A stretch of DNA of 64,000 nucleotides from Deroplatys truncata (taxonomy: Eukaryota; Arthropoda; Insecta; Mantodea; Mantidae), in NCBI GenBank assembly GCA_030765065.1, contig CM060981.1:226927152-226991151 (forward strand), written 5' to 3'. The translations under genes were made by a program, and so were the position numbers. Below, piece by piece: positions 1 through 64,000 of the stretch. The notes under the pieces are model-generated. The model was given only the letters and a program-made list of their open reading frames with translations. It did no database searches and was not told where the DNA came from. Each line of letters starts with the position of its first letter. The first letter of the stretch is position 1.

Positions 1-110
1 AATAATAATGAAATGGTAGTAGGTAATTAAGACGCTCGTATGAAAATTATGAAACTCGCGTCTTCATTACTACCGTTATAGTCTTGTTGCATAATATACT
101 GTTATATATT
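1..110. repeat. Repeat E, copy 1 (short hairpin repeat)
   Basis: This segment matches 45455-45560. The shared core is TCGTATGAAAATTATGAAAC, flanked by inverted arms: GTAATTAAGACGC on the left and GCGTCTTCATTAC on the right. The DNA can therefore fold into a hairpin with about 13-17 bp of stem. It is not coding. Downstream (111-424) I see nothing recognisable except a chance GGCGCCCAGTTGGG at about 190. It could be the end of a larger element that starts left of the window. Confidence 0.45.
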
Positions 111-424
111 AGGTTTTTTGGGGTAATTTTCGTAACAAAAGTTAATGGTACTAAGCGTTCAATTACAGCCAATGATAGTACACTGCTTTGGCGCCCAGTT
201 GGGTAAGCGTGGAAAGAATAAATTGAAATGCTTAGTGTTGAAGAAAGTGCTTCTAATAACTAATGCCGGGAAATTCTAAAAGGCTATTTGGATAGGATTG
301 TGTTATAACATTATGTAGCAATGAACGGGATAACAAGATATGTTTCAATATGAAATACCTTCATTGAGATGTGAGGAATTTACCGCAGAGGGACACCTCG
401 CTACTGCGACCTAATAGGTCTATT

Positions 425-865
425 GTGACTACAGCCCCCTCCCCCGAGAGGCACGGATGAGGTGAAGGAGGTTGCAGGTTCGCAGGCAGACGGGATTACA
501 GAGACGCACGGAAGTCCCTATCATTTCCAGTAAGAAGCACCCGCACTCGGCCAGTAGACGCGGAGTCCCGCAAGAGGGGGACAAAGCGGCCCTTGCAGGC
601 AGGCAAACGCGCTCTGTCGTTGCCACGAAGAAATCTTTCCAAAGCGCAGCGACCATGCACTCTGCCTATCAGAGATACTACGGAATCCGGAGACGTGCCT
701 GAAAGGGAGAAAGATGAAATGACAGGAAATGAGGGAAAGGAGAAATCGTGGTAGAATACACCACACCAGCATTCCCTAGACGACCAGAGGAAAACCATGA
801 AAAAAAATGATCAGAGGGTAGCCACCGGTAATCGAACCCGGGACCTTACGAATACGGCTCGGTAA
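425..865 (-). mobile_element. tRNA-derived SINE, family S1, minus copy
   Basis: Read on the minus strand, the head lies at the right end. It holds a B-box-like GGTTCGATTACC (about 830), followed by the S1 body shared with 2441-2862, 3188-3621 and 9466-9895. The shared body includes pyrimidine runs around TTTCCTTTCATT, an exclamatory CAGGCGTGCTTC-type block and a terminal GCCTCCTTCACCTCATCC-like segment. It has no coding potential; open frames on both strands here are by-products of its GC content. The tail lies near 425. I saw no target duplication. Confidence 0.6.
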
Positions 866-1016
866 ATACCTTTATTATAACTGATAAAGTTGGTACTTGA
901 CTTGTAACCTAATTGATATTTACATCAGTTTCAGAAATCTAACGAATGCTGTTACCTTAAAAACCCCGTTGAAAAAAGACAAGTTTCTGTCGACTTTTTC
1001 TACCTACTGTCATTCA

Positions 1017-2340
1017 TTACTTCCTCTACTACGTATAGTAAGTAGGGGAATTATTGTATTCCACTCAAAAATTCGATACCGAGATTTCACCGGAAATATG
1101 TGTTTTGAGACCTCCTGAATAAAAAAAAAAAAGCATTTTTGGAAACATGTCCGCGTGTGTGTCTGTCTGTGTATGTGTCTGTCTATCTGTGAACAACATA
1201 ACTCAGAAACGAACAGTCGTATAAACACCAAACTTGGTATTTAGGTTCAGTATCTTCAAGAGATGCGACACGAAGGTTTTCAAGAAAATTCCCCCACCCC
1301 AGGTTACCCTTTATATGGAACATTTTTCGTAAATTTTAATTTTCTCAAAAATGGCTCTAACGATTTTGATTAAAATATCATAAGTTTAAGACATTTTTAA
1401 TGCAAATGAATTGTATGTCTCGAATTTTCTGGGAATGTCTCCAAAATCATTCATTGTGAAGGACTATTGCATAACTGGTAAACCATAAGAGATAAACAAA
1501 ACATTACTACCCAAAAAATGTAGATCCCGTTAAAATACACAATTTATGTCATACACATTTGTTTTGTTGAATGAACCATTTTCGAGATATTGCTTGTTAT
1601 TCCCTTAAATTTTCCAATACTTATACTTTTTCTCAAATGGGAATTCGTTATTCATTTTTTTTCTTGAATATGCAAAGAGTATTAATCTGTGGGAAAGGGA
1701 ATGGTGCTGCACCTAGCAACCAACTATTAAGAGATATGTCTATGCTTAAAGGCTACTGTATTTCTATATTGCCCTTGCAAATACAAAACAAGGGGAATAT
1801 AGTAGGCTTTAAGCGATAGTCAAATATTTTAGAACTGGTCGCTATGTGTAAAATGTAATTCTCTTTGCATGTCAAGAACATAAAAAAAGAACAACGAATT
1901 CTCAGTTGAGAAAAAGTATAAGTATTGGAAAATTCAAAGAAATAACAAGGAATATCTCGAAAATGGTTCACTTTACAAAAAAAAAATGTTAATGACATAT
2001 ATTGTGTGTTTTAACGAGATCTACATTTTTATGTAGTAAAATTTTGTCTATCTCTTGTGGTTTACCAGCTATGCAAAAGTCGTTCAGAATGAAGAGGACT
2101 TTTGGGGACATCCCCAGAAAATTCAATATATACATTTTGTTTGCCATAAAAATGTCTTAAATATAATCTCTTAAAATATTTGACTATCGCTTAAAGTCTA
2201 CCAATTCCCCTTGCATCTACAAGAAAATTAGCAATAAGATTAACATCTCGATTAACATGAAGCACATGGAGAATAAGCGTTTGTAAAAATAGTTGGTACA
2301 AGAGTGGAGAAAGTCATGTGAGTGTAACACATCAGATTTT
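1017..2340 (-). mobile_element. Family A copy A01, mosaic minus/plus/minus
   Basis: The copy starts with TTACTTCCTCTACTACGTA and ends at the family's other terminus, ACACATCAGATTTT. From 1017 to about 1775 it runs in minus orientation. From about 1795 to 2165 the same family runs in plus orientation, repeating the internal A-run region. From about 2168 to 2340 it returns to minus orientation. The junctions lie within family sequence, so this is either an inverted A fragment inserted into an A copy or an internal rearrangement. It is non-coding. Confidence 0.75.
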
Positions 2341-2440
2341 GCTTACTAATTTCATTCCCTGCTTTAGCTTTATTTAATTAATCGAATAACGAGATAATAC
2401 CGCTGTTTAAAGGACAGGGCATAAGTTAATAGTTGAATTT

Positions 2441-2862
2441 TTAAATCGTCTTTTACCGAGCAAGATTCCTCCGCGGTAACGTGTAGGGCGTGTATTCGGG
2501 AGATCCCAGGTTCGATTCCCGTCATCTGCCCACTCGGACCTTAGCGTTTTGAGGTTTTCCATGGTCGGTAGGTGCAAGCTGATATGGTTTCTCATTTACC
2601 ACGATTCCCTTTCCATCATTTTCCTTTCATTCCGTTTTCTTCTCATCTTTCAGATGTGCTTCTCGGTTTCGAGGCGTATAACGTGAATGCTTCCTCAAAG
2701 GAAAGCGCACTCCCCATGTATGCTAGAGGGTTGCTATGTAGACGGGGAACTCATCGGTCTCTCTAGGCAGCTCCAGCAGTGGTACCGGCCTTAGAGTCTG
2801 GAACTGTTAGGGATTTCAGCGCATCTCTGTGGCCTGTCTGCCTACGGTCTGCAGGATCTAGG
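2441..2862 (+). mobile_element. tRNA-derived SINE S1, plus copy
   Basis: The tRNA-like head has an A-box-like CCGAGCAAGATT at about 2457 and a good B box, GGTTCGATTCC, at about 2510. The S1 body follows: a pyrimidine-rich stretch, then AGCGCACTCCCC and GCTCCAGCAGTGG blocks that other copies share. The copy breaks off at about 2862, where a minus-oriented copy begins. As a pol III-type retroposon it depends on a LINE for movement. Confidence 0.65.
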
Positions 2863-3187
2863 ATGTAGGATGCGTTTATCGTAGGGGAACGCCTCGCGCA
2901 CTCGACCATTTTGATCTATTGTGGCTATAAACTTCGGCAAGTAGGAATGAGGTGAAGAAGCCGTAGGAGGCCACAGGTCCGCAGACATATATGTCCACAG
3001 AGACGCGCAGAAGCCCCTAACATTTCCAGTTTTGAACACCCGCGCAGCAGTGGCAAGGAATCTCAACAGGGCACGACGCAGTGCCCTTAATGAACGGAAC
3101 AGTTCAATCTGGCGTTCACGGGGAGAAATATTTCCAATGCGCACGCATCAACGTTATCTGCCTGGCACCGCCAGCACCCCAGAAGTG
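2861..3187 (-). mobile_element. Partial SINE S1, minus, first unit of a tandem pair
   Basis: This minus-oriented S1 body fragment lacks the tRNA-like head. It begins with GGATGTAGGATGCG, and the next copy at 3188 begins with almost the same bases (GGATGTAGGATGTG). The two are thus in direct tandem with a period of about 327 bp. That suggests local duplication, not two independent insertions. Confidence 0.55.
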
Positions 3188-3621
3188 CAGGATGTAGGAT
3201 GTGATTATCGGAGTGGGACACCTCACGCACATGACCACTTTGATCTATTGTGGTTATACACTTCGGGAAGCAGGGATGAGGCGATGAAGCTGTAGGAAGT
3301 CCAGGGTTCGCAGGCAGATATGCCCACAGAGACGCGCAGAAGTCTCTAACATTTCCAATTTTTGAACACCTGCGCACCAGTGGCTAGGAATCCCTAATGG
3401 GCGGGACCGCGCATGCATCCAGTCATCTGCCAAGCACCGCCAATACCTCAGGACCTGAAAGCACACTTTAAACGTGAAATCGAGGTGAAATGAGAGGAAA
3501 TGAGGGAAAGGAGAAATCGTGGTAGAACACATCAATCCTGCATTCGCCTTGACGTACAGGGGAAAACCACGAAATGGTCAGAGTGGGGGTCAGGAACCCG
3601 GGACCTACCGAATGACTGCGG
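3188..3621 (-). mobile_element. SINE S1, minus, second unit of a tandem pair
   Basis: This is a fuller minus copy. Its body matches 2861-3187, then continues through the purine-rich stretch to the head, where GTTCCTGACCCCC-like degenerate B-box sequence lies near 3590. It abuts a plus-oriented S1 tail at 3622. Confidence 0.55.
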
Positions 3622-3725
3622 CCTGTAGTCTCCTATGTTTCCTTCACTTCACCCCTTTCTCCTTGTTAGCCATAATAGAAAGTTGTAGTGCGCGAGTCTC
3701 CCTCTATTGTATAACCTATAGGTTG
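3622..3725 (+). mobile_element. SINE S1 3' tail fragment, plus
   Basis: The segment reads GCGGCCTGTAGTCTCCTATG and then a pyrimidine-rich stretch ending TGTATAACCTATAGG. It matches the 3' portion of the S1 copy at 22169-22440. It completes a plus/minus/minus/plus cluster of S1 pieces. Confidence 0.5.
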
Positions 3726-4264
3726 TTTTTCCCTAATAACTATTTTTCGGTTACTGGTAATACTCTGGTAGTGCTCTTTACGATGCACTTTTCATGCAGC
3801 TTTGTTGCAATTTTTGCCAGAAGTATACTGATAGTAAATTATAAATGTTATGATTTGTTTGAATTTTTAATAGGTTCTTCATTATTTTAAAATGTTTTCG
3901 TTATTTAGTTGTTTTTTGCGTTACCGTGGAAAGAGTATAAATTAAAGGCCAGCATATTCCGACCAGCTTTCAAACATCTGGCTATCGACTCGGTTTTGAA
4001 GAAGGTATTTTGGTGCGTAATAAATTACGAAAATTATTTAATCTGCTCCGCGGTTGATAGCCAACTTGTAGTAGTTTCTTTTTCTTTTACTGTTGTTGTT
4101 AGTTACACGCTTGGAAACTAACTTAAAGAGGTTAATTTGCTGCTGTTGTTGCGTAATAAATGTTTACGTAAACTTGAAGAATTGTTAAATGTAATAATAG
4201 TTGCTTTATGTAGTTTGTAACACACTTTGGGCTTCGGTTTGAATTTTTAAGCTTACGTAATATT
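3726..4264. other. No recognisable feature
   Basis: This AT-rich sequence has scattered stops in all frames. Two open frames of 70-120 codons (3519-3890 and 3909-4121) show no recognisable domain, and the first starts inside a SINE, so I do not call genes here. Confidence 0.4.
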
Positions 4265-4995
4265 ACTGTTTGAATTTGCCTCGGCTGCGTCAGTCTTACT
4301 TTAGAGCCATGTATCTTGGGTAGGGTGCGGTATGACAATTATTGTAGACATCACAAAATTAAACTTTTTTAAATTAACTTCTAATATTTAAAATTCTTGC
4401 ACATATTTTTAAACCGCTACACTTTTTAAAGAACTGTGAGAAACTTTTATACATTCACTTAGCGCGTATATCTGTTTTTACTAATCACCCGTAGAGAACA
4501 CATTTTCCCATCTGTACTCTATCAAGTCTCGCCAGCAACTGAGTAACCTAAACGGTCAAAACCCATAAGCTTCGGTATTGCAAGTCTCTGATTGGCTAAT
4601 TCTATTCCAATAGAATATCTGCATTTAACTTAAAACTTTTCTTTGCTGTTCATTGGCTAATTTTAAAACTGTTAGAGAAACTACGTCATCGTCGCTCTAA
4701 TCATGACCAGTACATTTTCAAACTCTAAACATATTATTGCCAGAAGGTTACCTCATTATTACTCATTGTTAGTAACTTAAAACTTATTATTCTCACAATT
4801 CTTGCATTATTAGAGTATGTAATGTATTCACATAACATTATTAAAATATGTTTACAATAAAAATAAGCATTTGCAATGACTGTTACAGACAATGTAAATA
4901 ATTATTACATACATATTGTTTCAAGGCGAGCTGTTATTGAATTTACTTATTATAAATAACAATTTAAATTATTCAGGTATTAAAATACTGCCTCA
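4265..4995 (-). repeat. Repeat D, copy 1 (LTR-like fossil, diverged)
   Basis: Read in reverse, this matches 59941-60905. Shared landmarks are GCCTCGGCTGCGTCAGT at 4275, a CCAAT-type CTGATTGGCTAATT at 4590, and the ATTCACATAACATTATTA block at about 4830. The double CCAAT motif and downstream AATAAA-type signals in the better copy suggest a promoter-bearing long terminal repeat standing alone. The copies are strongly diverged, so the fossil is old. No coding part accompanies it. Classification is uncertain. Confidence 0.35.
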
Positions 4996-5085
4996 GTTTC
5001 CTCTATCCTGCTCGTGCCTTCAAAGAACTGCAGAATAGAAAAATAAGCCTTCATAAGCACTGTTTGTAGAAGCCATATAAAAAAA

Positions 5086-6106
5086 TCTGATGTGTTACAC
5101 TCACATGAATTTCTCTGCTCCTGTACAAACTATTTTTACAAACGCTAATTCTCCATCTACTTCATGTTAATCGAAATAAACATTTGCAGACTCTATCTTA
5201 TTGCTAATTTTCTTGTCGGTGTAAGAGGAATATGGTAGACTTTAAGCGATAGTCAAATCTTTTAAGAGCTGGTTGCTATGTGGAGCATTCCATTCTCTTT
5301 GTATATCCAGGGCATAACAAAAATAAAGCATTTTTGGAAACATGTCCGTGTGTATGACTTGTGTGACTGTGTGTGTGTCCGTCTGTCTGTGAACAGCATA
5401 ACTCAAAAACGAAAAGTCGGTTAAACAGCAAACTTGGTATTTAGGTTCAATACCTTCCAGGGATACGACATGAAAGTTTTCAAGAAAATCACCCCAACCC
5501 AAACCACCCCTTACATGGAATATTTTTCGAAAATTTTTATTTTCTCAAAAACGGCTCTAACGATTTTGATTAAATTATCATGCTGCTGGTTGCTACGATT
5601 CCATTCTCTTTGCATTACCAGGACAAACAAAAAATGAATAACGAATTCCCATTTGAGAAAAAGTATAAGTATTGGAAAATTTAAGGGAATAACAAGCAAT
5701 ATCTCGAAAATGGTTCACTCAACAACAAAAATGTATATGGCATAAATTGTGTATTTTAACGCGATCCACATTTTTGTGTAGTAAAATTATGTCTATCTCT
5801 TATGGTTTACCGGTTATGCAAAAGTCGTTCACAATGAAGAATACTTTTGGAGACATTCCCAGAAAATTCGAGGTATACAAGTCATTTGCCATAAAAATGT
5901 CCTAAACATATGATATTTTAATCAAAATCGTTAGAGCCATTTTTGAAAAAAAAAATTTCGAAAAATGTTCCATGTAAAGCGTAATCTGGGATAGGGGGAT
6001 TTTCTTGATGACCTTCGTATCGCATCTCTGGAACATGCTAAACCTAAATACCAAGTTTGGTGTTTATCCGATTGTTCGTTTCTGCGTTATGCTGCTCACA
6101 GACACA

Positions 6107-6158
<52 letters not shown>

Positions 6159-6293
6159 CACGGACATGTTTCTAAAATGCTTTATATGCATTCAGTGCAT
6201 CTCAAAACATGTATTTTCTGTGAAATTTCGGTATCAAATTTTTGGGGGAAATGCAATACTTCCCCTACTTACTATACGTAGTATAGAAAGGAA
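5086..6293 (+). mobile_element. Family A copy A02, mosaic plus/minus/plus, with CA array
   Basis: It starts at TCTGATGTGTTACACTCACA after an A-run and ends TACGTAGTATAGAAAGGAA. From 5086 to about 5312 it is plus. From about 5315 to 5578 a segment of the family's 3' half lies inverted. Plus orientation resumes at GGTTGCTACGATTCCATTC (about 5587). A CA array occupies 6099-6154. The mosaic is the mirror image of that in A01. It is non-coding. Confidence 0.75.
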
Positions 6294-6725
6294 TAATAAA
6301 AGCTTAAAAAGAATTTAAAAGGCACATATTTATTTTGCTAATTATAATCAAATTATCACCAATATATAGCCTTAACCGTGCAGGTCATATGGAATGGTGA
6401 ACGAATGTATGAAATGTGTCCAAATCAATCCCAATTAATAGAGTTTATAGTTAAGCGAGATGTGTTTTCGACATTCGTTGGGTTGCTTATACTCTTAGTG
6501 TTGCAATGACAAGTTATCTGTATTATTAGAATTCTTGTACATGAGAAGTGTAAATTCAGGCTACTCTTTTAAATTACCAGCAAAATACAATGGACAATGC
6601 TCAATAATGAAAATATGAAGATTTGTAATGCAGTTTGGTTTATTCAGAGATGTTTTAAAATGTTGAAGAAATTATATGTATCATTATAAGCGATATCACA
6701 GTAACACCTAAAATTAATCTATATA
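6294..6725. other. No recognisable feature
   Basis: AT-rich unique-looking sequence. There is no open frame worth reporting and no match to other repeats in the window. Confidence 0.4.
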
Positions 6726-7093
6726 TCAAAACGTTTCGGTGACAACGTGTGAGGCTCGCATTCAGGAGGTTCCGGGTTCGATTCTCATCGACCGCACGCT
6801 CTGGTCTTGGGTTTTTCGTGGTATTCCCTGGTAGGTAGGTGTATGCTGGGGTGGTTCCACATCTACCGCGACAAATGATGCGGATGCTTGCTCATAGGAA
6901 AGTACTCCCCGTGGATACTAGAATAGGTCACTGGGTCGTTCAGCGCTCCAGCAGTGGGACGAATCTTACACCTGGAACTGTTGGAAACTTCCGCGCGTCT
7001 CTGTGCCCTGCAGCCTCCATCCTAGAGGGTGTTACTTACAATATATCTATGTAGGTCGCAGTGTGCTAGGTGTCCCCTCCGTTGCATAACCTA
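6726..7093 (+). mobile_element. SINE S1, plus copy, tail hit by a Tc1 element
   Basis: It has a tRNA-like head with B box GGTTCGATTCT at about 6775. The S1 body follows with TTGGGTTTTTCGTGG and the TCCAGCAGTGGGAC block. The tail ends GCATAACCTA, where the Tc1 element at 7094 begins, and a remnant (ATAACCTATAC) follows the Tc1 right end. Confidence 0.6.
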
Positions 7094-8340
7094 CACTATG
7101 TGATCAAAAGTATCCGGACACCTGGCTGAAAATGACGTACAAGTTCGTGGCGCCCACCATCGGTAATGCTGGTAGCCAATATGGTGTTGGCCCAACCTTA
7201 ACCTTGATGACAGCGTTCACTCTCGCAGGCATACTTTCAATCAAGTGCTGGATGGTTTCTTGGGGAATGGCAGCCCATTCTTCACGGAGTGCGGAGCTGA
7301 GGAGAGGTATCGAAGTAGATCGGTGAGGCCTGGTACTAAGTCGGCGTTCCAAAACACCCCAAAGGTGTTCTATAGGATTCAAGTTAGGACTCTGTGCAGG
7401 CCAGTCCATTACAGGGATGTTATTGTCGTGTAACCACTCCGCCACAGCCCGTGCAGTATGAACAGGTGCTCGATCGTGTTGAAAGATGCAATCGCCATCC
7501 CCGAACTGCTCTTCAACAGTGGGAAGCAAGAAGGTGCTTTAAATATCAAAGTAGGTCTGCGCTGTGATCGTGACACGCAAAAGAACAAGGGGTGCAGGCC
7601 CCTGCAGGAAAAACACGACCACACCTTAACACCACCACCTCCGAATTTCACTGTTGGCACTACACACGTTGGCAGATGACGTTCACCGGGCATTCGCCAT
7701 ACCCACACCCTGCCATCGGATCGTCATATTGTGTACCGTGATTCGTCACTCCACACAACGTTTTGCCACTGTTAAATCGTGTAATGTTGACGCTCCTTAC
7801 ACCAAGCGAGGCGTCGTTTGGCATTTTCCTGCATGATGTGTGGCTTATGAGCAGCCGCTCGACTATGGAATCCAAGTTTTCTCGCCTCACGCCTAACTGT
7901 CATAGTACTTAGAGTGGATCCTGATGCTATTTGGAATTTCTATGTGATGGTCTAGATAGATGTCTGCCTATTACTCTTTACGACCCTCTTCAAATATCGG
8001 CGGTTTCTGTCAGTCAACAGACGAGGTCGGCCTGTACGCTTTTGTGCTGTACATGTCCCTTCATGTTTCCACTTCACTATTACATCAGAAACAGTGGACC
8101 TAGGGATGTTTAGGAGTTTGGAAATCTCGCGTACAGACTTCTGACACAAGTGACACCCCATTACCTGACCACGTTCGTAGTCCGTGAGTTGCACGGAGCG
8201 TCCCATTCTGCTTTTTCTCGATGTCTAATGACTACTGAGGTCGCGGATAATGAGTACTAGGCAGTAAGTGGCAGCACAATGCACCTAAGATGAAAAACGT
8301 ATGTTTGTGTGGGTGTCCGGATAGTTTTGATCACATAGTG
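7094..8340 (-). mobile_element. Tc1-like DNA transposon, copy 1
   Basis: This 1.25-kb element is bounded by inverted repeats: CACTATGTGATCAAAAGTAT on the left, and GTCCGGATAGTTTTGATCAC then ATAGTG on the right. The TA target duplication is present on the left (7092-7093); the right flank reads GGATA, so that side has decayed. It carries a minus-strand transposase relic. It lies in the 3' tail of an S1 SINE, so it is younger than that SINE. Confidence 0.9.
7104..8206 (-). pseudogene. Tc1-like transposase relic (broken)
   Basis: The start MGRSVQLTDYERGQ lies at 8206. The first 84 residues form the paired DNA-binding HTH region, including the GRPRLLTDRNRR hinge. The catalytic core is spread over several frames. 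The first Asp survives as SDESRY at about 7750. The second lies in [11 protein letters not shown] and the Glu in NLNPIEHLW, both in the last open stretch (7104-7529). That DD34E layout is Tc1. Frame changes between 7530 and 7950, including one within the WSDESRY-to-WVWRMPG stretch, prevent a full product. The family normally has about 340 residues. Confidence 0.85.
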
Positions 8341-8733
8341 GATAACCTATACAAGCATTTATTTTAAATCAGCTGAAGAAGGATATATTTAGAAGAAAAC
8401 GTATAAAGAGCAGACCATCAGTGCTCCCTCTGAAACTGAGAAGCTGCAATTTTCAAACTTCTGTCATCAGTTTTGTCAATTTAAGATTTTCAGACGTGTT
8501 TTTCAAATACTATGAGGTACAAAATCAACAACGGTGGCCTACTGAGGATACGGAGTTAATTTTATTTGATGTTAATGATATAAAAACTTTTTGTAGAATT
8601 TTATACACAGCCCCTGTAGGAGGCAATGTAATCATTCAAGATTACAGAAGATTTAAAGAACTGAAGAATGCAAGTGGAACGGACAAGTAAATTAAATCTT
8701 ATTCTTTCTGACATTTACAATATACATACTTAC
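8341..8733. other. No firm feature
   Basis: The region has a plus-strand open frame of 89 codons (8421-8690) with no domain I recognise and no splice-site support. Neighbouring minus-strand exon candidates begin at 8734. I leave the frame uncalled. Confidence 0.3.
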
Positions 8734-8920
8734 TCAGCCATCCTTCCAATCGTTGTAATTTAATTTGTAGTATACGATGATCATTTTCGGAAACGAGAGA
8801 TAAGGAGAGAGATCCAAAGGGCGACCGGATCCGGATGACGACGGGTTTCCTAACGTTTCCAGAGTGAACGTATCCAATGCCGCCCGGGCCCACCACAAGC
8901 CACCGAATCCACAGCATGCT
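8734..8920 (-). CDS. Weak candidate host exon (downstream of pair)
   Basis: On the minus strand an open frame encodes LWIRWLVVGPGGIGYVHSG and continues through IRIRSPFGSLSLSL to LQRLEGWLS. It runs into a strong donor-like GTAAGT (8728-8733). The start is unclear; a weak acceptor-like CTGAG lies at about 8920. Local base composition is more GC-rich than the surroundings. I recognise no family. It could be chance. Confidence 0.2.
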
Positions 8921-9019
8921 CAGGTAGTATATGATGTTTATAGTTAACATAATTTTGTTTGCTAAGTAGGATCTTTCCACGTTTACAAGTGTTATTGGGC
9001 AAATCTTGAAAATACTTAC

Positions 9020-9138
9020 TGAATCTGGGGAAATTTCTTCAGGGGGCACTACGTTTTCCGCAAATTTGGTGAAAAGGACGATGAGGGTCAATGTCAGGAT
9101 TTCTCTTATAACACTGGATAATTTACCGCTTAATTTTC
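9020..9138 (-). CDS. Weak candidate host exon (upstream of pair)
   Basis: This 119-base minus-strand stretch lies between an acceptor-like ATTATGCAG and a donor-like GTAAGT (9014-9019). It encodes GKLSGKLSSVIREIL, a hydrophobic segment (TLTLIVLFTKF) and AENVVPPEEISPDS. The phase at its end is 0. If real it belongs to a membrane or secreted protein whose other exons are not identifiable here. No homolog comes to mind. Confidence 0.2.
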
Positions 9139-9465
9139 CTGCATAATTTAAAGGAGCCCTCTCAAGTTGACTCTGAATCTCAATAAAGATTCATGTAAAC
9201 ACAAAAACGATTTTTCGAGATTTTTTTTTGGGGGGGGGGTTAGCTATAACTTTGAAATGTGCCTTGATTACAGCCAAGTCCTCTGAAAATATTGTCTCCA
9301 TAGTAAATACTATTATTTATTCACTAATGTGTTTAAAATTAAGATTTAAAAATACGTGTCTTATATGCTTAATGTATGTAAAACGACTAAATACGCAGCA
9401 ACAATCACATGCACTATAAAATTTTACATACAAGCACAGAACATGAAACATACATGATACATCTT
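9139..9465. other. No recognisable feature
   Basis: Mostly AT-rich sequence. It contains a T-run followed by a run of nine or more G (about 9229-9238), an unusual homopolymer pair that may be a sequencing or assembly weak spot. Confidence 0.35.
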
Positions 9466-9895
9466 TTGTGGGTATATCCCGGGAGGAACGGATGAGGTGA
9501 AGGAACCGCAGGAGACATATGGGCTGCAGAGCAGGCCGGCGCAAATCGCCAGAGACGCGCAGAGCTCCTTTATACTTCCAGGCACGACCACTCGGTCACA
9601 GGAGTGTCACTCGGAGACGTCCTTCTAGTGAGACCGGAGAAACACGACCCAGCAGTGGAGGCTCAACAAACTTCCCCCTAGCAGGCCGAGAAGAAGTTCC
9701 TTATCGCATGCCGCTGCGCCATCTGCCCGACACCGGCCGAATCATAGCCCCAGAATCAACCTTAAACACGAAGTGAAAACGAAATAAGAGAAATGGGAGA
9801 GAGGGGAAATCTATGGTAGAATATACCACTCCGGCATTCGTCTGTGTCAACCAGGGAAAACCACGAAAAATCCATAGTGACAGTGGGTGGCTAAA
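9466..9895 (-). mobile_element. SINE S1, minus copy
   Basis: The tail is at the left (GAGGAACGGATGAGGTGAAG), followed by CAGAGACGCGCAGAGCTCC, which corresponds to the GCGCGTCTCTG block of plus copies. The purine-rich stretch and AACCAGGGAAAACCACGAA follow. The tRNA-like head is largely lost at the right end. Confidence 0.55.
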
Positions 9896-10010
9896 AACCA
9901 ATTAAAAATTGTATTTGTATACAAATCTTATGTTTGTTCATTAATTTATTTATTCTTACTTCCAGTATTTACATTTCAAGTAGTCCCAACATCGTTAATA
10001 ATAACAACAA

Positions 10011-10012
10011 TG

Positions 10013-10061
<49 letters not shown>

Positions 10062-10123
10062 CACTACTACTAATACTACTATTACTACTACTAGTAATCA
10101 TAATAGTAATAATAATAATAATA
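10011..10123. repeat. CTA/TAA trinucleotide microsatellite
   Basis: About 20 CTA units run from 10011, then interrupted CTA/TAC, then AATAATAAT. Long poly-Leu or poly-Thr open frames through it are artefacts of the triplet repeat. Confidence 0.9.
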
Positions 10124-10277
10124 CACCATTATGTATGCTTTCATCTGTCTAGGGTTCTAATCACCGTCATTAAAAACCCAATTTGCACTCTGAATGTTTG
10201 AATTAGGTTTAATTTTAATGTTGCAAAACTGTTAATATGACCAAAAACGTATAGGTATTTAAACAAATTAAAAATAA

Positions 10278-11121
10278 TCTGCTGTGTTACACTCACATGA
10301 CTTTCTCTACTCTTGTACAAACTATTTTTACAAACGCTTATTCTCCATATGCTTCCTGTTAATCGGGATATCGAAATGTTAATCTTATTGTTAATTTTCT
10401 TGTACGTGCAAGGGGATTTGCTAGGCTTTAAGCGATAGTCAAATATTTTAAGAGCTGGTTGTTATGTGGATTATTCCATTCTCTTTGCATTACCATGACC
10501 AAAAAAAAAAAATGAATAACGAATTCCCATTTGAGAAATTGAAAAATTTAAGGGAATAACAAGCAATATCTTGAAAATGGTACACTCAACAAATAAATGC
10601 ATATGACATAAATTGTGTATTTTAACGCGATCTACATTTTTGGTGCAGCAAACTTTTTTCTATCTCTTATGGTTTACCAGTTATGCAAAAGTCGTTCACA
10701 ATGATGAATACTTTTGGAGACATTCCCAGAAAATTCAAGATATACATTTTATTTGCCATGAAAGTATCTTAAATATATGATATTTTAATCAAAGTCGTTA
10801 GAGCCATTTTTGAGAAAATTAAAATTTTCGAAAAATATTCCATGTAAAGGGTAAGCTGGGGTGGGAAGATGTTCTTGAAAAACTTCACGTCGCATCTCTG
10901 GAAGATACTGAACCTAAATACCAAGTTTGGTGTTTATCCGACTGTTCGTTTCTGAGTTATGCTGTTCACAGACATACAGACACACACGCGGACATGTTTC
11001 CAAAAATGCCTTTTTTGAATTCAGGGGGCCTCAAAACATATATTTCCGGTGAAATCTCCGTATCGAAATTTTGGGTGGAATACGATACTTCCCTACTTAC
11101 TATACGTAGTAGGTAAAGTAA
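10278..11121 (+). mobile_element. Family A copy A03, near full length
   Basis: It starts TCTGCTGTGTTACACTCACA and ends CTATACGTAGTAGGTAAAGTA, about 844 bp. The 5' inverted repeat ACTTTCTCTACT is intact; the 3' one is altered (GTAGGTAAAGT). The internal A-run lies at about 10500-10512. The CA tract is very short (10978-10987). No coding capacity. Confidence 0.8.
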
Positions 11122-12060
11122 TACATATCATATGCTGTAGGAAATACAGTTTTGAACAATATCAGTACAGTCGTGAACCATTAATGTGAATTCAAAGATA
11201 ATTACATTGTGATACTATATTACTTTGAGAAAAATGAACAAAGAATTTTATAACAGAGATAATTTTAACTCCCTTTTGTAGGGCTTATTCATGCAAACCA
11301 TGCCTCTACTTCTGCACTGTCCGATGGTGGAGAATCCATCTTCTTAAACGTCCATCATGCAGAGGTTTGCTTGACAGGATGGAGTCGTAGATTTCACCTG
11401 TCGGTGAACATGTCAGATGCGAACGACCGCAACAATCAAGTGCTGCCATCTTGCAGCCAACATCTGTTACCTTGCCGCAACCTCATTACTGCTTGTCGTG
11501 GAAATGCATCGAAGCTGCTGCGGACATAAGGTTGGATAATTCAGGGCGACCGATATAGATCTGAACGTTAACGCCTGCAGAATGAATACATTTTAAGTAA
11601 CTGATCGTGCGGAACCATGCCTTTTTATATTACTTCAACATGGAAGTCTTATTTTTGGGTGTGACTTCTCTACTTTACTACTTTCTCTTTTACATAAGAT
11701 TTAAATTATGATAGTTTATAGCTCTATTATCGTGAATTTTATAGAGCTTTCATAAATTATGAATTTTGGGAATCTAAGTCACAAATATGTTGCCTGTAAC
11801 ACACAATAAAACACAGTATTTTATAATAAAATAGTTTTGAATAGCATAACAACAGTACTATTTTACTTATAATAATTAGTTTAATACATTATATTTTACT
11901 AGAAGCCAGCAATATCCTTTACACGGTAGGTATTATTTCGAAAATGCTTTTTGAAAATGAAAGAGTAGAGCAGGACACCAATAAGCAAAACTTCATACTG
12001 CAGCAAAATATTACTAAAAGCAAAGAAATGAATAGACAGGCTGACTAGATGTATCGTGTT
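11122..12060. other. No recognisable feature
   Basis: It holds a moderately GC-richer patch (11280-11590) with TGCAGCCAACATC-type unique sequence, then AT-rich DNA. No long open frame and no match elsewhere in the window. Confidence 0.35.
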
Positions 12061-12262
12061 TACACTTTCTAAAGTTTGAACATTTCTGCAGCACATATAA
12101 TCAAATGCTTGTTGACTCGACCACTCACATGAAATGTGGCTTTGTCCATGAACATTCATCGATTTAACCACTGATCATCCGCTTCCTGCCTCTCACACAT
12201 CATGACATCAAACTTGAGACAAGCTTCGTAATTATGTTGCATCAAAGGCTGCTTTTATTCAA
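12061..12262 (-). pseudogene. Mariner-superfamily transposase fragment
   Basis: The minus strand encodes FDVMMCERQEADDQWLNR, then a stop, then MFMDKATFHVSGRVNKH. This is the first catalytic segment of insect transposases of the type often annotated DUF4817, whose usual form is SDEATFHVSGKVNRHN. Only this piece is recognisable, with at least one stop. Sequence between 12263 and 12660 may hold more of the same gene, but I cannot support it. Confidence 0.55.
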
Positions 12263-12671
12263 TATGGTATGGAAACATCTTAAGGTACTGTCTATCAGTC
12301 CTCTGATACATTCTGTATGTTATATTCTGATGTGCTGATAAGTGGTGGAGTGACTTCTGTGGGCTCTAAGTCATGACTTGCCTAATATTTTTCTCCCAGT
12401 TTCTACACGCATCCTGTACGAGGCAGTTTGAGACCACTGGCCAAGAAAATTTACGAATTGGCAATGTATCAATGTGATGGGGCATGCTGACAGTTGTACT
12501 GAAGTCTGAAAGTTCTCTGTGTCCATGTTACTCTTGAAAAGTTCGCATAACATATGACACTGAGCGCGCTGTTGTGGCATCACCGCCATTTTGTCTCTTA
12601 TGCATGATAGCTCTGCCATACCCGTCTGAATGAAGTCTGAAACATCACTCATTGTTAATTCTATCCATTCA

Positions 12672-12902
12672 TTTATACATTACGATGGTCATTTTAGGGT
12701 CAATTTAATTTGTCCCTAATTGTAGGTTCCCATTTAAAAAAATTAAATTGTCCCTAAAATGACCATCATAATGTCCTTCAAACAAACCACGACCAATAGC
12801 ATTTACTTTCCCCCATAATACCAAGGAAATTTCATTCAAGACATTTCTTTCTACAACCCCTAGTCTTGGAGATATTGTACAGTCTCAACTTAAGTAGTCC
12901 AC
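12672..12902. mobile_element. Hairpin MITE B, copy 1 (left arm truncated)
   Basis: The two arms are inverted copies: CATTACGATGGTCATTTTAG at the left and CTAAAATGACCATCATAATG at about 12758. The loop is about 40 bp (TAGGTTCCCATTTAAAAAAA). The right arm continues to the terminus CTTAAGTAGTCCACCCTGTA, while the outer left arm is missing. No coding capacity. Compare 39112-40330 and 56353-56575. Confidence 0.75.
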
Positions 12903-13199
12903 CCTGTATTACAACAACATTCTTAGAGATGTGAGAATTAACCTCTTATATATAACATTTTACTTCTCTGACATCTCAAACGGTTCATCCTGTAGTTGGA
13001 AATCGTGCATTCAGCTCCCTCTTTATTAACCGAAGGCATAACTACGTCAAGCACGCACTTACCAGCATGTTACGAATCAATGAATTTGAGTGCTTTGAAT
13101 AAGTACAAATACTAGATGGTAATGAATATAACTCTTTCATTGATATTATAGCTTTCAAAAAGGGATCACATGCAGCTTGCATACTGGATCCAACAATTA

Positions 13200-13964
13200 C
13201 AATGAAAATAATGATTGCGACTAAGCTAAACAAAGTGGATAAAGTAAAGAAGACGGAGGCACGTCGTCTATACCAACAGAGGTTTCCACAGGGAACACTT
13301 CCTACAGATCACACGTTTTTGCGAGTTACGAACCGCCTCCTGGAATCAGTGCACAAAACACCACATCCACGAAGAGATCACCCTGTCTGTGACCAAGCAA
13401 CGACGGATCGTGTGACTATGTCATTCAGTATTTGTATTGTAGTACGAGGAACATTCACGGGCATTTCAATATTAGCCACGCATTTGCGTGGAGAATACTA
13501 CATCATGCAAAGTTTCACCCTTATCATCTTCAACTACACCAGGAGCTACTGTAGCCGGACTAGTAGTGGCGTTCGCTAGGTGGATCATACGACAAGAACA
13601 AGATCCAAATTTTTGGCAACTGTGTTATTCACAGACGAAGCAGGGTTCCACAACACAGGTCATGTAAATCCCCACAACATGCATTACTGGAACACTGTAA
13701 ACCCACATTAGATGCAAGAGGCGGCCTTACAAGTCCGATGAGGTTTCAATATTTGGACTGGTATATTCAGTGATCATCTAATAGGCCCGTATTTTTATGG
13801 TGACCAACTCACTGGGAATCGCTATATCCACTTCCCACAATACCAGTTGCCTACTCTACTGGATGATGTGCCGTTGCAGAACCGACTAATTATGTGGTAC
13901 CAACATGATGGAGCGCCAGCTCATTCGGCCATTCGTCTAACGGCTTATCTCGATGCCACCTAAA
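13200..13964 (+). pseudogene. DUF4817-type transposase relic
   Basis: The N-terminal part reads ARRLYQQRFPQGTLPTDHTF (13258 on). The first catalytic segment is LFTDEAGFHNTGHVNPHN at 13625 and the second is WYQHDGAPAHSAIRLTAYL at 13895; all are in the same frame. Stops interrupt it after 13579 and within 13700-13750. It ends at about 13964 before the third acidic residue. Part of the region between the N-terminal block and the first Asp is missing. The family usually has about 350-400 residues. Confidence 0.7.
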
Positions 13965-14377
13965 TTTACTAAACACAAAAAGTACTTCCAGGTGGCAGTA
14001 TTTGAGCCTGGGACTTTCAATCCTGAAGGCCAACGCGCATACTGTTGCGCTACGAGTGCAAGTAACTGCACGCATAGCGGTGCAAGGTAGTCAATTCGGC
14101 CGAAATTGATACGACGCGATGTAGTGGACACTGTTTACAGCATAACCTGAACAACGCCGGTACTGCATTACGTCTGAATCCGCAGGCTGAAAAAACTCAC
14201 CCGCTATATGTGTGTGTATTTCTTTGAAGCATAATGTGAGGTACCGAAAGCTATTTGATGTTTATGCGTTCTAAGTATATATAAAATGGAAATTAAAACA
14301 CTGTGTATTGGGATTTAATACGGGAAATTAGTATTTTTTCTCTCCAATACTCTCCATGTTAATTTGAAGAGGAATCG
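13965..14377. other. No recognisable feature
   Basis: Mixed-composition sequence between a transposase relic and the large palindrome. No coding signal and no repeat match. Confidence 0.3.
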
Positions 14378-16273
14378 TGGCTCCCTTTACATGGAACAAT
14401 CCAAAACTGTATTATCTAGAACGGGAAAGACCAGGAAAGGTCACTTCAATCAATTAAAGTAGGCTTTAATACTGCTCTGTAAATCCAGGTGTGCGCCAGT
14501 ATATTAGATCGCTTGTGTATGCAGACATTTTAGACATTTAACCGTTCAAAATTAACTTTCTTAATTATTCATTTGGTACAATGAAACCAGCCAAGACGTT
14601 GACTAAACAGCAGCGCTTACTAGCAGCTATTTCAGGCTGAAATGCATAAAAGCTGGTGCTAGGGAAGGGATGAAATATGGAGAGGATATAGGGTAATGAG
14701 GCGGTAAAGAATGAACATTTAAATTTTGGCATGCAAGAGAGTAATTTGTCAAACTGGAATTACTTGGCGAGTGATAATATCAGATAAAGCGCGGGATAGC
14801 TGCTAAGTACTGGCAGAGGCGCATGATGTCATGGTGGATGTGAGTGCACATATCCCAATACACATTACTGTCTAATGCGAGCTTAGTAGCGTTGCAACCA
14901 AACAAACACTAGCCAAACAATCCTGATACATTACTTTTTACTTTCTGTACTACGTATAGTAAGTAGGGGAAGTATTGCATTCCACCCAAAAATTCGATAC
15001 CGAGATTTCACCGGAAATATATGTTTTGAGACCCCTGAATCCAAAAAAAGCACTTTTGGAAACATGTCCGTGTGTGTGTGTGTGTGTCTGTGTGTGTGTC
15101 TGTGAACAAAATAACTCAGAAACGAACAGTCAGATAAACACCAAACTTGATATTTAGGTTCAGTATCTTCCAGAGATGCAACACAAAGGTTTTCAAGAAA
15201 ATCCCCGCACCCCAGATTACCCTTTAAAAGGAACATTTTTCAAAAATTTTAATTTTCTCAAAAATGGCTCTAACGATTTTGTTTAAAATATGATATGTTT
15301 AAGATATTTTCATGACAAATGAAATGTATATCTCGAATTTTTTGGGAATGTCCCCAAAAGTATTCTTCATTGTGAACGACTTTTGCACAACTGGTAAACC
15401 ATAAGAGATAGACAAAATTTTACTACACAGAAATGTAGATCGCGTTAAAATACACAATTTATATTATATACATTTTTGTTGTTGAGTGAACCATTTTTGA
15501 GAAATTGCTTGTTTTTGCCTTAAATTTTCCAATACTTGCACTTTTTCTCAAATTCGTTATTCAATTTTTTTTTGTCCTGGTAATGCAAAGAGAATGGAAT
15601 ACTCCACATAGCAACCAGCTCTTAAAATAGTTGACTATCGCTTAAAGCCTACCAATTCCCGTTGCATCTACAAGAAAATTAGCAATAAGATTAACATCTC
15701 GATATCTCGTTTAACATGAAGCATATAGAGAATAAGCGTTTGTAAAAATAGTTTGTACAAGAGTAGAGAAAGTCATGTGAGTGACATCAGATTTTTGTAT
15801 AAGCAAAACATGTTTATCTGTGACCCTCGTAGTATCAATGTACATCGTGTTAAAGCGAAAGCCTGAAAAGTGTGTAGTTTCCGCTACATGGTGAAAGGAA
15901 AGAAACAAAGCCCTTGACCGACTCCTGGCAGTAATTGGTGTCTAATTTAAGCTAGAGCAATACCTTAGCTCTTTTCAGCGTGTCGGGTCGTGTTGAGATT
16001 TATGTTTCTTGGTACAGCATTCTTGATAGTGGTTTCGAAGTGCAAAACATATCTCTCGTAGTAGTAATACAAAGAAACTCATAATTCAACTTTAAACACT
16101 GTTACACATAGTGATTACAGCATTTTTCCCTGGTCATGTATGCTTGTTATTTAAGAACTCGTCGCACTTATATATTAATGATATTATGTTTTAACTACGC
16201 TATAATATAAATAATAAATACATCAGCTTTAATACACAAATTAAATTCTTCCTTTGTCAAGACGGCAGAATGG
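14378..16273 (+). repeat. Left arm of a 3.5-kb imperfect palindrome
   Basis: It starts TGGCTCCCTTTACATG and runs to about CAAGACGGCAGAATG. It is the inverse of 16857-17897. Clear anchors include GCAGACATTTTAGACATTTA, AGCGCGGGATAGCTGCTAAG, GCGCATGATGTCATGGTGGA and GTCGGGTCGTGTTGAGATTT. Without the family A insertion at 14934-15796 the arm is about 1.03 kb. Differences from the other arm are scattered substitutions and small indels. No coding frame spans it. Confidence 0.9.
14934..15796 (-). mobile_element. Family A copy A04, inside the palindrome's left arm
   Basis: This near full-length minus copy starts TACTTTCTGTACTACGTATA and ends GTGACATCAGATTTTT. It has a TG array at 15069-15105. It is absent at the matching place in the right arm (about 17335), so it inserted after the palindrome formed. 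An open frame of 101 codons on the minus strand (14931-15236) is discussed under rejected items. Confidence 0.85.
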
Positions 16274-16858
16274 GAAAAAGAACGTAAAGTTGCAGATAAC
16301 GACTGGAACTCTGAAACCGGGGTAGAGAACTGCAAGTAAGCCACGACGGCCCTTAGTACTTCTAACGTGACCCCTGGTACGGAGGGATGAGGGGAGAAAG
16401 AAACGACCTGCGGGCTTTTGACTGACTAGTCAGCCCGCACCCTCGGGCCCCAGGGAACAAGTCCGTAGAGACATACGGAAGTGAATACGCCAGTTACACG
16501 CGTCAACCTCAGATGGAGAAGACTATAGAACTATCCTCTATGTGTAGACAGTTATCTAGCTGCTGTCTACCAGCTCTCATGATTGGTTCCGGAGAACATC
16601 GGAGTGTCTCACTCCGTCTGGGCGTTTCCAGCCAGGCGCAACCACTTCCCCGCCGAGTCCAACCCAATCCGAACAACTCCCTTTCGGGATGGGCTCGAAT
16701 TGTTCGGCCCGGTACACTTCCAGTGACTTCAGAAGTATCACGAGTGCTAAGGGTCCGCGCCTGCACCATATGAGCGGAGATACCCGAAGGGCTACCAGAT
16801 GCGGATGACGATGTGCGCAAGCATTGTCGGGGTCCGTATTACCTTTTGGTTTTTTTAC
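16274..16858. mobile_element. GC-rich repeat G, copy 1, filling the palindrome loop
   Basis: About 585 bp of GC-rich DNA unlike its AT-rich arms. It matches 36157-36703 over shared blocks: CTGTCTACCAGCT, CCGCCGAGTCCAACCCAATC, CCGAACAACTCCC and GAGTGCTAAGGGTCCGC. Open frames on both strands are short and not shared between copies. The class is unknown; the second copy has target duplications, so it behaves like a retroposed element. Confidence 0.7.
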
Positions 16859-17897
16859 ATTCAACTGTTTTAAGAAAATAAGAATTTAATTACTGTGTAT
16901 TAAAGCTGATTTTGTATTTATTATTTATAGTACAGCCTAGTTAAAACATAATATCATTAATATATAAGAGCGATGAATTCTTAAATAACGAGCAAACATA
17001 ACCAGGAAAAAATGCTGTAATTACTGTGTTTAAAGTTGACTTATGAGTATCTTTGTATTACTACTAGATATGTTTTGCGTTCGAAAGGCACTATCTAGAA
17101 TGTTGTACCACTAAACATTCCGAGAAACATAAATCTCAACACGACCCGACTCGCTGAAAAAGCTAAGGTGAAGCTCTAGTTTAAATTAGACACCAATTAC
17201 TGCTAGGAGTCGGGTCAAGGGCTTTGCTTTTTTCCCTTTCACCGTGTAGTTGACATTTCACACTTTTCAGACTTGTACTTTAACACGCTGTGTATTGATA
17301 CTACGAGATAAACGTTTTATGCTTGGTACACAAAGTAATATAACAGGATTATTTGGCTAGTGTTCGTTTAGTTGTAACACTCTCAATAGATAGTAATGTG
17401 TATTGGGGGTTGTGCACTCATATCCACCATGACATCATGCGCCTCTGCCAGTACTTAGCAGCTATCCCGCGCTTTATCTGATATTATCACCTCGCCAAGT
17501 AATTCCAGTTTGACAAATTACTCTATTGCATGCCAAGATTTGCATGTTCATTCTTTACCGCCTCATTACCCTATATCCTCTCCATATTTCATCCCTTCCC
17601 TGGCACCAGCTTTTATGTATTTCAGCCTGAAATAGCTGCCAGTAAGCGCTGCTGTTTAGTCAACGTCTTGGCTGTTCACGAAGGCATTTTTCATTGTACC
17701 AAATGAATAATTAAGAAAGTTAATGTTGAACGGTTAAATGTCTAAAATGTCTGCATATACAAGCGATCTAATAGACTGCCGTTTACCTGGATTCACATAC
17801 CAGTAATAAAACCTAATTAAATTTACTATAGTCACCTTTCCTGATCTTTCCCGTCCTCCACAATGCATTTTTTGGTCGTTACATGTAAAGGGAGCCA
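16857..17897 (-). repeat. Right arm of a 3.5-kb imperfect palindrome
   Basis: This is the reverse complement of the left arm (14378-16273 minus its insertion). It ends CATGTAAAGGGAGCCA. It is about 1.04 kb long and uninterrupted. No flanking duplication is evident beyond the arm ends. Confidence 0.9.
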
Positions 17898-18521
17898 TGG
17901 TAGTACAGAACTAAAATATTTCTGCGATATGTTTGGTATAATACACGATGTTCATTCATAATTGTATGCACGGAGTATAACAGCGATTTATAGATCTTTG
18001 TTGTTCTCAACTCAAACATAACTGCCACAGTCAAAGCCAAATATACGACAAAAATCTTGATATGTATTGTGTTCTTAGTGCAATTGTAAGTTATCATAGT
18101 GTGATCCTTCCGTGGTTTCATTACCTTTAAACCTGCCTCCAAATAAATAAGCATATAAACGTCATTTTCTTCAATGCCACAGATAAGCATATGTCCTTTA
18201 AAGTTACAACTTCTCCACTTCATTTTTACGTAAGATATAGCGAGCATGTGAACCTGTGCCTTTCGTTATTTCGTAGCTTCTCATTCCTAGTTCAATGCCC
18301 ATGGTTAGAACTAAGGTAATAGGAGAAATGACTAGATGCACTTATTACAATATCGCCCGATGTTGATAGATGACTAGAGCACAAAGAAATGTAATTATGT
18401 AAACAAATGTCAGGATTTCGCTCCCTCCAAAAGGAGTGAACTTAATTTCAGTAATGCAGTATGTAACAATCCGCATCACAATCGTATAGTCGAAGCACAA
18501 TAAAACCAATGGTTTTAACCC
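17898..18521. other. No recognisable feature
   Basis: AT-rich. A minus-strand open frame of 122 codons (17879-18247) overlaps the palindrome end and has no domain I recognise. Confidence 0.3.
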
Positions 18522-19493
18522 TTTTTACCTTTTCTACTACGTATAGTAATTAGGGAAAGTACTGCATCCCACCAAAAATTCTATATAGATTTTTCACTGG
18601 AAATACATGTTTTGAGACCCCTTAATCCAAATAAAGCATTTTGGAAACTTGTCTGTGTGGCTGACAACACCATAACTCTGAAACGAAAAGTTGGACAAAT
18701 ACCAAACTTGGAATTTAGGTTCAATATCTTCCAAAGATGTGATACCAAGATTTTCAACAAAATTCCCTCTCTCCAAAATACCCTTTACATGGAACATTTT
18801 TCGAAATTTTTCTTCTTCTTTAACTTCCTCTTATGTAGGGCGTACACCCCCCAGGACTTACAGGCGGGTGCCTGGGGTCAGAGGCCCGTCGAGGAGCAGA
18901 CACTCATGGATCAGGCAGAATATCCAGGATGGGTGATCAGCCCGATGCCTGGTATGGGAGGAAGGAAGTAGATGGAACGAAATGATGGTGAAATGGATGA
19001 AAGGAAAGGTGAGGATGGAGCAGTTGGTGGAATGAATGGCGGGGGAAAACCGCAGAACCCGCCCAGACGCCGCTTTGTCCACCACAAATCCCAAATGCAG
19101 GTCCCTGGGATTGAACCCGGGCCGCCTCGGTGAGTGGCGAGCGGTCTAACCACTTGGCCACGGCGCCGCCCCCCCTTTCGAAATTTTTGCTTTTCTACAA
19201 TATGAATCTAACGATTTTGATTAAAACAGCTTATATGAAAGATATTTGCACGACACATAAAATATATATCTTGAATTTCCGAGGAATAGCCTGTGAAGTC
19301 CACTGCGTTCGGCATAAGTTATTTCTGAGACATCAGTTATTAATGGCTCGGTAATGCATCAAAGCCCTATCAACATTCAGTCTTTTCTCGCGATTGCATG
19401 GAAAGAGTAGTCGGTTCTTAAATCGCTGTTCTCTTTGTATCCTAATGAAATGTGCAATGTAGATATTTCTGCAACGGTTTATTTCGACAAAAA
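18522..19493 (-). mobile_element. Family A2 copy A05, split by SINE S3
   Basis: A minus copy begins ACCTTTTCTACTACGTATAG. It is interrupted at 18812-19175 by a SINE and continues from CGAAATTTTTGCTTTTC to about 19490. Its 5' terminal part is missing, because plus-oriented copy A06 starts there. Divergence from A01-A04 is marked. Confidence 0.7.
18812..19175 (-). mobile_element. tRNA-derived SINE S3 with 13-bp target duplication
   Basis: Read on the minus strand, the head GGCGCCGTGGCCAAGTGG contains a textbook A box (TGGCCAAGTGG). The B box is GGTTCAATCCC at about 19110. The body is about 280 bp of CT-rich sequence without an A tail. TTTCGAAATTTTT occurs on both sides (18799-18811 and 19176-19188), a clean target-site duplication within family A sequence. 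This is a convincing single LINE-mediated insertion. Confidence 0.85.
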
Positions 19494-20338
19494 TCTGATG
19501 TCATATATTCACATGACGTTCTCTACCTCCTGTCTTTATTAGTGGGTATACAAACTATTCTTACTAAAGCTTATTTTTCTATCTACTACATTTAATCCTA
19601 ACAAACCTTTGCAAAAGTAACTTCATTACATATTTCGTTATAAATGCAAACAGAACAGCGATAGCCAAATGTTTAAGAACAGAAAATAAATACTATACTG
19701 TTTCCATAAAATCGTCAGAATGAACTGAAAAGCGATGTGACTTCAAAAGTACTGAACCGTTCGAATAATTAATAACGGATATCTCGAAAATGGCTGATGT
19801 CACAAAAATTATTTGAAATAAACTGTGTGTTTTAAAGGGATCTATATGTTCTTTGTGGTAAGTTTTCGTCTATCGTTTAACGTTTACCAGTTAATATTAT
19901 ACAAAATTCGTTCCGAATGAAAAGGACTTCACAGAATTTTTCCAGAAAATTCTAGAGATACATTTTATTTGTCATGTAAATACCTTTAATATGTGATATT
20001 TTAATCAAAATCATTAGAGCCATTTTAGAGAAAATAAAAAGTTTCGAAAAATTGTCCACGTAAAGGGTAGCTTGGAATGGGGGGATTTCCTTGAAAATCT
20101 TTATGTCGCATCTTTAGAAGGTACTAAACCTCAATACCAAGTTTGGTGTTTATCCTACTTTTCGTATTTGAGTTATGCTGTCCATAGGCATACGCACGGA
20201 ACATTTTCTAAAAATGCATTTTTTTGGATTCAAGGTGCTTCAAAACATGTATATCCGATTAAAAATTTTCGTATCGAATTTTTAAGTGGAATGCAATACC
20301 TTCTCTACCTACTATGTACGTGGTAGAGAACGTAAAAA
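19494..20338 (+). mobile_element. Family A2 copy A06
   Basis: It starts TCTGATGTCATATATTCACA after AAAAA and ends GTGGTAGAGAACGTAAAAA, about 845 bp. Only a very short CA tract is present. It abuts copy A07 directly, with the terminal A-run shared. Confidence 0.75.
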
Positions 20339-20866
20339 TCTCATGTGATACAGTCATATGACTATCTCTACCCTATATCTTTATTAGAGGGTATAAAAAC
20401 CATTCTTCTAAAGATTATTTTCTATCCACAACATTTTAATCCAAATAAACCTTTATAGAAATAGCTGCATTACACATTTAGTTATAAATATAAAGAGAAC
20501 AGCGATAGTCAAATGTTTAAGAACCGGACGCTATATGCTGGCCTTAGAATTCCATACTGTTTCTGTGCAATCGCGAGATACAACTGAATGTTGAAAGGAC
20601 TTTAAGAAAATGACCAAGTAATGAACAATTCGAACCTTTAATGACTGATATCTCAGAAACGCTTATACCCCCCACAAAATAAAAACTTATTTTAAATAAA
20701 TTGTGTGCTTTAAAGAGGTCTACATTTTTTGTGTAGTACTTTCTCATTTGTCGCTTAACGTTTACCGGTTATACAAGTTCATACAAAATTCCTTCGGAAT
20801 GAAGCACAGGCTATTCCCAGAAAATTCTAAATATACATTTTATTTGCCATGTAAATATCTTTAATT

Positions 20867-22003
20867 CACCACGTGATCAAACGTATCCGGACACCTGGCT
20901 GAAAATGACGTAGAAGTTCGTGGCACCCTCCATCGGTAATCCTGGAAGTCAATATGGTGTTGGCCCACCCTTAGCCTTGATGACAGCGTTCACTCTCGCA
21001 GGCATACTTTCAATTAGGTGCTGGAAGGTTTCTTGGGGAATGGCAGCCCATTCTTCACGGAGTGCAGAACTGAGGAGAGGTATCGATGTAGTTCGGTGAG
21101 GCCTGGCACGAAGTCGCGTTCCAAAACATCCCAAAGGTGTTCTATAGAATTCAAGTCAGGACTCTGTGCAGGTCAGTCCATTACAGGGATGTCATTCTCG
21201 TGTAACCGCTCCGCCACAGCTCGTGCAGTATGAAGAGGTGTTCGGTGGTGTTGAAAGATGCAATCGCCATCCCCGATTTGCTCCTGAACAGTGGGAAGCT
21301 AGAAGGTGCTTAAAATATCAATGTTGGTCTGCGCTGTGATCGTGCCACGCAAAACAACAAGGGGTGCAAGCCCCCTCCAGGAAAAACACCACTACCTCCG
21401 AATTTCACTGTTGGCACTACACACGCTGGCAGATGACGTTCATCGGGCATTCGCCATACCCACACCCTGCCACATTGTCGTTTGGCATTTTCCTGCGTGA
21501 TGTGTGGCTTATGAGCAGCCGCTCGACCATGGAATCCAAGGTTTCTCACCTCACGCCTAACCGTTATAGTACTTGGGGTGGATCCTGATGCAGTTTGGAA
21601 TTCATGTGTGATGGTCTGGATAAATGTCTGCCTATTACTCTTTACGACCCTCTTCAAATGTCGGCGGTCTCTGTCAGTCAACAGGCGAGGTCGACCTGTA
21701 CGCTTTTGTGCTGTACATGTCCCTTCGCGTTTCCACTTTACTATCACATCAGAAACAGTGGAGTTAGGGATGTTTAGGAGCGTGGAAATCTCGCGTACAG
21801 ACTTCTGACACAAGTGATACCCAATCACCTGACCACGTTCGAAGTCGTGAGTTCCACGGAGCGTCCCATTCTGCTGTTTCACGATGTCTAATGACTACTG
21901 AGGTCGCGAATAATGAGTATCAGGCAGTAGGTGGCAGCACAATGCACCAAAGATGAAAAATGTATATTTGTGTGGCTGTCCGGATACTTTTGATCACATA
22001 GTG
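20867..22003 (-). mobile_element. Tc1-like DNA transposon, copy 2
   Basis: It is bounded by CACCACGTGATCAAACGTAT and GGATACTTTTGATCACATAG, then TG. The right flank keeps TA (22004-22005); the left flank reads TT. It is 1.14 kb, about 105 bp shorter than copies 1 and 3 because of an internal deletion. It sits inside an A2 copy. Confidence 0.9.
20949..21882 (-). pseudogene. Tc1-like transposase relic with internal deletion
   Basis: The N-terminal 130 residues are open (21882 down), including FERGQVIGYHLCQKSVREIS and the GRPRLLTDRDRR hinge. After ITQENAKR the frame jumps to VWVWRMP. The deleted segment (about 30 residues) held the first catalytic Asp (SDESRY in copy 1), so this copy could not be active. 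A C-terminal piece, SALREEWAAIPQETFQHLIE, remains at 20949-21134 in another frame. Confidence 0.85.
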
Positions 22004-22168
22004 TATATGACATTTTAATCAAAATCGTTACAGCCATTTTTTAAAAAATAAAAATATTCGAAAAATGTTCCATTTAAATGTTAGCTGAGGGTGGGGTATT
22101 TTCTTGAAAACCTTTGTATCACATCTTTGGAAAATACTAAACGTCTGTTATACTGCTCAGACATTCTG

Positions 22169-22440
22169 ACGGCACCGAACAGTTGGGGTGGATGCTTGCT
22201 CCAAGAAATGAATACTCCCGTGGAGCCCCGTGGAGGGCTGTTTCGTCGACGAGTCGTTCAGCGCCCTCTCTATGCAGTTTCAGCAGTGGGACGGGCCTTA
22301 GAGCCTGAAATTGTTAGTGTCTCCCACGCGTCTCTGTGAATTACCTGCGGCCTGTAGCCTCCTGTTGGGTCTTCACTTCATCCATTCCTCCTGGGGGTGA
22401 TAGCCGCATTGGATCTATATAGGTTTAACTTTCCCTTGTA
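22169..22440 (+). mobile_element. SINE S1, 5'-truncated plus copy
   Basis: It begins in the body (GTTGGGGTGGATGCTTGCTC), has the TTTCAGCAGTGGGAC and ACGCGTCTCTGTGA blocks, then the tail GCCTCCTGTTGGGTCTTCAC. The tRNA-like head is absent. Confidence 0.55.
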
Positions 22441-22627
22441 TAAACTACAATATGCCCACTTTGTGTTGATAGACTGCAATAAATAATAGTTCTCTTAAAC
22501 CCTACGGTGAAAGGTTGACTGGCTAGCTGTGGCCTCTTCGGAAGCTTTACAGGAAACTAAGGTCACTGGAAAAAACTGCCCAGGCTAAAATAGGTGTCCA
22601 ATGAATAAGCTGCCACATATAGTGATG

Positions 22628-22990
22628 CAGCGGCTATGACCCAAGGTTATCGGGTGCTTGGCGCTGGCAAGTCGGAGGTAAACAGAGATAAGCAACGCTC
22701 GCACCCGCATAAACACCATAAACGCTATCGGCAGATAAGCAGAGTTTTGTGTAAGTTTCTTTCCTCCCACCTCCAGAACGTGTGTCGAGATAACTGTAGA
22801 GCAGGTATGGGCATGCCTGATCCCGCGTGTCAAGCGACCTCCACCCTTCCCTTCTTGTTTGCTGTTTGCAACACACAAGCACTCTTCATTGGTGGAACAC
22901 TGCTTAACGCAATTACAAGAGCATTCCACAAGAATTGGTTGGACATTTAGGGAAGAATGGGCTCTTTCATATTTTGTAGCATACAGAGAT
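22628..22990 (+). repeat. Repeat F, copy 1
   Basis: It has two halves. 22628-22800 (CTATGACCCAAGGTTATCGG to CCAGAACGTGTGTCGAGA) matches 43445-43600 in the same orientation. 22800-22990 (ending AAGAATGGGCTCTTTCATAT) matches 42936-43110 in reverse. Open frames on both strands exist but differ between copies. Class unknown. Confidence 0.5.
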
Positions 22991-22997
22991 GCTGCAA

Positions 22998-22999
22998 TG

Positions 23000-23048
<49 letters not shown>

Positions 23049-23060
23049 CTCGTGTGTCTA
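22998..23060. repeat. GT microsatellite
   Basis: About 18 GT units from 23002, then TATGTATGTACTCGTGTG. It joins repeat F to the family A2 fragment that follows. Confidence 0.9.
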
Positions 23061-23065
23061 CATAT

Positions 23066-23460
23066 ATAGTAAATTGTGTATTTTAAAGAGACCTAAATTT
23101 TTTATGCAGTACGTTTTCGTCTCGCTTAGCGTTTACCACTTATACAAGAATATACAAAATTCCTTCCGAATGAAAAAGACTTCTCTGGCTATTCCCATAA
23201 AATTCAAGTTACACATTTTATTCTCATACAAATATCTTTAATATATGGTATTTTAATCAAAATAGTTTCAGCCATTTTTATAAAATCAAAAATTTCGTGA
23301 AATGTTTCATGTAAAATGTAGTTTGGAGTGGGGGGATTTTCTTGAAAATCTTGTGTCGCATCTTTGAAAGATACTGAACCTAAATGTAAAAGTTGGATAT
23401 TTATCCGCTTTTCGTTTTTCAGTTATACTGTTTAATGAACACAGACACACACACACACAG

Positions 23461-23492
<32 letters not shown>

Positions 23493-23613
23493 ATTTTTCT
23501 AAAAATCCTTATTTGGATTCAGGGACCTCAAAAAATTTATTTCCGGTGAAATCTCGGTATCGAATTTTTTGGTGGAATGCAGTACCTTCTCTACTTACTA
23601 TACACGTGATAGA
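23066..23613 (+). mobile_element. Family A2 copy A08, 5'-truncated
   Basis: It starts mid-element (AAATTGTGTATTTTAAAGAG) and runs through a CA array (23449-23488) to CTATACACGTGATAGAAAAA. It is followed at once by another partial copy. Confidence 0.65.
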
Positions 23614-24640
23614 AAAATAAATAGCTGCATTTCACATTTCGTTATAGATACAAAGGGAATAGCGATAGTCAAATGTTTAAGAAATGGACGCTATATGCTG
23701 GCACTATACTCTGTCCATGACATCGCGAGAAACAACTGAACAATTCGAACCATTAAGAAAGAATATCTCGGAAATGGCTGATGCCACTACTAAAAAGTTA
23801 TTTGAAATAAAGGTTGGGTGCTTTAAAGAGATCTACATTTTTTGTGTGTAGTACGGTTTCGTCTGTCGCTTAACGTTTACCGGTTATACAAGATTATACC
23901 AAATCCTTCCAAATGAAGGGAACTTCTAGGCTATTCAGAGAAAATTCAAGATACAAATTTTATTTGTCGTGTAAATATTTTTATTCTATAGCATTTTAAT
24001 CAAAATCGTTACAGGCATTTTTTCTAAAATAAAAAAATTCGAAAAATGTGCCTTGTAGTTTGTGGTTTCCTTGAAAATCTTCCTGTCGTATCTTTGGAAG
24101 ATACTGAACTTAAATACCAAGCAAGATTTTTAACAAGCATAGTAAAACGGTAGGAGAGTACTTGTCCAAAGTAAAAAAGAAATGGTTATGGACAATAAAA
24201 AAGATGTAAATTGATTTCATCATGTGAGTTAAGTTATGTAATTATATTATTATTATTATTATTATTATATTAGAATTATAAGATTATTATTTTGGTATTA
24301 TTACTATTATTTTTATGTTATAATAAGAGTATAATATGGGTAGAATATGGCAAGATAACAGCTTGGGCTGATGTATAGCCATATTCTAAGGAAGATTGCT
24401 AGCACAAATAAATAAATAAATAAATAAATACCAAGCTTGGTATTTATGTGAAGTTTGCTTTTGAACTATGCTGTTCACAGACCACACACACATACACACA
24501 CGAACCTTTTTGTAAAAATGTTTTTGGGAGGGGGTTGAGGGACCTCAAAACATTTATTTCCGGCGAAATCTCGAAATCGAATTATTGAGTGGAATATAAT
24601 ACTTCCCATACTTCCTATGTACATGATAGAGAAAGTAAAA
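23614..24640 (+). mobile_element. Family A2 copy A09, split by a LINE tail
   Basis: It starts mid-element at ATAAATAGCTGCATTTCACA and ends ATGTACATGATAGAGAAAGT. It is interrupted by a retroposed fragment at 24123-24424. Confidence 0.65.
24123..24424 (+). mobile_element. 5'-truncated retroposon with AAAT tail and target duplication
   Basis: About 300 bp ends in GCTAGCACAAATAAATAAAT. It is bracketed by TAAATACCAAGC at 24111-24122 and 24425-24436. The AAAT tail and 12-bp duplication are the marks of LINE-machinery insertion. A TTA microsatellite lies inside at 24243-24268. The parent LINE cannot be named from this short 3' part. Confidence 0.75.
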
Positions 24641-25261
24641 CGTTAAGGTATATAATGTCCGTATATATAAAATGATACAATATATATATAAGATTAATTA
24701 TAATATACTGGATATTAACATGCCAAAATCACTATACTGTACATGGAAAATTAAAAAGGAGCTTTAAAGCTTACAGGAGGGAAGAATAAGTAGGGAGGAA
24801 GGCAAGAAAGATGAACAAATGAACGCTTGATCGTACAATTGACTTGATGGTGGTTGTTTTGGAGGAGGAACTAATAATTTGGTCGTACTTTAACCCTTCG
24901 CCAAAAATCGAATTATTTTGGTATTTTAATAGACTGCGTTTACTGACGTTCTTTGAACGGTTCCTGAATTACGTTGCTAGATAAATTGAATCTTGTATGG
25001 AAATTGGAAAAGTAGAAGAACATGCACAGAATGTTGTTATACATGTGCGAACGTTTTGCAGCATTATGTTGATTATCCCCTTGTTCGCTTTATTGGGGAT
25101 TCACTTTCCCGCGCGTATATCGACAGCATTCTCCCCCTTCCCAGGATGAAGGGCTGCACAGGGTGGAGTGAGTAATAACTTCTCTAAATATTAAAGGACT
25201 TCGTTAAAAAATTTACATACGTGCCCCCGGGGCAGAAAGGCATTAGCATTTTTGTGGTGAA

Positions 25262-25312
<51 letters not shown>

Positions 25313-25670
25313 AGTGGTGTGAGAAAAGCTTTCGTTGAAGCTGCACGGTTAAGCTTCCTTTAATATAGCTAGCTTTTATTGGAATATGATAAAAAAAGCA
25401 GGGCATATAAAAGGGGTGTTATTTCATTTTTTTTTGTATGCACTTTTCTCTTGTTCCTCAATCATTGATTACTTCGTTTCCATATCCACCCGTAAGATCG
25501 AGTTGTGTTCTATTCCTATGATCAGGATTTAAAATGTAGGATATTGGAATACAAGTGTGGTAACTGAACGAAGGAGAGTTTGAAAATCCGAGACAAAGTT
25601 GGGCATTTCCTACTTGAGGTTCTCGAATGCAGTAAAATAGACAAAATACACAGGTCTTATCTTATCTTCT
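24641..25670. other. No gene; one GA microsatellite
   Basis: AT-rich, with short unique-looking patches. A GA array lies at 25265-25312. CAGGGTGGAGTGAG at 25160 resembles the outer ends of several transposons but has no partner. Confidence 0.35.
25265..25312. repeat. GA microsatellite
   Basis: About 23 uninterrupted GA units. Confidence 0.9.
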
Positions 25671-26168
25671 GTTGCGGAGGGACTCGGTACCGAATCTGAG
25701 CGGATATTGTACCTACGCCCCATAAGGGGGCGTCCCTGGAAGAAGCATTAGGGAGAGGAGACATCAAGCTGCCGGATCCAGGAGTGATGGTACAGCAATG
25801 ACAGAGTCTTTAAGTTATCTCGGCAGACGGACAGGCAATCCAGGGACCCTACCCTACACAGAATGGGTCCAACGCCCCTCAAACGGGGTTCGAATACCCC
25901 TATAACCAGCCGAAGTCGAGGGACAGAGAGAGAGTAAACAAGAGCATCCTTTTCTCTCTTCCATACGCACCGAACACCTTCACCGATCCTGTAAAGAGAC
26001 CAACGGAATTAAGGATGAAATGAAATGAAGAAGGGAACGAAATGACGGGATAGCCTGACCACCCGGGAAAACCCCCAAAAAACCCATGGGTCACAGAGGG
26101 CGGTCACCGGTGATTGATCCCGGGACCTCCCGAATGCGACCACGGACGTTGCTGCCTGAGCCATCCCG
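25671..26168 (-). mobile_element. tRNA-derived SINE S1b, minus copy
   Basis: The head is at the right: CTCAGGCAGC A-box region and GGGATCAATCACC-type B box at about 26110. The minus-strand body has TGGGTTTTTTGGGGG and TCCCGGGTGGTCAGG, then the CTCTCTCTCTGTCCCTCGAC block near 25920. This block distinguishes S1b from S1 and is shared with 27065-27370 and 31785-32285. Confidence 0.6.
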
Positions 26169-26184
26169 CTCGTAAACACTGCCG

Positions 26185-26360
26185 GATACCCTCGTAGCCA
26201 TGGTAGCTGAGGCGTATAGCTTCAGCGCTCTGCCAAGCTGAAGGTCGCGGGTTCGAGTCCCGCCATGGGCATGGGTGTTTATATGTGTAATTGCGGTAAC
26301 AAGCGGTAAAATAAAACAGTAAAACACAGTGCTCCTAAACTGGGTAAACAAGGCAACTTG
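26185..26360 (+). mobile_element. tRNA-derived SINE S2, plus copy
   Basis: The head reads ACCCTCGTAGCCATGGTAGC. A canonical B box, GGTTCGAGTCCCGCCATGGG, lies at 26250-26270. The tail is GCGGTAACAAGCGGTAAAAT, then ACTGGGTAAACAAGG. Copies at 53283 and 55445 share every block. This is not a functional tRNA: the body continues past the T arm without a tRNA 3' end. Confidence 0.75.
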
Positions 26361-26714
26361 AAAAAAAGTCACGCAGGTGGATTAAGTTATCAGCACTGAA
26401 TGCAGCAAATTCAACTTTCCACGACGGCAACATGGATCTAAAACATTATCGTCGAAAGAAAAATACATATAGCGTGTATTAAATTATGCGCTATATATCA
26501 AGCAGAGTATAAAGAATATGCATTCCCAGGGTGCACGGTTGTGAGAGACAGAGAGAGAGAGAGAGGAGGGAGAGGGAAAGAGAAGCAACAGATTAGAGTG
26601 CTTCGTTTCTTTCCGCCGAGGTTTTTGAAAATGCTTGATGTAGTCCATATATCTCTCTTCTCACCTGCACGTCGAGCATTCGGTGACGAGAATTTTCACT
26701 TGGTTTAAATTGCA
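26361..26714. other. No recognisable feature
   Basis: Short AT-rich sequence with an AG tract at 26545-26566. No open frame of note. Confidence 0.3.
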
Positions 26715-27035
26715 GGGTCCTGCGCTGTGGCTAGAGCGTGGAGCTCTAGTTCCCGGATACGACATGTAAACGTCTTCTATCCCACTCATGGGGGTGCGAA
26801 CTTCAACTTCCGGGTATAGGACCGGTGCCCACTCAGCATTGTGAGGAAAGTGAGGAGCTGCGATAGGCAGCGATCATGGCCACAGAGGCAACATTCTAGC
26901 TGGGGGATGCGTGATGCTGATGCGTATCGGTTGAATGATTGCCCACCTCTGCCGTGCGTACGTGGGCGTGAGGTCGGCAGTCGGGTTGGCGCTTCATGGG
27001 CTGTAGCGCCATGGGATTATTATTATTGTTATTGA
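26715..27035 (+). mobile_element. SINE-like retroposon S4 with ATT tail
   Basis: It begins near GTCCTGCGCTGTGGCTAGAG, a promoter-like A-box region, and ends GCCATGGGATTATTATTATT. About 320 bp of GC-rich non-coding sequence terminating in an ATT microsatellite is typical of some insect SINEs. It is the only copy in the window, so the call rests on structure alone. Confidence 0.4.
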
Positions 27036-27064
27036 GGCTAAATATCTGAATAAACTATATATAC

Positions 27065-27370
27065 TGGCCAACCGAGCGGAATGACTCAGGCGGCTCTGTG
27101 GTCCGCATTCGGGAGGTCCTGGGTTCGATCTCCGGCGACCACCTACTATGACACATGGATTTTTTCGGTTTTTTTCCGGGTCATCAGGCGAATGCTGGAG
27201 TGATTTCTTTCATCCCCCGAATTTCCGTAGCTCCATTTCGTTCCATTAATCATCTCATTCAACCTTCAACCGGTTTGATCACTTTCAGAGTTGGAAGTGG
27301 CGAGGGTGCTTCGGTACAGCGTGTCAGGGAAAACGGATGCTCTCTGTGAACTTTCTCTGTCTCTCGGCCC
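27065..27370 (+). mobile_element. tRNA-derived SINE S1b, plus copy
   Basis: The head GGCCAACCGAGCGGAATGAC includes an A-box-like block; the B box is GGTTCGATCTCC at about 27121. The body contains TTTTTTCGGTTTTTTTCCGG and AGTTGGAAGTGGCGAGGGTG. It runs into LINE coding sequence at about 27371. Confidence 0.65.
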
Positions 27371-27935
27371 GACTTGGTTTAATACATGGCGCCCGAAGAT
27401 AAATGCCACCAAGTCACAAGCATACAAATACACCAGACGATTAATACAAGATGATCTTCCAAATCTACGCCTAGCAGAGAAGTTTCCTGGTCCAATCAGG
27501 CAAAATACCTCGGCGTGACGCTTGATTCCAAACTCACTTGAAAATCCTGCATTGAGGAAATTGCTGCCAAAGTTAACCTAGGATGGCAATGATGTATCCA
27601 CTTTACGCCAGAAACTCTGGTATGTCCCTGCCCAACAAAGTGCAAGCACTTTGCCCTGCTCTGACCTATGCATGCCAAGTCTGGAGCATTGCTGCATCAA
27701 CACACCTCAAAGGGCTAAATTCTTCAAAACCGCTGCCCTGGCACTGCTGTCAACAGACTGGTACATTCCAAACAGTGATATTCATCGCGACCTCCAACGC
27801 CGCTCTCACCGACTACATCCTGACCCTCTCCCAAAAGTTTATGACTCCCTACTTAACAGCTTCAATGTCCTCATCCCCGGCCTCGAGCAGTATGACAGAG
27901 ACCCCGGTGAGCGTATAAACGCCTCCAGTCATTAA
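27371..27935 (+). pseudogene. Jockey-like LINE reverse-transcriptase C-terminal relic
   Basis: Open stretches in two or three frames carry recognisable pieces: TWRPKINATKSQAYKYTRR, then AMMYPLYARNSGMSLPNKVQ, LTYACQVWSIAASTHLK, DWYIPNSDIHRDLQ and NSFNVLIPGLEQYDRDPGER. This order matches the region downstream of the RT active site in insect Jockey-clade elements. Frame changes at about 27515, 27590 and 27660 break it. No upstream YADD segment is present, as expected for a 5'-truncated copy. Confidence 0.75.
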
Positions 27936-28352
27936 ATTCTCTTGACTAACCTCATAGTTATGAGATTGTCTCAAATAGACAATAAAAAAGCACTTCCCCA
28001 GTTTTTCCACCATCTCACAATTATCATTTTTAATTAAACCTATCATCCTACCATTAAAGGAAAAAAGTCCTGGAATGGTTAAAGTCGGGAGACCCCTAAG
28101 TGGAACTATCTCCCAGTGACACCTACTCTGAAGAAAGTCTCACTGGAGAGGCTCTGTCATTGCTGTGCCGTCACTCCTGATTTCGATTGCCAGGTGTCTC
28201 CCTTTACCTCATCTCGCCTTTCTGACCAACTAGGAGCGCTTTTTGAGGATACCTACTTTACTATTAGGCGTAATTTCCTGCATCAGATTAAGCGTAACCC
28301 GTCGTCTGTTAGCCTAGAAACGCCCAAGGACTTGTTTCTTAATTTCGGATGT
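27936..28352. other. Unassigned; one open stretch
   Basis: A plus-strand open frame (28116-28445) encodes SLERLCHCCAVTPDFDCQVS and LGALFEDTYFTIRRNFLHQI, but its last 30 codons run into family A sequence. The first 80 codons look protein-like in composition but match nothing I know. It could belong to the LINE's 3' region or be a host exon scrap. Confidence 0.3.
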
Positions 28353-29171
28353 ATTACTTTCTCTACTACGTATAGTAAGCAGGGGAGGTATTGCATTCCA
28401 CCCAAAAACTCGATACCAAGATTTCACCGGAAATACATGTTTTAAGACCCCTGAATCCAAAAAAAGCATTTTTGGAAACATGGCCGTGTGTGTGTGTGGG
28501 TGTGTGTGTGTGTGTCTGTGAACAGACAGAAACTAACAGTCGGATAAACACCAAAGTTGGTATTTAGGTTTAGTATCTTCCAGAGATGCGACACGAAGGT
28601 TTTTAAGAAAATCCCTCTACCCCTGATTACCCTTTACATGCAACATTTTTTTTAAAATTTTAATTTTCTAAAAAATGGCTCTAACGATTTTGATTAAAAT
28701 ATCATATATTTAAGATACTTTCATGACAAATAAAATTTGTATCTTGAATTTTCTGGGAATGTCTCCAAAAGTATTCTTCATAGTGAACGACTTTTGCATA
28801 ACTGGTAAACCATAAGAGATGACAAAATTTTACTACACTAGATTGCGTTAAAATACACAATTTATGTCATACATTTTTGTTGTTGAGTGAACCATTTTCG
28901 AGATATTGCTTGTTATCCCGTTAAATTTTCCAATACTTATACTTTTTCTCAAATGGGAATTTGTTATTCATTTTTTTGGTCCTGGTAATACAAAGAGAAT
29001 GGAATACTCCACATAGCAACCAGCTCTTAAAATATTTGACTATCGCTTAAAGCCTACAATTCCCCTTGCATCCACAAGAAAATTAGCAATAAGATTAACA
29101 TCTCGATTAACATGAAGTAGATGGAGAATAAGCGTTTGTAAAAATAGTTTGTACAAGAGTAGAGAAAGTCA
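28353..29171 (-). mobile_element. Family A copy A10
   Basis: It begins TTACTTTCTCTACTACGTAT and ends AGTAGAGAAAGT at the inner inverted repeat, lacking the usual outer 22 bp. A TG array lies at 28486-28518. The two 12-bp inverted repeats, ACTTTCTCTACT and AGTAGAGAAAGT, are both perfect here. Confidence 0.8.
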
Positions 29172-29599
29172 AGGTTTGTTTTGAAACGTGCACAAAGTCG
29201 ATGTTCACAGCTATACATTCATATCTTGAGATGCATCAACATCCAGAATTTAAATTAAATACTTCAACTGAAGTGTTTATTTGTGTGAAATGTACAATAT
29301 TTACCACTAATGTAGGCTGCAAATGATTTAGTAATTGCGAGGTTCGTTTGAGGAACAAGCCCAGATACAGAGAGATGCTCCATTAGATAATTGCAAAAAC
29401 TGAAATAAACTCATGTATTTATAACAGTAAACTTCACTGATGGAATGGCACTAAGTGTATAAATATCATAATTAAATGTAGTTTATTCTTAAACAGTTCA
29501 CCTTTTATTCCCATGGCTAAACTGCTACAGATGAAATTCATTTACATAACTGCCTTTAATTATTACGATCACTATGGCAGGTGTGACATTATTCCCTTT
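29172..29599. other. No recognisable feature
   Basis: AT-rich unique-looking sequence between two A copies. Confidence 0.35.
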
Positions 29600-30339
29600 T
29601 ACCTTTCTCTACTACGCACATAGTAGGTAGAGAAGGTATTGCATTTCACCCAAAAATTCATTGTCGAGATTCACCAGAAATACACTTTTTAGATCCCCTG
29701 AATGTAAAAAAAAGCATTTCTAGATAAAGGTCTGCGTGTGTGTGTTTCTGTGAACATAACTTAAAAAGGAAAATTTTTATGAATACAAAACTTGGTATTT
29801 AAGTTCAGTATCTTCCAAAGATGCGACACAAGCATTTTAAAGAAAATCCCCACACCCCAACTACTCTTTACATGAAACATTTTTCGAAATGTTTGACTTT
29901 CTCAAAAATGTTTCTTACGATTTTGATTAAAATATCTATATTAAAGATATTTATATGACACATAAAATTTATATCTTAAACTTTTTGGAAATAACCTGCA
30001 AAGTCCTCTTCATTCGGAAAGATTTTTTTATAATCTTGTTTAACTGCTAAACTTTAAGCGATAGACGAAGGTGTAGCATACAAAAAATGTAGAGCTCTTT
30101 AAAACACACAATTTATTTCAAACAAATTTTTTTTTTGTGGAATCAGCCATTTTGGAAATATTCGTTACTAATGGTTCTAAATGTTCAATACTTAGTCATC
30201 TTTTAAAGTCCTGATGATTTTCAGTATTTCTCGTGATGTAATGAAAAGAGTGTGGAATTTTAAGGCATGCGTTTAGCGTCCAGTTCTAAAACATTTGACT
30301 ATCCCTATTCCCTTTGCATTTTACGAAATGCGTAATGTA

Positions 30340-31225
30340 CGAGGGCTGATCAATAAAGACTGAGACTGATTTTTTCCTGTGGCTTTCTTGAGAGTTTCCT
30401 GTCTCTACCATGAATATTTGAAAAGAGCGGGGTTTCATGTATAATGTCCATAGACTCTCGTATCGGTAGGTTGGTAGTAATGCTGTATATTGTTGACCCT
30501 ACTTGAATTTCGCATACCACTCGACACGAGAGGAGCAATAAAATTTTGTTTTCGTTTAAATCATACAGCCTCTGAAACCTTGGAAAAGCTGAAGCAAGCA
30601 TACGGTGCAGATGCACTACCTCGTGCAACAGTGTTCAGGTGTTTCAAAGACTTCAAAGTAGAGTGAGTCCTCTGCGCTAAGCAAGGTGGGCCTGGTGCTT
30701 CGGCTTCTGCTATGACTGAAGTCAACATCAACACAGCTGCTGTGATTGTTCTTCTTTCTCACACTACTGCTACAGCAGCGTATTACACGCCAGTATTGGC
30801 TACACTGAGGAAGCACATTGCAAGGAAACATCCAGAACTTCATCAGAATTGGTGGCGACTTCATCACAACAGCGCATGGCCTAACGTCGCAAATCAAGTC
30901 CAGGAATTCAACATCACCTGCGTACTGCATCCGCCTTATAACCCCAATCTTGCCTCCCTGTGATTTCTTTTTTATTCTCATCACTAAAGGCAAAGCTCCG
31001 GGGCATTCGATTTGAGAGCACTGAAGCGTGCTGAGGAAAAGTGAGGCGATTCTCAAAGACCTGACAAAGAATGGCCTGCACCATGTGTTCGAGGACTGGC
31101 AGAGACGTATAAAAAGTGCATTCAAGTAGGAGGAGACTACTTTGAAAAAGATCATGTCAACATTGAAATGGAGTAATAAATACTGTGAAAAAAAATCAGT
31201 CTCAATCTTTATTGATCGGCCCTCG
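30340..31225 (+). mobile_element. Mariner DNA transposon, internally deleted
   Basis: Inverted repeats of about 36 bp begin CGAGGGCTGATCAATAAAGA on the left and, reading inward from the right end, CGAGGGCCGATCAATAAAGA. TA duplications flank both ends (30338-30339, 31226-31227). At 886 bp it is about 400 bp shorter than an intact mariner. Confidence 0.9.
30510..31170 (+). pseudogene. Mariner transposase relic
   Basis: The N-terminal HTH portion reads RGAIKFCFRLNHTASETLEK and ATVFRCFKDFKVE, followed by a stop. The core between HTH and the second catalytic segment is mostly missing. The second segment appears as HHNSAWPNVANQVQEF, where the usual HDNARPH Asp is replaced by Asn. The third region is HPPYNPNLASL, for the usual YSPDLAPSD. 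The C-terminal FEDWQRRIKSAFK remains. The missing and changed acidic residues make it inactive. Confidence 0.8.
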
Positions 31226-31366
31226 TAGTTATTTCTTCAAAGGTTTATCTCGATTAAAATGAAGTAGATAGAAATATAAGCTTACGTAAGAATATTTTTT
31301 ATACCCAATAATAAATGATAGCGGGTATAAAAGGTCATGTGAATGTAACACATAGGATTTTTCTTT

Positions 31367-31784
31367 CTATTTTTTGTGAATTTTACCGAATATATTGCTC
31401 GTTACCCCCATGTTTACTTTATTGATTACGTATTAATATTAAACTTATGGTCATTAGCTTCCTGTATATTTGATTAATTTTATGTCATGCTAGCCATGTA
31501 TAGGCACTAACTTGAAAACGTTAAAGCATAAATGAAAAATTTAATATTACGGCCGGAACTCCAAGGTCCGATCTTCGGTATATGAGCCTAACGCTACGAT
31601 AATATGCCGAGATGCCTGTACGCACTAAAATCTTCTCATTTGATTGAAGCATTGCGGTAAATTCTGATGCCAATCTCAAATACTCGCGATATTGTTCCTG
31701 AAGGCGATTTAACAGTAGATTTAATTTCGGGGCGTTATGGTTATTCATTTATGATAATAATCGTTCCATCACACCAGCCGTTTG
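31367..31784. other. No recognisable feature
   Basis: A minus-strand open frame of 75 codons (31521-31748) with a Leu/Arg-rich helix-like start (LNLLLNRLQEQYREYLRLAS) is the only candidate. It matches nothing I recognise. Confidence 0.25.
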
Positions 31785-32285
31785 TTGTACGAGCGTGGTG
31801 GCTCAGACGATTTCGTATGTGGCCCGCATTCGGGAGATCATGGGTTTGAAACCTGTGGCCGACCTTGGGTTTTTTCGGGGTTTTCCCGGGTCGCCAGGCG
31901 AATGCTGGCAAGGATTCCTACATTGTCCCTCCATTTCATCTTCCTTCTCATTTCACTTCATCTTTCATCCATTGATTTCTTTCAGGGTTGGAAGTGTCGG
32001 CGATGGTGTTTCGGTGCAGTGTGGCAGGGGAAAAGGATGCTGTTTGTGACTCTCTCCCTCGGTTTTCGGCGGCTGCCGGGGGTATCCAAATCCCGTTGAG
32101 GGTGTGGTTCCCGGCTTGCCTGTTTTTAATTGTTTTTCCTTGTACGGCTCGGTATTCTCACAAGTAGTTTGCTGGTTAGCCACTGGGGTGCGGTGATGCT
32201 ATCCCTGCCTATCACTTGTACGTGAGTTAGGGATAGCGCCACTGTCGCTTCCTGGCGTTCGGTCTGGCTTGTATAAAATCGCGGA
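31785..32285 (+). mobile_element. tRNA-derived SINE S1b, plus copy with long tail
   Basis: The head is GAGCGTGGTGGCTCAGACGA, with a degenerate B box GGTTTGAAACC at about 31850. The body has TTGGGTTTTTTCGGGGTTTT and GGTTGGAAGTGTCGGCGATG, then the CTCTCCCTCGG block. The tail runs to about 32285 (TTCGGTCTGGCTTGTATAAA), matching the left part of the minus copy at 25671. Confidence 0.6.
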
Positions 32286-34034
32286 ATTTTGTGTGCTTAG
32301 GACGTCGAGTTGCAGGTGGGCCTTCTTGGTAAGTTACCCCACAACCTTCAATCTTTCACACCCGTAATGTAGCTCGCTTTGGCCTTCATATTTCTGACCG
32401 TGTTCTTTGTTTCTGCTCACATTTTTTGTGGCAGCTCTCTTTATGGGTTTATAATTCTTGGTTGGATGTTTAATGCAATTAATAATTGCCATTTTACACG
32501 TGTATTAATGGGCTTTAATTATTGACATTGTTAACATTAATGTAATTAATTATTACTACTTTAAATATGTGTTAATATAAAAATATGGCTTCTCAGTCGA
32601 TTTATGGAAGTTACATAGTAATAATTCCTATCCTTTATTGTGTTCTTGGTGCAAGACAAAGACTAGACGAAGATGTGAAATGTTCAGTAAAATGCCTCAA
32701 GATTAGAATCCATAAACCTTATAATTGTATTTATTTGTTTCACATGTATAAATATATTTCCTTAATTATATTCTCCGTGTTTTTTCACGATTTATGGGTG
32801 ATTTATTTCCCTTTCTTAATTAAGATACAGGGTGGGGCAGTGTGGAAGCGGTGAAGATACAATCTAAAAACCCTTTAAATATCATAAATACTGGATGTAT
32901 GATACATTCCCTAAACGCCCATTAAAATAAAAACAGAATGTGATATTTTGAAAGTTGGTGTTATTTTGGTACTTAATAGCATACATTGATTTTAGCTGTA
33001 TAAATCTCATTTTAGCCCTGCTTAAAACAGCTCCCACCATATTTTAAGATTTTTTCTTGCAAAGATGTTTTATCTTGACCCATAGAAACTCATTTAGCAC
33101 GCAAATATAAATATAATTGTCTGAATTTGATCTCCGGGCTCTAAAGGACAAGAAAACGAGACGAATGGTGGATTATCCTGTCAAATAATGCCCTGATTTC
33201 AACTGACTTTCTCTTTATATTTTGTGTGATTGTGATGAAGACGGATTAACCACACACAAAATGATTCTTACAGAAATGGGCATTTCCTGGAACGTTCTAA
33301 ATTCTACTTTCTGCAGATGTTTAGGAATGGAAAATGGCTGAAGCAGCGTTTGATAACTTACTTTTCTGTTAACTTTGTATATAAATCATTGCTCAAACTG
33401 CACGGAGCATAAGAATTTGTGTTATGGAGCTTGACAATTGTCATGCCTGTGTGATATGTGACTGTTTGGTAACCTCCTTACTTTTCAGAGCAACCGTAAT
33501 GAAATAAACACAGAAATTGTTAGTAAAATCTGCTATTGCAAATGGATTAAACCAGAAAACAGGAGTATATATCATTAATTTGAAATCAAAACACAGAAGG
33601 ACTAGGTATTTGGGATAGAACGTATCATACGTTTTAATTGTTCCGATTTGTGCGACTCTGATCGCACATCAGGAAATAGCTGATAAGGAATTAAAAGATA
33701 CAAGGTTATAATAACATAAGACAGAAGTATCGTTATATGTAATTCCACAAATAATTTACAAATAATCGATAAGTTTGCCAGTCAAAGTGACGAGAGAATA
33801 TCTAAAGGATTTTGCGACGTGTCGTGGTCATGTTGATTCTTGGAATTGGTTATGGGAATCTTCTAGCCTAGGAAAGCTACAAAGGTTGTTATTGCTGTTG
33901 TTGCTATGTCTTCTTCATTCGGTTAGTCGACAATATCTTTCTCTCGGGGTGGCTGCAACTCAATATGTGCACAGATAACTGTTTGAATACTTATTAATTG
34001 TATTGTTAATTGAACAGAACATGTAGCGAATGCA
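32286..34034. other. No recognisable feature
   Basis: About 1.75 kb of AT-rich DNA. TACAGGGTGGGGCAGTGTGG at 32826 resembles a transposon terminus but no partner was found. Open frames of 60-90 codons lack domains. Confidence 0.35.
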
Positions 34035-34150
34035 TTCAACTCGGTCCTGTTATCTTCATGAGTAAAATGTCAACAACCCAACTCAGTCCCGCAGCGTATA
34101 CTGTCAACAATCTCAGTGCAGTGTCATACACTGCCAGCAAGTCAATTACG
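34035..34150 (-). repeat. Degenerate inverted copies of the 33/34-bp minisatellite
   Basis: Three blocks start CTCGGTCCTG, CTCAGTCCCG and CTCAGTGCAG and end in CAACAA- or AGCAA-type sequence, spaced 30-42 bp. They resemble the reverse complement of the monomer at 34567-35358 (CAACTCGGTCCCG at its start, TTAACAACC at its end). The match is loose, so the call is tentative. Confidence 0.35.
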
Positions 34151-34566
34151 AAACCGTAATAATACTCTGAGCATAATGAAGTGTAAATGGTTTGGCATTG
34201 CTGTTACGAAAAATTGTTAGTGGCGCTGAGCACCAGTAGTCGGTTGTAAATGCGACATTGTTGTCGCTCTTCACAAAACAACAAACGTTATTAAAGATTA
34301 CATATTTTGGCATTTTTAAAAATATTTAATTTAATTAGAATAATAATTTTTGAATACTACACCCATTTTCAATTGTTTTGTGTGTGGAATTTAAAAATTG
34401 TTACATGCATTTAGTACAGGAATTTTTTTTTATATAGCATCTGATGTTGCTGTTAAAATCGTTTTATTTGCGTTCTATTTTTTAGTGAAACACGAAACTG
34501 CAATCTTTTTTCAGTCGCTATGTATTTTAAAATGAACTAAATCGGTTTAATTTCCTACTAACCGAG

Positions 34567-35358
34567 TTTTGTTAATATTTTGGAAAACACGACCGAGATA
34601 GGGTGTTTAAATTTTGAAAGACGAGACCAAGTTAGGTTGTTAATATTTTGTAAAATGGGACAGAGTTAGGTTGATAATATTTTGTAAACCGGGACTGAGT
34701 TAGGTGTTTACATTTTGTAAGATGGGACCGAGTTAGGTTGTTAATATTTTGTAAACCGGGACCAAATTAAGTGTTTACAGTTTGTAAGATGGGACCGAGT
34801 TAGGTTGTTAATATTTTGTAAAACGTGACCGAGTTAGGTGTTTACATTTTGTAAGAGGGACAGAGTTAGGTTGTTAATATTTTGTAAAACGTGACCGAGT
34901 TAGGTGTTTACTTTTTGTAAGATGGGACCGAGTTAGGTTGTTAATATTTTGTAAAACGGGACCGAGTTGGGTTGTTAATATTTTGGAAAACGTGACCGAG
35001 TTAGGTGTTTACATTTTTTAAGATGGGACCGAGTTAGGTTGTTAATATTTTGTAAAACGGGACCGAGTTGGGTTGTTAATATTTTGGAAAACGTGACCGA
35101 GTTAGGTGTTTACAGTTTGTAAGATGGGACAGAGTTAGGTTGTTAATATTTTGTAAACCGGGACCGAGTTAGGTTGTTAATATTTTGTAAACCGGGACCG
35201 AGTTAGGTTGTTAATATTTAGTAAAACGTGACGAGTTAGGTGTTTATATTTTGTAAGATGGAACGACCGAGTTAGGTTTTAATATTTTGTAAAACGGGAC
35301 CGAGTTGGGTTGTTAATATTTTGTAAAACGGGACCGAGTCAGGTTGTTAATATTTTGG
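34567..35358 (+). repeat. 33/34-bp minisatellite with two monomer types
   Basis: About 24 units. Type 1 reads GTTAGGTTGTTAATATTTTG then TAAAACGGGACCGA. Type 2 reads GTTAGGTGTTTACATTTTGT then AAGATGGGACCGA. They alternate over the first half. In the middle a three-unit block (type 1, a GTTGGG variant, type 2) is repeated. The first two units and the last are the most diverged, as in arrays that homogenise from the centre. No open frame spans the array. Confidence 0.95.
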
Positions 35359-35860
35359 AAGCACTTTTATTCTCCGAAGAACCTGTTTTTCTAGCTAATA
35401 TTCCCAAATTCTTCCCGGAAACGACTCCACATTTCTCCATTTTTACAACCACGAATTGTCACTACACAAAGATGTCCGAGACGTCAGTAAACATCAATGA
35501 AGGCTTAGTGAACGCATGAATAAGCGAATTAGTGCCGTTTCCACTCGTGGCCGTCTTTTTATAGAAAAACATATGACTCTATGTAAAGCACTTCACTAAG
35601 GAGATCTGCATCTCAGACTGACATTTTGCCTCGTAACGTAACGTAATTCGGAAATCCTATGGAGTCATCTCCTGTCTCTGTCTTTTTCTAAACTAGCTCT
35701 TACGTTTCTAACACAGGTTCATGAACCATTTCTCACCACATTCAAACTTTCCCAATGTACTCTATACGAAAAATTTACAGTTATTAGGTGATATAAATAT
35801 ATCTACATGTTACCATACACTTTTAAACACTAAACACACACTGCAACCATTACTACTACC

Positions 35861-35913
<53 letters not shown>

Positions 35914-36089
35914 CAACCTAGCACATGCAGGATGCAATGCACCGTTACAATTTGCATACCAAGAGCAGCATTTGCTACGACCATTTCACGAATAAAACGA
36001 ATTAAGTTACCCAAAAATCATTATTAAAATAAGGTGATAAAATATTTATACTTACCTGTGATGTAAACCACGTTTTTTAAAAGAAATCA
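35359..36089. other. No gene; one TAA microsatellite
   Basis: Mixed unique-looking sequence. A TAA array is at 35861-35913. Small open frames at 35310-35519 and 35721-35921 are explained by minisatellite read-through and by the triplet array. Confidence 0.35.
35861..35913. repeat. TAA microsatellite
   Basis: About 17 TAA units, uninterrupted. Confidence 0.9.
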
Positions 36090-36858
36090 GGCTAGATAAA
36101 GCGTTTAGTTCTTAAACATTTGAGTATCGCTGTTCTCTTTATATGTATAACGGAATCTAAATACGGGACCGGGTCTGCCAACGCAGAGACCACACCCTCG
36201 CAAACCCAGGAGTAAACTCGTGAGGCTTTCCATTAGGAGCGGTGCCTATTTTATATACCGCCCCCCCTGCCTGGTCGAAATCGGGCCAGAAAGCTCTAGC
36301 ACCGACCCTTCCAAGCAGGGACGGAAGTGGATACGCCACTTACGCGCGTCAGGCCAGCAGGGCGAACCCTAACTGGGGGAGACTACCGAACAACCTCGGT
36401 GGGGCCGACAGTTTCTAGCTACTGTCTACCAGCTATCCCTCATGGTTGGTGCCGGAGATTCTCGAGGCGTCTCACAACCTCGCCTGGGTAGAATTAACAT
36501 AGCGAAGCGTACCCAATAACCCATGGGTATCGGGAACCACTGCCCCGCCGAGTCCAACCCAATCCGAACAACTCCCATTCGGGAGGGGCTCAGATGTTCG
36601 GCCCAGCGTACTTCTGGTAACGTCAGAAGTACCACGAGTGCTAAGGGTCCGCAGCGCCCGCACCACGGCAGCTGAAGGGGTTGCAACCCCCCCCCTTACG
36701 GGGGTATAACGGAATGTGTAATATAGCTATTTCTGTAAATGTTTATTTTAATTAAATTTAGTAGATAGAAAAATAAATTTTAGTAAGAATAGTTTGTATA
36801 CCCATTAATAAAGATATAGGGTAGAGAAGGTCATGTACATGTATCACAGATTTTTTAT
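36090..36858 (-). mobile_element. Family A2 partial copy A12, split by element G
   Basis: Minus-oriented 5' part of an A2 copy: 36090-36156 (TTCTTAAACATTTGAGTATC) and 36704-36858 (ending ATGTATCACAGATTTTTT). It rejoins across the insertion through the duplicated GTATAACGGAAT. Confidence 0.7.
36157..36703. mobile_element. GC-rich element G, copy 2, with 12-bp target duplication
   Basis: GTATAACGGAAT occurs at 36145-36156 and 36704-36715, bracketing a 547-bp GC-rich insert that matches the palindrome loop at 16274-16858. Near one end lies a C8/CTTACGGGGG stretch. The duplication length points to LINE-type target-primed insertion. It has no clear tRNA-like box and no conserved open frame. Confidence 0.8.
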
Positions 36859-37076
36859 TACGGAATCGATGAGCACAACAATGTGCTATACAGATCCAAA
36901 AGCAAAGAGTAAATAATATTATAAGTAATAACAAGAGCGGAGGTCAGCCACATAAGGCCCCTCTGGCACCCGATAGTTGAGATAATAGCACAGGTCATTG
37001 TCGCATTAAGGATCTTCTTGTTCCGAGACACTGTCGGAAGAGGGCGGCGATTCCTGTGGGAGAGGACTCATGTTCC

Positions 37077-37682
37077 GAGGAACTCCAAGAGTTACCTAGC
37101 TACCTCCGCCTGATCATCTTTATCAGGTTGGCGAGCCTCAATCCACATTCAGTAGGGAAAGTTCATAGAGCGAAACTGTGACGTAACGTAGCTACCCCTC
37201 TATCGAAGCAGTGGCGTAATGCGATTCTTAGTTTACAAAAACTAGAAATACCTATTTATTAAAATGCAAAGTATGCATTAACTGACAAAATAAAATCAAG
37301 TGGTTTATTTGTATAATAAAGGTTCGGAATTCAAAATATCTCTTAGTTCTTATCAAATTTAAGAAGCAAATGCATCACTTATAAACTACAGGCAAAGTAA
37401 ACAAACAATACTCGATGCTTAGTTTTACACAGCGGTGCCCATCCTCCTTAAAGGTATGATCATCTCCACCAAAACAATAATCTCTCCATTTTTGGAGAGC
37501 TCAGTTTAAAACATTTAATTCGTTTTCCATGTTGCTGGAAACCTTCGTAAATTGCTGTTTTATAGGTACTATAGTAGCTATTGTTATACCTGTACTAAAA
37601 GCTTAAACAAATAATAATTCGAAAGCCAGCATCAATAAAAAGGATCGTAATATTTACATCAAAAATTACAAAAAAAATTTCT
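37077..37682 (+). repeat. Repeat C, copy 1, joined to a family A copy
   Basis: From AGGAACTCCAAGAGTTACCT to TTACAAAAAAAATT it matches 61942-62552 closely. In both places a family A copy begins at the same point, directly after AATT. C has no coding frame. Shared blocks include TGACGTAACGTAGCTACCCC and GCGGTGCCCATCCTCCTTAA. Confidence 0.8.
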
Positions 37683-38532
37683 GATGTGTTACTCACATGA
37701 CTTTCTCTACTCTTGTACAAACTATTTTTACAAACGCTTATTCTCCATATGCTTCATGATAATCGAGATATCGAGATGTTAATCTTATTGCTAATTTTCT
37801 TGTAGGTGCAAGGAGAATATGGTAGGTTTTAAGCGACAGTCAAATGTTTTAAGAGCTGGTTGCTATGTGGAGTATTCCATTCTCTTTGTATGTCCAGGAC
37901 AAAAAAATGAATAACGAATTTGAGAAAAAGTATTAAGTATTGGAAAATTTAAGGGAATAACAAGCAATATCTCGAAAATGGTTCACTCAACAAAAAAAAT
38001 GTATATGGCATAAATTGTGTATTTTAATGCGATCTACATTTTGTGTATAGTAAACTTTTGTCTATCTCTTATGGTTTACCAGTTATGCAAAAGTCGTTCA
38101 CAATGAAGAATACTTTTGGAGACATTCCCAGAAAATTCGAGATATACATTTCATTTGTCATGAAAATATATTAAATATATGATATTTAATCAAAATCATT
38201 ATAGCCATTTTTGAAAAAATTAAAATGTTCAAAAAATGTTCCATGCAAAGGGTAATCTGGGGTGGGGGGATCTTCTTGAAAACCTTCGTGTTGCATCTCT
38301 GGAGGATACTGAACCTAAATACCAAGTTTGGTGTTTATCCGACTAGTCGTTTCTGAATTATGCTGTTCACAGACACACACACACACACACACACACACGG
38401 ACATGTTACCAAAAATGATTTTTTTTGGATTCAGGGGGTCTCAAAACATATATTTCCCGTGAAATCTCGGTATCGAATTTTTGGGTGGAATACAATACTT
38501 CCCCTACTTACTATACGTAGTAGAGAAAGTAA
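37683..38532 (+). mobile_element. Family A copy A13, full length
   Basis: It starts TCTGATGTGTTACTCACATG and ends TACGTAGTAGAGAAAGTAA, about 850 bp. Both inverted repeats are present: ACTTTCTCTACT and GTAGTAGAGAAAGT. The CA array (38372-38398) and the internal A-run (37901-37907) are both present. This is one of the best reference copies. Confidence 0.85.
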
Positions 38533-39111
38533 TATATTTGGCAGGTGGTGTACTTTATTATGACATTTTATGTGTTGTATTTTATCTATCTGAATAGGCC
38601 AATATAGTAAGTGTAATAACGCTAAATGTTCTAAACAACTTACATATTTACTTATGAATCATTTATATTATAATTTACATAATTTATTAACTTATAATGT
38701 CATGGGAACATTTTAATGTTATAGGAATTAATAATGTTATAATTAATGTTATAGTGATGCGACGATACCACTATTTCGCGACACTCAATAGCTTGTTCAC
38801 TGAATTGTGTTTTTATTAGTAGTATTCTGTGTATAAACGCATGCAACCAATTTTGTATTGTATGGTAATTCCGAAATTGTTCCTGTTTGACCTCTTTAAA
38901 TGGCAGCAATTTTTTCATCTTCATAATGCCTCAGGTTATACATACCCTATTGTTATTCAAGAATGATGATGAAAATAATACTAATTTCTTTGCTTCCGTT
39001 TTTATGTAACGGTATTTTGTGCTGAAAGCAGTGTTTTTAAAGGATTTTCTGTCTATAGAATAACAAATACTAGCAATTTGCTGTGCAACCTTGAAAACAC
39101 AAACTAATATA
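38533..39111. other. No recognisable feature
   Basis: AT-rich. Open frames of up to 74 codons on the minus strand show no domain. Confidence 0.35.
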
Positions 39112-39990
39112 CAGGATGGACCATTTAAATTGAGACTGTACAATATCTCGAACACTAAGCGTCGTAGACAGAAAGGACTTGTATAAAAGCTGCTTAATAT
39201 TTTGGGGGAAAATAAATGCTATTAGTCGTGCTTTATTTGGAGGACATTGTGTTAGTGAGTTTAGGGCCAATTTAAATTGACTCTAATTGAAGGTTCCCAT
39301 TTAAAAAAATCTGATGTGTTACACTCACATGACTTCCTCTACTCTTGTGCAAACTATTTTTACAAACGCTTATTCTCCATATGCTTCATGTTAATCGAGA
39401 TGTTAATCTTATTGCTAATTTTCTTGAAGGTGCAAGGTGAGTATGGTAGGTTTTAAGCGATAGTCAAATCTTTTAAGCGCCGGTTGCTATGTGGCACATT
39501 CCATTCTCTTTGCATATCCAGGACATAAAAAAATGAATAACGAATTTGAGAAAAAGTATACGTATTGGAAAATTTAAGGGAATAACAAGCAATATCTCGA
39601 AAATGGTTCACTCAACAAAAAAGTGTATATGACATAAATTGTGTATTTTAACGCGATCTACATTTTTTGTGTAGAAAAAGTTTGTTTATCTTTTATGGTT
39701 TACCAGTTATGCGAAAGTCGTTCACAATGAAGAATACTTTTGGAGACAATCCCAGAAAATTTGAGATATATATTTCATTTGTCATGAAAATATCTTAAAA
39801 ATATGATATTTTAATCAGAATCGTTAGAGCCATTTTTGAGAAAATTAAACTTTTCGAAAAATGTTCTATGTAAAGAGTAATCTGGGTTGGGGGGATTTTC
39901 TTGAAAACCTTCGTGTCGCATCTCTGAAAGATACTGAACCTAAATACCAAGTTTGGTGTTTATCCGAGTGTTCGTTTCTGAGTTATGCTG

Positions 39991-40032
<42 letters not shown>

Positions 40033-40330
40033 CCTGACATGTTTCCAAAAATGCTTTTTTTGGATTCAGGGTGTCTCAAAACATGTATTTCCGGTGTAAT
40101 CTCGTATCGAATTTTTGGGTGGAATACAATACTTTCCCTACTTACTATACGTAGTAGAGAAAATAAAAATTAAATTGACCCTAAAATGACCATTATAACG
40201 TCCTCCAAACAAAACACGACTAATGGTATTTACTTTCCCCATAATATCAAGCAACTTTTATTCAAGACATTTCTTTCTACAGCACTTAGTTTCGGAGATA
40301 TTACAGTCTCAACTTAAATGACCCATCCTG
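39112..40330. mobile_element. Hairpin MITE B, copy 2, split at its loop by family A
   Basis: The left arm is 39112-39299 (ACAGGATGGACCATTTAAAT to CCCATTTAAAAAAA). The right arm is about 40164-40330 (ATTAAATTGACCCTAAAATG to GACCCATCCTGCA). The arms are inverted copies of each other, about 170-190 bp each. The uninterrupted hairpin would be about 0.36 kb. It is non-coding and presumably moved by a transposase with similar ends. Confidence 0.8.
39310..40163 (+). mobile_element. Family A copy A14, inside hairpin B
   Basis: It starts TCTGATGTGTTACACTCACA in the seven-A run of the B loop and ends GTAGTAGAGAAAATAAAA. Compared with the uninterrupted loop at 12727, five A's appear duplicated. It carries a CA array at 39995-40030. 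A full-length copy. Confidence 0.85.
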
Positions 40331-40999
40331 CATATGTTTTACATGAAACTCAAAAAAATAAAAATAACATATTTCCATATGCTGTATTATCTCACCCCTT
40401 GAACTCTGATATATTACTGCTGGATTCAGAGATTTTGGTCACCGGAGTAGGTAAATGTAATGACTGAGAGTGAGTCGCCAAGCTAGGAAACTGACTGAGC
40501 GCGTCAGCTAAAGCAACTTCATTCACATCTCAGTTAACGCTGCATGTTACACGACTACCGCTACTCGTTCTCCCATTGTTGTGCATGTTTTCAGTTAGAC
40601 AAAAGGGTATATGGAATGTTACATTCACCTACAGGAAACGCTGTAAAGGTCTATCAAGAACTATAACCCAGCAACGTTTTGGAGACACTTGTGAGGCATT
40701 AAGGTGAAGTCTCTTATAGCTTATATAGCATAACATTAAATGCAACAACTTTAAATAATACAAAACTTAAAAATATCGAAGATTTATCTCAAAGTATTAG
40801 AGATACTCCGATATCACAGAGTATCGAGGTATCGACAGTATCGAGGTCTTGTCCCTAGTTATAGTTCCTTTTATACATTTCATAAATTATGTTTTGATAT
40901 GCCACGTTATACCATACAGTATGAATTGTACTCAACATTAGTTTTGGGGGGTTACAGCATATTTAGATTAACAAACTTAAGATACAAACTGGGTTGAAC
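40331..40999. other. No gene; possible transposon end
   Basis: The stretch at 40795-40857 is rich in the GTATCGA/GATATC theme and ends CTTGTCCCTAG. That resembles a hAT-type terminus read inward (CTAGGGACAAG). No opposite end was found. The rest is unassigned. Confidence 0.25.
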
Positions 41000-41840
41000 A
41001 CTCACATGATCTTCTTCACTCTTGCATAAACTACTTTTACAAACGCTTCATCTACTTCATGTTAATCGAGATACTCGTAAACATTTGCAGATTTGCAGAT
41101 TTTGCATATCTTATTGCTAATTTTCGTGTAGGTGCAAGGGGAATGTAATAGGCTTTAAGCGATAGTAGCATCTTTTAAGAGCTGGTTGCTATGTGGGGCA
41201 TTCCATTCTCTTTGCATGTTCAGGACATAAAAAAACGAATAACGAATTCGCATCTGAGAAAAAGTATAAGTATTGGAAAATTCTAACAAATAACAAACAT
41301 TTCAGAAATGGTTCACTCGTCAAAAAAATGTGCATGACATAAATTGCGTTTTTTAATGAGGTCTACATTTTTTGTGTAGCAAAATTTTGTCTATCTCTTA
41401 CGGTTTAGAAGTTATGCGAAAGTCATTAAGAATAAAGAGGACTTTGGGGGACATTCCCATATAATTCAAGATATACATTTCATTTGCCATGAAAATATCT
41501 TAAACATATGATATTTTAATCAAAATCTTAGCCCTTTTGAGAAAATAAACATTTTAGAAATATGTTCCATATAAAGGGTAACCTGGGTTGGGGGATTTTC
41601 TTTAAAATCTTCGTGTCGCATCCCTGGAAGATACTAAATACCCAGTTTGGTATTTATCCGGGTTTTCGTTTTCAAATTTTGCTGTTCACAGATACACAAA
41701 CACGGACATGCTTCCATAGTAGAATTTTTGTTTGGATTTAGGGCATTTCAAAACATGTATTTTCGGTGAAATCTCGGTATCGAATTTTTGAATGGAATGC
41801 AATCAATCCCCTACTTAGTATACGTTTTAGCAAAAGTAAA
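41000..41840 (+). mobile_element. Family A copy A15, diverged
   Basis: It starts near GAACACTCACATGATCTTC, lacking the TCTGATG start, and ends ATACGTTTTAGCAAAAGTAA. Internal blocks are all present in order; only a short CA tract (41689-41704) remains. The decay suggests an older copy. Confidence 0.7.
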
Positions 41841-42480
41841 AATTGTGTTAAATGTGTTTATATTACCTGCGTTAAGTTACTTGAATATTTTGTGTTCCCC
41901 AAAATGTTAAATTTTTCCCCAAAAATGTTCCTAATGGCGCAACTTTTGCTTGATTTCCTCTCCTCCCGTGGGTGGCGCTAGTATTACAGTAAATAAATGT
42001 CATCTTGCTTCAGTTGACGTTGTTGGGTTACTATCCCATACTTTTTGTATCATTTTGTAGAACCTATAAATTAAACAATTAATTTATTCAACCAGGGACC
42101 CTCAAAGTTATTAAAGAGCCACTATCTATACTGAAAAATTATTTGTATGATACGTAAACTAATTTATTCTTATATACAAATTTGTATGTTTTAGATAAGA
42201 ACCATTTTTATATATATATATATATATATATTTGCATAATATAATTATTTTGAGGCAATGTTTTATATTGTTAACCATTTGTATGGTTACAATTTCAATC
42301 ATGTTACTTATTTTTTATTTTATTTATTTAGAGTCCTTTAACTCCTTGGCCATATCGCGAATGATCAATATGATTAGAATAAAAAGAATATTGATACTAT
42401 TAAAAATGAATGATAAACAAAATTGTATACCAAACAATTGAAATTACAAGTATAGGATTACAATAAAGTAGCTAATTACA
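41841..42480. other. No recognisable feature
   Basis: AT-rich; a TA array lies at 42212-42232. It may include the 3' untranslated part of the minus-strand LINE relic at 42481. Confidence 0.35.
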
Positions 42481-42865
42481 TTATATTTGATTATAAACCT
42501 TCATGTTTTTAAAGATCATTATTATATTTTTGGATATTCGAGGGTTGTATAGAACTGAGAGATCAATTGAGATATTGAACTTCTCTCTGTATGTCTCATA
42601 TAGTGGGCATTCTGTTATGAGACATGAGAGAGGAGTTTTATATTTGCTACAATGAGGTTGATGTTCTCTGGAAAAAGATGTACGAATTAATTAATCTTAT
42701 ATATCCTATTCTTAATCTGGATGTGCAGACTTCATGTTCCCTGCATAAGGTCACTGTGGTATATTTGTCTTTCTTGCAGTGAGTCTGGCCAGTCCTGAAA
42801 CCAGACATCCTTATAACAGATAACTTGAATTTATATTTGTGTAAGATGTAGCGAATTTCAATCAT
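42481..42865 (-). pseudogene. LINE ORF2 C-terminal relic (TRLRIGH / CCHC type)
   Basis: On the minus strand, CTSRLRIGYIRLINSYI (frame ending 42647) is followed in a second frame by FSREHQPHCSKYKTPLSC, ITECPLYETYREKFNIS and a run to a stop at 42481. Together these are the conserved tail of RNase H-bearing LINEs: a TRLRIGHxRLTH motif, then a Cys/His cluster ending ECPLY. There is one frameshift between them at about 42650, and the usual His of the cluster is lost. It is 5'-truncated at about 42790-42865. Confidence 0.65.
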
Positions 42866-42935
42866 GTATTTATATTCTTTTGTTATACTGATTTTAATAC
42901 TAATTTGTTATTATGCATACAACATTATTGTAACT

Positions 42936-43620
42936 ACAAAATATGAAAGAGCCCATTCTTCCCTAAATATCCGCCCAACTATTGTGGAACATATTGCTAA
43001 TTACACACAGCAGTATTCCACCACTGGGTTAGAACACTGCTTGTATGCTGCAAACAGAAATCGAGAAACGGAGGGACCGCTTGGCATGCGGGTTCAAGAA
43101 TGCCCATATCTGTTTTATATCAGGGCTACAGGTTACGAGCATACCTACCACGAGGAGCGCTGTGACTCATTTCGTCATAACCTCTCTATGTTGTCTGTTG
43201 ATCTCGCTGATGCAGAAATATTCTTCCGGGCAACTTGGGCATATTCTTCACTGATAGCCATCTGTTGCCGTTTTCATCGTTACGAAAAACCGAATGTTAG
43301 CTAAATATTCCGACTTTTTCTTGATTTTCTTCTTACTCTGATGCAGAATGCATGATAGGGCTATATCCAAAATATATATTTCAGCCGAAAATAATTTCAT
43401 TGAATAACCCAGAGCGGTCAACATAACAATATTGCATTGTAACGCAGCAGCTATGGCTCAAGGTTATCGGAAAGTCGGCGCCGGGCATTCGGAGATAAAC
43501 AAAGATAAGTGGCGCTCGCCAGCTTAAACACCGGAAGCGCTATAGGCAGAATTCTCTGGACGCTTCTTTTCCCCCTCCTCCAGAACATGTGTCGAGAGTT
43601 CTAGAGTATTCTGTTCGCGA
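42936..43620. repeat. Repeat F, copy 2, rearranged
   Basis: 42936-43110 is the reverse complement of 22800-22990 (AAAGAGCCCATTCTTCCCTA). 43445-43600 matches 22640-22800 directly (CTATGGCTCAAGGTTATCGG). Between them about 330 bp differ. A 146-codon open frame (42864-43304) covers the first part but is not shared with the other copy, so I do not call it coding. Confidence 0.5.
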
Positions 43621-44819
43621 GAGGAGTCAGTTTTGTGTCACTCCGTTACTTGAGCGAGTTAGCGAGTGCGATTCTGGTTCGACATCAAGTTCCGTTCTTC
43701 AAGCGAAAGTGGTGCTGCAGCAGGAGAACTTGAAGTCTTGTGTCGACTCCCCAGTGAGTGAACCGTTCGGAAGAATTGGCTACGTCGTGCGTATTGCATA
43801 ACGCCGCTATGCCAAGAAGGAAAGAAGTGACTGAGAAATTCTAGCTCACATTAATGAAGTGACAGTTGTAAAGCTGGACATTCACAATATCTCAATTGGC
43901 GTTGTTGTAGGGGAAACTCGCAGCCTTTCATTTATGCTAATTGTCATGCACTTCAGAAACATACGGTCACTGAAATCATAACAATATGAATTTACGTTGC
44001 TAATTCGCTGTTAATTTGTCATTAATATTTTCCCAGTGAGCCAGCATTGTTACTTTCCTAATTGTAAATATTTACAAGATATATCATGGCCGTGCAGAAA
44101 AATACTGTGCGGTGCACCTTTGTGAAGAATTTCGCAGACTATTGGAAATTATAATTACAATAAAGTGTAACGTAAATCCGTTACAGATTTTTCTTTAATT
44201 CCATAAAACATACTTGCCTAATCTCATAATTTATGTCTTATTTATTTGAGTTTTGTATTAAAGTAAATATATTCCTCAATTGTATGCTAAACGCTATTAT
44301 ATAACTTAATATGCAGTTTGCATCTGATGTGCGTATCTCGTAATTATTTCAGATACAACATGAAATTATTGCGGCAAAATGAGCAACAAAAATAATTCAA
44401 TATTATTTTGCCTTATGAATATGCTTATGGTCATGAATTTATTACAGTCACTTTATAATAGCAATTTATGCAATAAGTAGACAATCTTGATGAATATAGT
44501 GGGAGTGAATGTTGAAAATTTTCATAAGTGTCATATTAAGGTTATCTACTAATGGATATTACATTTAATGCAATATTATTTATAAATTGTAGGAAATATA
44601 TAATGAAATAATTGGCATCCATAGCTGACATAAGTGAGAGCGTCTTCGTGTGTTATGGGACGTCAGCTTCGCTCTCTGTAGTACATTTGTTGTTAATTGG
44701 CATGTTGAACCGATAAGCAAGACAGCCCTTTCTGGAAGAGGAGTGAACAGGTGTGATGTAGCCTGTTATCAGTAGAGTATTGTAAGCATGTCAATTCAGC
44801 ACTTAGTTATTGTATATTC

Positions 44820-44856
<37 letters not shown>

Positions 44857-45454
44857 TTGCTCAAAGAAAAGAATATCGCAAAATGGCTTCATTTTCCCTG
44901 TATTATCCATAACTTGGATTACTGTTATTACGTCAATGTTATAGGAAACGCTTCATTGCTGCTATTGGCACGTGTTCCATAATGAACCAATTATGCGCGG
45001 TACTAAATACAATACCTATTTATAATGGTGCGATTACATAAAATCCTTTTTAGTCGACCACACTATACCACGCTCATTACATATGACGTAATTGAACTAT
45101 AATGGCATTCATTATACTTCAGCGACTCATTATGATCTTACTTGGCTGCGCGCGCACCTCTCGTATACCCTTAACACTTTCAGAACAGCAGTACACTGGG
45201 GTCTACTCCCCATATAACGAAATATGTCTTTTTAAATAAAATAAATTCTGTTAATTGTAATTTTAAAATTGAGATAATTTTCTTTGTTTCAATATTGTTC
45301 ACTATACGCACAAAATCAATAAATACATCATGGACTCAATAATACTGCCATCCGATCATTTAATTACACACAATTAACAAGGTCAGATCCTTGTATAAAA
45401 ACTCAAAGTTACGAAATTACAGTGTGCTCGACAAAAAACAGTCGTATACAGTTT
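43621..45454. other. No recognisable gene
   Basis: A GC-moderate patch at 43600-43860 is followed by AT-rich DNA. An AAT array occupies 44819-44855. A 70-codon open frame (43589-43801) has no recognisable domain. Confidence 0.35.
44819..44855. repeat. AAT microsatellite
   Basis: About 12 AAT units. Confidence 0.85.
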
Positions 45455-45560
45455 GACTATAATGATAATTAAGGCGTTCGTATGAAAATTATGAAACTTG
45501 CTACTCTCGCGCTTTAATTACTACAGTTTTAGTTTTGTTGCACAATATACTGCTTCTAAG
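45455..45560. repeat. Repeat E, copy 2 (hairpin)
   Basis: It shares TCGTATGAAAATTATGAAAC with positions 39-58 and has the same flanking inverted arms (AATTAAGGCG and CGCTTTAATTACTAC). The rest of the surroundings differ. Confidence 0.45.
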
Positions 45561-45937
45561 TATAAAAAGGCTCAATAATTTGACGACGACGATGACTCCT
45601 GCTCTCTATAAACTTTCAGAACACGCATTCTTGAATATTTTTCCACGCTTCTTGTTACACGAAAACTAATGAAGTAATTTAGGCGTGCTGCATTGCTGCA
45701 TAGGGATGCTTCTAGCACTACTGGGGATAATCCTGTCTTTACAGTGCACACACTGCTGAAGGTGTACGTGCCTAAATTTTAAACACTTCCTGCAACTTGG
45801 TGTAAATACAAGATCGGAGAGTGAGGTCTACGGAATCGAGAGAGCAGGTGTTTTATATATTTACTTGTTTTAAAGAAACTGTAAGGTACTTTACACACGA
45901 GTATTGCACCATATACCTTGCAGGGTGATATGCCTTA
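45561..45937. other. No recognisable feature
   Basis: Unassigned sequence between repeat E and a family A copy. Confidence 0.3.
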
Positions 45938-46690
45938 AAAATCTGTTGCACTCTATTCTTGTACAAACTATTTTTATAAACACTTATTCTCCATCTACTT
46001 CATGTTAATCCATATAAACATTTTCAGAAACTATCTTATGTTAATTTTCTTGTAGGTGCAAGGGGAATATGGTAGGTTTTAAGTGGTAGTCAAATATTTT
46101 AAGAACTGGTTGCTATGTGGAGTATTCGATTCTCTTAGCATGTCCAGGACATAAAAAACGAATAACGAATTCCGATTTGGGAAAAAGTATAAGTACTAAA
46201 AAATTAAAATAAATAACAAGGAATATCTCGGAAATAGTTCACTAGACCAAAAAAATGTATATGCAATAAATCGCGTATTCTAACGATTTCTACATATTTT
46301 GTGTAGTCAAGGTTTGTCTATCTCTTACGGTTTACCAGTTATGCAAAAGTCATTCAGAATGAAGAGGACTTTTGGAGACATTCTCAGAAAATTCAAGATA
46401 TAAATTTCATTTACCATGAAAATATTTTAAACATATGATATTCTAATCAAAATCGTTGTATCGCATCCTTGAAAGATATAAACTCAAATAGCAAGTTTGG
46501 TATTTATCTGACTTTTCGTTTTTGAGTATTCTGTTCACAGCCTGGCAGATGCAGACACGGACATGCTTCTAAAAATGCTTTATTTGGATTCAGAACACTC
46601 ATAACATCTATTTTCGGTGAAATCCCGGTATCGAATTTTTGGGTGGAGTGCAATATTTCCCCTACTTAATATACGCAGTAGAGAAGGTAA
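45938..46690 (+). mobile_element. Family A copy A16, no CA array
   Basis: It starts AATCTGTTGCACTCTATTC (a deletion removes part of the 5' end and inverted repeat) and ends ACGCAGTAGAGAAGGTAAA. At the usual place of the CA array it has CCTGGCAGATGCAGACACGG, so array loss or absence is visible in this copy. Confidence 0.75.
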
Positions 46691-46904
46691 AAATATAATG
46701 TACTTAAATAATAAACTAGCCCGGCTTACTGGTAACAGTTGAGAAAACCAAACTTTTCGGTAAATTGATGTATCATCCTAAGGCTGTGAAAATGGATATG
46801 TATGGAGGCAGAAAATTTTCTTATAACACAGCCTGAATACTCCGTAGTGTTCTTTTTTCCTCATTAAGGTAACTCTCGGACTGCGGAAAGCGAGCTTAGG
46901 TATA

Positions 46905-48145
46905 CACTATGTGATCAAAGGTATCCGGACACCCCACAAACATAGTTTTTCATCTTAGGTGCATTGTGCTGCCACCTACTGCCTGGTACTCATTATCCGC
47001 GACGTCAGTAGTCATTAGACATCGTGAAACAGCAGAATGGGGCGCTCCGTGGAACTCACGGACTTCGAACGTGGTCAGGTGATTGGGTGTCACTTGTGTC
47101 AGAAGTCTGTACGCGATATTTACACACTACTAAATATCCTTAGGTCCACTGTTTCTGATGTGATAGTAAAGTGGAAACATGAAGGGACATGTACAGCACA
47201 AAAGCGTACAGGCCGACCTCGTCTGTTGACTGACAGGGACCGCCGACATTTGAAGAGGGTCGTAAAGAGAAATGGGCAGCATCTATCCAGACCATCACAC
47301 AGGAATTCCAAACTGCATCAGGATCCACTCCAAGTACTATGGCAGTTAGGCGTGAGGTGAGAAACCTTGGATTCCATGGTCGAGCGGCTGCTCATAAGCC
47401 ACACATCACGCAGGAAAATGCCAAACAAGCCTTGCTTGGTGTAAGGAGCGTCAACATTACACGATTGAACAGTGGCAAAACGTTGAGAGGAGTGGCGAAT
47501 CACGGTACACAATGTGGCGATCCGATGACATGGTGTGGGTATGGCGAATGCCCGGTGAAAATCATCTGCCAGCGTGTGTAGTGCCAACAGTGAAATTCGG
47601 AAGTAGTGGTATTATGGTGTGGTCGTGTTTTTCCTGGAGGGGACTTGCACCCCTTGTTGTTTTGCGCGGCACGATCACAGCCCAGACCTACATTGATATT
47701 TTAAGCACTTTCCTGCTTCCCACTGTTGAAGAGCAATTCGGGGATGGCAATTGCATCTTTCAATTCGATCGAGCACCTGTTCATACTGCATGTGCTGTGG
47801 CGGAGTGGTTACACGGCAATAATATCCCTGTAATGGACTGACCTGCACAGTCCTGATTTGAATTCTATAGAACACCTTTGGGATGTTTTGGAACGCCGAC
47901 TTCGTACCAGGCTTCACCGACCTACATCGATACCTCCCCTTAATTCCGCACTCCGTGAAGAATGTGCTGCCATTCCCCAAGAAACCTTCCAGCACCTGAT
48001 TGAAAGTATGCCTGCGAGAGTGAACGCTGCCATCAGGCTAAGGGTGGGCCAACACCATATTGACGTCCAGCATTACCGATGGAGGGCGCCACGAACTTGT
48101 ACGACATTTTCAGCCAGGTATTCGGATACTTTCGATCACGTAGTG
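46905..48145 (+). mobile_element. Tc1-like DNA transposon, copy 3
   Basis: TA flanks both ends (46903-46904, 48146-48147). The termini are CACTATGTGATCAAAGGTAT and GGATACTTTCGATCACGTAG, then TG. At 1241 bp it is full length. It is the best preserved copy structurally, but the gene is broken. Confidence 0.92.
47037..48080 (+). pseudogene. Tc1-like transposase relic, first catalytic Asp lost
   Basis: The ATG at 47037 opens MGRSVELTDFERGQVIGCHL and the HTH/hinge region to about 47300. The core then continues in two further frames. The first catalytic site reads SGESRY (about 47490), with Gly in place of the Asp seen in copy 1. The second, [11 protein letters not shown] (47757 on), keeps Asp. 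The third region, DLNSIEHLWDVLERRL (47860), keeps Glu. I count three frame changes plus a stop after NNIPVMD. The family's DD34E spacing is otherwise intact. Confidence 0.85.
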
Positions 48146-48189
48146 TATATGGCCTATCTACAAGTACAAATATTAGTATAAGCCTGGGG

Positions 48190-48960
48190 AAATATTGCAG
48201 TTTTTCAAGTGGAAGTATTTGAGCTGTGCCTATGATAAACGAATACTCATCCTCTCGGACAATCAAAGTGCTTTAAAACACTCTCTTCAGGACAGATAAA
48301 ATCACAACTGTTTGAGAATGCCTAAATGCCCTGATTGACCTAATTGCCCCATCATCTCACACCAGGCTTGAAATACGGTGGGTGGCGGGTCATCAGGGCA
48401 TCTATGGAGATGAAAAATCCGATCAGCTGTCTGAAAAGGATGCCGAGATACCCTTGGCCATGAACCCGTGTTTGGAATCAGTACACGTACTGCAAAACCT
48501 CGGCAATAGCATGGATTAGGGAAAAAACTGCAAGTAAACCTATCCTGGATAAAGACAGGCAAGGAAATTGATCTTAGTTCGATGCGACGCTATTTCCTCA
48601 TTTCGCCTGAGATTGTATAGGGATAAGGAAAGTGATTGCATTAATTTCTGAACATGACCACTTCAGGAAACATCTACGTAAAGTAGGATTCTACAGGGGT
48701 GCACCCATCTGTAGAATGTGCAAAGAAGAAGAGGAAACTTCCTCGCATGTCTCCTTTGACTGCCCATTCCTGGCAAGAAACAGCACTCTTTCTACAACTA
48801 GAGAAGATCTGGTAAACGATGCTGACATTGGAAACAAGAACTGCAACTTGTTTTCAGAGAGCAGATTTTGGGAAACAATGATAGCATCCTCTCCAGTGAG
48901 GTTGTACAATAATCCTTTCGGCTGACTGTCAGAAGGTCGATAAAACTCGAACAAAAACCC
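48190..48960 (+). pseudogene. LINE relic: RNase H domain and C-terminal zinc-knuckle-like motif
   Basis: ILSDNQSALKHSLQDR (48246 on) is the second RNase H acidic motif. WVAGHQGIYGDEKSDQLSEK (48380 on) is the characteristic His/Asp motif of LINE-encoded RNase H. Downstream, HFRKHLRKVGFYRGAPICRM and CKEEEETSSHVSFDCP (48655-48775) form the usual Cys/His cluster. Several stops and frame changes lie between. The I/R1/LOA-like group of RNase H-bearing LINEs fits best. The reverse transcriptase itself is absent. Confidence 0.7.
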
Positions 48961-49254
48961 TCTCATCTAACCTCTCTCATTTAGAACACAGCCAATTAAT
49001 TATACCTATATTACAGCATACTAGTATTCGTTGGGAAGCTCGAAGTTGGCTTAGAATGTATTAAATGCATTTCCAGTTTGTGCATTCTACTCTGTAAGGA
49101 TAAGAAAATTTACTTACAGTCATAAAAAATAAGTAAAAGGATAGTTATCTCCAAACCGATAATGGATGCAACAAAATAAGAAAGGCTTCCTATTCCTCTA
49201 ACGGACATCAATATGCTCTTAAAATACTATTCTAACTTTTGGGGTGTGATTAAA
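48961..49254. other. No recognisable feature
   Basis: Possibly the 3' untranslated part of the LINE relic; nothing distinctive. Confidence 0.3.
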
Positions 49255-49800
49255 TTCCCTATACAGACTTTTAGGACTTGTAGTGGGGACCAAGGCGGTT
49301 AACTTTAGCACAGGAACTCATGTACAGAAACGCACCTTTTTCTATAGGGGTCTCGTATATCAAGGATTGCATGTAACCCCACACATGGTAGCCAAGAGGG
49401 GTGAAATCGGAAGAACGTGCAGGCCAAGCGATCGGGCCATCACGACCTATCCACCGTTGCCTAAATCGTTGGTTTAGATGACGTCGGACCGCAAGTGCAA
49501 AATGAGCTGGTGCGTCATCATGCTGGAACCACATGGTTTGACGCACATGCAGTGGCACATCCTCCAAGAACCCATGAGGTACGCCTTCAAGGAATCGCAA
49601 GTTCGTCACTCGTGAGATTTGGTGGAAGACGGTATGGCCCAATCACACACCCATTAAGGTGGCCTGCCCAAATGTTCAGATCATATTGTTGCTGAAACCC
49701 ATCACAAACTCAACTGAATGGCATGTAAACAAACGTGTAGTGAACTTGGGACATCAGGTGATCGGTAAATGACGTATGGGCTGCCTTAGTCAAGACCATC
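49255..49800 (-). pseudogene. DUF4817-type transposase relic, minus strand
   Basis: Minus-strand reading gives LNIWAGHLNGCVIGPYRLPP (about 49690), then LEGVPHGFLEDVPLHVRQTM, WFQHDDAPAHFALAVRRHLN and RWIGRDGPIAWPARSSD, ending near SLIYETPIEKG. The order matches the middle and C-terminal catalytic parts of this mariner-related family. The N-terminal DNA-binding part and the first Asp segment are missing. The longest open stretch is 49271-49642. Confidence 0.7.
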
Positions 49801-50539
49801 TTGATGAATGGCACCGAAAAGCGTGTGTGGTGATTTTGCGTGTAGCGGAAAAAAAAACATTACATTTCTGGACACGAGTTCCTATTCTAAACTTGATCGT
49901 CTTGCCCCACTAGAAGTCCTCAAAGTCTGTAAAGGGAATTTAGACACACTCTGTAAGTTTGGCTTTCTTCTTCTTGCGTTCGCGTGCATTGTAATGCGCT
50001 GTAATTGAGTTACAAATATTCTGACATTTCAGTTCAGTACACTGAGATCTGTTGCACTGTACACCAGTAGTAAGCAACCTGCAGGTCAATCACTACTTCT
50101 GCAGTCAGATGGAGGGGTCCCCCAGCAAGTGGAAATTGACACCGTACGTAGGCCATTATAAGACTTATGATTTACGTGACCCCCTTGAAGGTAGGGATGA
50201 AGAAGAGACTCAAAGGGCGACTAGACCCGGACGACGATGCGCGCTGCCAAGGATTCCAAAATGATACCAACCCTAGCGCCAGTGGGAGCCTTCTGTTTCA
50301 TCTTCTACCCGGGGATCCGGGTCACCAATCGTCCATTCAAGCGCCTGGGAGAAGTGTTTATCAAGTGCAATCCCCACCGTCCCGCCGCAACGTACCAATC
50401 GTAGCCACCTAGTCCAAAAACTCTGAAACAAGTTCTTTGTAGTGATAATGGTTTGAATGTAGGCAACTTGAAGTCCACTGCTTAAGAATTCCTATGCCTG
50501 CTCATGTATAATAGTAACATGCACTATAATGAGTGCTAA
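49801..50539. other. No firm feature
   Basis: Mixed sequence with a GC-richer part (50110-50410) and open frames of 70-81 codons that match nothing. The GC-rich part could be a SINE or retroposon body without a recognisable head. Confidence 0.3.
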
Positions 50540-50740
50540 ACTTGTTATAATTAGGGTTAAAAGTGAAACAGACGAAAGGAAATGATGGGGACAAGAAATT
50601 CGTGGTAGTAGAAGAACCACTCCATGGGCCTAGGGAAACTAAGAGAAAACCGAATGTCAGAGTGACAGGCCTAACAGGAATCAAACCTGGGATTTCCCGA
50701 ATGTGAGCGTCACACTTTACCGCGTAGGCTTTTGTTCAGT
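50540..50740 (-). mobile_element. SINE S1 head fragment, minus
   Basis: The minus strand shows GTAAAGTGTGACGCTCACAT, a degenerate B box (GGTTTGATTCC, about 50680), then CGGTTTTCTCTTAGTTTCCC and the pyrimidine-rich body start. Only the 5' 200 bp remain. Confidence 0.5.
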
Positions 50741-50944
50741 GCTTCTCCAATAGTAGTCTTCTCACAAGACTGCTTGTTTTATGTTACTTGTATTGCTCCT
50801 GTAATTTGATACAGAGTTGTGTCTAAGAGTAACTGGACAAAAGTAGATATGGTTTTAAGGTTGCTTCACATGGGGACTTTCGGTTATTCATCTGACCTAA
50901 GGCAAATCTGACAAGGGCCGTAGGATTTACGAGTAGTTATATAA

Positions 50945-52570
50945 GCTGACAACTTCCAAATAAATATATATCAGTGAACATACATACATCTGAGGAGCAC
51001 TGTTTCGTTGATGCAGGTAGTTCTCGAAGAGTTCTTACCAAAGAATTTGGTAAAGAGGTGTTACATATCTTCAAAAAGAACCCACAAGTACCAGAAGAGT
51101 TGTTCAATAATTTCGGGTGATCGAGTGTCACATTTGGAAAGTTCCTCATGAGAATGAACTCCATACTTTTCAGGACAGAAAGTGTACGCGTGGATCTAGA
51201 TGACTTGCCTCATCAACTAGAATTTGTTGACTGAATCCTCCAGCAAGCAGATGACCAACCGCAATTCCCCAGAAGTCTGCTATTTACAGATGAGACTTGC
51301 TTTACACACACTATAGTCACGTATGGGCACAGAATAATCCTCGACAACTTACATCCTTGTACACCAGCAGCGGAAACGTCGCGGTAATCCGTCCGTGTTA
51401 TCTTCTTTTACTTGGCGCCTATTGTTGTTTTACTATTTTGAATTTTGGGCTCTTTGTCCTCCGGCTAGCTATTACTACTCAGTCGAGCAAATATCTCTTG
51501 AACAGGGTGTGTAAACGGAAAGAGTTGTCACTAAAAGATAACACTGATAAAAGAATTTGTTTTTACACTTTTATTGCCGTCACACTTAATTAATTACACA
51601 TATTTAATCTTGATACACGCCTGACTGAAACACTTATATTTTCGAATGTAGCTACAATCACTTATTTGCCGCGCACTATTAATTCGCGTATTTCACATTT
51701 TGTAACTAACTGTACGACGCGAGAGATTCTGTAGAATCTCGCAATGTGTACCTCATGAATGCTTCCTTAGAACTGCCTGACGTGTAACTCGCGAGAGAGA
51801 TTTCTTAGAACTGCGCGACGTTTGCCTTGTGAATGATTCTGTAGAACTGCGCGATACTTGCCCCGGCTCAAGAATTTATACTCCCTCAATGCCTAAACAT
51901 TATAATAGAGCTGATATTGGTTAATAAAGCGCGCCAACATTAGTGTCTATTTTATAAGCCAATCAAAATTACAAACATATGCTCTAAGAGAAGATATTCC
52001 CGCCATTTCTAAAGAAAGGCGCGCTACCCTGACGTCATTTGTTTGTCTCATCTAATTGATAAACAACTCACCCCATCGCTTCATTGTTACCCGCTCCTAT
52101 TGTCAGTTTCAGTGAAGCCGTGTAAACTTATTTCCTAACAATGCTTATAGTTAACAAACATCTCAAATCATTGTCATACAATAATGTTTATTTACACTAC
52201 AATTACTCTGGCATTCACAGTGTTGTGATATAAAATACTGCCTCAACGTATGAGCAGGAATTGCGGACTATTCCTTCATCGGCCTGTATTTGTTATCTCT
52301 ACGGCTGAATGTTGTCACCCAGTGTGTTTCTGCGAGACGCGATGCCTGGGCTCTTGGAGAATGGACTACTTGCGATCAGGCAAGCATGTGGTTTAGGCAT
52401 GATGGCGCACCGCTGAGACAGAAATCTCTGAATAGAGAATTTGATGTGAGGTGGATTGGGCACGGTAGACAATTAGCATGACCTCCGCGTTCACCTGACC
52501 TGACACCTTGGTACTTTTTCCTCTGGGGAGCCATAAAGAAAACAGTTAAGCCACGCAACTTAAAATTGAA
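50945..52570 (+). pseudogene. DUF4817-type transposase relic split by an insertion
   Basis: The left part (50945-51355) holds TKEFGKEVLHIFKKNPQ and LLFTDETCFT, followed by HVWAQNNPR in another frame. The right part (about 52240-52570) holds the equivalent of NVWAGI with a stop at the Trp, then IGLYLLSLRLN, MWFRHDGAP and PPRSPDLTPWYFFLWG. A block of about 0.88 kb (51360-52240) with no transposase sequence lies between. Several stops and frame shifts are present. Confidence 0.65.
51360..52240 (-). mobile_element. LTR-like fossil inserted in a transposase relic
   Basis: About 880 bp. Read on the minus strand it shows a CCAAT/TATA-type block (TTGATTGGCTTATAAAATAG, about 51960), an AATAAAAG signal near 51570, and GGCGCC near 51414, where a primer-binding site could start. 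Four diverged 36-38-bp tandem units lie at 51733-51866. No coding part is present, so a solitary long terminal repeat of an old retroelement is the best guess. The ends are not defined precisely and no flanking duplication was found. Confidence 0.35.
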
Positions 52571-52868
52571 CATATGCCAATATAATGCATAATAGCTGCA
52601 CCATAAATCGTTTAAACTAATTCTGGTATCTTCCAAAGAATCCGCCAGTCTTTGATGTGACGCTTTGTTACTTGTCTGAATGACAATTATTGTTTTGTGT
52701 TTGAACTTTTAACAGTTGGTGAGCATTAATCTCAACGTGTATTAGGTAATAGTAGTAGAATTATTATTATTATTCTTGCATTCCAAAAAGAGCTTTTGAG
52801 ATGACCGGAACGGTTCTATAGATCCAAGCTATACCGATGATGATGATGATGATGATAATAATAATAAA

Positions 52869-52904
<36 letters not shown>

Positions 52905-53282
52905 TCTTGTAACTTACAAACAAGATATTATTTTTAAGTTGACGCATGTACCAGCGCAACTAAATATTTTTGTAATCCCCGGTTCCTATCCTTAAAACAC
53001 TTCATTTTAAATACAATTTTTATCCTAAACTGTTGCATAAATAATTTTTCCGTAACCTATGCTATGTGTATGTGTGTGATCACGCGCGCGCTCGCGCATA
53101 CGCACACAAGAGCTGATTCTGCACTAATGCTTAACATGGATCATTATTATAAATCGTATAATTTTTATTCTTAAACAATTCTTTGAAAACACCCTAAGAA
53201 GTTTGATTCTGAAGCAGTATAAAAGAGCGGATTACATTTCAAATCTTTCTAGTGTTAAAATACCAGTTTCATGGCCTCCTTC
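52571..53282. other. No gene; GAT/AAT microsatellite
   Basis: GAT then AAT arrays lie at 52834-52903. An alternating GC stretch (CGCGCGCGCTCGCGC, about 53085) with Z-DNA-type composition follows. The rest is AT-rich. Confidence 0.4.
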
Positions 53283-53470
53283 AGGCCGGCCCTCGTAGCC
53301 GTGGTCGCTGAAGTATATAGCTCCGCCAAGCTAAGGTTCGCGGGTTTGAGTCCCCCCATGGGCATGTGTGTTTGTGTGTGAATGTGTGTTGTGTAATTGC
53401 TGTGATAAGCGGTAACGAAAACAGTAAATACACAGTATCATAAACTGGGTAAAACAAGAGAACTTTTGGG
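53283..53470 (+). mobile_element. tRNA-derived SINE S2, plus copy
   Basis: The head is GGCCGGCCCTCGTAGCCGTG. The B box GGTTTGAGTCCCCCCATGGG is slightly altered. The tail is GCGGTAACGAAAACAGTAAA, then ACTGGGTAAAACAAG. A TA array follows at 53475-53505. Confidence 0.75.
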
Positions 53471-53471
53471 G

Positions 53472-53474
<3 letters not shown>

Positions 53475-53505
<31 letters not shown>
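53475..53505. repeat. TA microsatellite at a transposon edge
   Basis: About 15 TA units, then GTGTGTGTGT. It stands where the outer part of the left inverted repeat of the next element should be. Confidence 0.85.
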
Positions 53506-53515
<10 letters not shown>

Positions 53516-54558
53516 CATGGGTATGGGTTTCTCACACCAAAAGAACGAAAAAAGTTCATATGAACATATGCTCCATAATCCTTGGTTTTCGCGTTATTCC
53601 TGTCACAATGAAAGTGTGAGTTCAACGGCCTTCGGGGTCCAACCTCAAAACTTCATTTCTCTATGCATTCGTAGAAGGCGTTGACCCATTGTACTACATA
53701 GGTAGATGGCGAAGTGTTGCCATGGAGACTTGTTTACGTTTGTCATTTGTCATTAGTTCGTCTTCAACGTTTCAATTGTGTACATTTAGTGAGTTAATTG
53801 CACGTGTTTCGTTCCACCATGGCTGGATATTCATTTCGTGAACAGGCAGACATGATTTTTATGCATGGTCGCGCGAATGGTAATGGACGCGAGGCTGCAC
53901 GGCTCTATCAGATGGAGTTTCCAGACCGAAGACAACCGAGTCATGCAACCTTTGTCGCTGTTTATCGTCGCCTTGCTGAGACAGGAACCGTTGCACCACG
54001 GACTATTGATTGAGGAAGACCAAGAGTTGTTCGTACGCCAGAACGCGAAGAACAGATGTTAAAGTGTGTCGAAGACGATCCAGGTATCAGTACAAGACAA
54101 TTGGCTGTGGCATCTGGTACATCACACGTAACAGCATGGAGGGATAGGCAGAGGAGGACCAGTTCCATGGTTTGCAGATTCTCCCGACCTCAATCCTGTG
54201 GATGTTTACCTCTGTGGGCATCTTAAATCATTGGTTTATGGAGCAGCTATCCCGGATGCAGAAACGCTTCATCGACGTGTCATGGAAGCCTGCGAAACCA
54301 TTCGACACCATCCCGGAGTTTTTGACAGGGTGCGACATTCCATGATTCGACGAGTACAGGCATGCATAGAAGCAAGAGAAGGACATTTCGAGCATTTATT
54401 ATGAGTTTTGTGTGTTATAAGTGTACTAGTGTGTTGAACACCTCCTAACGAGATAACAAAGGATTTGGGACATATGTTCGTATGAACTTTTTTCCTTCTT
54501 GTGGTGTAAGAAACCCATACCCGAAGTTTGTAAAAGTATTTCTGAAACATCCTGTATA
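53516..54558 (+). mobile_element. DUF4817-type DNA transposon with inverted repeats, internally deleted
   Basis: The left inverted repeat GGGTATGGGTTTCTCACACC continues for about 65 bp. Its partner at 54450-54523, read inward, is GGGTATGGGTTTCTTACACC with AAGTTCATACGAACATATG further in. The right end continues 35 bp further to ACATCCTGT at 54555. On the left those outer 35 bp are gone, replaced by microsatellite. TA-rich sequence follows the right end. Confidence 0.8.
53819..54404 (+). pseudogene. DUF4817-type transposase, deletion derivative
   Basis: The ATG at 53819 has good context (CCACCATGG). MAGYSFREQADMIFMHGRAN and ARLYQMEFPDRRQPSHATF form the HTH-type DUF4817 region, with TGTVAPRTID then a stop in the GRPR hinge. 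Another frame continues the second HTH part to SGTSHVTAWR. A large deletion removes both Asp segments; sequence resumes at IGRGGPVPWFADSPDLNPVD and runs open to RHSMIRRVQACIEAREGHFE and a stop at 54404. The C-terminus is complete for the family. Confidence 0.8.
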
Positions 54559-55444
54559 AACCGTTTTCCAGAGTTTCAGCGTTCGATTCTCCGCTGGAGG
54601 ATGGATTTTTTCTTAGCTAGGATTATTCCACATCCTCCCTAGAGTCTCGAATTATGAGGGAGACTGTAAATGTGTGTGTAATTAATTTTTAAATAAAAAA
54701 ACCCATAGTTAAACAAACCTAAAAGTTAATACGAATGAACATTATTGTGGATAAGCGCTTCTTCCAAAGACAAAGCCGTAGATGTTAAAGACGGCTTTAA
54801 ACGCGGCATATAAATGGAAAAAAGTGGGTTTTCTGGCTTTTAAAATTGCACTACAATTTCCTTCACGCAAGATCCTTAAGCAGAAACATGAAACTTTAAA
54901 AGCTCGCATTGAGGTGAAAAATAGATTAGAAAAAAGAATGTTATGCAATCCGCGATTCTTTTCTTTTTAACGTCTTTGCCGTTTAATGTATTTTTAGATT
55001 TTTAATCACAAACCAGCAGTCTTTATAAAAAACACTTACCAAATTTTGTCCTTAGAACAAATTTGTAAATTTTTAGGTACTATTTTTTAATTTTTTCGGA
55101 CGAGATACATTTTGGAAACAATGATGAATTTATAAATTGTACAAAATCTAAATAAAAATTTAATGAAAGAGTGAAAATTTGGCCAATTAATCTGAAAGTT
55201 GATCAATTAATAGTAATGTGATGCAAATACGAAGCCTTTAGGTTCACCGATTCAAAGTTTCCAGATTTTCCTTCAATATTCCCTTAACGAGCTCAGAATT
55301 TTCCTGTAGTAACGATTTTTTCATATTTCTAAGGATTTCCTTATATAAAACTAACGAGAATGAAAACACTTCAGCTGCTATTTTCAGAAACTAAAGATAA
55401 ATGCTTAATTCGTCATGCAGACGTCTTGGATTTATGCTGGTTTA
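54559..55444. other. No recognisable feature
   Basis: AT-rich. Open frames of about 62-68 codons at 54742-54970 overlap on both strands and show no domain. Confidence 0.35.
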
Positions 55445-55630
55445 ACAAAGATATTTTCTGTTTTTTTACCCAGTGTATACTGTTTTTTTTACTGTTTTTG
55501 GTTACCGCTTATCGCCGCAATTACACAACTCAAACATCCTGCCCATGGCGGGACTCGAACCCGCGATCCTCAGCTTGGTGGAGCGCCGGAGCTATGCGTT
55601 CCAGCGACCACGGCTACGAGGGCCGGCAAG
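55445..55630 (-). mobile_element. tRNA-derived SINE S2, minus copy
   Basis: Read on the minus strand the head is GCCGGCCCTCGTAGCCGTGG, the B box is GGTTCGAGTCCCGCCATGGG, and the tail is GCGGTAACCAAAAACAGTAA. Overlapping open frames on the plus strand are its shadow. Confidence 0.75.
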
Positions 55631-56241
55631 CATTAAAACTACTATTGCAAAAATAAGAACGACGAAATATGTATTTATGTAAAGGGTTGTTTATGAAAGG
55701 GAGTCCCTTACGAACAAATAGGCGCCTGAAGTCTGAAAAAATGAATTCTTTATTTGTTTAAAAAATGTCAAATACTTGCTGAATAGAATGACATGGGTTT
55801 ACATGGTTGCGATATTACTTACGCCCTTGAATGGATATTTAACGGGGTATTCTGCCCTTAAATGCCTGCCACGCCTCCATTTTAAATTGGCTTTTCTCAC
55901 AATTACATTTTCTTTACGTTTTCTCTGAAAGTAGTGGGCCGATCGTAGTGAAACTTTGTAAAAATAATGACTGCATATTTTGAACTACAATCATCTGTGT
56001 ATTTTGAATAAATTGGACATCACCGAATATTATTAATAAAAAATGTACATCTTTTATTAGAGCATATTTTTTTAATGAATTATAATGTTTTGTGAAAGTT
56101 GTAATATAGCTTTTTAAATCATTCTAGTTCGGATTAAAGTAAATATTATTGAGGGTCTCTGTACTAAACTTCAAAGTTGTATCATTGATAGTTTCTGCAA
56201 AAAGGGAACATAAATTTTTATTCATATACTTTTTCCGGACA
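55631..56241. other. Unassigned, ends in a transposon-like terminus
   Basis: AT-rich non-coding sequence ending TTTTTCCGGACATCCTGTAT (56227-56246). That last motif is the inverse of the ACAGGATG ends seen on hairpin B and on the element at 53516. The left boundary is not visible. Confidence 0.35.
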
Positions 56242-56352
56242 TCCTGTATACATACATACATACATACATACATACATACATACATACATACATACATACA
56301 TACATACATACATACATACATACATACATACATACATACATACATACATACA
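56242..56352. repeat. CATA tetranucleotide microsatellite
   Basis: About 26-27 CATA units, uninterrupted. Long YVCM-type open frames on both strands are artefacts of it. Confidence 0.95.
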
Positions 56353-56575
56353 GGGTGAACCATTTAAGTTGAGACCGTACAACATCTCCAAAACTAGGTG
56401 TTGTAGAAGGAAATGTCTTGAATAAAAGTTGCTTGATATTATGGGGGAAAGTAAATGCCATTAGTCGTATTTTATTTGGAGGACATCGTGATGGTCAGTT
56501 TAGAGTCATATAAAATGTAGGCTCCCATTTAAAAAATTAAATTAAACGTAAAATGACCATCATATCAAGCAGGTT
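56353..56575. mobile_element. Hairpin MITE B, copy 3 (right arm deleted)
   Basis: The left arm starts CAGGGTGAACCATTTAAGTT and continues through GGAAATGTCTTGAATAAAAG to the loop GGCTCCCATTTAAAAAATT. The right arm stops after AAATGACCATCATATCAAG. The jump from ATCAT to ATCAAG suggests an internal deletion. Confidence 0.75.
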
Positions 56576-57171
56576 AAGATCAGGAGAACGGGAAGGCCAA
56601 GGTGTTGGTCCTCCTCGACCATTCCATTTCTCATGAAAGACTCGTGTTAGCTGTCGCTTAGCCCTTGATGAAAATGGGTCGGTGCTATTAAGTCCAGAGA
56701 AGGACAAGAAAACAAATTACAGTACTGCAGTGCTACAACAAAACATGCACCATTTAAGCAGTACCGTACACTACATACCTGACCGATAGAGCAATACGTA
56801 TGTAGCGCGCGGTGGAATACTGCAGGTTGACTATTCTTGTGTTCTGTTCTTGCTTGATAACCATATGCAAACATGATGTGTTGCATAGGAACAACCTCTA
56901 TATACAGTGTGTTCTCATTCGTTTCGTGCCAAAGCGCTCGGAGTGTAAAATACGCTCCTCGTACAAAATAAGAACATAACAGAAAATATTCGGTTTACGA
57001 CCAATGCTTACAGAAATGTTTTTCTTTTGTTGCTTACTACTTCTCTGTAAATATTGGAACTTTTTCCGAACACTTGGTAGTGTATAACCTCAGGATAAAA
57101 CAGTTAATTCTGAAAGATACTTCTCAGATATACACAAAATTTATATTGTGTATATAGCAGACACTAGTATA
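56576..57171. other. No recognisable feature
   Basis: Unique-looking sequence; a 79-codon minus-strand open frame (56647-56886) has no domain I know. Confidence 0.3.
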
Positions 57172-57615
57172 CGAGGTGCGATAAAAAATAATGGGAATTT
57201 TTTAGTTACGCGAGCTTTATGCATCTGATGTTCAAAACGTTTGTTTTATCTTGTTGGTACACATGTTCCTGATGTATGTTTGCATTTTCAGCTGTTTTGA
57301 ATATTTAGTTTATTGTTGACAGTCGAAAAAGTTCGACTGCTTGTCGAATTTTTACTTTCGAAAGAGATGGATTAAAGAATTTGCATTAAATTTTGCTTGA
57401 AAAACGGAATAAAGTGCAGCACCGCATTCAAAATGTTGATGTGGCTTTTGGCAAATCTACTATGAGCAAGACAAGAGTTTACGAGTGGTATAAACGTTTC
57501 AAAGAGGGTCGAGAAGATATTGAAGACGACGACCACCCTGGACGCCCTAGCACATCAATTACTGACGACAATGTGGAAGAAGTAAAGAAAATGGTTCTGG
57601 AAAACTAAAGTTAAA
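57172..57615 (+). mobile_element. Mariner DNA transposon, 5' fragment
   Basis: TA at 57170-57171 precedes a mariner-like terminus CGAGGTGCGATAAAAAATAA. The left third of the element follows and the sequence breaks off after about 57610 into unrelated A-rich DNA. No right inverted repeat is present. It differs clearly from the mariner at 30340. Confidence 0.75.
57369..57608 (+). pseudogene. Mariner transposase N-terminal fragment
   Basis: The open part from 57393 encodes MLEKRNKVQHRIQNVDVAFG, KTRVYEWYKRFKEGREDIED and GRPSTSITDDNVEEVKKMVL. These are the two HTH segments and the GRPSTS hinge of mariner transposase, normally in a protein of about 345 residues. It stops after VLEN, where the family would continue toward the first catalytic Asp. 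A stop just upstream (after LHXI-type sequence) separates it from the expected start at 57369. Confidence 0.8.
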
Positions 57616-58799
57616 GGTAAAATAAATAAAAGAAAAAAAGGAAAACGCAGAGATTAAAAAGTAAAGAAAATAATAATTTAAGAGAAATTTGGTTTTTACT
57701 AAAAGGAGACACTTTTGCTTATTTCAGTCCCCCATCTTCTCTTAAAATATTTACACGGCATTATTTAAAACCGATATTTATCGTACTTTATAGTTTCATT
57801 TGTGTTGTTTTATAGGCATGATCACATACGTGCGCGCACACACAAACGCGCATTCCCAAAGAGTTTTTTCCATTCATTCAAGAAAAAAGCTTAAGTTTTT
57901 TTTAACTTTTTTTTTCTACCTTAAGCTGTAGAGAAAACAAAACACAGTAGATCTGATAGGCAAAACAGGGATCCACAGTGTTAGATAAAGCTCCCTAGGC
58001 ACAATTTTGTCCATCTTGTATAATATTATTCCGGCTGACGTCATATAGCTTATGCTGAGAGAGATGAAGGTTTCTTTCAGTGGTTTACCTGGCAAGCTGC
58101 TAGTACAGCTAATGATGAAACTTAATATTCACCGTCAGCCTGCCCCTTTCATGAACTTTTACTGGTAGTCCTTAAATGAAGTAATTTTCTCTCCTGAAGC
58201 TATTTAATTTCAAATCCTGTTTAGCCCTCGGCTCACCTTATGCACTAATGGCTACTGCAGCTCATTTACTTTTAGTGAGTTATTTCCCCAAACCATGCTG
58301 AATAACTAAGTAACTTAACCCACGATCCAGTTCTCGCCAGGCTCGGTGCGACCAGCTCATACTTGCTATTTTCATAAACATATTCCCTAGCCCCTCACGT
58401 TCTTCAGATAATCCCTTCATTTCGTGTGTGCTGGGGTTCTTTTGCGTGGCGCTGGCCAGCATACAGACGAGAAAATACCTCACCCCTCCGCCCGCCCTGG
58501 AATCAAAGCCACGGCTGCCACAGCCTCCCTCATTTGAATTTAGATACCCTACGGTCTGTGGATGGAGTTAGCAAAGACCACTCCGTCTGCTGTTTACCAA
58601 CCGCACTCTATGATGCTCCCGTCACACATTTATGTAATAATACGTTTAACACAAAGACACTCCTGGCTTACCAAAGATTGGGAATCGGAGAGGTCAAGGA
58701 CACCCGTGAAGCTGCAATGTTCCAGTAGTAACATCTTTTGGTTTTCTCTAAATTCTGTGAAGTTTCAGTCACAGTTTTAGTGCTTCTATTAACACGCAA
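57616..58799. other. No recognisable feature
   Basis: A-rich then mixed sequence. Overlapping open frames at 58280-58483 (minus) and 58426-58728 (plus) have no recognisable domain. Confidence 0.3.
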
Positions 58800-58985
58800 G
58801 CAACCGAGCGGGATGGGTCAGGCGGCAACGTCTGTGATCCGCATTAGGGAGGTCGCCGGTTCGATCCCCGCGACCTCCCACTCTGACCATGGGTTTTTTG
58901 TGGTTTCTCCGGACTGAACAGGCAAATTTGGGGTGGTTTGTTCTCTACCACGATTTCCTTTCCATCATTTCCCTTTCATTCTGTT
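58800..58985 (+). mobile_element. SINE S1/S1b head fragment, plus
   Basis: Head: CAACCGAGCGGGATGGGTCA, with B box GGTTCGATCCCC at about 58860. The CATGGGTTTTTTGTGGTTTC body start follows. It ends at TTCATTCTGTTG, where other copies continue. Confidence 0.65.
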
Positions 58986-59589
58986 GTGCGCTGCTGCCAT
59001 TTGCACCGTTAACAATTTACCCAGAGGGAAAGGTTTCCGTGAAAAATTGCTTAGGAGCCAGGAAGTAGCTAATATTCGCCAACACATAGAATAACAATTT
59101 ATCTTAAAGTGATATGGTTTACAATAATTAGATCAGCTTGTTTAACAAGTGAAATGCAATGTCAATACTTCTCGCGTACAAGAATTTGAAAAAGCACCAA
59201 GAGTTAAAGACTGAATTTTGAAAAGCCTACCGAACAAGGTTTTAAAGATAATTTAGAAAAGGCCGAAATAACCCTTGGTGAATTATGCCGAACCTCACTG
59301 TTACGATGACTAGTTGTTCCGCCTCGGCCCCCTGGCGAAAAAGCGACTCCTCTTCTCTGCCTGCCCAGGAGTTCCAGGAACCGTCGGAGAAGATGATGGC
59401 GCTGGCATTAATGGCGTGTCGCAACCCAGCCAATGACAATCGTGCCTGATGTATTACGTGATGAGGTGATGTCTTACGTCACTCTTAACAGTGTGTTGTT
59501 CAAAGTTTTAGGCGTTGACTTTCTCTGGTTACGAATGAAGTCATCACCCTGGCATTGTGACGTGCTGGTTGCATGAGCCACGACCATGG
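58986..59589. other. No gene; one GC-rich patch
   Basis: 59300-59560 is markedly GC-richer than its surroundings, with GATGTCTTACGTCAC-type sequence. I see no exon structure or repeat match. Confidence 0.25.
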
Positions 59590-59940
59590 GGGAGGCGAAA
59601 ATGGCACAGTTTCGTTCTCATCTTTCAGGTGTGCTTCTAGGTCTTGTGGTGTATGCCGCGGATGTATGCTCGCTGAAAAGAATAATCCCCGTGGACACCA
59701 TGTAGCTACTCGAATGGCGGGTGCATCACCCTCTATCGGCGGTGATACAAGTGTGTGCGAGCTTGGAAATGTTAGGGCATTCCGCGTTTCTCTGTGGCCT
59801 GTCTGCCTACGTCCAGTAGCCTCTTGTGTGGTTTTTCACTTCATCCCTTCCTCATAGTGGTGTTAGACACAGTAGATCTCTGTAGGTCGAGATGCCGAAA
59901 TGTCCACCTCCAATGAATAACCCATAATCTATATCCTTAT
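59590..59940 (+). mobile_element. SINE S1, 5'-truncated plus copy
   Basis: It starts in the body (TCTCATCTTTCAGGTGTGCT) and has the GGAAATGTTAGGGCATTCC and GCCTCTTGTGTGGTTTTTC tail blocks, ending GAATAACCCATAATC. Confidence 0.55.
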
Positions 59941-61011
59941 AACACGTATCAGCTGGCTAACGAATATTTGCTATTTATACGGAAAATACTTATTGTAATG
60001 TATATTGTATTTAAGCATCTCGAACAAGGTGAGAATATTAGGACTTATGTATCAATGAATGGAAAAGTATGAAGTATAATTTATTTGACAACTGTTCTTA
60101 TACACACTACGGTAAGAACAAAATGTGAAGGCATATAAAGTCGGGCCAGCTAGAGGCAGTATTTTCAAAACTTAAATAACATAAGTGTAATTATATAATA
60201 TAAAATATAATAGCAGCCCGCCGGAAAGCAATATGTGTAACTAATAATGTATAAAATGTATGTGATAGTCATTGTATTACTGTTTATATTGTTATGTACA
60301 TGTATAATAATGTTATGTGAATGTATTACGTAATTTAAAAATGTAGAAGCTGTGAGAATAGAAGCCGAAAGTTACTGACACTGAGGTAATCTTGAGGTAA
60401 TAATGAATTAGAAAGTTTAATAATGCTACTAATAATTCTTGGAACAATAATGTAACATTTAAAACAGTTTATAAATAGCCAATCAAAAACTAGAAAAGCT
60501 TTAAGTTAAATAAAAGCATTCTATTGGAGTAAAATTAGCCAATCAGAAACTTGAAATATAGTAAAATGTACAAATTCAACAGATTCAGGCGGCAGAAGCT
60601 AGAAGGCAGTGTTCCCGAGCACTTCGCTCGGTACGTATTTAGTGTGAGCAAAAAAAAGTTCAGTACGGCGTGAGTAACAAAGTTTTCGTGTTAAATAGTA
60701 CAAGTAACAATCTCACAGCTCTACAGTAGGATATATCAGTGAAGTGTTATTTAATCTTGTGAAAGATTAATAAAACGAAGTTAAATACCTTTATAATTTG
60801 TGTATGCTTTCATTATTTAGCCGTACTACCCCTGCTAAGAGATACGTGTTTCTGCAAATTACTACTGACGCAGCCGAGGCATACATATAATATTTAAATA
60901 AACATTAAAATACAAGATTGGTTTCTAAACGTTGGGGCGAAGGCCACCGAAAAAGTGAACGTGGGGCGAAGGCCACCGAAAACTTTGTATCGTACGTGGG
61001 GCGAACACTCC
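59941..61011 (+). repeat. Repeat D, copy 2 (LTR-like fossil)
   Basis: This is the better copy of the repeat at 4265-4995. It has two CCAAT-type motifs (AGCCAATCAAAA, about 60477; AGCCAATCAGAA, about 60537), ATAAAAC signals near 60770, and then GCCGAGGCATACATATAATA. After the repeat proper come three tandem GTGGGGCGAAGGCCACCGAA-type units (60928-61011). This suggests a solitary terminal repeat plus leader of an old retroelement, with no coding part. The assignment to any family is open. Confidence 0.35.
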
Positions 61012-61712
61012 AAGAAACATATCTCCCACAATACGTGATACAAACAGCAGCAACAACTACCTCAAGTTTGGTGCCCAAAACATGGTGCTAATAACGTAAA
61101 AATTATCTATCTCAAGCTAATAATATGCTGGACCCTTCTACCAGCGCTGTTGAACGTGGTACAGGCATCTTATGCGCCTGAACTTGGGCATTATCTTGAT
61201 AAATTACGCTCAAATAAATATTTTAAAAGAGAAATGTCACTGTTACAATCAAACAGAATTTTATTTTATGAACATGGCTGTACAAAAAGTCTTGTCTCTA
61301 TGGTACTTAGAACGCGAGCTATGCACGTATTATCTTCACTCAACATTCAATCAACAATAAAACGCTTGAAAAACTCGCCTTCCTCATAACCATTCCTTCG
61401 ATTATCTCAAATATTAACATAAGTACACTATGAAGAAACAAATCACGCAGTTTGAAAAGGAATAAGTTAATGTTAAGTTCGTTTTCAGAGCAGTGGTGTG
61501 TTACTTTCTTATTAAAGTGACCAGGCATATGTTAAGCTGTGTTTAAAACTCGAACTGAAATATTGCTAATTTGTAAATGAAATCGTTATACTTCTCTGTG
61601 TTTGTGTTACGAGTGTGTAAACATGTCATCGAAGCTGGGACAAGTGATTTATCGATTAACAAACGTGAAGTGATTCATGTTCAGGGCAGAAGTATGTATA
61701 CATTTTAAAAAA
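61012..61712. other. No recognisable feature
   Basis: A 79-codon open frame (61150-61389) encodes LNIQSTIKRLKNSPSS-type sequence with no recognisable domain. It may be part of whatever element D belongs to. Confidence 0.3.
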
Positions 61713-61902
61713 TCTGATGTGTTACACTCACACTTATTCTCCATCTACTTCATGTTAATCGAGATATCGAGATGTTAATCTTATTGCTAATTTTCTTGTA
61801 GATGCAAGGGGAACTGGTAGGCTTTAAGTGATAGTCAAATCTTTTAAGACCTGTTGCTATGTGGCGCATTCCATTCTCTTTGCATGTCCAGGACATAAAA
61901 AA
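61713..61902 (+). mobile_element. Family A 5' module A17, ending at the internal A-run
   Basis: It starts TCTGATGTGTTACACTCACA, lacks about 35 bp after CACTCACA, and ends at GGACATAAAAAAA, exactly where full copies have their internal A-run. The next A copy starts 2 bp later. Confidence 0.7.
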
Positions 61903-61904
61903 AG

Positions 61905-61941
61905 TCTGATGTGTTACATTCACAGGACTTTCTTCTCTACT
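61905..61941 (+). mobile_element. Family A terminal stub A18
   Basis: TCTGATGTGTTACATTCACA and GGACTTTCTTCTCTAC only, about 37 bp, followed by repeat C. It is inserted in or next to the A-run of A17. Confidence 0.6.
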
Positions 61942-62552
61942 TATGGTTCGAGGAGCTCCAAGAGTTACCTAGCTACCTCCGCCTGATCGTTTATATCAGG
62001 TTGGCGAGCCTCATTCCACATTCAGTAGGGAAAGTTCATAGAGCGAAACTGTGACGTAACGTAGCTACCCCTCTATCGAAGCAGTGGCGTAATGCGATTC
62101 TTAGTTTACAAAAACTAGAAATACCTATTTATTAAAATGCAAACTATGCATTAACTGACAAAATAAAATCAAGTGGTTTCTTTGTATAATAAAGGTTCGG
62201 AATTCAAAATATCTCTTAGTTGTTATCAAATTTAAGAATAAATACATCACTTATAAACTACAGGAAAAATGAACAAACAATACTCAATACTTAGTTTTAC
62301 ACAGCGGTGCCCATCCTCCTTAAAGGTATGATGCATCCCCACCAAAACAATAATCTCTCCATTTTTTGAGAGCTCAATTTAAACCATTTAATTCGTTCTC
62401 TATGTTGCTGGAAAGCTTCGTAAATTGCTGTTTTATAGGTACTATAGTAGCTATTGTTATACCTGTACTAAAAGCTTAAACAAATGACAATTCGAAAGTC
62501 AACATCAATATAAAAGATCGTAATATTTACACAAAAACCAAAAAAAAAAATT
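61942..62552 (+). repeat. Repeat C, copy 2
   Basis: It matches 37077-37682 nearly throughout, with scattered differences. It ends in an A-run then TT, followed by a family A copy at the same junction as copy 1. Confidence 0.8.
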
Positions 62553-62776
62553 TCTGATGTGTTACACTCACATGACTTTCTCTACTCTTGTACAAACTAT
62601 TCTTACAAACACTTATTCTCCATATGCTTCATGTTAATCGAGATGTTAATCTTATTGCTAATTTTCTTGTAGATGCAAGGGGAATTGGTAGGTTTTAAGC
62701 GATAGTCAAATGTTTTAAGAGCTGGTTGCTATGTGGAGTATTCCATTCTCTTTGCATTACCAGGACCAAAAAAAAG
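62553..62776 (+). mobile_element. Family A 5' module A19, ending at the internal A-run
   Basis: TCTGATGTGTTACACTCACA to TACCAGGACCAAAAAAAA. It stops at the A-run. Sequence after it (62777-62950) is unrelated. Confidence 0.75.
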
Positions 62777-62958
62777 AGCTATAGATTTTAACTGTGCAGT
62801 AAACACACCTTAGGGATAGAACTGGAAAAATGTTTTTAACACACTGCCTAAATCTCTCGGTATGGACAAGTAAGGTGGATATTGCATAATACCATCATAA
62901 TTTGAAGTTTTAAATGCAAATCATTGCTTAAATGAAGAAAGAACCCAAAGAAAAAAAA

Positions 62959-63185
62959 TCTGATGTGTTACACTTACATGACTTTCTCTACTCTTGTACA
63001 AACTATTTTTACAAACGCTTATTCTCCATATGCTTCATGTTAATCGAGATGTCAATCTTATTGGTAATTTTCATGTAGATGCAAGGGGAATATGCTAGGT
63101 TTAAAGCTATAGTCAAATATTTTAACGCTGGTTGCTATGTGGCGCATTCCATTCTCTTTGCATGTCCAATACGTAAAAAAAAAAA
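62959..63185 (+). mobile_element. Family A 5' module A20, ending at the internal A-run
   Basis: It starts after AAAAAAAA with TCTGATGTGTTACACTTACA, and ends ATACGTAAAAAAAAAAA. The next full copy begins at once. Confidence 0.75.
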
Positions 63186-64000
63186 TCTGATGTGTTACAC
63201 TCACATGACTTTCTCTACTCTTGTACAATCTATTTTTACAAACGCCTATTCTCCATATGCTTCATGTTAATCGAGATATCGAGATGTCAATCTTATTGCT
63301 AATTTTCTTGTAGATGCAAGGGGAATATGGTAGCTTTTAAGCGATGGTCAAATATTTTAACGCTGGTTGCTATGCGGCGCATTCCATTCTCTTTGCAAGT
63401 CCAGGACATAAAAAAATGAATAACGAATTTGAGAAAAAGTATAAGTATTGGAAAATTTAAGGGAATAACAAGCAATATCTCGAAAACGGTTCACTCAACA
63501 AAAGAAATGTATATGACATAAGTTGTGTATTTTAACGAGATCTACATTTTTTGTGTAGTAAAATTTTGTCTATCTCTTATGGTTTACCAGTTATGCAAAA
63601 GTCGTTCACAATGAAGAATACTTTTGGAGACATTCCCAGAAAATTCGAGATATACATTTCATTTCTCATGACATCTTAAACATATGATATTTTAATCAAA
63701 ATCGTTAGAGCCATTTTTGAGAAAATTAAAATTTTCGAAAAATGTTCCATGTAAAGGGTAGTCTGGGGTGGGGGCATTTTCTTGAAAACCTTCGTGTCGC
63801 ATCTCTGGAAGATACTGAACCTAAATACCAAGTTTGGTGTATATCCGACTGTTCGTTTTTGAGTTATGCTGTTCACAGACACACAGACACACAGACACAC
63901 AGACACACAGACACACAGACACACAGACACACAGACACACAGACACACAGACACACAGACACACAGACACACAGACACACAGACACACACACGGACATGT
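63186..64000 (+). mobile_element. Family A copy A21, runs off the window
   Basis: It starts TCTGATGTGTTACACTCACA in the A-run of A20 and is complete up to the CA-type array, which here is an ACACAG octamer-like array (63884-63984). The last bases are CACGGACATGT, so about 130 bp of the element lie beyond the window. Confidence 0.8.
63884..63984. repeat. ACACAGAC array inside family A
   Basis: About 12 units of ACAGACAC. Other A copies have pure CA at this spot, so this copy expanded a variant unit. Confidence 0.9.

What the first reader, a model, noticed from the sequence alone, without database searches (positions are those of the whole stretch)
14378..17897. A 3.5-kb imperfect palindrome with ~1-kb arms and a GC-rich loop
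The two arms match end to end in inverted orientation, from TGGCTCCCTTTACATG to the loop, with only scattered differences. The loop is almost exactly one copy of element G. This could be a foldback transposon with very long inverted termini, or an inverted duplication. Transcription through it would give a long hairpin RNA, a possible siRNA source.
Basis: partly seen in the sequence, partly recalled or inferred. Interest (0 to 1): 0.75.

Follow-up and report, generated by a model that had tools for sequence, protein, structure and literature searches.

The report
Old single-copy inverted DNA duplication
About one kilobase of otherwise unique DNA was long ago copied next to itself in mirror orientation, and common repeats now sit inside and between the copies; it is most likely an ageing duplication rather than a mobile element, and whether it makes a hairpin RNA is untested.

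Summary
The palindrome is real and its ends are exact (14378-17897). Anatomy: left arm 14378-14934 plus 15797-16280, GC-rich loop 16281-16850, right arm 16851-17897. Much of the loop matches a GC-rich repeat family. The arms agree at 914 of 1015 aligned columns, unevenly: one 322-column block is 97.5% identical, the rest 86.6% (0 of 5000 shuffles as good). In the 4.29-Gb genome the two arm stretches searched match only this locus, and the 16-bp terminus occurs exactly twice, at the arm ends. No target-site duplication was seen. This argues against a foldback-transposon family and for an old inverted duplication of single-copy DNA, with uneven divergence from gene conversion or local constraint (inferred). 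A long hairpin RNA is possible on paper; transcription and small RNAs were not testable, and no homologous target locus was found. Low to moderate interest.

The parts
14378..14934 (+). left arm, outer part; begins TGGCTCCCTTTACATG
   Evidence: 87% to 17332-17897 inverted; the right arm is its only other match in the genome (query 14378-14935)
14935..15796 (+). 862-bp copy of a very abundant interspersed repeat inserted in the left arm
   Evidence: five of six genomic loci compared match it in one piece with edges 14930-14939 and 15796-15802, the sixth in two pieces; absent from the right arm; another window copy, 10273-11121, has 86 hits in 264 kb
15797..16280 (+). left arm, inner part
   Evidence: 82% to 16851-17307 inverted over 15826-16279; 15797-15825 joins in the global alignment
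16281..16850 (.). loop, 54% GC, largely a diverged copy of a GC-rich repeat (homology 16315-16397, 16397-16468, 16475-16821 in different loci)
16851..17897 (-). right arm, uninterrupted; ends CATGTAAAGGGAGCCA
   Evidence: genome query 16851-17340
14518..14839 (+). left half of the highly similar block (partner 17422-17757), 8 mismatches in 322 aligned columns
17422..17757 (-). right half of the highly similar block
13961..14219 (.). left flank, copy of a roughly 250-bp repeat; not part of the palindrome
   Evidence: 39 other places among the 40 scored (of 2610 candidates), within query bases 1-260

Best explanation
An old local inverted duplication of about 1.05 kb of single-copy, apparently non-coding DNA. 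A repair or replication event copied the segment next to itself in reverse orientation (inferred). The centre is now largely a GC-rich repeat copy, which either lay between the copies from the start or inserted later; larger spacers go with lower instability of inverted repeats (stated in PMC1803023, Discussion). Later an 862-bp abundant repeat inserted in the left arm (shown: the right arm keeps the uninterrupted site). The arms drifted to about 13% difference outside one block. The block at 2.5% difference is most simply a patch re-homogenised by arm-to-arm gene conversion (inferred), with local constraint as the alternative. No function need be invoked.
For: Mirrored arms. The arm stretches searched match only here in 4.29 Gb (2 candidates, 2 matches each, the two arms). 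Terminal 16-mer exactly twice genome-wide, 0 for the reversed control. No target-site duplication. No Pfam family above its cut-off in 4 ORFs of the arms and right flank or 2 of the loop; 6 Rfam matches in 13900-18500, none reaching its gathering score. Insert in one arm only. Uneven divergence, 0 of 5000 shuffles.
Against: The outermost 16 columns are perfect although the first 100 columns, those included, are only 78% identical; this resembles a selected terminus, though an alignment's end is always chosen to match. The block could be constraint; its GC (39 and 41%) equals that of the outer arm (41 and 39%), so GC-biased conversion is not evident there. The genome search skips very common words and states that no match does not show rarity; strongly diverged relatives would be missed. 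A decayed target-site duplication cannot be excluded. The copy number of the right flank and of 14220-14377 on its own was not obtained.
Confidence: 0.72

Rival explanations
1. A foldback or long-terminal-repeat DNA transposon, now the only surviving copy.
For: Long inverted arms around a non-homologous centre, with 16-bp perfect outer ends.
Against: No other copy of the arm stretches searched; exact terminus found only here, and within the window the only other match with up to 3 mismatches has all 3 (28195-28210; 0.58 matches expected by chance); no target-site duplication flush with the ends, the longest words shared by the 60-bp flanks being 5 bp and out of register; no transposase recognised in the ORFs tested.
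Confidence: 0.1
2. A hairpin-RNA (hpRNA) locus: transcription through it gives a long dsRNA cut by Dicer-2 into siRNAs against a related gene. It could have arisen by the same duplication, so it does not exclude the best explanation's origin.
For: The predicted + strand fold pairs 506 of 560 outer and 405 of 455 inner left-arm bases with the right arm; 10 perfect runs of 21 bp or more, the longest 69 (no shuffle control).
Against: No second locus similar to the arms, whereas in the Drosophila passages read the arms resemble their targets (PMC10317233, 12 passages); no clear excess of G-U over A-C mismatches (31 and 25); a large repeat now splits one arm. A target matched over a short stretch only would be missed.
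Confidence: 0.12
3. The duplication is as described, but the 322-column block is kept alike by selection on both copies (for example a regulatory element) and not by conversion. Overlaps with the best explanation in origin.
For: 97.5% identity in the block against 86.6% outside.
Against: Two paralogous copies cannot separate constraint from conversion. No sign of coding: stops in all six frames of both outer arms; the 8 block mismatches fall 4, 2, 2 on the three codon positions, too few to decide. No Rfam or Pfam family at its cut-off.
Confidence: 0.15

Closest known systems
Long inverted repeats of Caenorhabditis (PMC1803023: abstract, part 1 of 2 of Results, Discussion)
   Same: Long inverted arms around a spacer, with gene conversion proposed; one lineage there let its palindrome degenerate, the nearest parallel to the decay here.
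   Different: There the arms belong to paralogous gene pairs and are 95.7-99.2% alike in the first example; here no gene is recognised and only one block is that alike.
Foldback transposons (Tetris of Drosophila virilis, PMC4079207: search listing only)
   Same: Long inverted terminal repeats around a different centre (recalled).
   Different: Those are multi-copy families with target-site duplications (recalled); here one copy and none seen.
Drosophila hpRNA loci (PMC10317233: 12 passages)
   Same: Inverted repeat able to form a long hairpin.
   Different: Transcription and siRNAs untested; no target homologue found.

Membership tests
foldback / long-TIR DNA transposon | inverted terminal repeats | tested here: met
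foldback / long-TIR DNA transposon | target-site duplication flush with the ends | tested here: not met
   decay of an old one not excluded
foldback / long-TIR DNA transposon | further copies sharing at least the termini | tested here: not met
   (exact matches only)
foldback / long-TIR DNA transposon | transposase in this or a partner element | tested here: inconclusive
   none in the ORFs tested; a partner would appear only if its 16 terminal bases were identical
hpRNA locus | inverted repeat that folds as a long hairpin | tested here: met
   (prediction)
hpRNA locus | arms similar to a target gene elsewhere | tested here: not met
   none at the search's sensitivity
hpRNA locus | Dicer-2-dependent siRNAs and a primary transcript | not testable with these tools
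   no RNA data
gene-converted palindrome | arms kept nearly identical along their length | tested here: not met
   97.5% in 322 of 1015 aligned columns, 86.6% in the rest
gene-converted palindrome | structure conserved across species while sequence drifts | not testable with these tools
   the genome search states that no relatives of this genome are held
inverted duplication of single-copy DNA | arms single-copy apart from each other | tested here: met
   for the two stretches searched (558 and 490 bp)

The most novel reading that the evidence does not exclude
The palindrome is a maintained hairpin locus: the 322-column block, with perfect duplex runs of up to 69 bp, is kept alike because a transcript from it is diced into siRNAs, while the rest of the arms decays; it would be an old, single-copy hpRNA gene without a long homologous target in its own genome.
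Probability: 0.08. Interest if true: 0.55.

Novelty: new member of a known kind. Interest (0 to 1): 0.25.

Why it matters
It is a readable natural record: one duplication, one later insertion with the uninterrupted site kept in the sister arm, and an uneven decay that could measure how conversion and drift act on an inverted repeat. If small RNAs were found it would become an hpRNA candidate. As it stands it is a fairly ordinary relic.

Tried and rejected
Foldback transposon: rejected as a family. Coding arms: the homologous short ORFs 14565-14732 (-) and 17530-17706 (+) have no Pfam match up to E 1; a third arm ORF, 17734-17898 (-), has two weak matches below their cut-offs (E 0.067 and 0.086) that I take as chance. 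ORFs of the inner arms were not tested. Known RNA: 6 sub-threshold Rfam matches in 13900-18500, the best E 0.27 (HtrA_thermometer). Strand-specific hairpin selection: G-U against A-C 31 to 25. Assembly artefact: unlikely with 10% arm divergence and a one-arm insert. Gene context: a Pfam Cuticle_3 frame about 17 kb upstream suggests an insect host (family's range recalled); of the other 9 frames I chose from the flanks, one matched DDE_Tnp_1_7, one HTH_32 below cut-off and 7 nothing, so no gene was shown to contain the palindrome. In that sample the right flank 17898-18520 and left flank 14211-14377 match only themselves. Their genome-wide copy number, and a protein search with the 17530 ORF, did not complete. 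Paper searches served to find comparisons; apart from the two papers named as read in part, I saw listings only.

Full report
Observation. Inverted similarity runs from 14378 to 17897, as stated. BLAST splits it into 14378-14937 with 17897-17332 (87%) and 15826-16279 with 17307-16851 (82%). Between the two left blocks lies an 862-bp repeat, 14935-15796: five of six genomic loci compared match it in one piece with edges 14930-14939 and 15796-15802, the sixth in two pieces. The right arm has no such insert at the corresponding point and reads through with a few base differences, so the insert came after the duplication. Leaving the insert out, the global alignment has 1015 aligned columns with 101 mismatches (55 transitions, 46 transversions), K2P 0.107 overall and 0.149 outside the best block; gaps are not counted in these figures.

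Uneven divergence. One block, 14518-14839 with 17757-17422, has 8 mismatches in 322 columns; the other 693 columns have 93. 0 of 5000 shuffles of the mismatches gave a block scoring as high. The block still holds a 13-base and a 1-base length difference. The first 100 columns are 78% identical, though the first 16 of them are perfect. A conversion tract and constraint both fit. GC in the block (39 and 41%) is near that of the outer arm (41 and 39%) and above the inner arm (36 and 33%), which does not decide between them.

Loop. The loop is 54% GC. Its search scored 40 of 4755 candidates and gave 43 matches, itself included, so it belongs to a large family. Nine other loci were compared; 9 of 9 match 16477-16758, one (L017) also 16315-16397 and on to 16821, one (L012) also 16397-16468. 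'Almost exactly one copy of element G' is fair for a diverged copy. As RNA, 16300-16850 folds somewhat better than shuffles (z -2.43; 2 of 100 shuffles as good); I draw nothing from it.

Copy number. The outer left arm (14378-14935) and the inner right arm (16851-17340) each match only this locus: 2 candidates and 2 matches each, the two arms. The same kind of search found copies of the loop repeat down to about 70% identity, so moderately diverged arm copies should have been seen; but the tool skips very common words and warns that no match does not prove rarity. The terminal 16-mer occurs once forward and once reverse in 4,289,915,091 bases, the reversed control never. All 7 of 42 fetched loci that hold it overlap this same place. 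The left flank 13961-14219 is itself a repeat (39 other places among 40 scored of 2610 candidates); none of those 40 extends into 14220-14377, which does not prove that stretch unique.

Is it a transposon? The flanks share no target-site duplication at the ends; the longest shared words in 60 bp on each side are 5 bp and out of register. The ORFs tested from arms, right flank and loop have no Pfam match at the cut-off. A transposon family is not supported; a last surviving copy with a decayed duplication cannot be excluded.

Is it a hairpin-RNA gene? ViennaRNA pairs 506 of 560 outer and 405 of 455 inner left-arm bases with the right arm, and there are 10 perfect runs of 21 bp or more, the longest 69. 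Any such inverted repeat would do this, and no shuffle control was run. If selection kept one transcript paired, G-U should outnumber A-C on that strand: 31 against 25 is no clear evidence. In the passages read, Drosophila hpRNAs resemble their targets (PMC10317233); no such partner was found here.

Context. A Cuticle_3 frame lies about 17 kb upstream, which suggests an insect. Of 13 inverted alignments in a 264-kb sample, 11 are pairs of abundant repeats and 2 are this palindrome. In Caenorhabditis some long inverted repeats are kept alike over long times while one is let go, and the authors note that in mammals such loci are stabilised by central asymmetry formed by deletion and that instability falls with spacer size (PMC1803023). 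The repeat-filled centre here would fit a stabilised inverted repeat, by inference.

Verdict. An old inverted duplication of single-copy DNA, later broken by a common repeat, with one patch of high identity. Shown: the palindrome, the uninterrupted site in the sister arm, the absence of further copies at the search's sensitivity, and the uneven divergence. Inferred: the duplication mechanism and gene conversion. Untested: transcription and function. The confidences given to the rivals are not exclusive of one another, since two of them share the duplication origin.

Noticed in passing
window 14935-15796 and many places: A family of roughly 860 bp with an internal GT-rich stretch is extremely dense: the copy at 10273-11121 has 86 blastn hits, fragments included, in a 264-kb sample, and the insert has over 30 alignments in the window.
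   Followed up: partly
window 34569-35357: Tandem array of a 34-bp unit (23 copies), also read with a 101-bp period.
   Followed up: no
window 62951-63416: A 235-bp unit in two tandem copies (90% matches) that matches the end of the abundant 860-bp family.
   Followed up: no
window 7107-7538, 21313-21894, 13103-13576: Partial Tc1/mariner-like transposase frames: DDE_3 and HTH_Tnp_Tc3_2 above cut-off; at 13103 DUF4817 below its cut-off.
   Followed up: no
L027:6223-6999: Open frame with Pfam Cuticle_3 (E 1.5e-20), about 17 kb upstream of the palindrome.
   Followed up: no
window 26197-26271: tRNA match above Rfam's gathering score; a tRNA gene or a tRNA-derived repeat.
   Followed up: no
window 17900-17917: Bases just outside the right arm resemble the reverse complement of the start of the 860-bp family over about 18 bp; seen by eye, possibly chance.
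   Followed up: no
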